Part shown: piece by piece, positions 1 through 50,753 of the stretch
Position numbering within the stretch: position 1 is the first letter of the stretch
Layout of the letters: the number at the start of each line of letters is the position of its first letter
From: Acidobacteriota bacterium
Lineage (GTDB): Bacteria; Acidobacteriota; UBA6911; JACOSC01
Assembly (NCBI GenBank): GCA_016179055.1
Contig: JACOSC010000191.1
Coordinates: forward strand, 1-50,753
Length of the DNA: 50,753 nt
Reading direction: 5' to 3'
Notes under the pieces: model-generated
The model's database searches: none
What the model saw: the letters and a program-made list of their open reading frames with translations, nothing else
What the model was told of the DNA's origin: nothing
Made by a program: the position numbers and the translations under genes

Positions 1-2
1 CT

Positions 3-218
3 CTTCGTGGGTTCGAAAGTTGCGAGGCACGGAAGCTATTCCGGCATTTCATCGATATGCCGGCAAAGATTGCGGTTACCAAGGACGAAATCCTGGTAAG
101 ATATCCCCTCAGAGCTCATAGCCCGGTCCTGCGGTCCGCCAATCTCGATAAGTGGGCGCCACCGATCTCGTGGTTGGGAAACAGAAAGTTAAAGTTCGAG
201 TGGGGAGGTTCCGTTTAA
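3..218 (+). mobile_element. C-terminal part of a DDE-type transposase, cut by the window edge
   Basis: Open frame from base 3 to TAA at 216-218, not in the ORF track because it lacks a start. It reads ...FRHFIDMPAKIAVTKDEILVRYPLRAHSPVLRSANLDKWAPPISWLGNRKLKFEWGGSV*, resembling the RAH.P.L..A..D....P..WLG.R.L.F tail of many DDE transposases. Confidence 0.6.
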
Positions 219-277
219 TCCTTAATTCTGAGACTTAGGCTTCAGCGAAAATCACTGTTAATGGGAGAAATGAAATC

Positions 278-775
278 ATGAGTCAAGTACCGTCAGAGAA
301 GATGTTGGCGCGATCCATCGGTGTTGCAATTGTAGTTTTGAACCTCTTGCTGCTTGGATCCGCTTTGATGTACGGCAGCGAGCTACCCTTCCAAACGCTG
401 AACAAGGGAAATGATGCCGAGATGATCGTAGAAACGGATATGTTGATCCTAATCAACTCCAGTGAAGAACTGGATGAATTCTATATGCAGTTGGGCGCCG
501 GCGTCTCCGCGCCGGATATCAATATGGATGAAAACACGGTATTAGCCGTAGTAGCGGCCCCGCGGCCGAACACGGGGTATAACGTTGAGATTACTAATCT
601 CGTAGAGAATGATGAGCTGACGGTCGACGCTTTTATCGCCGAGACGGTTCCCGGGGACGACTGTATTACTATGAATGTCGAAACCACTCCGTATCACCTA
701 GTGATGACGCCCCGTAAGATTGACTCGGACATGAATCGCATTGTGTGGAGCCCCGCGGTCTCCGTTTGCAAATAA
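278..775 (+). CDS. PrcB C-terminal-domain-like protein with N-terminal membrane anchor
   Basis: N-terminal hydrophobic segment; core VVAAPRPNTGYNVEI...VETTPYHLV matches the PrcB_C pattern (GY.vei ... T.Py.lv). Paralogue of the next gene. Confidence 0.65.
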   Translation: MSQVPSEKMLARSIGVAIVVLNLLLLGSALMYGSELPFQTLNKGNDAEMIVETDMLILINSSEELDEFYMQLGAGVSAPDINMDENTVLAVVAAPRPNTGYNVEITNLVENDELTVDAFIAETVPGDDCITMNVETTPYHLVMTPRKIDSDMNRIVWSPAVSVCK

Positions 776-938
776 AGTGATCACTGCGGGGATCATCGGG
801 TCCGCCGGGTTTGAAAGTGCCGGCCATGATGATCCGGCCTAAAGGCAACCGTTCCTACGGGGCGACCGCGGTTGAACAGTTTCGAAATATTTTAAAATTC
901 TAACAATAAATACTTCAATTCAAGAGGAGGGAACTTCC

Positions 939-1442
939 ATGAAAACCATGACACTCAAACTTATCAGTGCGCGTATGCTGTTGTTAGCGGCCATGTTTCT
1001 GGTGGCTCTGACGCTTTTTCCCATTAAGGCCCAAGCGGCGGGATATCCGGCGGCCTTCCAGACTTTGGCGCGTGGAGATCACGGTCAAATCATTGCCGAG
1101 GCGGATATGGTCCTGCTGATCGAAACCCCGGAAGAACTTTCAGTAATGTATGAAGCCTTGGGCGTCGACGAACGGCCGATGAATTTCGACATAGACGAAG
1201 TCACCGTTATAGCCGTCGTAGCCAGCCCCCGTCCGAGCAGCGGCTATTCGGTAGAAGTAGCCAATGTCTATCCGATTGAAGATGGGAGTTTCACCATTGA
1301 CGTCTTGAATATCACTCCACGCGAGCCTTGTTCCGTATTAACCGTTGAGACCACACCATATCATCTGGTGGCCATTTCCGGTAGGCTGGTGGAGAAGACG
1401 ACTCGTGTGAATTGGCTCCCTACCACGTACGAATGTCAGTAA
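939..1442 (+). CDS. PrcB C-terminal-domain-like secreted protein
   Basis: Signal peptide-like N-terminus, core VVASPRPSSGYSVEV...VETTPYHLV, RBS-like aagaggagg upstream. Confidence 0.65.
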   Translation: MKTMTLKLISARMLLLAAMFLVALTLFPIKAQAAGYPAAFQTLARGDHGQIIAEADMVLLIETPEELSVMYEALGVDERPMNFDIDEVTVIAVVASPRPSSGYSVEVANVYPIEDGSFTIDVLNITPREPCSVLTVETTPYHLVAISGRLVEKTTRVNWLPTTYECQ

Positions 1443-1445
1443 TTC

Positions 1446-1515
1446 ATGAGGGAACGCCGCCAGCGGCGTTCCTATGCAATCCCACTGTAGGGGCGCCGCT
1501 GATAGCGCCCCTACT
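1446..1515. repeat. Two adjacent hairpins downstream of the PrcB-like pair
   Basis: ggaacgccgccagcggcgttcc followed by gtaggggcgccgctgatagcgcccctac, both self-complementary. Confidence 0.5.
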
Positions 1516-1854
1516 TTATTCTGCACTCGCCGCTTAATTTCCCACGCCTATATTTATCTTGCCGAGTAGAAATGCTTCCTTTCTATAAGTAGAAACCACA
1601 AGGTGGAAGCGGCATCCTGCCGCTTGTCTTAAATAATAGGCTGAAAAAAAAGCGCACAAGTCGTAAGAGAGTAAGGCGCCGTGGCAGGCCAGGAAGCTTG
1701 GCCTATAGGCTGGTACGCCCGTCTGTGTAGGCCGCGTGGCCAGCTCATTGATCTATGCACAGGACAAGGCCAGTTTCTTATGATCGAACTTCAGAAAATC
1801 AAGTGCATTGCTTCAGACCACTCCGATGGCTATACTAAACTTGGGTTATTGGTT

Positions 1855-2664
1855 ATGAGCCGAGAAGACGTTTCAGAAAAGACCATGTATGGTCCTCAAT
1901 TTGAAGAATTGCAGGCCGATTTTCTTGCTCATAAAGACGAATGGGTACGCTATTCCGCCGTAGGGTATTTCACTGAGAAGATTGGCCGCCTGCGCGTGCT
2001 CGACATCGGTTGTGGATCGAGAAGCTTTATTTACGAATTGTGGCCGCATGCGACGCTGACGGTCGGTATGGATTATGACTGGGAGCCGTTGTTGATCACG
2101 CAACGTTTCTCCAAGTCGCAGGGCTGGCCTGTGCCTTTCGTGCGGGCGATCGCCGAGCAGCTTCCCTTCAAGGACAAGCTGTTTAATGTGATCATAAGTT
2201 TCCAGGTGTTCGAGCACGCCGAAAATTCCGAGAAAGCGTTCGCCGAACTGAGTCGCATTATGGAGGACCAATGCCTGCTTTTTTTCAGTGTGCCCAATGG
2301 CAACGGCATCGGAGAAATCGGCCGCCGGCTTTTTCATAGGTTTCGCGGCACGCGAAATCCGCATCAATCTAAGATCTCTTACGCGCGCCTAACGCGATTT
2401 TTCCGAGAAAATAATTTTGAGATCCTTCAGGAACAACGGTTCGGCTTGCTGAACGGGTTGCTCTTGCATTTCCTGGAAGGTTTTGTGTTGCGCTTCCTGT
2501 TTAAGAAGTCCGATAATTGGAAATTTCGCGAGAAATACTGGAAGAGCGCCCTATACAAAATACTGTGCAAGATCGACGACCTAACCAGCAAGCCGTTCCC
2601 GCAACTAGCCTCCGGCTGGGTTTTTACCTGCCGTCGCCTGACGAGTCTGCCGCCGTCCGCATGA
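1855..2664 (+). CDS. Class I SAM-dependent methyltransferase (start adjusted from 1681 to ATG at 1855)
   Basis: VLDIGCGSRSFIYEL motif I, methyltransferase_11-like order; sequence upstream of MSREDV does not look like part of the domain. Confidence 0.75.
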   Translation: MSREDVSEKTMYGPQFEELQADFLAHKDEWVRYSAVGYFTEKIGRLRVLDIGCGSRSFIYELWPHATLTVGMDYDWEPLLITQRFSKSQGWPVPFVRAIAEQLPFKDKLFNVIISFQVFEHAENSEKAFAELSRIMEDQCLLFFSVPNGNGIGEIGRRLFHRFRGTRNPHQSKISYARLTRFFRENNFEILQEQRFGLLNGLLLHFLEGFVLRFLFKKSDNWKFREKYWKSALYKILCKIDDLTSKPFPQLASGWVFTCRRLTSLPPSA

Positions 2665-2818
2665 GCGCCGTCGTTTGGCGGGCGCGGCCGGCTATGGCGC
2701 GGCGGTTGCAGACGTTTGCCAATTCATCACGCCTTTGCTATAGTATAGCCTCATAAGTAAGCTCAACTCATTTATTGATTTGGGCCTTCCCTTACGGAGA
2801 CTAAGATAGGCTATTAAT

Positions 2819-3604
2819 ATGAACGCTCCTGCCGCCGCTCAACGATTTCCCTATTATTTTGAAATCATTAAGAATCTCACCATACGAGATATCAAGGTCA
2901 AGTACAAGAGATCCTCCCTGGGTTTTTTGTGGACGTTGTTAAATCCCTTATGCACGGCCGCGGTGTATATTTTCGTTTTCTCGCAGATTCTTCGAGCCGG
3001 CATTGATAACTACTGGGCTTTTCTGCTTAGCGGCTTCTTTGCCTGGAATTTTTTTTCCTTAACCTTGTTTTCCGGCTCCGATGTCATTTCGACTAACCGC
3101 AGCATTGTGACGAGAGTGTTTTTCCCCCACGAGATACTGGTGCTGAGCAACGCGCTTTGTAAGCTGATTGAATACTCATTTGAACTGGTCATTGTCATTC
3201 CTTTGCTCTGTATTTTTCATTTGCACCGGTTGCCGGCTTCGCTGCTGGCATTACCGCTCTTGTTGTTGTTGCAAATCATGGTTAGCACCGCTTTCGTGTT
3301 TCCGCTGGCCTGCCTCAGGGTTTTTTACAAAGACGTAGAGCAAGTCTTGCCGATTGTTATGACCGCATGGTTCTTTCTGACGCCCATCGTATATACCCTG
3401 GATCAGGTGCCAAAGAATTACTTGGGCCTACTGGCGCTTAATCCCATGGTGGGTATTATCACGGCCTATCATGATATGCTCTACTTGGGAAGGTTTCCGG
3501 ATCCCACGGCGCTCGCGCATACCAGCCTTATCTCGGTTGTCCTGCTAGCGTTGGGCTACTGGGGTTTTTATCGTTTTAAGGGGATATTCGCCGAGATCAT
3601 TTAG
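2819..3604 (+). CDS. ABC-2 type polysaccharide/polyol-phosphate export permease (Wzm/TagG type)
   Basis: NLTIRDIKVKYKRSSLGFLWTLLNPL signature, six hydrophobic segments, adjacent ATPase. Confidence 0.9.
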   Translation: MNAPAAAQRFPYYFEIIKNLTIRDIKVKYKRSSLGFLWTLLNPLCTAAVYIFVFSQILRAGIDNYWAFLLSGFFAWNFFSLTLFSGSDVISTNRSIVTRVFFPHEILVLSNALCKLIEYSFELVIVIPLLCIFHLHRLPASLLALPLLLLLQIMVSTAFVFPLACLRVFYKDVEQVLPIVMTAWFFLTPIVYTLDQVPKNYLGLLALNPMVGIITAYHDMLYLGRFPDPTALAHTSLISVVLLALGYWGFYRFKGIFAEII

Positions 3605-3739
3605 CGCCGTCGCGTTTTAAAGTACAGAACCGCGAAATCATGCGCCGATACGCCATTATTCTTGACAAGAGTTAACCGATGAACGACGCGGGCCATGGCG
3701 GGAAGTTTTCCAAGTTGAATAGCAGGTAAGAAAACGCCT

Positions 3740-4504
3740 ATGGATGTGGTCACCTGTTCCGGTCTTAATAAAAAATTCTATTACTATCAGCACCAGCCGC
3801 GTAGCCTTAGGGATATATTTATCACACTGCTTCATCCCAAAAAAAAGCTGCGCGCTCTGGAAGAATGGTATGCTTTGCGGAGTATAGATTTGACGGTTGC
3901 GCGCGGCGAAACAATCGCCTTTGTCGGTCACAATGGTTCGGGCAAGAGCACGCTCTTGAAAATTATCGCCGGCATATATAGAGCGACTTCCGGACGCGTC
4001 GAAGTGCAGGGCAAGGTGGCGCCTTTATTGGAGCTGGGCGTAGGGTTCCATCCGGATCTGACCGGCAAGGAAAATGTTTATCTTTATGCGTCAATCCTCG
4101 GCTTGCGCAAGCGCGAGGTAGATCGTCTTTATGGCCAAATGGTGGAGTTTGCGGATCTCGAAAAATTTATGGGCACGCCCGTCAAGTATTATTCGTCGGG
4201 CATGTACGCGCGTTTAGGGTTTTCGGTAGCCGTTTTTGTGAACCCGGACATTCTGCTTATTGATGAAGTGCTTTCGGTGGGCGATGTTTCTTTTCGCAGC
4301 CGCTGCGACGAGAAAATCAAGGAGTTCCAAAACCGTGGTAAAACCATATTGCTGGTTTCCCACGATCTGGATACCGTGGCAAAAACCTGCACGCGGGCGG
4401 CGTGGCTTGCAGGGGGACGCATGGCGATGGTGGGCAACGTTGCTGAAGTGATTAAGGGCTACCAAGCCGGTGTTACTGTGGCTGAAGATGTCCCGTCCAT
4501 TTAA
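3740..4504 (+). CDS. Polysaccharide ABC transporter ATP-binding protein (Wzt/TagH type)
   Basis: Walker A GHNGSGKST, LLELGVGFHPDLTGKENVYL, YSSGMYARLGFSVAV signature, Walker B DILLIDEVLSVGD. Confidence 0.92.
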   Translation: MDVVTCSGLNKKFYYYQHQPRSLRDIFITLLHPKKKLRALEEWYALRSIDLTVARGETIAFVGHNGSGKSTLLKIIAGIYRATSGRVEVQGKVAPLLELGVGFHPDLTGKENVYLYASILGLRKREVDRLYGQMVEFADLEKFMGTPVKYYSSGMYARLGFSVAVFVNPDILLIDEVLSVGDVSFRSRCDEKIKEFQNRGKTILLVSHDLDTVAKTCTRAAWLAGGRMAMVGNVAEVIKGYQAGVTVAEDVPSI

Positions 4505-4618
4505 ATAAGCCGCTTGCTCTTGGTGCAGATACGTCGGGCGCGCTTATTTCCGGTAGCATCCCAAGGAATTTGAGAAAGCGTAGCCGGTAAGGTTTACTCC
4601 CGGCCGCGAGATAGTACT

Positions 4619-5962
4619 ATGAAGCCAACGCTGGATAAGAAGAACCTGGATGTCGCCCGCGCCATTACCGGGCGGCGTGAAGAACTAAAGCGGGCGCTGT
4701 TTTTGGAGTTGAGCGCCGCGACGCGCATCTATCGTTCCAATTTGCCGCCCATGCCGAGCAGCAAGGTGCCGCTGATTGATCAAGAGCTTCATCAGCATTT
4801 CACACAAGCCAACCGCTATTATCAAACGGCCAGTTGGATCCCGGATCCCCGCTTCCCCTATGGTCGCCCCTTGCTGAAAAAACTTCTCTATCGCATGCTG
4901 GGCTTTTACACGACGCGCCAAACGCACTTCAATATGATATTGCTCAAGATCGCGGTAAGCTTGCATGAAAAGTTGGATTATGTTTATAACCTAAATCTCC
5001 GACAAAAAACCGAGATCCGCGAGCTGCTTGAAGCGGTCGATAGATTGTCGGCGCACGTGAGTGTGGACGTTGATCATAAGCTGACCACTTTTGAAATCCT
5101 GCAACGTAAACTCATGACCAAGTTGAAGGGAGATCTGGAGAGCAAAGTTGACGCTCTGGCGCGCCCGACCCCGATGCCGGTCAACGGCGAAAGCCGGGAG
5201 CGGTTGCGCGCCGCGGCTACTCCCATCGCGCTGGCCAGGGACGCTGCGGAACCGGCGACCGGTACGTCGGCGCGATCGAAAAGCTTTAACCTTTTCATCG
5301 ATCGCTGGCGCGCCGGGGCGGCGGGGTCCGTGGCAGGGGGCGGCATGGATTTTCCCTTTTTTCAGAAAGCGCGCCATGTGTTGGATATCGGCTGCGGCCG
5401 CGGAATATTTTTGGATTGGTGCCGGGAGAACGACATCAGGGCCCACGGGATTGATTTCGATGCGGATATGGTGAAGGATTGCGCGGCGCGCCGGCTCTTG
5501 GTAGAGCGGGCGGAGGCCGTGGAATACGTCAGTCGCTTGCCGGAGAATGTATTGGACGGCGCTCACATCGGCTACGTTGTGGAGATGATGGATAGCCGCG
5601 CCCTGGTCGAGTTATTGAAAGCTTTGCATGCCAAGCTGCAAGCCGACGCTTTCCTGGCCATTGAGGCCGCCCATCCCTCCCTGGAAAACAGCAGGTCCGT
5701 TTCCGGGATGCCTGATGATTATAGCTTTCGTTTTGTGCCTCCGCAGACCCTGGAGTTCCTCCTCGATTATTGTGGCTTCCGGAATATAACGGTAAGGTCC
5801 CTTTTCCCGACGCCCGCCGATCAACAACTGCAGCGACTGGAATTGGCGCCCGACGTCACAACGTCTGAGGAGGCGAACGTCCGCCTTTATAATCGCAATA
5901 TTGATAAGCTTAATAAGCGGTTGTTTAGCGGTCAGGCGTATGCGGTCATCGGCCAAAAGTAG
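4619..5962 (+). CDS. Methyltransferase-domain protein of a glycan cluster
   Basis: C-terminal half has VLDIGCGRGIFLDWCRENDIRAHGIDFD; long N-terminal extension. Confidence 0.75.
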   Translation: MKPTLDKKNLDVARAITGRREELKRALFLELSAATRIYRSNLPPMPSSKVPLIDQELHQHFTQANRYYQTASWIPDPRFPYGRPLLKKLLYRMLGFYTTRQTHFNMILLKIAVSLHEKLDYVYNLNLRQKTEIRELLEAVDRLSAHVSVDVDHKLTTFEILQRKLMTKLKGDLESKVDALARPTPMPVNGESRERLRAAATPIALARDAAEPATGTSARSKSFNLFIDRWRAGAAGSVAGGGMDFPFFQKARHVLDIGCGRGIFLDWCRENDIRAHGIDFDADMVKDCAARRLLVERAEAVEYVSRLPENVLDGAHIGYVVEMMDSRALVELLKALHAKLQADAFLAIEAAHPSLENSRSVSGMPDDYSFRFVPPQTLEFLLDYCGFRNITVRSLFPTPADQQLQRLELAPDVTTSEEANVRLYNRNIDKLNKRLFSGQAYAVIGQK

Positions 5963-5995
5963 GTCCGGTGATCGTTCGGCATGGAATGAGATGAA

Positions 5996-8212
5996 TTGGG
6001 GCGGAATGGTCTGATGGACGTTGAGAAGGCTACAATGGAAGATCAAGTCTTGGATAATGGGCGCTTGGCAGACTCTCCCCGTTTATGCTCAATCATCATT
6101 GTTAACTACAACGGCAGCCGGTTCCTTTTCGATTGCTTTTCATCCCTGCTGGCCATGAAATATCCGGCCGATTTACTCGATATCATCATGGTGGATAACG
6201 GCTCCACGGACGATTCCATTGCGTTGGTTCAGAATAATTTTCCAACGGTCCGTATATTTAAGGATTCAGAAAACTCCTTTTGCAAGGCTGTAAATCTGGG
6301 CATACTCGAAGCCAGGGGCGACTATATTGGCCTGCTTAACAATGATACGATTGTGGATGAGAATTGGCTGATGGAGTTGGCAAACGTGTTGAACCGGCAT
6401 GAGCGGGCCGGCGCGGTGGGCGGGAAGATCCTCTTCAAGAACGGTATCATCAACAGTGTCGGCATCGATGAAAATAATGGGTATTTTCGAGATCGGGGAT
6501 TTGGTGAGTCGGATATCGGCCAATATGATAAGATCGACGAAGTCCAGTATGTTTGCGGGGCCGGAGTTCTCTATCGGCGCCAGGCTATTGAAGAAGTTGG
6601 TCCGATGGATAATGACTTTGTCATATATGTTGAAGATGTTGACTATGGTCAGCGACTACGCAAGCAAGGCTGGAAGATCCTCTTTACTCCTTGGGCCAAG
6701 CTGTATCACGAGTTTCAGGGAAGCAGCAAATCCAACCGAGTCGCTTATTATTTTTGCACGCGTAATCGCCTGCTTTTTATGGCCAAACACCGGCCCTATC
6801 AACTACCCGGCGCCATTAAGACTACCGCGGCCTTTCGTGACCATGAGTACGACGTGGTGTTTGACTTCCTGCCGGCCGTCCTTAAGAAACTTTTTGAGTC
6901 CCAAGACTTGCAGGTAATCAACCAGACGCTATCCGCGCTGGTCAGCGAGCTGGTTGATGTGTTTGGGAACCAGAAAGTAGAAAACTTGCTGGCTCGCATG
7001 GAAGTGGCTTTGGGCTATCGCAAACTGCGGATTGGCATTTATGACCACGCCCTTCATTTTATGGGCGGCGGACAGAAGTATGTTTGTACGCTGGCCTCCG
7101 TGTTGCAAGATAAGTACGATATTACGTACATTTGCAATAAACCGGTTACGGTGAAGTCGCTAAATGATTGGTACGATCTTGACCTCTCGCGCTGTCGCAT
7201 AAAGGTCATCCCGCTGCCATTTTTTGAGGAGCGTCACTGCCAGGAGATCAACGCCGCGATGGTGACGGCCGATATGGAAAATCCGTTTCAGGCTATTGCC
7301 ATGGAAAGCGCGAATTATGATTTCTTTATCAATGCCAACATGCTTTCCAAATGCTTGCCGCTGTCCAATCGATCCATATTGGTTTGTCATTTTCCGGATA
7401 CCGATCCGGGTCCCCATTTTGCCGCCCACAAATATACCCATGTGATTACCAATGGCGAGTATACGACATACTGGCTGAGAAGGCGGTGGGGGATGGTTAA
7501 AGACCTGATCCTGCACCCGCCGGTAAACATGTATGCGACCAACACGAACAGCGCAGACCCATTCGTCCTCAAGGAGAACCTTATCCTATCCGTTGCGCGC
7601 TTTGAGCAGACGGGAAGTAAGAAACAGAAGGAGATGGTAAAGGCCTTTAATTTTTTGTGCAAGCAATATCCAAGTCTGATGAAGTCCTGGCGCTTGTGCT
7701 TAGCCGGCGGATCTCTGGAAGGGACCACGTATGCGGACGAAGTCAAGCAATTGGCTAAATCCAACCCGCATATTGACGTCAAAATAAATCTCCCGGCGAC
7801 CGATTTGCGGCGGGTGTTTGCCGCCGGTCGTATTTTTTGGCACCTGTGTGGATTAGATGTGGATGAGAATGAATCTCCCCAATTGATCGAGCACTTTGGG
7901 ATGACCACGGTGGAGGCGATGCAAAACTACTGTGTACCCATCGTTAATAACGGAGGGGGTCAAAAGGAAATTGTTGCGCACGGCGAGAGCGGCTTTCTCA
8001 TTGGCTCCCTGGCCGAGTTGTGCGAGCAAACGCGTCAATTGATTTCTGAGCCGGACCGCTTGCGGCAGACTATGCTCAAAGCCTATGAGCGCGGCCACCA
8101 ATTCAATATCGAGAAGTTCACCCTAGAGGCGCTGGCTTTTTTCAAGCGATTAGAGGATGAATATGTCTCCATTCCCAACCCTATCATTGCTCAGGTCGCC
8201 CACACCTACTGA
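5996..8212 (+). CDS. Two-domain glycosyltransferase (GT2 N-terminal, GT4-like C-terminal)
   Basis: CSIIIVNYNGSRFL...DNGSTDDS...NNDTIVDENW (GT2) followed by SVARFEQTGSKKQ...EHFGMTTVEAMQNYCVPIV (GT4). Confidence 0.88.
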   Translation: MGRNGLMDVEKATMEDQVLDNGRLADSPRLCSIIIVNYNGSRFLFDCFSSLLAMKYPADLLDIIMVDNGSTDDSIALVQNNFPTVRIFKDSENSFCKAVNLGILEARGDYIGLLNNDTIVDENWLMELANVLNRHERAGAVGGKILFKNGIINSVGIDENNGYFRDRGFGESDIGQYDKIDEVQYVCGAGVLYRRQAIEEVGPMDNDFVIYVEDVDYGQRLRKQGWKILFTPWAKLYHEFQGSSKSNRVAYYFCTRNRLLFMAKHRPYQLPGAIKTTAAFRDHEYDVVFDFLPAVLKKLFESQDLQVINQTLSALVSELVDVFGNQKVENLLARMEVALGYRKLRIGIYDHALHFMGGGQKYVCTLASVLQDKYDITYICNKPVTVKSLNDWYDLDLSRCRIKVIPLPFFEERHCQEINAAMVTADMENPFQAIAMESANYDFFINANMLSKCLPLSNRSILVCHFPDTDPGPHFAAHKYTHVITNGEYTTYWLRRRWGMVKDLILHPPVNMYATNTNSADPFVLKENLILSVARFEQTGSKKQKEMVKAFNFLCKQYPSLMKSWRLCLAGGSLEGTTYADEVKQLAKSNPHIDVKINLPATDLRRVFAAGRIFWHLCGLDVDENESPQLIEHFGMTTVEAMQNYCVPIVNNGGGQKEIVAHGESGFLIGSLAELCEQTRQLISEPDRLRQTMLKAYERGHQFNIEKFTLEALAFFKRLEDEYVSIPNPIIAQVAHTY

Positions 8213-8258
8213 CGCGCGCTATCATTCCGGGTTGATATCGAAACGGAAATGAGCGCTT

Positions 8259-10526
8259 ATGCGTAGACGGACCGTGCACGGAGCCGATAAGGACTTATCT
8301 CGCCCAAGGTGGAACTATATAAGCCTGTTGGCGCTGTTTATCCTGGTAAGCCTATCGCGCGTGTTATATACCGAGCGTTCGTTTTGGGAATGGGATGAAG
8401 TGCTGTTTGCCGGCGCGCTTCGCCGTTTCGATGTCTTGGATAATTATCCGCATTTGCCGGGGTATCCCTTGTATGTGGCCTTCAGTCGGGTATCCAATTA
8501 TTTTTTTCATAACGATGTCAGCGCGCTTACCAGCGTAAATGCCGGCTTCGGGAGCCTGCTGCTTTTTCCGCTCTATTTTTTTTATCGTCGTTTTTCATCC
8601 TTTCCGATTGCCTTTGCGGCATGTTTCCTCGCCCTTTTTAACTGGCTGATTTGGATATACTCCGAATCGGCATTCAGCGACATGACCTCGCTGTTTTGGC
8701 TGATTACGAGCTTGGCTTTTCTTTTCCGTACTGAGCATGATCCGTCCTTTTACCTTGGAATGCTTTGCTTTGGCGTATCCACCGGCGTTAGCCCGCAGAA
8801 GGCCATTTTTGGTAGTTTGCTGGTCCCCTGGCTGGTTTGGCGAAGAGTTCGCCGTCGAGAATTCAAATCAACGATATTGGGCGTCGGCCTATTGGCGGGA
8901 ATGTGTTTGGTTTGGTTCGTTCCGTTGGTTCGTAATGCCGGCGGTTTTTGGGTTTACATGGGATTAATGCACTATGGTCCGGAGAACTTCCTGGGTTACA
9001 TAACCGCACGTCCTTTCATGAGCCTCAGTGATTTCACCAGAACCAAGATTGTCTTGATGTGGGGCCACCCCTTTTATGCAGTGATCGTGGTGAGCTTGGC
9101 TATTTGGGGTTTTTTGGTCTATACCCGCCGCGGGCCCGGAAAAACGCTGCCACTCCTTTTTATGGCCTTTGGGCCTTGGATAGTTATCGACTTTTTGTGG
9201 TTGCATCTCTACCATCCCAGGTATAATTTTTATACGGTTGTGCTAATGGCCTTTTTCGTGATGTACGGCCTACTGGAGCGGTTGTCGCGTAGTTCAGCCT
9301 GGGCAAACGGGTCAGCGGCGGCCGCGGCGATTGGTATGATATTGTTTTCAATTTTCTGGACACTGCCTTGTGTGCGGACGTTACATACAACCGACTCGAC
9401 GGTGACCCAAATGTTTGCGCTAATACGGAAGAATCTAAATCCGAAAACCGATGCCGTGATTCCCTCAGCCATGCTGGCGTTGCTGCCGCGCTATTATCTT
9501 CCGGATTTTATATCCATACCGGGAGAAGGGGTCGACGAAAACATGTATGTGGATGCCGTGCGGAACATGGAATGGCATTATATCAGTTTGTATGATCCCA
9601 CGGGCGCTTATCAAGCCACCTTTCACGCCGGCCAGCCACGGCTGCGAGCGCTGACGATGTATCCCGACTTGGCGTTGGCCAAAAAACAAATCCTTTACGG
9701 CGCCGTATATGATACCGAATGGGTTCTCGATAGACCGGTTCGCAAGGCGGTTGCTTCCACGGCCAACTGCTATTTAAAAAACCGCGGCCGCGCCAAGCTG
9801 CTTTCCCTTGAAAGTACCGTATTACCGTTCGACGGGCCGCCGGCGGAAATCCGCTTGGCCTTGGATGGGATGCCCTTGGCTACCAGCGTCGCCGGACCAG
9901 GGCGCTTTGACCGGCACTTCCTTTTCAAGGAGACGCCTGATCCGTCACGGCCGGCCTCTATTTTCTCCATCACGTCAACGACGCCACGGTCGGCTGCCTG
10001 GCTGAAAATCGACGCCTTACGGTGGTGGGATATTGAGGCCACGGCGGAGACGGAGATTCAAACCATCGACGTGTCAGCATCGTCTCCCTGGGTTTCCTGG
10101 TCGCGTCTGACCGACTTTGGCATAAATCGGCCGCCGGCTGAATTAAGCCCGGATAGCCTTTTCTCGGTATGGAAGATCCCCCTGCAACCCCGCGGAATTT
10201 ATGAAGTGTCGTTTCGGGCTTCGGCCTCAGGCGCTTCTACGGCGGGCGCTGCCCGGCCCAGCGTTGCCGTCTGTCTGGGAAATCGGTGTACGCCGCATTT
10301 TGAATTATACGGTGCGCAACAAACGCATAATAACGTTTTCCTGAGTCCTACCCTACGTGCTGGAGAAAAGGCGGCCCTCATTTTCCATTATCGACACGGA
10401 GACCGAGTCGCCCCTTCTACAGATTCCCCGGAGACGACGCCGGCCCATGTTGCTATCAGTTCTGTAACCGTATCGTTATTGGGGTTTCATCCGGATGGAT
10501 TAGTCTCATCCTTTGAAGACGAGTAG
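8259..10526 (+). CDS. Polytopic membrane protein, GT-C/PMT-like glycosyltransferase
   Basis: N-terminal half with many TM segments, FWEWDEVLFAGALRRFD and LPGYPLYV motifs near the N-terminus; soluble C-terminal region. Confidence 0.65.
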   Translation: MRRRTVHGADKDLSRPRWNYISLLALFILVSLSRVLYTERSFWEWDEVLFAGALRRFDVLDNYPHLPGYPLYVAFSRVSNYFFHNDVSALTSVNAGFGSLLLFPLYFFYRRFSSFPIAFAACFLALFNWLIWIYSESAFSDMTSLFWLITSLAFLFRTEHDPSFYLGMLCFGVSTGVSPQKAIFGSLLVPWLVWRRVRRREFKSTILGVGLLAGMCLVWFVPLVRNAGGFWVYMGLMHYGPENFLGYITARPFMSLSDFTRTKIVLMWGHPFYAVIVVSLAIWGFLVYTRRGPGKTLPLLFMAFGPWIVIDFLWLHLYHPRYNFYTVVLMAFFVMYGLLERLSRSSAWANGSAAAAAIGMILFSIFWTLPCVRTLHTTDSTVTQMFALIRKNLNPKTDAVIPSAMLALLPRYYLPDFISIPGEGVDENMYVDAVRNMEWHYISLYDPTGAYQATFHAGQPRLRALTMYPDLALAKKQILYGAVYDTEWVLDRPVRKAVASTANCYLKNRGRAKLLSLESTVLPFDGPPAEIRLALDGMPLATSVAGPGRFDRHFLFKETPDPSRPASIFSITSTTPRSAAWLKIDALRWWDIEATAETEIQTIDVSASSPWVSWSRLTDFGINRPPAELSPDSLFSVWKIPLQPRGIYEVSFRASASGASTAGAARPSVAVCLGNRCTPHFELYGAQQTHNNVFLSPTLRAGEKAALIFHYRHGDRVAPSTDSPETTPAHVAISSVTVSLLGFHPDGLVSSFEDE

Positions 10527-10573
10527 TCGCCTCGTTTTCGGTTAAGAGAGTAGTAGGCGGTTAGAATTCTTAT

Positions 10574-11971
10574 GTGATTCTTATGTCATGGCGACCTGTC
10601 GTTTTACTTAATATTGTCGGCCTGAGCCCGCGGCACATGGGTGATCATACACCCAAGCTCATGGAACTTTGCCGGCGGGGATGTATGGCGCCTCTGGAGG
10701 GTCTGTTTCCGGCGTTGACGTTGCCGGCGCAAGCCACACTACTGACCGGCATGTCGCCGTCCGGGCATGGTATTGTCGGCAACGGTTGGTACATCCGCGA
10801 AATCGGCGAGACGCGGTTCTGGCTGCAATCGAATAGGTTAATACAGGCGGAAACGCTGTACCAGGCTGCGCGAAACCTGGCGGCGACTCGCCGGCAGTCC
10901 TTCACTTGCGCCAAGCTCTTTTGGTGGTTTAATCAAGGGGCCCCCGTCGAATACAGTGTGACCCCAAAGCCATTTTACGGCGCGGATGGCTCCAAGGTCT
11001 TTGCCATTGATGGTTATCCTAAGAGTTTGCCGCTTCGCCTGGAGAAGGCGCTCGGCCCTTTTCCCTTCTACAGCTTTTGGGGCCCCATGGCCGGACTGGC
11101 TTCGTCCGATTGGATCGCCCGAGCCTCCGCTTGGGTGATGCGGAATCATCGGCCGACACTGACACTGGTCTATTTGCCGCATTTGGATTACGATCTACAG
11201 CGATTTGGCCCGGCTCATCCAGGCCTTGCGCAAAACCTTAGGGATGTAGACCAGGCCGCCGGGTTGATCCTTGAGGCGGCCGCCGATATAGGCGGGCGCG
11301 TCGTTGTGGTATCGGACTATGGTTTGACGCCGGTGGCGCAACCCATATTTCTCAACCAAGTCTTACGGCGACGCGGCTGGCTGGTTGTGCGGGACGGCCC
11401 GTTCGGTGAAACTTTAGACACTTTCCAATCGCAGGCTTTTGCCGTGGCCGATCATCAGATTGCCCACGTGTATGTAAGAGATCAAGCCATGTTCGGCGAA
11501 GTCCGCTCGGCTCTCGAGGCCACACCGGGAGTCGCTCAAGTACTCGAAGGAGATGCCCTGAAAGCTGCCGGCCTGCAACATCCGCGCTCCGGCGATCTTG
11601 TGGCGATTGCCGAAAAGGAGTCCTGGTTTGCCTACGCGTATTGGTTGGACCAGCGCCGGGCGCCCGACTTTGCGCGCACGGTGGATATACATCGCAAGCC
11701 CGGCTACGATCCTTGCGAATTATTTTTTAACTCTGATTTGTTCATGCCTAAACTGCGTGTAGCCGCCAGGCTTTTTCAAAAAACGCTGGGAATGCGCTAT
11801 CTTATGGATGTGATTCCGCTGGAGGCTTCTATGGTTAAAGGCAGCCACGGGCTTCTGCCGGGGGATCCCCAATATGGCCCAATTATTATCGGCGAAGGCC
11901 CGCAAGCGGAATTTCCCCGGCACGCGCATCAAGTTAAGGAATATATCTTAAGATTACTAGCCGGTGATTGA
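10574..11971 (+). CDS. Alkaline phosphatase superfamily / type I phosphodiesterase-nucleotide pyrophosphatase family protein
   Basis: LEGLFPALTLPAQATLLTGMSPSGHGIVGNGWY nucleophile motif, YLPHLDYDLQRFGP, VVVVSDYGLTPV, KGSHG metal-site motifs. Confidence 0.85.
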   Translation: MILMSWRPVVLLNIVGLSPRHMGDHTPKLMELCRRGCMAPLEGLFPALTLPAQATLLTGMSPSGHGIVGNGWYIREIGETRFWLQSNRLIQAETLYQAARNLAATRRQSFTCAKLFWWFNQGAPVEYSVTPKPFYGADGSKVFAIDGYPKSLPLRLEKALGPFPFYSFWGPMAGLASSDWIARASAWVMRNHRPTLTLVYLPHLDYDLQRFGPAHPGLAQNLRDVDQAAGLILEAAADIGGRVVVVSDYGLTPVAQPIFLNQVLRRRGWLVVRDGPFGETLDTFQSQAFAVADHQIAHVYVRDQAMFGEVRSALEATPGVAQVLEGDALKAAGLQHPRSGDLVAIAEKESWFAYAYWLDQRRAPDFARTVDIHRKPGYDPCELFFNSDLFMPKLRVAARLFQKTLGMRYLMDVIPLEASMVKGSHGLLPGDPQYGPIIIGEGPQAEFPRHAHQVKEYILRLLAGD

Positions 11972-12042
11972 GCGGTCCAGTTCTGCGCGGATGGCTTGGC
12001 ATTTTTTCAAGGGCCGGTTTCACGATCGCCTAGGGGGTTGCT

Positions 12043-15000
12043 ATGAGTTTTCGACCACTGCGAAATGTTATTCGTCCGGCGATCCTTGTAGGTAGTTATA
12101 TCGCCATTTACTTCATGCTGGATAAAACCACTCATATCTTTCGGACTCCCTACGGCAGCAGTCCGTGGTATCCGGCTCATGGTCTGAGTCTGGCGCTATT
12201 GCTGACGTTTGGTCTCCGTTATTCCTGGGCGCTCATCGTCCCTCCACTGATCATTGTCTTTTGGCAAAATTTCCCGCACTACCCGGGCTTGGGTCGAGTT
12301 TTGGTAGCGCCAATTTTGATGCTGGGATATACGGCGGCGGCCGGCGTCTTGTCGCGCGCGCTCCGCAGCGATCCACTGCTTGGACGAAAGCGTGACGTCA
12401 GCATCTTTATCGTGATAGCGTTAATCGCCCCTTTAGCGGTGGCCGCACTGGTTTCCTTAAATTACGCGGCCTTTGGTTTGATACGGTGGTCAAACTACCT
12501 TCCCGCGACACTGACTTGGTGGATCGGCGATGCTGTCGGCATTATCATATTGACGCCATTTCTACTAAGGCATGTGGCTCCTCCGCTGGCGGTATGGGTG
12601 AATGGACATCCGTCCGGGGCTCTTTCTGCCGTGACAAAAAACGTGGGCGAGCCGCCGCGGCGGAATGTTTCCCTCCTGGAGAGTCTGGCGCAAGCGCTTG
12701 GCATTGTTCTTACGATTTGGATTGTATTCGGCTTGGGAGTCGGCCGCGAATTTGACCTCTTTTATCTGTGCTTTCTGCCGTTGATATGGATTGTCTTACG
12801 ACACGGCTTTCCCGGCGCTACCGTGGCCGTACTGGCCATCAGTATTGGTACGATTGTGGCGGTTCAGATCTTCAGCTTCAAATCAGGAAATCTGAGCGAT
12901 TTACAAATCCTTATGCTGGTTCTCTCGCTCACCGGCCTTTTCCTTGGCGTGCTAGTGACTGATCAGTGGCGCAGTGAGGAGGACCTTCATGAGCAGCAGG
13001 AGCGATTACGTATTACTCTTTCCAGTATTGGCGATGCGGTCATCGTCGCCGATATGAACGGCCGAGTTACTTTCTTGAACGCTGTAGCCCAGTCGCTAAC
13101 CGGATGGAATACGGAAACGGCTTTGGGGAAGCTGTTGCTGGAGGTCGCGCCTGTTCTTAGCGAAAATGGCGGCTTGCCGGCGGAGAACTTGGTAACCCAG
13201 GTTATGCGAGCGAGCGATGTGGTGAGATTAGCCGACCACACGCTGTTGCGATCGCTGGATAGCCAAAGGATACCGGTAGACGTCAGCGGCGCGCCGATGC
13301 GCGATAAATTAGGGGGCATACGTGGCGTGGTTTTGACATTTCGCGACATCACCGAACGGAGGCAGGCCGAGCAAGCGCGCGCACGATTAGCCGCGCTGGT
13401 GGAATCCACGGATGACGTTATTTTCAGTACGACGTTGGACGGGACCATAGTCAGTTGGAACTACGCCGCCCAGAGGATCTTTGGCTACGCGCCTGAAGAA
13501 ATGATAGGTCAACCGGCCATCCTTATGGTTCCTATCGACCGGCATGAAGAAACGCAAAAGATTCTCCATTGGATTTTGCAGGGTAAGCGGGTTAATCATT
13601 ATGAAACGATGGGCGTGCGAAAAGGTGGCAAGCTCTTTCATATTTCGCTGACCGTTTCTCCAATCATGGATAACGCGGGCAAGATCGTTGGCATCTCCAC
13701 CATTGCTCGGGATATCACTGAGCGCAAGCGAGCCGAGGAAGCTTTGTCCAACAGCGAGCAACGTTTTCGGACTTTAACCACTCATGCTCCGGTAGGCATC
13801 TTCCTGACCGACGCCAAGGGTGACTGCCTTTTTGTCAACGATCGCTGGTGCGAGATGGCCGGAATGTCTTATCAAGAAGCGCGCGGCGTAGGTTGGACCC
13901 GTGCTTTGCACCTTGAAGACCGCGAGCGCGTGTTTAGCGAATGGTATCGAGCCGCCCGTTCCGAGCAGACCTTTGTCTGTGATTACCGTTTTGCGCCCGA
14001 GCCCGGAAGGATGACTTGGCTGCATAGCAGCGCCGTGGCTCTGCGCGGCGCGCAAGGAGAGATTTCCGGTTATTTGGGGACGGTCACGGATATCACGGAG
14101 CGCAAGCTGGCGGAGGAAGCCATGGCGGCGCAGGAAGAGAGGCTAGCCGTTACGTTGCGATCTATAGGTGATGGGGTCATCACAACCGACATCGAAGGGC
14201 GGGTGGCGCTTATCAACAAAGTCGCCGAAACGCTGACGGGCTGGTCTCAAGAAGAGGCCGTAGGTCGGCCGCTAGACGAGGTATTTCATATTGTCTATGA
14301 TCGGACGCGGGCGCGCTGCGATAATCCCGTTGATGCCGTTCTTAAAACGGGTAGCACGGTTCAATTGAGCAACCATACGGTCTTGCTCGCGCGGGATGGA
14401 ACCGAGAGGATCATTGCCGATAGCGGCGCGCCCATACGCGATAAGCAAAGCCGGATTATCGGCGTGGTGTTGGTGTTCCGCGATGTCACTGAGAAACAAA
14501 AAATGGAAGAAGAGATGCTCAAGATCGAGAAGCTGAGCTCGTTGGGCGTGCTCGCCGGGGGAATAGCTCACGATTTTAATAATATGCTCATGGTGATCCT
14601 GGGCGGAATATCTCTGGCGAACCTGCTGGATTCAAAGGAAGAAAGGGGACGGTTGCTGGCCGAGGCGGAAAAAGCCTGCTTGCGGGCCCGCGACTTGACG
14701 CACCAGTTGCTGACTTTTGCGAAAGGCGGCGCCCCGATTCTCCACACAACGGCGATTGGGGGATTGCTGAGAGACTCGCTGAATTTTGGCCTGAGAGGGT
14801 CCAATGTACGATGTGAGCTCGATCTGCCCGAGGATCTTTGGGCCGTGGAAATGGATGAAGGACAGATGAGTCAGGCGATTCATAATTTGGCCATCAATGC
14901 CCAACAGGCCATGCCAGATGGAGGGACCATTCATGTGCACGCGTCAAATATAACCCTATCGACCTCAGAAGGTCTTCCATTATCGCCAGGGAATTATGTC

Positions 15001-15642
15001 AAGATATCCATCGCGGATGAAGGCGTGGGCATACGGCGCGAGCATTTGAGTCGGCTTTTTGATCCTTATTTTACCACCAAACAAAAAGGGAGCGGACTGG
15101 GACTGGCGAGCACCTACTCCATTATTAAGAACCACGAGGGCCACATCACTGTTGCGTCGGATTTGGGAGTAGGGACAACATTTAATATTTATCTGCCGGC
15201 GTCGCTCACGGAAATTCCATACAAACCAGTAGAGGATAAGCCAATGCCCGCCGGCAAGGGCACCATCTTAGTAGTGGACGACGAAGCCTCCGTGCGAAAC
15301 ATATTAGGGGGCTTGCTGCGGTTCCTTGGTTACGAAGCGATGTTTGCCACGGATGGAGAGGAAGCTATACACCAATATCAGGCGGCGCGCAACTCCGGCC
15401 ATACGATTACTGCGCTGATCATGGACCTTACTATTCCAGGCGGCATGGGAGGCAAGGAGGCGCTGCAACGACTCTTAAAGATCGATCCATCGGTGAAAGC
15501 CATAGTTTCCAGCGGCTATTCCAACGATCCTATTATGGCGGAGTACCGTCGTCACGGATTTAGCGGCGTTATTGTGAAACCGTATCAAGCCGAGGAATTG
15601 CAAGCCGTCCTTCACCGAATCCTTTCGGAGGAGAGCACCTAG
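12043..15642 (+). CDS. Hybrid histidine kinase: MASE1-like membrane domain, four PAS domains, HisKA/HATPase, receiver
   Basis: Membrane N-terminus, four PAS/PAC repeats, H-box GVLAGGIAHDFNNMLM, GSGLGLASTYSIIKNHEGHI, receiver ILVVDDEASVRNILGGLLRFLGY. Confidence 0.92.
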   Translation: MSFRPLRNVIRPAILVGSYIAIYFMLDKTTHIFRTPYGSSPWYPAHGLSLALLLTFGLRYSWALIVPPLIIVFWQNFPHYPGLGRVLVAPILMLGYTAAAGVLSRALRSDPLLGRKRDVSIFIVIALIAPLAVAALVSLNYAAFGLIRWSNYLPATLTWWIGDAVGIIILTPFLLRHVAPPLAVWVNGHPSGALSAVTKNVGEPPRRNVSLLESLAQALGIVLTIWIVFGLGVGREFDLFYLCFLPLIWIVLRHGFPGATVAVLAISIGTIVAVQIFSFKSGNLSDLQILMLVLSLTGLFLGVLVTDQWRSEEDLHEQQERLRITLSSIGDAVIVADMNGRVTFLNAVAQSLTGWNTETALGKLLLEVAPVLSENGGLPAENLVTQVMRASDVVRLADHTLLRSLDSQRIPVDVSGAPMRDKLGGIRGVVLTFRDITERRQAEQARARLAALVESTDDVIFSTTLDGTIVSWNYAAQRIFGYAPEEMIGQPAILMVPIDRHEETQKILHWILQGKRVNHYETMGVRKGGKLFHISLTVSPIMDNAGKIVGISTIARDITERKRAEEALSNSEQRFRTLTTHAPVGIFLTDAKGDCLFVNDRWCEMAGMSYQEARGVGWTRALHLEDRERVFSEWYRAARSEQTFVCDYRFAPEPGRMTWLHSSAVALRGAQGEISGYLGTVTDITERKLAEEAMAAQEERLAVTLRSIGDGVITTDIEGRVALINKVAETLTGWSQEEAVGRPLDEVFHIVYDRTRARCDNPVDAVLKTGSTVQLSNHTVLLARDGTERIIADSGAPIRDKQSRIIGVVLVFRDVTEKQKMEEEMLKIEKLSSLGVLAGGIAHDFNNMLMVILGGISLANLLDSKEERGRLLAEAEKACLRARDLTHQLLTFAKGGAPILHTTAIGGLLRDSLNFGLRGSNVRCELDLPEDLWAVEMDEGQMSQAIHNLAINAQQAMPDGGTIHVHASNITLSTSEGLPLSPGNYVKISIADEGVGIRREHLSRLFDPYFTTKQKGSGLGLASTYSIIKNHEGHITVASDLGVGTTFNIYLPASLTEIPYKPVEDKPMPAGKGTILVVDDEASVRNILGGLLRFLGYEAMFATDGEEAIHQYQAARNSGHTITALIMDLTIPGGMGGKEALQRLLKIDPSVKAIVSSGYSNDPIMAEYRRHGFSGVIVKPYQAEELQAVLHRILSEEST

Positions 15643-15682
15643 CCCGGAAGAGCCGGAACCCACCAGGTAAAATTCAAAAAGT

Positions 15683-15751
15683 GTAGCTGTTCACGGGGGT
15701 CGGGGGTCAGGGATCAGGGGTCCCTGACCCCCGACCCCCGTGAACAGTTAC
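15683..15751. repeat. Near-perfect palindrome with GTARCTGTTCACGGGGGTC termini
   Basis: 15683-15713 and 15721-15751 are inverted 31-bp arms with one mismatch around a 7-nt loop. Confidence 0.9.
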
Positions 15752-15909
15752 GTTCTCTTTAGTAACCGCGAATACACGCGAATTGACGCTAAACCGGACT
15801 AGATTGACTTTTGTTCACTGACTCCTTGGCCGCCCAGCATGACAACCAATTTTTTTGAGGAACCGGATTTTTCTTGTCTGATGAGGGTTTCATGTGATAG
15901 TCTATCCCC

Positions 15910-16647
15910 ATGTCAGAGCTAACCTCCATAAAATCAGAGTCCTGTTCAATTTGCCAGGGAACGGGTTGGGATGTGGCGGCGGCGGGCGGGGCTCGGCGAT
16001 GCCACTGCGCCTTGGACAGCCGCGGCGTTCGACTTCTGGAAAAGGCCGGCGTGCCGAAGCGTTATGAAAGCTGTGATTTGAATAATTATGATGGGCGCCA
16101 CTGCGAGTCGCAAGGCAAGGCCAAGATGGTAGCGACGAAATTTGTTGAGGATTTTCCGGTAATCGATGTTGGGCTCCTCTTTCTAGGACCTTGTGGAGTG
16201 GGTAAGACGCATCTGGCCGTCGGTATAATTAAAGTTCTTATGTTGGAAAAAGGGATTCCTTGTCTATTCTACGATTTTCGCGAATTGATTCGTGAGATTC
16301 AAAATAGTTATAACCCCACGGCTCAGACCTCCGAGATGAAGATTCTCACGCCCGTCTTGGAATCGCCGGTGCTGGTTCTGGATGAATTGGGCGCCGCCAA
16401 GCCGACCCACTGGGTGACGGATACGATTACCTATGTGATAAATCGCCGCTATAATGACAAGCGTATCACTATTTTCACCTCAAATTTTTTGGATAACCCG
16501 GCCGAACGGGGGGATGAAACGCTTACCGACCGGGTGGGTATCCGTTTACGGTCTCGCCTTTATGAGATGTGCCACGACGTTATCATTAGCGCCGACGATT
16601 TTCGAAAAAAAGTACGCTGGAAGTCGGCCAAGTTCGCCTTGGAATAG
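15910..16647 (+). CDS. DnaC/IstB-like AAA ATPase (helicase-loader family)
   Basis: N-terminal Cys motif CSICQGTGW...CHC, Walker A LGPCGVGKTHLAVG, VLVLDELGAAKPTHW. Confidence 0.82.
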   Translation: MSELTSIKSESCSICQGTGWDVAAAGGARRCHCALDSRGVRLLEKAGVPKRYESCDLNNYDGRHCESQGKAKMVATKFVEDFPVIDVGLLFLGPCGVGKTHLAVGIIKVLMLEKGIPCLFYDFRELIREIQNSYNPTAQTSEMKILTPVLESPVLVLDELGAAKPTHWVTDTITYVINRRYNDKRITIFTSNFLDNPAERGDETLTDRVGIRLRSRLYEMCHDVIISADDFRKKVRWKSAKFALE

Positions 16648-16698
16648 AACCGTCGATGCCTCACGGGTCTCTAACGTGCCGATTAATAATAAATTGTT

Positions 16699-17068
16699 GT
16701 AACTGTTCACGGGGGTCTATGGACCATACGGCACTTACCCGGTCGCTACCGTTTCCGGCTCTGTATCGGCTGAGTTCCCTAAGGCGTGGGTGGTTGAACA
16801 AGTACGAAATTTGAAATCAGGAATCGCGCAGAAACCCGGAGGGTTTCCAGATATTAGCCGGTGGTTGAGCGCAGCGATACCACCGGAACGCATGCCAAGA
16901 AAACCGGCACACCCTGGAGGGGTGCAAGCACGAGTCGTCTAGCCCTTGCTCGCACCCCTCCAGGGTGCCTCCGTTTTTCGTTCGTTGACCGGTGGTATCG
17001 CTGCGCTCAACCACCGGCTAATGGCTGTCAAGCCTCCGGCTTGGTCGAATGAGTGGCTGAGCAGTTAC
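16699..17068. repeat. MITE/REPIN-like nested palindromic element (copy A)
   Basis: GTAACTGTTCACGGGGGTC at left end, GAGCAGTTAC at right end; perfect 31-bp arms 16856-16886/16989-17019; inner arms caccctggaggggtgc/gcacccctccagggtg. Confidence 0.85.
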
Positions 17069-17479
17069 AATTGTTTAACCAACATGAGGGTTTGTGTAGT
17101 CTAGTGGTTCCATGCCTTAATCAACGATACGTGACCACTGGGATGGCTGCTTTCGCTTCGCTCTTACGTGGATAGTTAGAATAGGTTTTGAAACTGTTCG
17201 GTTCTGTACCAGAGTAGATCCCATGAACAGGTCTAAGTTTTTATAATAGTGATTCTTAGCGGATTATCTAGTGGAGACGAGTATCCTTCTTTTGGTCGGA
17301 AATTCTCGTCAAACTGGAGCGACGGTATCGTTATGAGCCCTGCTTAGCGCGAATTATTATCTAAATTTTATTCAGGTTTAACGATTGATATGATATGCTA
17401 TAAAAATGGCGTCGTGGAATGTCGGTGGGCGAGTCCTCCAATACACCGTCTTTTAAGGTAATAGTCGCTATATTCGTGT

Positions 17480-19804
17480 ATGAAAGAACTGGACAAATAC
17501 TTAGATCAGTTCAGCAAAAGTGGAAAATTCGTAATGGATTGGGCGATTGTTGAGTCCATTCGCCGTGGAAATACCTACCTTTCAGAAGATTACATTCTGT
17601 ATGCCTTAACCGAAGTAGCTAAGGATTGGTTTGAAAAGGCGATGGCCGACCTTGGGGTGGACGCCACTGGAGTGCGCAGTGCTATTGAACGCAGCCTAGC
17701 GTCGTATAGCTACAAGAAAGCCAACCTTGGTCATGATCTTAGGATATCCCCCAACGCCGAAAAGTTAATTCGCTCTGCGAAAGAAAGCGCGGAAAAATCC
17801 GGGCGTGATAAGATTGAGATCATCGACCTCATGATTGCCATTTTTATTTGCGATGATGGCCGCCCGCTGGAGCTGCTACGCTATTTTGGCATTGAGGCCG
17901 ATTACATTGCCAACAAGACTTCTTTTGAAAAAGCCAAGACGCAGTTCCAGGAGAGTGGGACAGAAAAAACCGAGAAACTGCCGTCCGTTTTCAAGAATTT
18001 TGGTGTTAGCTTAAACGTGCTTGCCCGTCAAAACAAGATCCCTCCGATCATTGGCCGCGAGGCAGAGATTAACCAAATGGCCGAAATTCTTTGTCATCGC
18101 GAAAGGGCCAATTCGGTTATGCTGGTGGGCGACCCGGGAGTCGGAAAGACCGCGGTGGTGGAAGGCTTGGCGCGCCGTTTGGTGTGGGAGGCCGACACGT
18201 TGCCTCGCCGACTGCGCAATATCCAAATCATAAATCTGCAAATGAACCGAGTCGTTGCCGGCACCATGTTTCGGGGAATGTTTGAAGAGCGTATGCAGGC
18301 GATTGTCAACGAGCTGAAGAAGCGGGAGGATTTGGTCCTCTTTGTTGACGAAGCCCATACGATGATCGGCGCCGGATCGGCACTCGGAGCGCCGACGGAT
18401 GCCGCCGATATCTTGAAGTCAGCTTTGGCCAAAGGCGAGGTTCGTATGATCGGCGCCACCACCTATGAAGAATATAAGGAATATATTGCCGAAGATGCCG
18501 CATTGTCTCGCCGCTTCCGTTTAGTCAAGGTGGCCGAACCTAGCCTTGACGAAACCCGTGTCATTGTTACTGGACTTAAGCCGCGTTTGGAAGAGAACTA
18601 CTCGGTTGGCATTTCTCAGGAGGCGATCGACACCGCCCTGAACCTGGCGCCGCGTTACATGCGATCGTTGCGGATGCCGGATAAAGTAATTGGCTGGCTG
18701 GATACGGCCGCGGTAAAAGTCGAAATTGCCCATGCCGGTCAACCCGCGCCCTCCGGTATGGGGTCGAACTGGAAAGAGAAAATGCCGCGGGGGGTGGTAA
18801 CCACACAAGATGTCATCAAGGTTATCTCACAGGACGCCCGAATTCCCGAGGATATGATTTGCCGAGAAACTGGCGACCGCCTGCGCCTGATGGAGGAAGC
18901 TTTATCGCGTCGGGTGGTTGGACAGCGAGAGGCTATTGGCGTGTTATCCGACCGCCTTCGTCTCAACAAAGGTCCCTTAAAAGAGAATTTTTATAAACCT
19001 GACGGTGTTTTTCTTTTCTTAGGACCCACCGGTGTGGGGAAAACCGAACTGGCTAAGGCTTTGGCCGAATTCTTATTCGGCGATGATATGAAGATGATTC
19101 GGATCGACATGTCCGAGTATCAGGACGGGACGGTTTCGGTGGAAAAACTCATTGGCATGCCTAGAGGGATCGTCGGCTCGGAGCGCGGCGGCATACTGAC
19201 GGCGCAGTTGCAGGAGAATCCCTACACCGTTCTGCTGCTGGATGAGATCGAGAAGTCGTCGCCTTTGCTGCTCCACTTGTTTCTACAGGCCTTCGATGAG
19301 GGCTGGTTGACCGACGGGCGCGGCAAGAAAGCCTACTTGAGCGACGCGGTGGTCGTCATGACCAGCAACCTCGGCAGCGATAATTTCAAGCGATTTACAC
19401 AACCGCTGGGTTTTATGTCCAGCGATGGAAGAACCAATATTTCAAACGTCATACGGAGCGAGGTGCTTAAAGAGGCCGAGCGCCGTTTCACGCCGGAATT
19501 TCGTAATCGCATCGACGAATTTGTAGTTTTCTCCCCCTTAACGAGAGAGGAGGTCAAAGACATTGCCACACTGAATATCAAGCGCATAACTCAGCGCCTG
19601 GCTGGCGGAGGGAAGGGCCTAACCATTACGGATGAGGCCATGAATTTGGTTGTGGAGCGAGGATTTAGCATGGAGTACGGTGCGCGCTTCCTCAAACGCA
19701 CCATGGATGAGCTTATTACAATTCCTTTAACCAAGCATCTGAAACAGGGGGATACCTTTACTGTTAGCGCCTTGGATGGAGAAATCGTTGTAAACGTAGG
19801 GTAG
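17480..19804 (+). CDS. ATP-dependent Clp protease ATP-binding subunit (ClpA/ClpC-type AAA+)
   Basis: Clp N domain, two AAA+ modules (GDPGVGKTAVVEGLA; GPTGVGKTELAKALAEFLFG), no long ClpB-type middle coiled coil, possible ClpP-loop LGF. Confidence 0.88.
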   Translation: MKELDKYLDQFSKSGKFVMDWAIVESIRRGNTYLSEDYILYALTEVAKDWFEKAMADLGVDATGVRSAIERSLASYSYKKANLGHDLRISPNAEKLIRSAKESAEKSGRDKIEIIDLMIAIFICDDGRPLELLRYFGIEADYIANKTSFEKAKTQFQESGTEKTEKLPSVFKNFGVSLNVLARQNKIPPIIGREAEINQMAEILCHRERANSVMLVGDPGVGKTAVVEGLARRLVWEADTLPRRLRNIQIINLQMNRVVAGTMFRGMFEERMQAIVNELKKREDLVLFVDEAHTMIGAGSALGAPTDAADILKSALAKGEVRMIGATTYEEYKEYIAEDAALSRRFRLVKVAEPSLDETRVIVTGLKPRLEENYSVGISQEAIDTALNLAPRYMRSLRMPDKVIGWLDTAAVKVEIAHAGQPAPSGMGSNWKEKMPRGVVTTQDVIKVISQDARIPEDMICRETGDRLRLMEEALSRRVVGQREAIGVLSDRLRLNKGPLKENFYKPDGVFLFLGPTGVGKTELAKALAEFLFGDDMKMIRIDMSEYQDGTVSVEKLIGMPRGIVGSERGGILTAQLQENPYTVLLLDEIEKSSPLLLHLFLQAFDEGWLTDGRGKKAYLSDAVVVMTSNLGSDNFKRFTQPLGFMSSDGRTNISNVIRSEVLKEAERRFTPEFRNRIDEFVVFSPLTREEVKDIATLNIKRITQRLAGGGKGLTITDEAMNLVVERGFSMEYGARFLKRTMDELITIPLTKHLKQGDTFTVSALDGEIVVNVG

Positions 19805-19973
19805 CAGTGCCGGCCACGCCGAGCCTCAACGGCGAGGTCGGAAGTTTAAACAAAGTTCGGTTCGAATGGCTTTAGCATGGTAGGATGCCAAGCGAGACCA
19901 TCGTGTACATACCCTCTCAATCCTTTAATCATGCTAAGTCCTGACGAGCCTTAATCGTCTTAGGAGCGATAAC

Positions 19974-21650
19974 TTGATTAGCAAAGGCCATCAAACCAAT
20001 AAACGTGCAGTGTATCTGGACGAGCGCTATCTTGAGGAAAGCACCTACGTGGAAAAAGATAACGGGTTGTTTCACGAGCCGGACGACAATGGCCACCGCC
20101 GAGATCCCGATGCAGAGGCGGTTCCTGAGCTAGGTTTTGAGGAGGGGGCCACGGATGGCGATCTGGAGGCCGGCGGTGCCGAGGGGGTACTGGAAGAGGA
20201 AGAAACGGAGCGCGTCGGCTTTCACGAGGAAGGCTTATATTCTCCTAGCCCGTTGAATTTTTATTTCAAGGAGATGGGAAAATATGGCTTATTAAAGCCA
20301 GCCGAAGAGGTTGCCTATGCCAAGGAATTGGAGCGCGGGCGCATAGCGTTGCTGAAGGTCTTGTCCAAATCCAGGTTTGTGCAGGAAGAAATCCTCGATG
20401 CCTATCAGGAGGCCGAGGAGGAGCACTGTGCGCAATACCCATTTATCTGCTATCCGTGGAACGAGAGTGAAGACCCTGAAACGATCCAGCGCTTGAATAA
20501 AGAGACCCGCAAGTTCGTTAAGCGGCTGACGAGGGACTATGCGAAATTTAAACTAATTGGAGCTACTTTAGCGAAAATCTCCGGACATGGGCCCGTGTTT
20601 CGCCGTCAGCAATACGGGCTGCTGCGTTGCTGGGTGTTCATGTCCCAGTCGGTTCGGTCATTGGCGCTGACGGAAGAATTTAAGTTGACCATGATCCGTA
20701 AAGTACGCGGCCTTTCCGATTCTGTCCATAAAGATGAACAGCAAATTATTAAGCTGCGCCGCAGCTTGAAGCAGACGCGCAGCGCCGAGAAAGCGGCGAT
20801 CTACCAAAGAGACATACGGAATTTTGAAAGAAAAATGGCGGAGCTCGAAAGACGCTATTCCATGTCTCGTAGGTTTATTAAGAAACAGGCTAGCGATATT
20901 GAACGGACCTTGGTTCGTGTGGAGGCGGCCAAAAATAAGTTGGTCGAGTCCAACTTGCGGCTGGTCCTTTCTATCGCCAAGAAATACATTAATCATGGCC
21001 TTTCGCTTTCTGATCTTATTCAAGAAGGCAACATTGGCTTGATTAAGGCGGTGGAGAAGTTTGATTATCAGCGCGGCTATCGGTTTTCCACGTATGCCAC
21101 TTGGTGGATCAAGCAGGCCGTACTTCGCTCCCTCGATGAGAAATCAAAGGCGATCCGCCTGCCGGTGCACCGTATGGAGCTCATGCGGAAAATCAAGAAC
21201 GTGGTGAATGAGCTATCCAACCGCCTTAGGCGAAATCCGACGCCGGAAGAGATCGCCCGCCGCTTGCACACTTCTGCGTCGAAGATAAATCAGATGCTGG
21301 AGCTGATTAAAGAGCCCATCTCGTTGAACGAAGTGTTAGGCGATGATGAAGACTTTAAGGTGGAGAACACTTTGGCCGATGGAGTGACTCCTTCGCCTTT
21401 TCAATGGTACTGTGATAATGAGCTGCGCGGTCAGATTGAGGCGCTCTTATACCACTTGAATCCACGTGAGCAGGAAATCATCAAGATGCGATTTGGTTTG
21501 GCGGACCGCCGGCCGCATACTCTGCAGGAACTTGGGGACAAACTATCGCTCTCCCGCGAGCGTATTCGACAGATCGAAAAGAAAGCGCTCAGCAAGTTGC
21601 GCCGCCCTAAAGTTTCTCGCCAGCTATTTCCTTTCTTTAAGGAGCTCTAA
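19974..21650 (+). CDS. rpoD: RNA polymerase primary-type sigma factor
   Basis: [56 protein letters not shown], and region 4 [27 protein letters not shown]. Confidence 0.95.
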
Positions 21651-21652
21651 GC

Positions 21653-22111
21653 GTGCTGAAAAAGGTCCTGAAGACGGTGTTTCTGCTCGAGCTGTTTAAG
21701 GGGATGCGGATCACTCTGCGACATTTCTTTTCCCATGCAGTGACCGAGCAATATCCCAAACAGCGTCCCTTGCTGGCTGAGCGCTACCGAGGCATTCCAC
21801 GGCTTAATGCGGATCCCGAAACGGGCGAAACCTATTGTATAGCCTGTAATCTCTGCTCGCTGGCGTGTCCGCTGGACCTTATCACGGTCGGTCGCGACAA
21901 GGATCCAGTTACCAAGAAGTGGGTGCTGACCACCTATGATTTTGACCTGTCGCGCTGTATGTTTTGCGGGCTTTGTGAAGAGGCATGCCCAACTCCGGCG
22001 CTGGAACTAACCCAGCAGTTTGAAATGGCGTACTTCTCGCGCCAGGGCATGATGCTCCACCGCGATCAATTGGAAAGGGGAATTGCAGCGCCCGCCGTTT
22101 ACACGCGCTAG
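21653..22111 (+). CDS. nuoI: NuoI-like 4Fe-4S dicluster protein
   Basis: GTG start 2 nt after rpoD. YCIACNLCSLACP and CMFCGLCEEACP cluster motifs, RGIPRLNADPETGE as in complex I 23-kDa subunit. Confidence 0.82.
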   Translation: MLKKVLKTVFLLELFKGMRITLRHFFSHAVTEQYPKQRPLLAERYRGIPRLNADPETGETYCIACNLCSLACPLDLITVGRDKDPVTKKWVLTTYDFDLSRCMFCGLCEEACPTPALELTQQFEMAYFSRQGMMLHRDQLERGIAAPAVYTR

Positions 22112-22149
22112 GCTCCGGTGCCTAACCATTCAGGGAAAGGATTCTTCTC

Positions 22150-22182
22150 AAGATGGCGACCGATCGGGTCGCCATCTTTTTT
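22150..22182 (+). terminator. Rho-independent terminator after rpoD-nuoI
   Basis: aagatggcgacc-gatc-gggtcgccatctt followed by a T tract. Confidence 0.85.
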
Positions 22183-22242
22183 GTAAGCGACATGGGCTCA
22201 ATGGGCCTAGGCGGGTGAATCGCAGGAAATGGCGGGATTCTT

Positions 22243-23217
22243 ATGTTGACCAAGACCAAGCGAGAAAAGGAGGTTTTCTTTGATTATCTCAAAGAGCATG
22301 GCCTGAATCGGACGGCGCAGAAAGAATTAGTTCTCGACACTTTCCTTAAGACTGAAGGGCACTTGAGCGTGGAAGATACGTATCAACAGGCCAAGCAGAA
22401 AGATCTCAGCATCGGCTACGTAACCGTCTACCGAACTTTGAAATCCTTGGTGGCCTGCGGCCTGGCGCGTGAAGTAGATTTGGGCGACGGACGCACGCGT
22501 TTTGAACATTTCTATAATCATCCCCACCATCATCATATTATTTGCACGACCTGCAAGAAGACCATTGAGTTTCTCAGTACGGATCTTGAACAGTTGCAGG
22601 AGGAGATCATTCGCTACTACGGCTTTGAGCCGCTCTACCATAGCTTCCAAATTTATGGAACCTGCAATGATTGTCAGCATAAGCGGACCGGCTCCGTCCG
22701 GCGCACCGAGACGGTTAACGACAAGGTCTTCCTCAGGGATGCCTTGCGCATTGTTATTGATTTTGAAAACAAAGGCCTGGATTTCTACAGGGCTGCCGCC
22801 GAACACACCAAGAACGCGTCCGGGCGTTTAATGTTTTCCAAGATCGCCGACGAGGAGAAGGATCACTTGGCCGTTCTAAAGATTAAATACGAGAAATTGC
22901 TCAGTCGAAATAAGACTTTGGCGCAAGAACCGCAATTCTTGCATTTCAATCCTGCCATTCTGGATGAAATCTTCCCACCCGGGGAGGCGATCCCCAAGCT
23001 GATTAATGAGGACACGAATGAATTGCAGGCGCTGACCATCGCGATCGATTCCGAGCGGGATTCCTACGAGTTTTTCCAGCGTTATGCCGAACGCTTCAAA
23101 GATTCCAAAGGCAAGCGGATCTTTGTAAGTTTCACTCAAGCGGAAAAACAGCACCTCACCTCGCTGCAGCGGGAGTACGAGCGGTTAACGGGCCAGCGCA
23201 GCGCCAAAGCGCCCTGA
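22243..23217 (+). CDS. Fur-family regulator fused to a rubrerythrin/ferritin-like domain
   Basis: N-terminal Fur domain (RTAQKELVLDTF, GYVTVYRTLKSL, HHHHIICTTC, CNDC) then two half-bundles with EEKDH and AEKQH motifs. Confidence 0.85.
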   Translation: MLTKTKREKEVFFDYLKEHGLNRTAQKELVLDTFLKTEGHLSVEDTYQQAKQKDLSIGYVTVYRTLKSLVACGLAREVDLGDGRTRFEHFYNHPHHHHIICTTCKKTIEFLSTDLEQLQEEIIRYYGFEPLYHSFQIYGTCNDCQHKRTGSVRRTETVNDKVFLRDALRIVIDFENKGLDFYRAAAEHTKNASGRLMFSKIADEEKDHLAVLKIKYEKLLSRNKTLAQEPQFLHFNPAILDEIFPPGEAIPKLINEDTNELQALTIAIDSERDSYEFFQRYAERFKDSKGKRIFVSFTQAEKQHLTSLQREYERLTGQRSAKAP

Positions 23218-23285
23218 GTCTCCGGCCTTCGCCGCATGACAAAGTAAGCTCTCATTTCTTGCACATTATTAATAGCGGAATTTAG

Positions 23286-23741
23286 TATCTTCTCAATAAA
23301 TCGGGGTACGGGCTTTTCCCAAGATTCAGTAATGACATGTGGCCGTGCTCCCCTGCATTTTTTGGATAATCCCTTACCCCGATTTATTGAGAAGCCGCGA
23401 GGCCGGCCAATCATATCCCTGAAAGGGATACCTAAGATAGCCGGGGGTGGAGCGGAGCGGAACCCCCGGTCAGGCATGACCGGAGTTCGTTCGACCCTGA
23501 AGGGGTCGCCTAAAGGCACGGGCGGCGGTAGAGTTCGACCCCTTCAGGGTCGAAACGTGGGGGCGGGGAGCACCGGGGGTTGCGCTCCGCTCCACCCCCG
23601 GCTATCTTATTCGGCCCTTTCAGGGCCGGCGGGTATCTTCTCCATAAATTGGGTAAGGGCTTCTTCCAAGATTCAGTGACGACATGAGTCCGTGGGTCCT
23701 GGCATTTTTGGAATAATCCCTTACCCCGATTTATTGAGAAG
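23286..23741. repeat. Composite repeat: two direct copies of a ~108-bp hairpin element flanking nested palindrome copy B
   Basis: Copies at 23286-23394 and 23634-23741, each with inverted ends cttctcaataaatcgggg/ccccgatttattgagaag (the left end is degenerate in the second). Core arms 23439-23469/23573-23603 have one mismatch; inner tcgaccctgaaggggtcg/cgaccccttcagggtcga. Confidence 0.85.
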
Positions 23742-23804
23742 ATGCAAAATTTTTGTCTGCCCACAGAGTCGGAATTCTGACTTCCGGCGTCTTGAGTCGT
23801 ACCC

Positions 23805-24701
23805 ATGACTTTCCCGGAACAGCCAATTCCCAGCACCTTCTTCTACCGATTACGGAACTTGCTCCTTAAGGTCTGGCCGGCCTTCAAAGACATCTTTGGC
23901 AGCCAAGTATACGTCTTGGCCTCGGCCATCGCTTTTAACGCCATGCTGTCCTTCTTGCCCTTCACCATACTGGTTTTGAGCTTTTGCAAAGAGGCGCTTC
24001 ACTGGCCGCAAGGGTATCAGGCGACGTTGCAGTTGATCGCCGAGTATCTTCCGACCGGACAGGATTTCATCATTCGCAATATCAAAGCCATGCTGCAAGC
24101 TCGACGGCAAGCGCCGGTTTTATCCATGGGGCTTCTGATTTTCACCAGCATGGGCATATTGCTTCCCGTGGAATTGGCGCTAAACCGAGCCTGGGGGGTC
24201 GAAAAGAATCGAAGTTTCTTAAAGAATCAACTCACATCGTTTCTTCTGGTTTTGACGTGCGGCGGTCTGACCGTCGCTGCGGCCGCGGTGATCGTGACCC
24301 TCAAGCCCATCCTACTCTCGCCGGCCGTAGGGGCCTCTCGGGAGGTCGCGCTCGTCCTTGACCGGACTTTGGTTAAGCTTACGGCTTTTGTATTGGCTCT
24401 CTCGATTATTGCGCTCATTTATTATGTATTGCCCAACCGCAAGGTCACCCTGGCCGAGGTCCTGCCGGCCGCGGTGTTCAGCGGAGCGCTCTGGGAAATT
24501 GCGCGCTATCTTTTCGTCGCGTGCCTGCCGAGCTTGCACTTTCAACGATCTTACGGGCCGTTCACGATCACCGTCACCTTGATTGTGGGCGCTTATATTT
24601 CGTCGCTCATTCTATTGCTCGGCGCTAATCTAACGGCGCAAAACATACTGCCTCCGCTCTATCGCAAAACCAAGGATGATAAAATGACGGAACCCCAGTG
24701 A
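23805..24701 (+). CDS. YihY/UPF0761 (RNase BN-like) family inner membrane protein
   Basis: LASAIAFNAMLSFLPFTILVLSF, polytopic, YVLPNRKVTLAEVLPAAVFSGALWEIARYLF. Confidence 0.88.
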   Translation: MTFPEQPIPSTFFYRLRNLLLKVWPAFKDIFGSQVYVLASAIAFNAMLSFLPFTILVLSFCKEALHWPQGYQATLQLIAEYLPTGQDFIIRNIKAMLQARRQAPVLSMGLLIFTSMGILLPVELALNRAWGVEKNRSFLKNQLTSFLLVLTCGGLTVAAAAVIVTLKPILLSPAVGASREVALVLDRTLVKLTAFVLALSIIALIYYVLPNRKVTLAEVLPAAVFSGALWEIARYLFVACLPSLHFQRSYGPFTITVTLIVGAYISSLILLLGANLTAQNILPPLYRKTKDDKMTEPQ

Positions 24702-24808
24702 TCTAAAACCACGCGCTGTAGCTGAATGGGAGACACCTCCTAAGCGGAAACCTTTTCTTATGCTATAATCAAACTGATTCGTAAAATCTGAAATGGGAAG
24801 GCAGCCGT

Positions 24809-25855
24809 ATGGGGTTTTCCAAATTTAGAAAGTACTTGGGGCGAGGCATTAGCAAAACGCTGCCGGTCAAGAAACGGGCGCTCATTACCGGCATCAGCGG
24901 GCAAGATGGAAGCTACCTCACGGAATTCCTGCTGGCAAAAGATTACGAGGTCGTCGGCACGACGCGGTCGCTGGACCCAGCCCAGCTTTGGCGCCTGGAA
25001 AAAGTTCGCCAGAACATTCAATTGGTTCAGACGGATTTGACCACGTATGACGCCGCTGCTGAACTGCTGGATAGTGGCTTTGACGAGGTCTATCATCTGG
25101 CCGGACCCAGTTTCATACCCTTCTGCTGGGAGCGGCCCATACAGATTTCCGAGGTTATCACCGAAAGCGCCAAGCATCTTCTCGAAGCCATACGAAGGCA
25201 TGAGCGAAAACCCGTACGTTTTTGCAACGCCTCCTCCTCGGATATCTACGGAAATCCTACCGAACTTCCGCAGACGGAAACCACTCCGATGAGTCCAATC
25301 TCGCCATACGGCAAGGCCAAGAAGTGGACGCACGAGTTGGTTCAGCAATCTCGAGAAACTCACCAGGTGTTTGCGTGCAACGCCATCATGTTTAACCACG
25401 AATCGCCGCGCAGAGATTTGCAATTTGCCGTACACAAGTTTACCGATGCGGCGGCCGGTATAAAGCTGGGGCGGTCGCATGGCAAGATTCCGGTTGGCAG
25501 TTTACATACGAAGCGCGATTGGGGATTCGCCGGAGACTACGTCGAAGCGCTGTGGGCTATGCTCCAGAGTAAGAGCCCGGAGGACTACGTCATTGCCACG
25601 AACAAATCCTATATGGTACGCGACCTCATAGAGATTACCTTCGCCACGGTCAATATCGGAAATTGGGAAGACTACATCGAAGTCGATCCCAAGCTCATAC
25701 GCGAGCAAGATATCGAGCACTTGCGCGGCGATTACTCGAAGGCTTACCGCAAGCTGGGCTGGGCGCCTAAAGTCAGCTTCGCCGGATTGATTTCCATGAT
25801 GCTCGGCGAAGATATCAAGCGGCTGCGCAAGAACAATATGGATACCAGAGTTTAA
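24809..25855 (+). CDS. gmd: GDP-mannose 4,6-dehydratase-like extended SDR
   Basis: ALITGISGQDGSYLTEFLLAKDYEVVGTTR, SPISPYGKAK, MFNHESPRR, GSLHTKRDWGFAGDYVEALW. Confidence 0.8.
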   Translation: MGFSKFRKYLGRGISKTLPVKKRALITGISGQDGSYLTEFLLAKDYEVVGTTRSLDPAQLWRLEKVRQNIQLVQTDLTTYDAAAELLDSGFDEVYHLAGPSFIPFCWERPIQISEVITESAKHLLEAIRRHERKPVRFCNASSSDIYGNPTELPQTETTPMSPISPYGKAKKWTHELVQQSRETHQVFACNAIMFNHESPRRDLQFAVHKFTDAAAGIKLGRSHGKIPVGSLHTKRDWGFAGDYVEALWAMLQSKSPEDYVIATNKSYMVRDLIEITFATVNIGNWEDYIEVDPKLIREQDIEHLRGDYSKAYRKLGWAPKVSFAGLISMMLGEDIKRLRKNNMDTRV

Positions 25856-25879
25856 GCGGGATAGCCGGCTCGTCGCCGA

Positions 25880-26120
25880 GGCCGGAAGAGCCCCGACCTT
25901 GTCGGGGCGAAAGCATAAAGCCTGGGGTGGAGCGCAGCGGAACCCCAGGGTGTGAGAATATGAAATGACCCCCAGCCCCGCTCTGCGGGGCGACAGCGCC
26001 CTACCGGAGGAACGCCAACTTGCTGTCGCCCCGCAGAGCGGGGCTTATAGTGTAGGAGTGACGCGTTCCTGGGGCTCACGCCCCAGGCTTTATGCTGCCG
26101 CCCCGCAAGGCGGGACTCGG
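25880..26120. repeat. Nested palindromic element copy C
   Basis: Hairpin units 25919-25949 and 26068-26089; perfect 24-bp inner arms 25974-25997/26022-26045. Confidence 0.85.
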
Positions 26121-26327
26121 CACTTCGGGCCATCAAAATGTCCAAACTCCAGTCGCCGAACCAAGGGTCTGCGCCACCCATATGAAAAATATGTTAATGA
26201 ATTTATGAAACGATGTGCTAAGGTCGAGGTTATCGAGACGGCGCCCCTTATGGGCGTGGCATCCCAGGCGATCCGAACCCGTCGCCAAAGCAAAGGGCCG
26301 CGGCCTACACACGTAAGGAGACGTGCC

Positions 26328-27035
26328 ATGCGAGGGATCAAGATTAGCCGCAGACAAATAGCCATCCATCGAGTCGCCCTGATAGCCTTGAGTGTGCTGG
26401 CCTGTTCTCCCGCCTCCAGCGGTGCTTCGGATACTAAAGGCGCCGAGGCTATCGAAATGGTCGCCAAGGAAGCGTCAGAACCGCTGCGTCAAGCCACGCC
26501 GCAAAAACTCAAGACACGCGGCAAGCCAAAAGTAGTTCGGTGGGAAGACCTCGATGCTGCATTGGCCAAATTGCCGGCCCGCGTTGACTATCCCGCTTTG
26601 CATAGCCGTCTGCGCGAAATGCTGTCGCGTGATACTGGATTCTCTCCCAAATCGGAAGTACTGTCCGACCTCATCGAAAAAACGCTGGCGCGCCAAGAGA
26701 TCCCCTACGCCGCGCTCTTTGCGCTCAACGACACGGATCTGATGCCCATTACCAATTCCGTCCTGAAGTTTCTGCCCGATGAGGCCTGGAAAGATATTGC
26801 GGTCTTCAACCGCAAGGGCGAGCGCATCGGGAATTTTGTCGGAAAGTTTGCGCATGAGAAGTCGGGGGGTTTAGCGATCAGTAAGAGCTACCGCATTTAC
26901 TATTTTCAGTATCGCGACAAGAATGATGTCAACCAGGTCGCCACGGCCGATTATCTTGAGCGCGATGAGTACTGTGTGGAATGGGCCGACATTAAGCAGC
27001 GGCCGGCGTTTACCCTGGCTACGTTGAAACCGTAA
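26328..27035 (+). CDS. Predicted exported protein of unknown function (start moved from 25965 to 26328)
   Basis: MRGIKISRRQIAIHRVALIALSVLACSPASSGA signal-like N-terminus at ATG 26328; the upstream part of the ORF runs through repeat copy C. Confidence 0.6.
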   Translation: MRGIKISRRQIAIHRVALIALSVLACSPASSGASDTKGAEAIEMVAKEASEPLRQATPQKLKTRGKPKVVRWEDLDAALAKLPARVDYPALHSRLREMLSRDTGFSPKSEVLSDLIEKTLARQEIPYAALFALNDTDLMPITNSVLKFLPDEAWKDIAVFNRKGERIGNFVGKFAHEKSGGLAISKSYRIYYFQYRDKNDVNQVATADYLERDEYCVEWADIKQRPAFTLATLKP

Positions 27036-27715
27036 CTCGAAATATCGTCACACGGCCATGGCCGGCGGTCCCCCGGAACGCGGTACCCAGAGTGAAGACA
27101 AGTCGCACTCATCGGCACATCTTTTGTCATAATCACACGCTCCGGTCAACCGTCGATCGATTTAATTTGCGTGCGGTTCGTCCGTCGGTGGGGGCATTGA
27201 GCGTGGCACTGCCGGTCACTCTAATCTCGGTAAGCTTGATCGTCGACAGGGTTCCGCGCTCGCTTCCCCCTGGGCTTTGCTCTGCCCGCCCCGTTCTGGG
27301 CTATATGGTTGTATCCTTACGTCTGTTATGATCGAACTTCAGGCTCAATTCCCAGCTCAATTGACAAGGGTCTGATTCTTAGGCTATCATACGATTTTAT
27401 GTAGGGCCCGTACGGATCGGTTAGCGAAAGAACGGCTCGCTGGGTAGCGCACTCGAATAGCTAATGTCGCCGGCCCCCCCTTAATTCCTGTAATGACCAA
27501 CGAGGATAATATGAGGAAAAGTTGGCATCACGGCGGGAAGACCGGCCGCTTGACCGGCTAACTAATATGGGGCGCCCGCCAGTGCCACCGGTGATTGTCT
27601 GCGGTAGGACCGGCTTAGTGAAGGTGAGGGCCGCAATGGCTCTACGGAGCACAACCGTATCATTCAATAACAACTCCGTCAAAGTACAACGACTTATGTA
27701 ATAAAGGAGCTTGTC

Positions 27716-29509
27716 ATGATTACTCGCGAAGGCGATTCCATTTCATTAAATCATCAGTTATACAAGGTGAAGGTTTATGAGAATCCCACACAGGAAGAAC
27801 TCAAGGGATTAACTCTGAAACACACGCCGGCCACGTGCAAAACGGTGTATGGCAGTATTAATAAGATCAGTCGCAATAAGGACCGCAAGGCGCAGTGGAC
27901 TTATATTATTACTCCTGAGACGCACAAAGATCGTTACTCCGGCAACCTCATCGACCCGGAGAAGGCCAAACTTTTAATCGAGAGCCAGCGGCGCTATATC
28001 GAGAAAGTCGGGGCCTTGGTGCAAATCGACGGCTACCTAGGCATTGGACGCCGGGCCGTTCCGGTGCGCTGGTTATACACGCCGGAAGGCTCCAACATCG
28101 CGGCCATGCAGCAGATTCTCTCCTTTCCCCGGACCGCCGTCGAAACGCGCGAGCAATTGGCCGAGGGCTATCGACCGGACTTCCATATTGTTTACACCCC
28201 GGGCCATCGCGCCGAAGGCATGCCGGGCAATCAAGCGATTGTCGTTGATCTCGAAAACTACGTTACCTATATCATCGGGCCGGATTACTTTGGCGAGAGC
28301 AAGAAATCCGCTTTGCGCATGCTGAATGACTATGTTTATCAGCGAGGCGGTCTTGTGCTGCACGCCGGCGCCAAAGTGGTAAAGGCGCAGGGGCGGTTAA
28401 TCACCATGACTATTATGGGACTGAGCGGCACCGGCAAAACGACCACCACCTTCAGTAAGCAGGGCGATCTGACGCAACCGGTGCAGGACGATATGGTCGG
28501 CTTTTGGCCGAATGGAGAATGCTCGGTTACGGAGAACGGCTGTTTTGCCAAAACCTTCGGCCTCACACGGGAAACCGAACCGGCGATTTACGATGGCACC
28601 ACCAGCCCGACAGGCTGGATCGAGAACGCCTATTTCAGCCCGGACGGAACTTTGGATTTCAGCAAAGGACGGCTTACTCCCGAGGAAGTCCGCTTCCACA
28701 AGGACATTCTTATACAGACCGGCGCGTCGCCGGAAAATGTCGAGGCTTATCTCAACCATAAGATAAAATACGAAAATGTGGTCGACGCCAATGATATTCC
28801 GCGCGATGGCTGGGATTTCGTGCTATGGACGCAAAACGGCCGCTCGGTGTTTCCGCTGAGCGCCATCAAGGAGGCCGCCGATCTCCACAATATTCCTTCA
28901 GTGGGATCCATGGGCATATTGAATCGCGACGAAGGCAAAGAAGCCGCGATGCCCGGGATCTTGCGGTTTGTCACTCCCGAGCAAGCCGCCGGTTATTTCA
29001 TGCTGGGCGAAACTTCAAAAACCTCCGCCGCCGGCAAGGCGCGCGGCAAGACGCGCTCGCCGTTTACGCAGCCTTTCTTTCCCCGTCCGCATGGCTTGCA
29101 GGCGCAGCGGTTCAGCGAGATTGCCAAGACGGTACGAGCGGATATGTGGCTGATGAATACCGGATATATCGGCGGCGATCAAAAGGATGTTGAGGCGGGT
29201 TTGGCGCTCAAAGTCAAAATCCGGCACAGCTCGGCTATGTTGGAGGCTATGTTGGCCGGCGCCATTGGCTGGACGGTCGATACGGACTTTGGTTATCAGA
29301 TTGTTGACGTAAAGGCGCCCGAGAATGCGCGGCTGCTGGCGCAAGTGCCCGATGAAATCCTCAACCCCAAACTTTTCTATGAACGTCGCGGTCGCCTGGC
29401 CGAGTATCAGGCGTGGGTCGTCAAAATGAAGCAAGAGCGCGAAGCTTTCCTGCGAAAATACAACGTTGCCGAAGGCATTATACGCGCCGTTCTCAACCGC
29501 GTCTCGTAA
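27716..29509 (+). CDS. pckA: Phosphoenolpyruvate carboxykinase (ATP)
   Basis: TIMGLSGTGKTTTTF kinase-1a motif; PEPCK-type order; AAAGGAG upstream. Confidence 0.9.
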   Translation: MITREGDSISLNHQLYKVKVYENPTQEELKGLTLKHTPATCKTVYGSINKISRNKDRKAQWTYIITPETHKDRYSGNLIDPEKAKLLIESQRRYIEKVGALVQIDGYLGIGRRAVPVRWLYTPEGSNIAAMQQILSFPRTAVETREQLAEGYRPDFHIVYTPGHRAEGMPGNQAIVVDLENYVTYIIGPDYFGESKKSALRMLNDYVYQRGGLVLHAGAKVVKAQGRLITMTIMGLSGTGKTTTTFSKQGDLTQPVQDDMVGFWPNGECSVTENGCFAKTFGLTRETEPAIYDGTTSPTGWIENAYFSPDGTLDFSKGRLTPEEVRFHKDILIQTGASPENVEAYLNHKIKYENVVDANDIPRDGWDFVLWTQNGRSVFPLSAIKEAADLHNIPSVGSMGILNRDEGKEAAMPGILRFVTPEQAAGYFMLGETSKTSAAGKARGKTRSPFTQPFFPRPHGLQAQRFSEIAKTVRADMWLMNTGYIGGDQKDVEAGLALKVKIRHSSAMLEAMLAGAIGWTVDTDFGYQIVDVKAPENARLLAQVPDEILNPKLFYERRGRLAEYQAWVVKMKQEREAFLRKYNVAEGIIRAVLNRVS

Positions 29510-29596
29510 AACATTTCACGACCTTGGCGCAGCGCCGATGAACGCGGCGCCGGGCTTATACGTGTTCGGTTCCGCCGCTACACGCTATGGCTCCGC

Positions 29597-30472
29597 TCAA
29601 ACATAACCCGCCAGCTTCAGATTCTTGAAAATGGTCCGCGTGGCCGGTGATTTGTTGAGCGTGTAGAAATGAATGCCCGGCGCGCCGGACTCCAGCAACT
29701 CACGGCATTGCTGCGTAGCGTGCTCAATGCCTACCTCCAGAACGGCCGCTTCGTTGTCTTGCACCTTCTCCAACCTATTTAGCAACTGCGTCGGGATCGT
29801 CGACCCGCACATATTGGTAAAGCGCTTAATTTGAGCCACGTTGGTGATGGGCATGATGCCGGCGATAATCGGCAGGCTAATCCCTGTCTTGCGGGCGCGA
29901 TCCACAAACTCGAAGTAATCCTTATTATCAAAGAATAACTGCGTAATAAGGAAATCTATGCCGGCCGCAACCTTGATCTTCAGATTTTCCAAATCGCGTT
30001 GTCGATCTTGACACTCTACGTGCCCTTCCGGATAGCAGGCGCCGCCCAAACAAAATGAGTAGTTCGTATGGACGAAGCGCGCCAAGTCGGACGCATAGGA
30101 AAATCCGTCGATGGGCGCCACGAACTTCTCTTCGCCTTTGGGCGGGTCGCCGCGCAGCGGCAGCACGTTCTCGATGCCGCTGGCCTGCAGGCGGTCGAGC
30201 ACCTGGGCAATTTCCATCCGCGAGGCGCCGACACACGTCAAATGCGCCATCGTTTCCAACCCAATCTCATTCTTAATCCGCGATACCAAGTCCACTGTCC
30301 GCTCGCGCGTGCTCCCTCCCGCCCCATAGGTAACCGAAACAAACGAGGGATTCAATTGCACCAAGGCCGCCACAGTGGCGTATAGATTGATCATACCTTC
30401 ATCGTTTTTTGGCGGGAAAAATTCAAACGAAAACAGGGGCTTGCCCGACTTAAACATATGCTTGATCTGCAT
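29597..30472 (-). CDS. metF: Methylenetetrahydrofolate reductase
   Basis: FSFEFFPPKNDEG, FVSVTYGAGGSTRERT, ENVLPLRGDPPKGE. Confidence 0.93.
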   Translation of the reverse strand: MQIKHMFKSGKPLFSFEFFPPKNDEGMINLYATVAALVQLNPSFVSVTYGAGGSTRERTVDLVSRIKNEIGLETMAHLTCVGASRMEIAQVLDRLQASGIENVLPLRGDPPKGEEKFVAPIDGFSYASDLARFVHTNYSFCLGGACYPEGHVECQDRQRDLENLKIKVAAGIDFLITQLFFDNKDYFEFVDRARKTGISLPIIAGIMPITNVAQIKRFTNMCGSTIPTQLLNRLEKVQDNEAAVLEVGIEHATQQCRELLESGAPGIHFYTLNKSPATRTIFKNLKLAGYV

Positions 30473-31088
30473 CGCGGCGCTCCGTAAATTTATTTTCTGA
30501 GTTCGTGTGCGCTAAACTCTAACCCCGGCTGGAAGCGTTGGGGGTGTGACTTTTTAAATTTAGCATTATTGCGACAGGATTGCACGCGATTTCTACTCGA
30601 CGTGAAGTTCGATGCTTAGAAACGCGCGGATGTCAAAATCCAGCCCCGCGGGGTCCTGGAGTTTGCACATTTGGTATCGCCTTGGGTGTACCGGTTTGTG
30701 GCCGCGTAGCGGCCTAATGACGCTAGCCGTGCCTTTCAAGGCACGGTAGATCAGGCGGCAAAAATCCCTTCCGTCCCGACGCTGTCGGGACGATTGAACC
30801 ATAGCTACGGGCTAAAAAATTTATGACCAATACTTACACTTCACTCTACGACCCCATCGTCTTCAATACCAAAAATCGTACCGGATGCCTAAAACCGTAG
30901 AGCCAACAACGGGTCTGAGTGTACCTCGGCGGGGTCGCGCGTGCGCACTATATCTTTCAAAAAAATGTTTTTTGAAAAGTGGCACAGGCGTCCCACCTTC
31001 CGGTCGCTACCGCTCCCGGTTCTGTATCGGCGGTGTGCTCCAACGCGTGGGTGGTTGGATCGCTACAAATATTTTTTCATAGCAGGCT

Positions 31089-32639
31089 TCAGATAGGGAG
31101 GTTTCCGTGCTTCTTCGGTGGGTTGGTATCGCGCTTGGTTTCCAGCATAGTTAACGCGGAAATCAGCTTCTTACGAGTGAATCTCGGCTCGATGACTTCA
31201 TCGATGAAGCCGCGTGCGGCCGCCACATACGGATTCGCAAATTTTTCTCGGAACTCTTCGACGCGCGCCTGCCGTTGCGCCGCCGGCTCTTTCGCCTGGG
31301 CCAGCTCGCTTTTATAAAGGATATTGACCGCGCCTTCCGGCCCCATCACCGCAATCTCGGCCGTGGGGTAGGCATAGTTAATGTCCGCCCGTATATGCTT
31401 GGACGACATAACACAGTAGGCGCCGCCGTAAGCCTTGCGCGTGATCACCGTGATTTTGGGCACCGTCGCTTCCGCAAAAGCATAGAGCAGCTTGGCGCCA
31501 TGCTTGATAATTCCGCCGAACTCCTGCTGGGTTCCCGGCAAAAATCCCGGGACATCTTCAAAAGTAATTAATGGAATATTGAAGGCGTCGCAAAACCGCA
31601 CAAAGCGCGCCGCCTTTAAAGAAGAATTGATGTCGAGAACGCCCGCCAGATGCGCGGGCTGGTTGGCGACGACGCCCACCGATTTTCCTCCGAGTCGTGC
31701 AAATCCCACCAATATGTTCTTAGCATAATCCTCGTGCACTTCAAGATACTGTCCATCGTCAACCACGCGCAAAATGATATCCTTCATGTCATAGGGTTGA
31801 TCCGGCGCGGCGGGGACGATGGTATTTAAGCTTTCATCCGACCGGTCGGGAGGATCATGGGAAGGCCTGAGCGGAGCGTCCTCCAAGTTATTTGAGGGAA
31901 AGAAGGACAGCAATTCGCGTATGAGCGTCAAGCAGGACTTATCATCATCGGCCGTAAAATGCGAGACGCCGCTAACCGATCCGTGCGTCTGCGCGCCGCC
32001 CAATTCCTCTTTCGTGACTTCCTCGTGCGTTACGGTTTTTATGACGTCCGGCCCAGTCACAAACATATAGCTGGTGCCGCGCACCATAATCGTAAAGTCG
32101 GTTATGGCCGGAGAATAAACCGCGCCGCCGGCGCAGGGACCCATGATGGCCGAGAGTTGTGGAACTACTCCGGATGCCAGCGTGTTGCGCAGGAAAATAT
32201 CGGCATAGCCGGCCAGCGACACTACGCCTTCTTGAATACGCGCCCCGCCGGAATCATTCAACCCAATGATCGGCGCTCCCATCTTCATGGCCAGGTCCAT
32301 AATTTTGCAGATCTTTATTGCGTAGGTTTCACTGAGACTCCCGCCGAAGACGGTAAAATCTTGCGCGAAAACGTAGACCAGACGTCCGCCGATTCGGCCA
32401 TACCCGGCAATCACGCCATCGCCGGGATATAGCTGCTCCTGCATATTGAAGTCCGTGCAGCGGTGAACCATAAAGCGGTCCAGCTCCTCGAAGGAGCCTT
32501 CGTCCAAAAGAAAGAGAACGCGCTCACGGGCGGTCAGCTTGCCGGCTTCATGCTGCCGCTTGATGCGCTGCGCACCGCCAGCCACCTCGGCCTCTTGATT
32601 CCGCCGAGCCAATTCATTTAACTTTGCGGTTAAGTCCAT
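31089..32639 (-). CDS. Acyl-CoA carboxylase carboxyltransferase subunit (PccB/MmdA type)
   Basis: [79 protein letters not shown]. Confidence 0.92.
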
Positions 32640-32679
32640 CTGATTAATCCAATGGAGAGGGTTTGAGCGTTGTCGGCTT

Positions 32680-33342
32680 TCATCGGGCCGTCGCCAATTT
32701 ATCCTTGGCCTGCCGCCAGTCCTTCAGAAAACGATCCAGACCAATATCGGTCAACGGATGTTTCCACAACTGCTCGAACACCTTAAACGGCATGGTCGCA
32801 ATGTGGCCACCAATCTTAGCGGCTTCTACGACGTGCATGGGATGCCGAATTGAGGCGACCAGCACTTCGGTCTTGTAATCATAGTTGCGGTAAATCTGCA
32901 GGACATCCTGGATCAGTCCCATCCCGTGCTCGCTGACGTCATCCAGGCGACCAATGAATGGGCTGACGAACGCGGCTCCCGCCTTGGCCGCAATAATCGC
33001 CTGCGACGGCGAGAACACCAGCGTAACGTTGACCTTGATGCCATCGCCGGACAGCGCCTTGATGGCCGGGATTCCGGCCTTTATCATAGGGACTTTTACT
33101 GTGACGTGCTTGTGAATCTTGGCCAGTTCCCGTCCCTCTTTTATCATGAGCTCGGTTTCTGTCGAAAGGACCTCGGCGCTCACCGGCCCGTTCACCACAT
33201 CACAAATTTCCTTGATCAGCTCGCGGAAATCTACACCTTCCTTGGCCACCAGCGACGGATTGGTGGTGACGCCATCCACAATGCCCAAAGCTGCTGCTTC
33301 GCGAATCTCCGCTAGGCTTCCCGTATCCAAAAAGAATTTCAT
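32680..33342 (-). CDS. Transaldolase, short FSA-like type (start adjusted from 33516)
   Basis: [36 protein letters not shown]; the longer ORF's N-terminus reads through repeats. Confidence 0.92.
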
Positions 33343-33365
33343 AGCATTCGACTCCTCTGAAAATA

Positions 33366-33448
33366 CCTGGGAGCGCCGGCATCCTTGCCGGCAAGGGTGG
33401 CCTCGATCCTTTACGGGACTCGCCGGCAAGGATGCCGGCGCTCCCAGG
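33366..33448. repeat. Perfect 27-bp inverted repeat
   Basis: 33366-33392 cctgggagcgccggcatccttgccggc and its exact reverse complement at 33422-33448. Confidence 0.95.
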
Positions 33449-33461
33449 GATATCGTTACTA

Positions 33462-33617
33462 TTTTCATGCATCGGGGTGCGCCCACAGGGCGCATGAGGA
33501 ACTCCCTTAATAACAACCCCGGCGCAACAGTACCGGTTGCGATAGCGACCGGGTATGCTGCTGCCTACCCACATCGGCCTACCCGCCCGCTACAGCAGGC
33601 GGTTATGTTTTTCATTC
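33462..33617. repeat. Dispersed repeat, first copy (second at 37263-37415)
   Basis: Shared blocks: TTTTCAT..CG.GGTG.GCCCA.AGGG.GC, ACTCCCT..ATAA.AACC.CG.CGCAACAGT.CCGGTTG, TAGCGACCGGGT, CCGCCCGCTAC.GCAGGCGGTT. Confidence 0.85.
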
Positions 33618-33799
33618 GTCATCTCAAATCGCAACCCGATTGCCGCGCGCTGAATCCGGTGCCGTATCTAAATTAAACTGCCGCCCATTGGTCCGCTCGT
33701 TTAGCACAGCACTTCAAAAATACGATCACGAATATTTCAGGGGGGTAAAGGTTACCTCTTATCTCGGACAAAGGCTCCTCCCCGCTGAGATAATTTTTT

Positions 33800-34025
33800 A
33801 GCGGTTTCGCCCTGAAGGGGCGGTGAAGATTAGCCAGGGGCCAGCGGAGCGCAGCCCCTGGACCGCGTGACCCGTCCCAGATGCGCCCTGGAGGGGCGCT
33901 GGACGGCATCGGCTACGGCTCTCCAGCGGCCCTTCCAGGGCCGCGCGGGAGGCTGGCATGGTCCTATTCCTGGGGCTGCGCTCTGCTGGCCCCAGGCTAA
34001 TCTCCACGGCCCCTCCGGGGCCATT
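33800..34025. repeat. Nested palindromic element copy D
   Basis: Hairpin units 33832-33861 (agccaggggccagcggagcgcagcccctgg) and 33969-33998 (cctggggctgcgctctgctggccccaggct); inner gcgccctggaggggcgc hairpin. Confidence 0.85.
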
Positions 34026-34102
34026 AATAAAAACAACTCCTGTGCCAAGAAAAATACTTAATTGCAATTAAGAACTGTTGCACTTAGCTTCCCTAGTCGA
34101 TT

Positions 34103-34876
34103 TTAAGCCGGACACGGGCACATCGCCACATTGACCGCCAGCGTGCCTAATTCCTGTATGCGAAGTTCCACCGCATCGCCCGGAGAGAGAGGCCCTACGC
34201 CGGCAGGCGTACCGGTAAAAATCACATCGCCAGGCAGCAAAGTCATGACCTCCGTAATAAACCGAATCAAATAATCGATGGGAAAAATCAAATCCCGGGT
34301 TGAGCCGGATTGGCGCAGCTCGCCATTAACCCATGTTTGTAATCCAATGTCCTTCGGATTCAGCGCCGTCTCAATCCACGGTCCTATCGGCGCGAACGTA
34401 TCGAACCCTTTGGCGCGCGTAAACTGAACATCCTGCTTTTGCAGATCACGCGCCGTGATGTCGAGCGCGCCGGTATACCCCAACACGTAATCCATTGGGT
34501 TCTCCTGCGGGCCCAGCCGGTAGGCTTTTTTCTTAATCACGACGCCGACTTCCCCTTCAAAATCGACGCGCTTCGAGATGGGCGGCAGTATGACTTTTTG
34601 CTTTGTGCCTATCACCGCGGTAGAGGGCTTGATAAACAGCAAGGGCTCGGCAGGAACATCATGGCCCATTTCTTTCGCATGCTCGCGGTAATTGCGGCCG
34701 ATCGCGACAATTTTAGTCGGTTCGCAAGGCGGCAACCATTCGACCTCGGCCAGTGCATAGATCGCTTTCGTCATGGTGAAGGCGTCGAAGATGCTCCCAT
34801 GAATCGTTTGAACATGATCATTGGCCACAACACCGTAGGCGATCTGGTCCGACTTCTTGAACCGGAATAATTTCAT
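34103..34876 (-). CDS. Fumarylacetoacetate hydrolase family protein
   Basis: VAIGRNYREHAKEMG, DFEGEVGVVIKKKAYRL, VLGYTGALDITARDLQ, GDVIFTGTPAGVGPL. Confidence 0.92.
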   Translation of the reverse strand: MKLFRFKKSDQIAYGVVANDHVQTIHGSIFDAFTMTKAIYALAEVEWLPPCEPTKIVAIGRNYREHAKEMGHDVPAEPLLFIKPSTAVIGTKQKVILPPISKRVDFEGEVGVVIKKKAYRLGPQENPMDYVLGYTGALDITARDLQKQDVQFTRAKGFDTFAPIGPWIETALNPKDIGLQTWVNGELRQSGSTRDLIFPIDYLIRFITEVMTLLPGDVIFTGTPAGVGPLSPGDAVELRIQELGTLAVNVAMCPCPA

Positions 34877-35160
34877 GATGGTACTCCCTGGAGCAAATCG
34901 TTCCTATTAAATCACAAGGCCCGTCCCCAAGGCAAGACTACAAAGAGACAACCTGAAATTCGACGAAACTTGTATACGTCAAACTCGCACCCTGCCTTGA
35001 TCAATGAGACCTATTACGCCGGCCTGCTTGACCGATCGCGTCAGGGAAAACCGATTATAACATAATTACCGAAGTCGCAAGGACCCAATGAATGCCTGCG
35101 CTTGGAGATGGTCTATACGCGTACAGGCGCGCATTTCCAACGTCCGCCATCCATGCCAAG

Positions 35161-36468
35161 CTAACCGACGTGGTCGAGTGGTACCCTTACGGCTCGCGAC
35201 TGTAGCCCGTAAATCAAGCCTCCCAGTAGCAAAGCCCCCACGCCCATCATGACCTGGCCGGCCGTGCTGCCGGTCAATAACCATAAAGAAATGGCCACGG
35301 CTGCCCCGGGAATGAGCGGCCCGCCGAGCAGCTTGAAGGCGCGCTCGGCCTGCGGCATCTTACGACGCAGGATCGGCACGGATAAACAGGTGGTAATGTA
35401 ATAGAGCAAGCGCGCAATGGCGCTGACCGCGGCCAGTTGCGCAAAGCTGCCGAACACCGCCAGAATCCATGCCATCACAGCAAACAGCGCGATTGAAACA
35501 TAAGGCGTGCGAAAGCGGGGATGAACACGGGCCAACACGGCCGGCAACCGGCCATCTCGCGCCAACACGTAAAAGACACGCGGTCCGACGAGCAACGTGG
35601 CGCTGTTGGTTCCGGTTGTGGAAAGTATGGCCCCCAAAGTCATAACCGCGGCGCCCATTGAACCAAGAAAGCGTTGCGCGGCCGTGGCCAAAGGCGCCGT
35701 AGCCGAAGCCAACTCAGGCAGAGCGCCAAAGGCAACGATCTGTATGAAGAGGTATAGGATCACGGTTATGCCAATGGCCGCCATCAGCGCCAATGGCAGG
35801 TTGCGTCGCGGGTTAATCACCTCTTCGCTGGGAACCGAGGCAAACTCAAATCCGCCGAAGGCAAATATCAGCACCAAGCCGGCTTGCCGCAAGGCGGCCG
35901 TGTTGATGACCAACGGGAACGTCTGCGGCCTCAGGTCGACAAGAAACAGTCCCGCTATAATGAAAAAAAGCATGGGGACCAATTTCCCAACCGTCAAGAA
36001 ATTCACCGTCCATGCGCCGAATCGCACGCCCCGCATGTTCACCCAAGCCAGCGCGGTAAGCGCGACTGTTATGGAGGCTATGCGACCGGCCCCGCCAGCC
36101 AGTGCCGGCCAAAAAAACCCTAAATACGCCGTGAAGGCATTGCTGATGGCCGCCGTCGCGGTGAGGCGCGCCAACAGAAACATCCAACCCACCTCAAACC
36201 CAATGAAACTGCCGAACGCCTCACGCGCATAAACGTAGGGTCCACCGGCGCGTTCAAACATGCTTCCAACTTCGGCAAAACATAAGACAATCAAAACGAC
36301 CGCCATTCCGGAGACCAGATAAGCCAATGGACTCGCCGGTCCGAGAATTTTGGCGACCGTCGCCGGCAATACGAATATGCCCGAGCCGATCATACCATTT
36401 AAGGCAATGGCGGTGAGGCCGAACAAGCCGACGGCTCGTACTAACTTCTCAGACGATGAAGTCTCCAT
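35161..36468 (-). CDS. APC-family amino acid permease
   Basis: LFGLTAIALNGMIGSGIFVLPA, polytopic, FGGFEFASVPSEEVINPRRNLP. Confidence 0.9.
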   Translation of the reverse strand: METSSSEKLVRAVGLFGLTAIALNGMIGSGIFVLPATVAKILGPASPLAYLVSGMAVVLIVLCFAEVGSMFERAGGPYVYAREAFGSFIGFEVGWMFLLARLTATAAISNAFTAYLGFFWPALAGGAGRIASITVALTALAWVNMRGVRFGAWTVNFLTVGKLVPMLFFIIAGLFLVDLRPQTFPLVINTAALRQAGLVLIFAFGGFEFASVPSEEVINPRRNLPLALMAAIGITVILYLFIQIVAFGALPELASATAPLATAAQRFLGSMGAAVMTLGAILSTTGTNSATLLVGPRVFYVLARDGRLPAVLARVHPRFRTPYVSIALFAVMAWILAVFGSFAQLAAVSAIARLLYYITTCLSVPILRRKMPQAERAFKLLGGPLIPGAAVAISLWLLTGSTAGQVMMGVGALLLGGLIYGLQSRAVRVPLDHVG

Positions 36469-36489
36469 AATGATAACTGTACGCAGTAC

Positions 36490-36785
36490 GTAACTGTTTA
36501 AGGGGGTCCGCTGGTGAGCCTATCAACAAAAGGTGACCCTACGCGCCCGGTCCCCAAAGGGGACGCTGTTAATAGCCGGGGGTGGCGTTTCGCCACCCCC
36601 GGACCAGAACCCTTGCGCGGGCCGACCCTGAAAGGGTCGTGGTCGTCCACCCACACCGGACCCTACGTGGACCCTTTCAGGGTCCGGCCGGGACGATGGC
36701 ATTCCGTGGGTGGCGCCCCGCGCCACCCACGGCTATTAACAAGGTCCCCTTCAGGGACCGACCGGCGACCGCCCCGAACAGTTAC
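36490..36785. repeat. Nested palindromic element copy E with GTAACTGTT termini
   Basis: gtaactgtttaagggggtc (36490-36508) and gaccgccccgaacagttac (36767-36785); hairpin units 36574-36602 and 36704-36734. Confidence 0.85.
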
Positions 36786-36939
36786 AGCATTACTTCCCTA
36801 TACGCGGCAACTCCGCAAGCTGTCACACGCCGGCCGAGTGGACTCCCGCCTGCCATGCGACTCTACTGATGAGTTCGGTAGGCAATGCTAGGAGTGACAC
36901 AGAATTCAATGTGTAACAGAATCGATTCGCGTGGGCTAG

Positions 36940-37014
36940 TGGAGGCGCGGGTGGGAATTGAACCCACGTATAACGGTTTTGCAGACCATCGCCTTACCGC
37001 TTGGCTACCGCGCC
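36940..37014 (-). tRNA. tRNA-Cys (GCA), CCA encoded
   Basis: Cloverleaf GGCGCGGTAGCCAAGCGGTAAGGCGATGGTCTGCAAAACCGTT...GTGGGTTCAATTCCCACCCGCGCCTCCA; anticodon GCA. Confidence 0.95.
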
Positions 37015-37057
37015 CTCGCCTTTATTGAGGAGAATCTTGCGACCTAGGGAATATTAT

Positions 37058-37132
<75 letters not shown>

Positions 37133-37189
37133 TCCGAAGCAATTCCGCTCAAAATATTATCAGAGCCTCAAACGGCTGTCAACTCCCTT

Positions 37190-37267
37190 GAAAATCGGGG
37201 TCGGGGGCCGGGGATCAGGGGCCAGATGAAGACCTCTCCATTCCCCGACCCCTGACCCCCGGTTTTC
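37190..37267. repeat. Imperfect palindrome, related in composition to 15683-15751
   Basis: gaaaatcggggtcgggggccggggatcagggg ... ccccgacccctgacccccggttttc. Confidence 0.7.
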
Positions 37268-37415
37268 ATACGCCGTGGTGTGCCCATAGGGTGCCTGAAC
37301 GACTCCCTCGATAATAACCTCGCCGCAACAGTGCCGGTTGGGGTAGCGACCGGGTGTGTCGCGGCCTACCCGGCTCGGCCACCGCCCGCTACCGCAGGCG
37401 GTTCTGTTTTCATTC
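37263..37415. repeat. Dispersed repeat, second copy (first at 33462-33617)
   Basis: Read-through alignment with 33462-33617, see that entry. Confidence 0.85.
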
Positions 37416-37762
37416 ATCGGGGTGCCCCACCAATGGGCATGAACAACTTCTCAGAAACTCGATCATAAGAAGCCTGCGTAAGTCCGAGCGCTGTCCCGTA
37501 CAAGGTGTATCCCCTTGGATCGAACTTCAGCTTGCCGTACTTTGAGGTTGCAAACCATGAGCAACTTATTTAGACTTCTAGGATTGACTGGAGTGACTGA
37601 AGGAGGCATTTTGCCAAAGTGTACGCGCCGGCAACCCTTCTCTGCGTCGGAAAGGTTAAATATTTTATTCGTTCCGGCCGATATATTATATGCGCGATCC
37701 TATGAGCGGCGGGGCGGGTCTTCCCTCAGTACCATGCCAATCCTCACTAAGGAATCAATGCT

Positions 37763-38794
37763 ATGCCAGAATTACGCCATGATCCGATTCAGAAGCGATG
37801 GGTAATCATCGCCACGGAGCGCAATATGCGCCCGAACGATTTCATCATCGAACCGGAAACGGATAAAGCCACCTTTTGTCCGTTCGATGAAGGGCATGAA
37901 GATCGTACGCCTCCGGAGATTTTTGCGGTGCGCGACCCGGGCAGCGCGCGCAACGGGCCCGGCTGGAAATTGCGCGTCGTTTCCAACAAGTTTCCAGCCC
38001 TTAAGATTGAGGGCGAGCTGGATCGCCGCGCCGTCGGCTTGTATGACCGCATGAACGGCGTCGGCGCTCACGAAGTTATCATTGAAACGACGGATCATGA
38101 TGCGCATATGAGCGACCTGCCGGTCGAACAGCTTAAACAGGTCCTCTACGCTTATCGGGAGCGCTTGAATGATTTGCGACGCGATAAGCGGTTTAAATAT
38201 GTTTTGTTGTTTAAAAATCACGGACAAGCCGCGGGCGCGTCGTTGGCTCATCCCCATACGCAATTGATTGCCACGCCGGTCACGCCGCTCACCGTTGCCA
38301 AGGAATTGCAATCGGCCAAAGACCATTTTCACCTGAAGGAGCGCTGCTTAGTGTGCGATATCATTGCCCAGGAACTGAGCAGCGGCGAGCGCATCATCAA
38401 AGCCACCGAGCAATTCGTTGCCTTCACGCCGTACGCCTCCCGGTTCCCTTTTGAGATATTCTTAGTGCCGAGAACGCATCACCATGATTTTGGTCAGATC
38501 AGCGACTATGACACGCATTACCTGGCGGAGTTCTTGAAGGATGTGATGGCGCGTTTGAAGGTTGGTTTGAACGATCCGCCTTATAATTTCTTGCTTCACA
38601 CCAGCCCGAACACAACGACGTCTTTGCACCGATCGTGGTACTGGAATACCATACAATACGACTGGCATTGGCATCTGGAAATCATCCCGCGGTTGACGCG
38701 GGTGGCGGGATTTGAATGGGGCTCCGGCTTTTACATTAATCCGACGCCGCCCGAGCAGGCCGCCGAGTACCTAAGGGAGTTGGAGTTGACCTAG
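37763..38794 (+). CDS. galT: Galactose-1-phosphate uridylyltransferase
   Basis: ELRHDPIQKRWVIIATER, FKNHGQAAGASLAHPHTQLIATP (HPH), SLHRSWYWNTIQYDWHWHLEIIPR. Confidence 0.93.
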   Translation: MPELRHDPIQKRWVIIATERNMRPNDFIIEPETDKATFCPFDEGHEDRTPPEIFAVRDPGSARNGPGWKLRVVSNKFPALKIEGELDRRAVGLYDRMNGVGAHEVIIETTDHDAHMSDLPVEQLKQVLYAYRERLNDLRRDKRFKYVLLFKNHGQAAGASLAHPHTQLIATPVTPLTVAKELQSAKDHFHLKERCLVCDIIAQELSSGERIIKATEQFVAFTPYASRFPFEIFLVPRTHHHDFGQISDYDTHYLAEFLKDVMARLKVGLNDPPYNFLLHTSPNTTTSLHRSWYWNTIQYDWHWHLEIIPRLTRVAGFEWGSGFYINPTPPEQAAEYLRELELT

Positions 38795-38916
38795 TCCTTA
38801 AACCAGAGTGCTTTTTTTAGTCTGTATAGAGTAGAAATCACCACACGGTATCGCAAAGAATATTTTATTCATGCATGACTCCTGGATAAGCCCTATTGAT
38901 TGCATAACGCTCCGGT

Positions 38917-39261
38917 TCAGCGACGGCGGTACGCCGGCCGCTGCAACTGGTTATGCGCGGCTTGCTTCATCCTCGCTTCGAGATGCTCATATTCCCCGAG
39001 GTGCGCGCGCATCAGGCTTTTCCAAAGCTTGCCGTGGTTGGGCACGGAGAAGTGTAGGAGTTCATGAACGACCACGTAGTCTCCCAAGTCCCGATCCAAC
39101 CCCAGTAACTCGTCGTTGAAACTCAGCGTTCCCGCCGTCGAGCATGACGCCCACTTATTGCGCATCGGGCGCACATACAGCCCACGCATCTTCACATCCA
39201 GCTTGGCAGCCCATTCCACCACGCGGGTTTTGAACTCCTCTTTGTCGCGCCAACTATTCAT
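38917..39261 (-). CDS. YgjP/DUF45-like metallopeptidase, short form
   Basis: NKWASCSTAGTLSFND...VVHELLHFSVPNHGKLWKSLM (HExxH); start overlaps hsdR stop by 4 nt. Confidence 0.85.
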   Translation of the reverse strand: MNSWRDKEEFKTRVVEWAAKLDVKMRGLYVRPMRNKWASCSTAGTLSFNDELLGLDRDLGDYVVVHELLHFSVPNHGKLWKSLMRAHLGEYEHLEARMKQAAHNQLQRPAYRRR

Positions 39262-42209
39262 GGGCGGAAGCCCTTTTGCAAAAGGGTGAACAAGGCTTCG
39301 ACCGTAGCGGTGACCTTCTCCACGTCGTCTTCCTCGGCGATGACGGCGAACGTCACCTGCTTCCGCAACTCCCGCAGTTCTGCCTCGCTGCGCTGCCAGT
39401 TGGGGAACTTTGCGAACGCCTCGCGCACCTTCTTGCTCACTGCCTCGGGGTTAGGAATGTCGTCGTCAGTTAGCTTGCACAGCACGAAATAGGTCAACCC
39501 ATCCAGTCCCTTCGCGGCCTGTTCCTTCTTTCGCTGCTCGTTCTTTTCAATTTCCTTCAGCAAGTCCGAGAGCGCATCGGCCGTGCTCGTCTGTCGATCC
39601 TCAAAACTCTCCTGCACGGCCTTGGCACGCTCCGAAAGAGCCACGAGGAACGGATCGTCGCTGTTCTCGTCCGCCGTCCTCTCGATGCTCTTGACCAGGT
39701 TGAGGACCTTCGCGCCTTCGCCGCCCTTTTGTTTATTGATCAGCTCGACCGTTGCGGCGTCGATCGTCACGAACCTGTTGACGTGCCCCAGCCGGTCTAC
39801 ACCGATGTGCTTCTGGACCAGTTCGTTTGTTTTCTTCTGGAAAGCCCTGTCCACATATACCATTTTGGCGTAGGCGTTCCGCACAACGGCGTAAATTGAA
39901 GAGAGCGTCGTATAAGGGTCAATGAACGGCCGCAGGAACGCATCCGGCGAGATGAGCTCGTAGAGCATCTCGATCTCTTTGTATTCCTTGAAGAACTCCT
40001 TGCGCCGCGCCTTGTCGCGGAAATGTTCGATGAGGTTGTCCACGTCCTTATCATCGAAGCTTCGCGTGACCAGCGCCAGATACGCCGGGGCCTTCGTCGC
40101 CATCTTCGCTTTGAAAAGGTGCTTCAACAGGCTGATGCCCTTGACGATGGCGTTGATCTCGTCGCTGTCGAAGGCCAGCGCCTTTTCCAGCTTGTCGAAG
40201 ATGCCCACGAAATCAAGGACGAAGCCGTGCGGCTTCACCATAGCTGCCGCCTCGTTCTCGTATGGGCGGTTCACCCGCGCGATGGCCTGGAGCAAAGTGT
40301 GATCGCGCATTGGCTTGTCCAGATACATCGCGTAAAGAATCGGCGCGTCGAAGCCGGTCAGCAGCTTCTCGGTGACGATCAAAATCTTCGGCCACTCGCC
40401 GACCTTGATGAAGTTCTTGCGGATCTGCTTCTCGCGTGTCGGATCGAGATGCCACTTCTTCAGGTGCGCTGGGTCGTTGTTGTTGCCGGTGAAGACGATC
40501 TCCGAATACTCCGGCGGTAGGATGGCATCAAGCGCTTCCTTGTAGAACGCGCATGCCTCGCGATCCACCGCCACGAGGAACGCCTTGTAGCCGAGCGGCT
40601 CTACGTTTCCCCGGAAATGGCCGGCCACGTAGCGCGCCACTTTATTTACCCGGTCCTTGCCTTTGAGGAAATTCTTCAAGTTCACTGCACGTTCGAGAAT
40701 CTTGTTCAGCTCCTCGATGTCCGCGATACCCTCGGTCTCCGCCAGGGCGAGGAACTCCTTTTCCATGATCTCGTGAGGCATGAGCATCTCGTTCGGCGCG
40801 AGGTTGTAGTAGAGAGGCAGCGTGGTCCCGTCCTCGATGCTCTCGGCGATGGAATACTTGTGCAGGTAGCCCTTGTCATCCTCGCAGCCGAAGGTCTTGA
40901 AGGTGCCCTTGCCGTAGGCGGTCTTGTCCACGGGCGTGCCGGTGAAGCCGAGGAAACTTGCGTTCGGCAGGCCCGCCATCAGGAAGTTGCCGAGGTCGCC
41001 GCCCGTGGTGCGGTGCGCCTCGTCAATTAACACGAAGATGTTGCGCCGCAGATTCAAGTTCCCCGGCATGTCGCGGAACTTGTGGATCATTGTTACAATG
41101 ATGCCGCGATAGTCCTGCCCCATCTGGTTCAGCAGCCGGTTCAACTCGGCGATGGAGCGGGCGTGCAACACATTGCCCAGCCCCACTGACGCCAGGTTCT
41201 TGAGCATCTGATCTTCCAGTTCGTTGCGGTCGATCATCAGCAGGATGGTCGGTTTCTCCGCCTCAGGCGCTTTGAACAGCAATTCGGCGGCCTTGATCAA
41301 CGTGTAGGTCTTGCCGCTACCCTGCGTGTGCCAGACGAGACCGCGCGAGCGCTTGGGGTCGAGCGCGCGCGACACCACCTTGTCCACCGCCGTTGTCTGG
41401 TGCTGGCGCAGGCTGATCTTCTGAAGCTCCTCCTCTTTTTCCGCAAAGAGGATGAAATCTTTCAGAAATCGCAGGAGATGTGGCATGGTGCAGAAGCTTT
41501 TGACCTTGGCTTCAAGGTTACCGACTTCTTCGTGCTTCCAATTGAAAAGGTTTCGCCTCACCGTGTTCCACGTAACTCCATAGACGAAGCCGATGGCCTC
41601 CGTGGCAGTGAAGAGCATCTGCGGCACCATCACCTCCGGCGTCTCAGCGTGGTAACGGCGAATCTGATCCACTCCGAGCGCGATTGCCTCGTCCTTGCTC
41701 GCGTTCTTGCATTCGATCACCAGCACCGGGATGCCGTTGATGAGGAACACCACGTCCTCCCGCGTGCTGTGTTTGCCGTTGTGCATGTAAAACTCTTCCG
41801 TCACCTCATACACATTGCACCACTGCGCTCGCGGCCGGGCAAGGTCGCCATAATCAATCAACGTCAGATCCAGTTCGCGATTCTCTTCCAGGCAGAAAAA
41901 CTTGTGCTGATTGCGCAGCGCCTGGAGGAAATCCCGATTGCCGTAGATGTCGGCGTGGAATCGCTGAAACTCGGTGACCAACGCGCCCTCGGCCTCCTTG
42001 TATTTCGGGTTGAAGGCCCGGACCTGGGTGTACAGCAGGTCGCCGAAGAACAACGACGCCTTGCGCGCGCGTTCTTCCGGTGTCGCACCATCCGGGTCAA
42101 ACCCGCGCCGCCGTTCGGCCTCATCGCGCGGCACGTAAGTCCACCCGATCTCCTGCGCGTATTTCAGGATGCAGGCCTGGACGGTTTTATGTTCGGATGG
42201 AGTGGCCAT
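39258..42209 (-). CDS. hsdR: Type I restriction endonuclease subunit R
   Basis: N-terminal nuclease motif VLVIECKNA, WHTQGSGKTYT Walker A, DEAHRT, AIARVNRPYENE helicase motif VI region. Confidence 0.95.
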   Translation of the reverse strand: MATPSEHKTVQACILKYAQEIGWTYVPRDEAERRRGFDPDGATPEERARKASLFFGDLLYTQVRAFNPKYKEAEGALVTEFQRFHADIYGNRDFLQALRNQHKFFCLEENRELDLTLIDYGDLARPRAQWCNVYEVTEEFYMHNGKHSTREDVVFLINGIPVLVIECKNASKDEAIALGVDQIRRYHAETPEVMVPQMLFTATEAIGFVYGVTWNTVRRNLFNWKHEEVGNLEAKVKSFCTMPHLLRFLKDFILFAEKEEELQKISLRQHQTTAVDKVVSRALDPKRSRGLVWHTQGSGKTYTLIKAAELLFKAPEAEKPTILLMIDRNELEDQMLKNLASVGLGNVLHARSIAELNRLLNQMGQDYRGIIVTMIHKFRDMPGNLNLRRNIFVLIDEAHRTTGGDLGNFLMAGLPNASFLGFTGTPVDKTAYGKGTFKTFGCEDDKGYLHKYSIAESIEDGTTLPLYYNLAPNEMLMPHEIMEKEFLALAETEGIADIEELNKILERAVNLKNFLKGKDRVNKVARYVAGHFRGNVEPLGYKAFLVAVDREACAFYKEALDAILPPEYSEIVFTGNNNDPAHLKKWHLDPTREKQIRKNFIKVGEWPKILIVTEKLLTGFDAPILYAMYLDKPMRDHTLLQAIARVNRPYENEAAAMVKPHGFVLDFVGIFDKLEKALAFDSDEINAIVKGISLLKHLFKAKMATKAPAYLALVTRSFDDKDVDNLIEHFRDKARRKEFFKEYKEIEMLYELISPDAFLRPFIDPYTTLSSIYAVVRNAYAKMVYVDRAFQKKTNELVQKHIGVDRLGHVNRFVTIDAATVELINKQKGGEGAKVLNLVKSIERTADENSDDPFLVALSERAKAVQESFEDRQTSTADALSDLLKEIEKNEQRKKEQAAKGLDGLTYFVLCKLTDDDIPNPEAVSKKVREAFAKFPNWQRSEAELRELRKQVTFAVIAEEDDVEKVTATVEALFTLLQKGFRP

Positions 42210-42223
42210 GTTGATCTACTATT

Positions 42224-42290
42224 TAACCGCAAAGAACGCAGAGATGAGAAACGCGGAGAATCTTTGTGCTCCCTATGCTCTCTGCGGTTG
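42224..42290. repeat. AACCGCAAAGAACGC-type palindromic intergenic repeat
   Basis: aaccgcaaagaacgcagaga...tgctctctgcggtt; an inverted related copy lies at 42671-42706. Confidence 0.7.
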
Positions 42291-42665
42291 ACCTTCCGTC
42301 CACGCGAACTTGCGAATTTCAAACTTATAGGAGTCAAAGTTGATCAACAACCCGTGCTCAAGTCGCGAGGACTTCAGGTATCCCAGGATCTGCGCTTCAT
42401 GCTCCGGGGCGAGCGTCTTGGCGGTTTTCAATTCGATGATCAAACGACCTTCCACCAGCAAATCCGCCAGATAATCCCCGATGAGTGTCCCGTCCTCGTC
42501 ATACACCTTGATTGGGTGTTGCTGTTTCACGTCCAGCCCCGCTTTCCGCAGCCGGTGCGCCAGCGCGTTCTCGTAAACCTTCTCCAGATGCCCATGCCCA
42601 TGATAAACGTGAAGGTCGTAGGCAATCTGCCGCACCTGATCACTCAATGATTTGATGTCCTTCAT
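42273..42665 (-). CDS. GxxExxY family protein
   Basis: VYHGHGHLEKVYENALAHRLRKAGLDVKQQHPIKVYDEDGTLIGDYLADLLVEGRLIIELKTAK. Confidence 0.92.
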   Translation of the reverse strand: MKDIKSLSDQVRQIAYDLHVYHGHGHLEKVYENALAHRLRKAGLDVKQQHPIKVYDEDGTLIGDYLADLLVEGRLIIELKTAKTLAPEHEAQILGYLKSSRLEHGLLINFDSYKFEIRKFAWTEGQPQRA

Positions 42666-43759
42666 GGCGTCTTCTTTCTTTGTGTTCTTTGCGTTCTTTG
42701 CGGTTTTTTGATTGGAGGCAGCCTCTTCACTGCCGCCTCGAAGTCCTTTTCCACTTGCGAGGGCTGGGCAAGCTGAAGGACTCGGAACTTCTCAAACTCC
42801 AGTTCCGCCTTCCGCAACGCCTGCTCGTGCGAAATCTTGCCTGCGTGCATGAGAATCTCCCGACCGCTCAGACGCAGGAAATTCTCCAGCTTAGCGATCC
42901 AGTCCCGCATATACATCGGCTTGCGGTTCAGCGCCTGGAGTTCGGCAAATTCAAGATAGGCGTTGACGATGCGGTTGAGGGCTTCGAGTTCCTCCGACGT
43001 CAGGTAGTTCTTGGCAATGACCGCTTCTCCCCTGCTCGGTTTGGCCCCCTGCCAACTCGTCAAGCCCATGTTCTGCCTCGTGGCGTCAGCTCGGTCATGG
43101 ACAATCTCCGCTGCCGTGCGCCCGTGCGCCGCCCAGTGCATCTTGTTCTGCACCGTGGCGAAGAAAACCTGCGACGCCTCTTCGCCCGGGTCGTAGTCAA
43201 TGCTCGTCGCGTAAATCTCCAGCACCTTGCGCCAGAAAACTTTTTCCGACGACCGAATATCGCGGATGCGGGCCAGCAATTCCTCGAAATAATTCCCGCC
43301 CCCCGCCCGCTTGAGCCGCTCGTCATCCAGCGCGAAGCCCTTGACGATGTATTCCCGCAACCGTTGCGTCGCCCAGATGCGGAACTGCGTGCCGCGATGC
43401 GACTTCACGCGGTAACCGACGGAAATGATGACATCGAGGTTGTAGTGTTCCACCGAGCGGGACACCTGCCGGCTTCCCTCCTGTCGAACTATTAAGAATT
43501 CCTTAACAGTTGCCGACGGCTGCACCTGGCCCTTCGGTTGAACTGACAAGGATTCCTTGTGAGTTGCCTCCGGCGTCAATTCCCCCTCTTCATAGATGTT
43601 CTGGATGTGCAGGCTGACGTTTTGTTGAGAGGTCTGAAACAACTCCGCCATTTGCGCCTGCGTCAGCCAGACCGTCTCACCCTGCATCCGCACTTCCAGC
43701 CGTGTGCGGCCGTCCGGCGCTTGATAGAGCAACAATTGGGATTTCGGTTCGTCGCTCAT
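42662..43759 (-). CDS. RhuM-family protein (copy 2)
   Basis: LLLYQAPDGRTRLEVRMQGETVWLTQAQMAELFQTSQQNVSLHIQNI, VISVGYRVKSHRGTQFRIWATQRLREYIVKGFALDDERLK. Confidence 0.92.
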   Translation of the reverse strand: MSDEPKSQLLLYQAPDGRTRLEVRMQGETVWLTQAQMAELFQTSQQNVSLHIQNIYEEGELTPEATHKESLSVQPKGQVQPSATVKEFLIVRQEGSRQVSRSVEHYNLDVIISVGYRVKSHRGTQFRIWATQRLREYIVKGFALDDERLKRAGGGNYFEELLARIRDIRSSEKVFWRKVLEIYATSIDYDPGEEASQVFFATVQNKMHWAAHGRTAAEIVHDRADATRQNMGLTSWQGAKPSRGEAVIAKNYLTSEELEALNRIVNAYLEFAELQALNRKPMYMRDWIAKLENFLRLSGREILMHAGKISHEQALRKAELEFEKFRVLQLAQPSQVEKDFEAAVKRLPPIKKPQRTQRTQRKKTP

Positions 43760-44022
43760 TTCTTCCCCTTCGCAATGGCAGCTTCCAATTCCGGCAAATC
43801 GAGGGTGTGGACGCGAAGCTGCGCAGTCATGAGTTGGTGCAGCAGATCGCCATAGAACAGCGACGCCTTGCGGGCCCGATCCTGCGGCGTTGCTCCGTCC
43901 GGATCAAAGCCCCGCCGCCGCGACGCCTCGGCGCGCGGCACATAAGTCCATCCGATCTCCTGCGCGTATTTCAGGATGCGGGTCTGGACGGTTTTATGTT
44001 CGCCGGGAATCTATGCGCTCAT
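43756..44022 (-). pseudogene. Chimeric remnant: hsdR N-terminus fused to hsdS C-terminus, with early in-frame TAG
   Basis: Minus-strand frame reads MSA*IPGEHKTVQTRILKYAQEIGWTYVPRAEASRRRGFDPDGATPQDRARKASLFYGDLL|HQLMTAQLRVHTLDLPELEAAIAKGKK*; left part matches HsdR 1-60, right part the HsdS end. Confidence 0.9.
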
Positions 44023-44064
44023 CGTTACGGTACCCCCGCTAGAAGCTGTAATTTCTGTTGCACG

Positions 44065-44523
44065 CTATATCAGCTTGCACCGCGAAAGCAGGAGAGTGAT
44101 GGCGAGCAGGATCGCAAGGCCGCCATGAAAGATGAGCAAGGCCGGAGATACCATCACCTGGCCCCACGCGCCGACCTCATTCGAAACAACAGACGTGTCC
44201 ATACTGAAGTCGGTGGGCATGTCTTGAGGTTGGCTACGGTAGCGGTCATAGAGCTTTCGAAACAGTCGCTCTTGCCGAAGAAAGAAACCGTCCAACAACC
44301 AGAAGGCTGCGACGGGAATCACAGCAACCCAACCCATGGCATACACCTTGCCTTGGGCGGTTAGCACCAAAATTGCTGACAGCAGCGTGACGCTCCACCC
44401 CTTAACCAGAAACGAATTACTCGCCATGCGCGTAATGATCTGCTGAAGCATTTCTAGATGCTTGAGCCGGCCGGTGTTGATCTGAGGAGCATTCGACTGA
44501 CTGGATGATGTTTCGTTGGACAT
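44065..44523 (-). CDS. Small multi-pass membrane protein, candidate effector
   Basis: MASNSFLVKGWSVTLLSAILVLTAQGKVYAMGWVAVIPVAAFWLLDGFFLRQERLFRKLYD and a C-terminal TM; start 2 nt after the upstream stop. Confidence 0.75.
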   Translation of the reverse strand: MSNETSSSQSNAPQINTGRLKHLEMLQQIITRMASNSFLVKGWSVTLLSAILVLTAQGKVYAMGWVAVIPVAAFWLLDGFFLRQERLFRKLYDRYRSQPQDMPTDFSMDTSVVSNEVGAWGQVMVSPALLIFHGGLAILLAITLLLSRCKLI

Positions 44524-44525
44524 AG

Positions 44526-45101
44526 CTAACCTCTCTCAGCAGGTTCAGAACCTTCGAGCCACGAATCAAAATCAACGTAGCAGGTCGAGCTTCGACACAC
44601 CCAAAGTCGCCGTTTGCCCGTCCTATCGTTCCCCGCATCGACGTACGGATAAACCCCAAGATACTCCTGCCCCTGATAGGTTGTCGTTGAATACTGAACA
44701 ACGGGCAGAATGGCGGCGCGTGTGTTATCGCCATCCTTGAAGCCTAGCTCCCAAGGCATCCATTTCGAATCGCTGGCGTTACTCGTGGTCGAGTATAACA
44801 AGCAACGGCTGACTTTCATTCGCGCCTTGAGCTTAGCCGCTGTCTCGGGTGTGACCTTCGAGCGATCCAAGTGAGGATCGTCGCGCCAGTCAATATAAAC
44901 GGAGTACCCCAAGTCCTCAATCATCAATGCTAGGCCAAGCACGAGCTCACGGTCCGTGTAGGCGTGAGACAGAAACATGTCGTGCCGAGTAGCTGATGCC
45001 TGGACACGAACGTGCTCCGTCAACACTGCCGTCGCTGACTTCCGAAGCGTGGTGCCCGCCTTAGCCCTGCCTCGAACCGCAGATTCTGTGAACAGTGCCA
45101 T
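44526..45101 (-). CDS. TIR-domain protein (start MALFTES at 45101 preferred over 45113)
   Basis: HDMFLSHAYTDRELVLGLALMIEDLGYSVYIDWRDDP...SKWMPWELGFKDG. TAATG junction with the upstream gene. Confidence 0.82.
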   Translation of the reverse strand: MALFTESAVRGRAKAGTTLRKSATAVLTEHVRVQASATRHDMFLSHAYTDRELVLGLALMIEDLGYSVYIDWRDDPHLDRSKVTPETAAKLKARMKVSRCLLYSTTSNASDSKWMPWELGFKDGDNTRAAILPVVQYSTTTYQGQEYLGVYPYVDAGNDRTGKRRLWVCRSSTCYVDFDSWLEGSEPAERG

Positions 45102-45670
45102 TACGCCACCCAAGTACCGAAGTTGTGGAAGCCGTTATTGGCAACCCAGTCGTATGTACGCAACCAGTGGGACAGTTGAAAGTGCTTACCTCGCTTGTCC
45201 CATGGCTGCTCAGCAATTTCGAACCCCTCGAGGTCCTTGTAGTACACCCACTGCATACCGTTCCAAACCGTCGGTGTACCACGTATACCGTCTGTACTGA
45301 TTTGCAGGCCGAGGTAATCGAATGGGTTCGGGCCCAGGGTCTTTACTTGCTGATTCTTGTCCGGAATGCCGTTAATGTGAACTCCGATCACTTTGTTGCC
45401 ACGTTCGATGCTTTTCATGATTTCGTAGCGCACCCAACGGCGGGCGTATGTTTGCGTGCCTATGAGGACGACGGTCACCGACGTATTGTCTAGGCCGCCA
45501 TTGATAAGGCGTTTCAAGGCGACATCGCCCTGCCTCTTTGCCGATTCCCATATGGAAGCATCAAAATAGCCCGCGTTGTCATCCTTGGTAACATTGTGAT
45601 TCCGGACGATGTTAGCTCGAAAGTCAATCACGTCCTGATAGTGGAAACTGAAGAAGACACGGCGTGCCAT
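45101..45670 (-). CDS. ThsB-like (DUF1863/MTH538-type) TIR-fold protein
   Basis: MARRVFFSFHYQDVIDFRANIVRN...VTVVLIGTQTYARRWVRYEIMKSIERGNKVIGVHING. Confidence 0.82.
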   Translation of the reverse strand: MARRVFFSFHYQDVIDFRANIVRNHNVTKDDNAGYFDASIWESAKRQGDVALKRLINGGLDNTSVTVVLIGTQTYARRWVRYEIMKSIERGNKVIGVHINGIPDKNQQVKTLGPNPFDYLGLQISTDGIRGTPTVWNGMQWVYYKDLEGFEIAEQPWDKRGKHFQLSHWLRTYDWVANNGFHNFGTWVA

Positions 45671-45673
45671 TTT

Positions 45674-47038
45674 TTAATCCCCTCCGGATAACACCAAGTC
45701 CTTACCAAGTTCCGGCAATTCAGAAAGGTCGAGGTTATAGACCCGTATCTGCGCCGTCATGAGCTGGTGCAGCAGGGTGCGGAAAAGGGCGGTGAGGGTA
45801 GCGTGTTTGCGCTCATGCACTTTCTCTTTCCGGTCGAGAGCGGCGAAGACGCCGACAATTTCGCGTTGTTCGTCAAGCGAAGGCACCGGAATGGGATAGG
45901 TCTTAAGGTAGCCGCACGTCAGCGCGCCTTTCGTGCTGCCTCCCGCCTGGCTGATGGAGCGCAGATGTTCGTAGCGCGTCTGCATGAACCAAAGGACAAA
46001 CTCCGGCACTATTTTCGGTGAAGTGAACTGCGCGTAGGCAAGGTGCTGGTTGATGCAGGTCTCGAACGAAATCAGCGCCGAATTGCCGAGCGTCTTGCCT
46101 TGGCCGGTGATTGCAATGAGAAGGCTGCCGGGCTTCACGCGCGGGAGATGACATTCTTTTACAGCGAGATCGGTTACGAACTGGTCGGCCTCGGTGATGA
46201 ACCGTTCGTGAATCTTTGCGCTGTTCAGCCACGGAATCGTGCCGCCTTGCCAGTAGCCTTCGTTGTCACGCTTCGGCGTCGAACCGTTGCCGACTTTTGC
46301 CAGCGAGCCGAGCGCCACCACTTCCCAACTCCCCGGCATGGGGCCGATTTCGGTTTGTTTTTGAGTTTCGCCGCGGAGGCCTTGGGTGAAGAGCTGGTGC
46401 AGTAGCGCCTTTCTCAGTTCCGTGGTCAGCGCGATCAGCCGTTCCTGCTGCTCCAGCGCCCGCTGCACCAGCCCCAACACCCCCGCAATCTTCCGCTGCT
46501 CGGCGAGGGGTGGGATTGGGATGATGCGGCTTCCGAGCGTTTCCTTGCTTAACCTTTGTCGTCCGGTGGTGCCGTCCATCTTCCCAGCCAACTCAGAAGG
46601 GATTTCGGGATGGAGCAGGAGGTAGAACAGGAAAAGTTTGTCGCTTATGCCTTTGATTTCTTGGATCGGGATCACTTCGGTAGTGGCAAATCCAAACGGG
46701 CGATCCCAGTCCACGATGGCTTGCTTCCCGTTCTCGAACGAAGGCGTGATCCTAGCAACGAGAAGGTCACCGTTTTCAATGTAGGTTCCGCTGGTGAGTT
46801 TGTCCGAAGGACGTTCTTCGTAAGTTGAGACGCGAAGGCATCCAATGGGGATTTGATCCATCGGCAGAAACGGAACACGTCCGTTTTTTGAAACGTTTCG
46901 TCTGCGAGGTTTAGTCGTGAAGCGATACACTTCACGGATTGGCTTCATTTCCCAATCGGAAGCAAAGCCATCACCGGTTTCAAGCCAGCCCTCCGTTTCT
47001 CCGCGTCTCCCCATCTCCGCATGGACTTCCGTCTTCAT
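45674..47038 (-). CDS. hsdS: Type I restriction specificity subunit S
   Basis: Two TRD-like halves, each followed by IP(I/V)P(P/S)L.EQR.I.GV(L/F) and LLHQL(F/M)T. Confidence 0.93.
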   Translation of the reverse strand: MKTEVHAEMGRRGETEGWLETGDGFASDWEMKPIREVYRFTTKPRRRNVSKNGRVPFLPMDQIPIGCLRVSTYEERPSDKLTSGTYIENGDLLVARITPSFENGKQAIVDWDRPFGFATTEVIPIQEIKGISDKLFLFYLLLHPEIPSELAGKMDGTTGRQRLSKETLGSRIIPIPPLAEQRKIAGVLGLVQRALEQQERLIALTTELRKALLHQLFTQGLRGETQKQTEIGPMPGSWEVVALGSLAKVGNGSTPKRDNEGYWQGGTIPWLNSAKIHERFITEADQFVTDLAVKECHLPRVKPGSLLIAITGQGKTLGNSALISFETCINQHLAYAQFTSPKIVPEFVLWFMQTRYEHLRSISQAGGSTKGALTCGYLKTYPIPVPSLDEQREIVGVFAALDRKEKVHERKHATLTALFRTLLHQLMTAQIRVYNLDLSELPELGKDLVLSGGD

Positions 47039-48060
47039 CCCTTGCCTCCCTTCTTCCGCTTGGGTTTGGCGGCGGGGAGTTGCTTGATGCTCTTCTCGAA
47101 GTCGTCGGACCGATCCGCGTTCTCGGCGATGCTCTGGCGGTGGAAGGTGTCGTATTGCATCTCGGCGTGGCCAAGGGCCAGCTCGTGGGAAATTTTCCCA
47201 GCATGGGTGAGGATGCCGCGATCATTGAGGCGAAGGAAGCCATTGAGCTTGGCGATCCAGCCGCCCATGCGCATGGGGACGCGCCGCATGGCTTGGCCTT
47301 CGGCGAAGACAAGGTATTGCTCCACCAGATTGTTGAGTGCGGCGAGTTCCGACTCGGATAGGTAGTTTTTGGCGATGGCAACATCCTCTTTGCGTACCTT
47401 GGTTCCTCGCCAGTTGGTGAGACCCATATTCGGCTTGGCACTGTCCGCCCGATTGCGGACGATCTCCGCTGCTGTCTGACCCGTGATGGCCCAGTGCATC
47501 TTGTTCTGCACAGTTTTGAAGAAGGTGATGCTGGCCTCGGCGGTGGGATCGTAGTCGATGCTGGTGGCGTAAATGTCGGTGATCTTCTGGTAAAATCGGC
47601 GTTCGGACGTGCGGATGTCCTGGATGCGCCGCAGGAGTTCCTCGAAGTAGTCGAAGGGGAGGTCGGGGTTTTTCAGCCGCTCGTCGTCCAGCACAAAGCC
47701 CTTGACGATGTATTCTCGCAGCCGTTGCGTGGCCCAGATGCGGAACTGGGTGGCGACGCGGGATTTAACGCGGTAGCCGACGGAGATGATGGCGTCGAGG
47801 TTGTAAAAATTCGTTTGATAGTTCTTGCCGTCAGCGGCAGTTGTAAAGAATTTCTTTACAACTGATGTCTCGGCAAGTTCTTCCTCATCGAAGGTGTTTT
47901 TTAGGTGCTGGCCGATGTTTTGTTTCGTGGTCTGGAAAAGTTCCGCCATAAGCTGCTGGGTAAGCCAGACGGTTTCGTTCTCGAACCGGACATCAATCTT
48001 GATGGTGCCGTCGTCGCTCTGATAAATGAGCAACTGGGATTTGGACGGGACATCGCTCAT
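47035..48060 (-). CDS. RhuM-family protein (copy 1)
   Basis: ETVWLTQQLMAELFQTTKQNIGQHLKNTF, AIISVGYRVKSRVATQFRIWATQRLREYIVKGFVLDDERLK. Confidence 0.92.
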   Translation of the reverse strand: MSDVPSKSQLLIYQSDDGTIKIDVRFENETVWLTQQLMAELFQTTKQNIGQHLKNTFDEEELAETSVVKKFFTTAADGKNYQTNFYNLDAIISVGYRVKSRVATQFRIWATQRLREYIVKGFVLDDERLKNPDLPFDYFEELLRRIQDIRTSERRFYQKITDIYATSIDYDPTAEASITFFKTVQNKMHWAITGQTAAEIVRNRADSAKPNMGLTNWRGTKVRKEDVAIAKNYLSESELAALNNLVEQYLVFAEGQAMRRVPMRMGGWIAKLNGFLRLNDRGILTHAGKISHELALGHAEMQYDTFHRQSIAENADRSDDFEKSIKQLPAAKPKRKKGGKG

Positions 48061-49607
48061 GCCCTGAGCCTCCCGAGAATGGTCTTCAGCGCCTTGTCCG
48101 TCTCCCGCGCCTCGCCCTCCAGCGCGTCCAACTCATCCACAATCTCCGCGATGGGCCGGTATTCGTCGGCTGCGCAGGTGTGGATGTAGCGGCTGGGGGA
48201 GATGTTGAAGTCGTTCTTGGCGATCTCGTCGCGTGAGACGATGCGGCTGTATTTCTCCACCTCGCACCACGCCTTGAAGGTGTCGGCGATGCGCCTGATG
48301 ACGTCCTCGGGGATATAGTTTTTCGGGTCGCCCTTGGTGCACTCAGTGGTGGCGTTGAGCAGGAAGAGTTTTCCTTGGCGCTCCTTTGCCCTCGCCTTGT
48401 TCAGGAAGAGGATGATGCCGGGCGCGGTGGTGTTGTAGAAAAGGTTCTCCGGGAGGTAGATGACGCCCTCGATGAGGTCCTGCTCCACGAACCAGCGGCG
48501 CACGTCTTTTTCCTTGTTAGTGTTGGCATTGCCGGAGCCGCGCGAGGCGGCGCCGGTGTCGAGCACTACGGCTGCACGGCCTTGCGGCTTGAGACTGGCT
48601 AGGATGTGCTGCACCCAGCCCCAGTCGGCTTTGTTGCCGGGAAAGCCCGCGCCCTTGGGGAAGCGGTCGAGCTCGTCGGCGTCGTAGTCTTTCTCGGTGA
48701 ACTCGGTTTGGTTCCACATGGGATTGGCCACCGCGCGGTCGAAGGTCTGGAGGCGATTGCCCTGGCGGAATTTCGGAGGGCGGAAAGTGTCGCCGATCTC
48801 TATCTGGCCCTCCATGTCATGGATGATCATGTTCATGTTGGCCATCGCCCAGGTGGTGGGTGTAGATTCCTGGCCGTAAAGTTTGAGCGGCGCGAAGTTA
48901 TTGCGGGTGCGCAAGGCCATCTTCTCTTCGAGCGCCAGCTCACACTTGATGAGCAGGCCGGCCGAGCCACACGTGGGGTCGTAACAGGCCATGCCCGGCT
49001 CGGGATCCATGATACGCGCCATGATCTCGCCCACCTCGCCGGGCGTGTAGAACTCGCCCGCGCTCTGCCCGCCGCCTTCGGCGAACTTGCGGATGAGATA
49101 TTCGTAACTGCGCCCGATGATGTCCGCCTCCACGTCGCCGAGGCCGAGGCGCTTTTCGCTGATGCGCTCGATGAGGTTGGAGAGGCGGTTGTCGTCGATG
49201 TCACGTACGCCGTGGGTGGTCGCGTTGAAGTCCACGCGGTCGATGATGCCCTTGAGCAGCGCGTTTTCGTCGGCGAGTGCGCGAAGGTGCGTAGTGAGTT
49301 GCTCGCCGATCTTGTCCGCGAGCTTGCGGATAACGGACCAGACGGCGGCGTCGGGATTGGCGGGTTGCAGCGGTAGGTAGAAACGGACGAGTTTCTTGTC
49401 GTGCTTCACTAGCTTGAACGCCTTGGCCCGCGAGCCGACTGCCTTCGCGATGCGGTTTAATTCGTCATCGAAGACAGCGCACAGGCGCTTCGTGAAAATG
49501 AGCGGGAGGATGTAGTCCTTAAACTTCGGCGCATCTTTGGCTCCGCGAATGGAACAGGCAGCATCCCAGATCCAGGATTCCAGCGATTTGTCGCTACCGT
49601 TGTTCAT
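48057..49607 (-). CDS. hsdM: Type I restriction N6-adenine methyltransferase subunit M
   Basis: GGGQSAGEFYTPGEVGEIMARI, YDPTCGSAGLLI, and motif IV region NPMW (usual form NPPF/NPPW). Confidence 0.95.
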   Translation of the reverse strand: MNNGSDKSLESWIWDAACSIRGAKDAPKFKDYILPLIFTKRLCAVFDDELNRIAKAVGSRAKAFKLVKHDKKLVRFYLPLQPANPDAAVWSVIRKLADKIGEQLTTHLRALADENALLKGIIDRVDFNATTHGVRDIDDNRLSNLIERISEKRLGLGDVEADIIGRSYEYLIRKFAEGGGQSAGEFYTPGEVGEIMARIMDPEPGMACYDPTCGSAGLLIKCELALEEKMALRTRNNFAPLKLYGQESTPTTWAMANMNMIIHDMEGQIEIGDTFRPPKFRQGNRLQTFDRAVANPMWNQTEFTEKDYDADELDRFPKGAGFPGNKADWGWVQHILASLKPQGRAAVVLDTGAASRGSGNANTNKEKDVRRWFVEQDLIEGVIYLPENLFYNTTAPGIILFLNKARAKERQGKLFLLNATTECTKGDPKNYIPEDVIRRIADTFKAWCEVEKYSRIVSRDEIAKNDFNISPSRYIHTCAADEYRPIAEIVDELDALEGEARETDKALKTILGRLRA

Positions 49608-49930
49608 TCAGGTTTCCTTGGCCGGGATCATTGCTGTCTTGTACTTGGCGTGTAATAGCCCGTTCTGCTTATGCTAAGAAAAATAGCCGATTATCGTGCC
49701 GTGTGTACACCCCGCGTATGTCGTCTGCTCAAAAGGATTAGGCCGCCGATTTTGGCCGCCTAGCCCGAAATTCCTAATTACAGTCTCGTTGTTGTATCCT
49801 ACCAATTTCCCATCTGTTAGGCAAGCATGATGATCTAAAGTTTTAAACGATTAACCCCCCCTCGTCTGTTCCGCCGAATCCGAAATGTCCGCATTGATTC
49901 GTCCGAGCCCGTCGGCAGGTGTGTTATGAT

Positions 49931-50215
49931 CTAGGCGGGCTCGCTTTCGCCAAGATAGCCGGCATCGCGCAGAAGGCGTAGCCAGTAGTGCGTCTCTCTC
50001 GCTGCCTTGTAAGCTATGCTCATTTTTGCCAGGAAATCTTTGCCAGATTGCCCAACGATAGCTTCTTCAACATTGGCGCCGACAGATGTATCACTGCGTA
50101 ACACCTGCTTAGAGAGCAGAAACTCCTTCTTTCGCTCAACCACATGTTGATAGAGCTATACTGTCCGCAACGCGAACGCCTACGATTTCTCCTGAATAAC
50201 ATTCCCGCTCTTCAT
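49931..50215 (-). pseudogene. Four-helix-bundle (23S rRNA IVP-type) protein gene with two in-frame TAG codons
   Basis: Minus frame from ATG at 50215: MKSGNVIQEKS*AFALRTV*LYQHVVERKKEFLLSKQVLRSDTSVGANVEEAIVGQSGKDFLAKMSIAYKAARETHYWLRLLRDAGYL; no frameshift. Confidence 0.85.
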
Positions 50216-50223
50216 TCCTCATT

Positions 50224-50379
50224 TCACATTCTAAATTCGTAATTCCTTAACTCGACGTATTCACCGACAAGCGCGCGAATAAAGAATTCCTTCGCCTTCG
50301 CGGACAAGGCGGGATCGTCCCCCACCAGGTATCGGACGATGATGTTGGTATCAGGTAGACTTCTTACCCGTTTTTTCAC
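50224..50379 (-). pseudogene. Truncated PIN-domain toxin
   Basis: Minus frame from GTG at 50379: MKKRVRSLPDTNIIVRYLVGDDPALSAKAKEFFIRALVGEYVELRNYEFRM*, about 51 aa versus about 130 for a full PIN domain. Confidence 0.75.
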
Positions 50380-50605
50380 GGATCGCAACCTCCCATGCCC
50401 TGTCTTTCATCCGCTTCATAGAGACACCCGGCTTGACATTCCTGGCGTATTCCCGTAGAGAACCGGCGGCGTCCCTCACCGGTTTTATCATGACAATGTC
50501 ATCCTTCACTTCGAAATAGACAGTGTTGGCCTTCAGTTTTTCCCGAATTTCCTTGGGAATCGTCACCCGGCCCTTCCGCGTAATCTTTACCGTCGCGGTC
50601 GTCAT
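50351..50605 (-). CDS. AbrB/MazE/SpoVT-family antitoxin-like protein
   Basis: VKITRKGRVTIPKEIREKL swapped-hairpin motif; overlaps the PIN frame. Confidence 0.88.
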   Translation of the reverse strand: MTTATVKITRKGRVTIPKEIREKLKANTVYFEVKDDIVMIKPVRDAAGSLREYARNVKPGVSMKRMKDRAWEVAIREKTGKKST

Positions 50606-50753
50606 TCGAATTCACCGGGCGTAACCCCGGCACGATGTAGGTATCACGCGGCACACCCCATCACCTTGGACCAAAAGGTCTCCCAGTAGTTCGACAGACG
50701 AATCGCTCGGAGTTGGAGAATCGTGTCGCCACTTTCTCGTTTCCATCGCATGC

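What the first reader, a model, noticed from the sequence alone, without database searches (positions are those of the whole stretch)
44065..45670. Two different TIR-type proteins plus a small membrane protein as a compact module inside a type I R-M operon
Seen: three minus-strand genes in series. A ThsB-like DUF1863 TIR (45670-45101) is joined by TAATG to a classical TIR protein with a WELG motif (45101-44526), then after 2 nt a 152-aa multi-pass membrane protein. Established: TIR proteins in Thoeris make nucleotide signals from NAD that activate an effector, and small multi-pass membrane proteins act as effectors in several signalling defence systems. Inference: one TIR senses or signals, the other is an NADase or second synthase, and the membrane protein is the pore-forming output. 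No ThsA-like (SIR2 or Macro) effector is present, so this would be a Thoeris-like variant or a distinct system.
Basis: partly seen in the sequence, partly recalled or inferred. Interest (0 to 1): 0.85.

Follow-up and report, generated by a model that had tools for sequence, protein, structure and literature searches.

The report
Thoeris-like pair with swapped membrane effector
Inside a DNA-restriction operon sit two phage-sensing TIR genes of the known Thoeris type, but the usual NAD-destroying killer protein is missing and a small membrane protein, found beside TIR genes across bacteria and archaea, takes its place, so this looks like a Thoeris immune system with an exchanged weapon.

Summary
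P0001 (45670-45101) is a full-length relative of Bacillus cereus ThsB1 (PDB 9b7d/6lhy, E 4e-74). P0002 (45101-44526) is a relative of BcThsB (PDB 8btn, E 1e-40). P0003 (44523-44065) is a three-helix membrane protein of the PADLOC candidate family PDC-M50A. No ThsA was detected in the genome.

The strongest evidence is a sister operon (L071, same phylum; HsdM 74%, HsdR 73% identical). The same hsdS-hsdR slot there holds a canonical type I Thoeris: SIR2-STALD ThsA plus three TIRs. In the window, M50A is present instead. 33 of 41 loci fetched by M50A alone have a TIR neighbour. In 49 loci carrying these TIR types plus an effector, M50A and SIR2/patatin-SLOG/caspase never co-occur. Two unlike TIRs plus M50A recur in three other loci, in other gene orders.

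Best reading: a Thoeris-like signalling system whose effector has been exchanged for a membrane protein. Sensing, signal chemistry and membrane damage are inferred, not shown. The M50A/M50B pair was already flagged as a candidate. A published 'Thoeris type III' exists whose composition I could not read; if it is this, novelty falls.

The parts
45101..45670 (-). ThsB-type TIR (DUF1863 / PF08937), 189 aa; candidate NAD-derived signal synthase, Phe6 and Glu83
   Evidence: Pfam 4.4e-22; PADLOC ThsB 4.5e-59 and PDC-M50B 8.2e-57; ThsB1 9b7d/6lhy full length E 4e-74; Glu83 invariant in the 14 aligned proteins
44526..45101 (-). Second TIR (TIR_2 type), 191 aa, WELG motif with Glu118 and Phe43; candidate phage sensor/partner or second synthase
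   Evidence: PADLOC ThsB 2.7e-59; 8btn_B (BcThsB) 1.3e-40; predicted fold's best PDB match 8btn, E 3e-9, on a model of moderate confidence
44065..44523 (-). M50A small three-TM membrane protein, 152 aa; candidate membrane effector in place of ThsA
   Evidence: PADLOC PDC-M50A 6.4e-45; conserved R32, K41, L77-D78, E85; AF2 pLDDT 89.8; no Pfam, PDB or fold match
45674..47038 (-). hsdS, specificity subunit; upstream border of the accessory slot
   Evidence: Pfam Methylase_S
43786..44007 (-). Scar: HsdR residues 4-60 fused to HsdS residues 418-441; marks the old start of hsdR just behind M50A
   Evidence: tblastn 84% and 67% identity; repeat D1; alignment
39258..42209 (-). hsdR, intact copy, downstream border
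   Evidence: Pfam SWI2_SNF2, HSDR_N; NCBIfam hsdR above cut-off
48057..49607 (-). hsdM of the same operon, 74% identical to HsdM of L071
   Evidence: Pfam; tblastn

Best explanation
The trio is a Thoeris-like abortive-infection module with an exchanged effector, carried as cargo in the hsdS-hsdR slot of a type I R-M operon. Proposed working: (1) the two TIR proteins come together on a phage component (inferred). (2) One of them, most likely the DUF1863 ThsB P0001 with Phe6/Glu83, converts NAD+ into an ADP-ribose-type messenger (inferred from conserved residues and from Sau-Thoeris). (3) The messenger, or the assembled TIR complex, switches on M50A, a three-TM helical protein in the inner membrane, which permeabilises or depolarises the membrane and stops phage growth (inferred). 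Shown here: the identity of the TIRs, the absence of a detectable ThsA, the frequent genetic tie of M50A to TIRs, its non-co-occurrence with other Thoeris effectors, and the swap of effector at one and the same genomic slot.
For: Both TIRs match B. cereus Thoeris TIRs of solved structure. L071: same R-M operon, same slot, ThsA (PDB 6lhx E 2e-139; STALD 1e-63) plus three TIRs, no M50A. The scar shows M50A was once followed directly by hsdR. The window ThsB groups at 99/96 with ThsBs of SIR2 and SLOG loci, and effector labels are scattered on the tree: 14 changes for M50A against 14.4 for shuffled labels. M50A has a TIR neighbour in 33 of 41 loci found by M50A alone (tallied). No locus carries M50A together with SIR2, patatin-SLOG or caspase: 36 loci with M50A and these TIRs, 13 with the other effectors. 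The trio composition recurs in L021, L106, L107. Catalytic Phe and Glu are kept in both TIRs. No STALD-ThsA found in the genome, with a positive control.
Against: No biochemistry exists for M50A, and no nucleotide-binding domain is visible in it; its fold matches nothing. 8 of 41 M50A loci lack a TIR neighbour, though three are one genus and one is cut by a contig end. The P0003 model is a monomer, so no pore can be judged. The genome is 95% complete in 334 contigs, so an unlinked effector cannot be wholly excluded. The other-effector profiles were built from few sequences, and the patatin profile caught L070 by its SLOG domain only.
Confidence: 0.72

Rival explanations
1. M50A is a membrane anchor or brake for the TIRs rather than the killer: the TIRs themselves deplete NAD+ and M50A positions or restrains them by direct contact.
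For: M50A has no recognisable ligand domain. It pairs with very different TIR architectures, including LRR-Roc-COR-TIR and nSTAND1-WD40 proteins. TIRs such as SpbK act as NADases themselves (PMC12847820).
Against: Loci with another Thoeris effector never carry M50A, which fits an effector slot better than an anchor. In the sister operon the slot is held by a bona fide effector, ThsA.
Confidence: 0.16
2. Toxin-antitoxin arrangement: one protein is a constitutive toxin and a partner neutralises it; phage infection breaks the pair.
For: Tight translational coupling of all three genes and carriage on plasmids and prophages.
Against: Two ThsB-type TIRs with intact catalytic residues match a signalling system. 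Several M50A genes stand alone (L006-L009), which an M50A toxin with a TIR antidote would not tolerate; a TIR toxin with an M50A antidote is not excluded by that.
Confidence: 0.07
3. A decayed or inactive type I Thoeris that lost ThsA, with an unrelated membrane gene next to it by chance.
For: The R-M operon is rearranged, with a scar and two RhuM copies.
Against: All three ORFs are intact and coupled; M50A next to TIRs is a recurrent pattern in bacteria and archaea; the trio recurs in L021, L106 and L107.
Confidence: 0.05

Closest known systems
Type I Thoeris (ThsA SIR2-STALD + ThsB TIRs; B. cereus MSX-D12, S. aureus 08BA02176)
   Same: Both TIR proteins are close relatives of the B. cereus Thoeris TIRs; two unlike TIRs in one operon as in Sau-Thoeris (PMC12578639); L071 carries type I Thoeris in the same R-M slot.
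   Different: No ThsA; a 152-aa three-TM protein instead.
Type II Thoeris (TM-macro ThsA)
   Same: Membrane-acting effector downstream of TIR signalling (PMC11204291).
   Different: M50A has no macro domain and no similarity to TM-macro ThsA detected by Pfam or PDB search; the ThsB active-site Phe is kept, not the Tyr of subfamily 9.
Type IV Thoeris (TIR + caspase-like protease; Rousset 2025, cited in PMC13373217)
   Same: Effector exchange around ThsB-type TIRs; L102 shows a P0002 relative beside a caspase gene.
   Different: Effector class.
PADLOC candidate PDC-M50 (M50A + M50B)
   Same: P0003 matches M50A, P0001 matches M50B.
   Different: A listed candidate; I found no paper naming it. The window adds a second, TIR_2-type ThsB.
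'Thoeris type III' (named in PMC12390725 through Costa et al. 2025, countered by phage TadIII)
   Same: Possibly the same thing; its composition could not be read with the library at hand.
   Different: Unknown.
prrC anticodon nuclease carried in type Ic R-M operons (own knowledge)
   Same: A second-line suicide module nested inside a type I hsd operon.
   Different: Mechanism: tRNA cleavage rather than TIR signalling.

Membership tests
Thoeris (any type) | At least one ThsB-family TIR protein | tested here: met
   PADLOC ThsB 4.5e-59 and 2.7e-59; ThsB1 PDB match 4e-74
Thoeris (any type) | Conserved catalytic Glu opposite Phe in the TIR | tested here: met
   Phe6/Glu83 in P0001, Phe43/Glu118 in P0002; the Glu positions and Phe43 invariant in alignments
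Type I Thoeris | SIR2-STALD ThsA in the operon | tested here: not met
   None in the operon, none found in the genome, positive control rings
Type II Thoeris | TM-macro ThsA | tested here: not met
   No macro domain in P0003 or the operon proteins scanned
Type IV Thoeris | Caspase-like protease effector | tested here: not met
   No such gene among the operon proteins scanned
Thoeris (any type) | TIR makes an NAD-derived messenger that activates the effector | not testable with these tools
   Needs biochemistry
PDC-M50 (PADLOC candidate) | M50A membrane protein with M50B TIR next to it | tested here: met
   PDLC04686 6.4e-45 and PDLC04688 8.2e-57
SLATT / S-2TM-beta (Cap15, OptE) membrane effectors | SLATT or beta-barrel domain with two TMs | tested here: not met
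   No Pfam SLATT match in 24 members; model all-helical, no beta domain; no significant fold match
Thoeris type III (Costa 2025) | Its defining effector | not tested
   Paper not held

The most novel reading that the evidence does not exclude
M50A is a general-purpose TIR-activated membrane effector shared by bacteria and archaea, able to serve ThsB pairs, Roc-COR-TIR and STAND-TIR sensors. Whole Thoeris modules change their killing mechanism by swapping this protein for ThsA at the same genomic slot while keeping the TIR pair.
Probability: 0.45. Interest if true: 0.72.

Novelty: new variant of a known kind. Interest (0 to 1): 0.55.

Why it matters
Thoeris effectors so far described in the papers read here act by NAD depletion, TM-macro oligomers or a caspase. 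A small membrane effector without a visible ligand domain, tied to TIRs of many architectures, would be a separate output class and a minimal one. Two closely related R-M operons with the same slot but different effectors give a ready-made experiment: the same kind of TIR pair, two outputs. It also lets one ask whether phage sponges such as Tad1 and Tad2 that soak up the type I signal also block this variant, which would reveal the messenger.

Tried and rejected
SLATT, Cap15/OptE-type and macro-TM identities for P0003: no Pfam, PDB-sequence or fold support; the best viral fold hit (DUF2270, E 0.28) is not significant. A fixed gene order for the trio: rejected, three different orders are seen (window; L107; L021 and L106). 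A separate M50A-specific clade of DUF1863 ThsBs holding the window protein: rejected by the tree. A promoter of the trio's own: matches at chance level. Papers: the E. coli TIR survey, Rousset 2025, Sabonis 2025, Costa 2025 and one further guessed DOI were not held. A wrongly guessed PMC id fetched an unrelated paper, and the term Hypnos returned noise.

Full report
What is there. Three intact, translationally coupled minus-strand genes follow hsdS of a type I R-M operon. P0001 (189 aa) is a DUF1863 ThsB: Pfam ThsB_TIR 4.4e-22, PADLOC ThsB 4.5e-59, and it matches the solved B. cereus ThsB1 (9b7d, 6lhy) over its full length including the C-terminal part, E 4e-74. P0002 (191 aa) is a TIR_2-type ThsB: PADLOC 2.7e-59, solved BcThsB 8btn 1.3e-40, profile 3e-66. 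Its predicted fold, at moderate confidence, finds 8btn first and TIR domains below it. P0003 (152 aa) has no Pfam family and no PDB relative but belongs to PADLOC's candidate PDC-M50A, whose partner PDC-M50B is P0001's family.

The membrane protein. Relatives at 21-53% identity share R32, K41, L77-D78, L82, E85 and usually R89. AlphaFold2 gives a confident all-helical model with helices 17-56, 61-97 and 127-151 (pLDDT 89.8). Hydropathy peaks near 46, 71 and 137. Nothing comparable was found by fold in the PDB or viral libraries. No SLATT, macro or nucleotide-binding domain is visible.

M50A goes with TIRs. I collected 41 distinct loci by the membrane protein alone (genome contigs, the window's phylum, plasmids, viral contigs). 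By HMM, Pfam and reading of the L001 protein's N-terminus, 33 have a TIR gene next to them (tallied). Hosts span Bacillota, Desulfobacterales, enterobacteria, Vibrio and haloarchaea; a cyanobacterial case was found through the TIR. A Vibrio element classed under Vinavirales carries ThsB and M50A with overlapping ends. TIR partners include DUF1863 ThsBs, TIR_2 ThsBs, an LRR-Roc-COR-TIR protein (L029) and TIR-STAND proteins (L001, L002). In E. coli, a TIR-M50A locus is in 23 of 5426 complete genomes, mostly on plasmids.

M50A takes the effector's place. Around relatives of the two window TIRs I found SIR2-STALD ThsA (L025, L071, L075; by profile or annotation also L099, L100, L103, L108, L109), patatin-SLOG or SLOG proteins (L070, L072, L094, L101) and a caspase (L102). 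In no locus does M50A occur with any of them (0 of 36 M50A loci, 0 of 13 others). On the ThsB tree, effector labels are no more clustered than shuffled ones, and the window ThsB sits at 99/96 among ThsBs of SIR2 and SLOG loci, not among the short M50A-associated ones. The window TIR_2 protein likewise lies on the side of the tree with SIR2, caspase and patatin partners, although one M50A-partnered TIR (L019) is there too. So the window most likely has a type I-like TIR pair whose effector was exchanged.

Same slot, different effector. In L071 (another genome of the phylum) the orthologous operon (HsdM 74%, HsdR 73%, M48 63%, HsdS only 33%) carries between hsdS and hsdR a bona fide ThsA (6lhx E 2e-139) and three TIRs, the first 62% identical to P0001. 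In the window the intact hsdR is displaced, but a scar about 60 nt behind M50A holds HsdR residues 4-60 (84% identical) fused to HsdS residues 418-441, followed by RhuM and GxxExxY genes. This reads as two slot-bearing operons joined by deletion, so the trio originally filled hsdS-hsdR exactly as Thoeris does in L071. In L083 (HsdM 72%) the slot holds another gene, a 746-aa methylase-like ORF by eye. The trio has lower GC3 (0.62-0.66) than hsdM and hsdR (0.80-0.83), as expected of cargo; hsdS is equally low.

The trio elsewhere. Two unlike TIRs plus M50A occur in L107 (prophage: M50A-ThsB-TIR_2, all three confirmed by PADLOC), L106 (phage contig: TIR_2-M50A-ThsB) and L021 (Vibrio plasmid: TIR-M50A-ThsB). 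Order differs, so composition rather than order is what recurs.

Mechanism. In S. aureus Thoeris the TIR called ThsB1 binds phage capsid protein and recruits ThsB2, whose Phe6/Glu81 active site makes 1''-3' gcADPR, also called 3'cADPR (PMC12578639). P0001 keeps Phe6 and Glu83, P0002 Phe43 and Glu118. I therefore assign P0001 as likely synthase and P0002 as likely sensor or partner; this is inference, and in the S. equinus system of the same paper the catalytic role falls to ThsB1 instead. That M50A is the output at the membrane is inferred from its position, exclusivity and topology; no ligand site is shown.

Novelty. The components are known or flagged: ThsB TIRs, and PDC-M50 as a listed candidate for which I found no paper. 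A published Thoeris type III, countered by TadIII, is mentioned in PMC12390725, but its genes could not be read here. If its effector is M50A, the finding is a new member; otherwise it is a Thoeris variant with a new effector class. What I did not find described is the same-slot exchange of ThsA for M50A.

Noticed in passing
window 43786-44007: Chimeric scar of HsdR N-terminus fused to HsdS C-terminus, a record of joining two accessory-bearing R-M operons.
   Followed up: yes
window 47035-48060 and 42662-43759: Two RhuM-family genes (about 54% identical) in one R-M operon, one between hsdM and hsdS and one behind hsdS; both match PADLOC candidate PDC-S05. A GxxExxY protein gene follows the second.
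   Followed up: partly
L072:3216-6002: TIR_2 + ThsB_TIR followed by a SLOG-patatin protein: a possible Thoeris variant with a phospholipase effector; L101 (Klebsiella variicola plasmid) has TIRs beside a gene annotated as a cGAMP-activated phospholipase.
   Followed up: partly
L070:2402-8225: Four ThsB-type TIRs with a further TIR protein, a SLOG cluster2 protein and a DzbA-like neighbour in one locus.
   Followed up: partly
L029:1-2788: LRR-Roc-COR-TIR gene directly upstream of an M50A gene in a prophage contig (53% identical M50A segment).
   Followed up: partly
L102:2078-4070: TIR-caspase-TIR locus, type IV Thoeris-like, on an Enterococcus faecalis conjugative plasmid.
   Followed up: no
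L110:1347-2635: ThsB plus M50A next to an integrase gene in a 14-kb Vibrio virus classed under Vinavirales.
   Followed up: no
L022:3661-5060: Haloarchaeal plasmid with M50A flanked by two DUF1863 TIR ORFs between ISH3 transposases.
   Followed up: no
L083:3393-5633: The hsdS-hsdR slot of a related operon (HsdM 72%) holds a 746-aa DNA-methylase-like ORF, so the slot takes varied cargo.
   Followed up: partly
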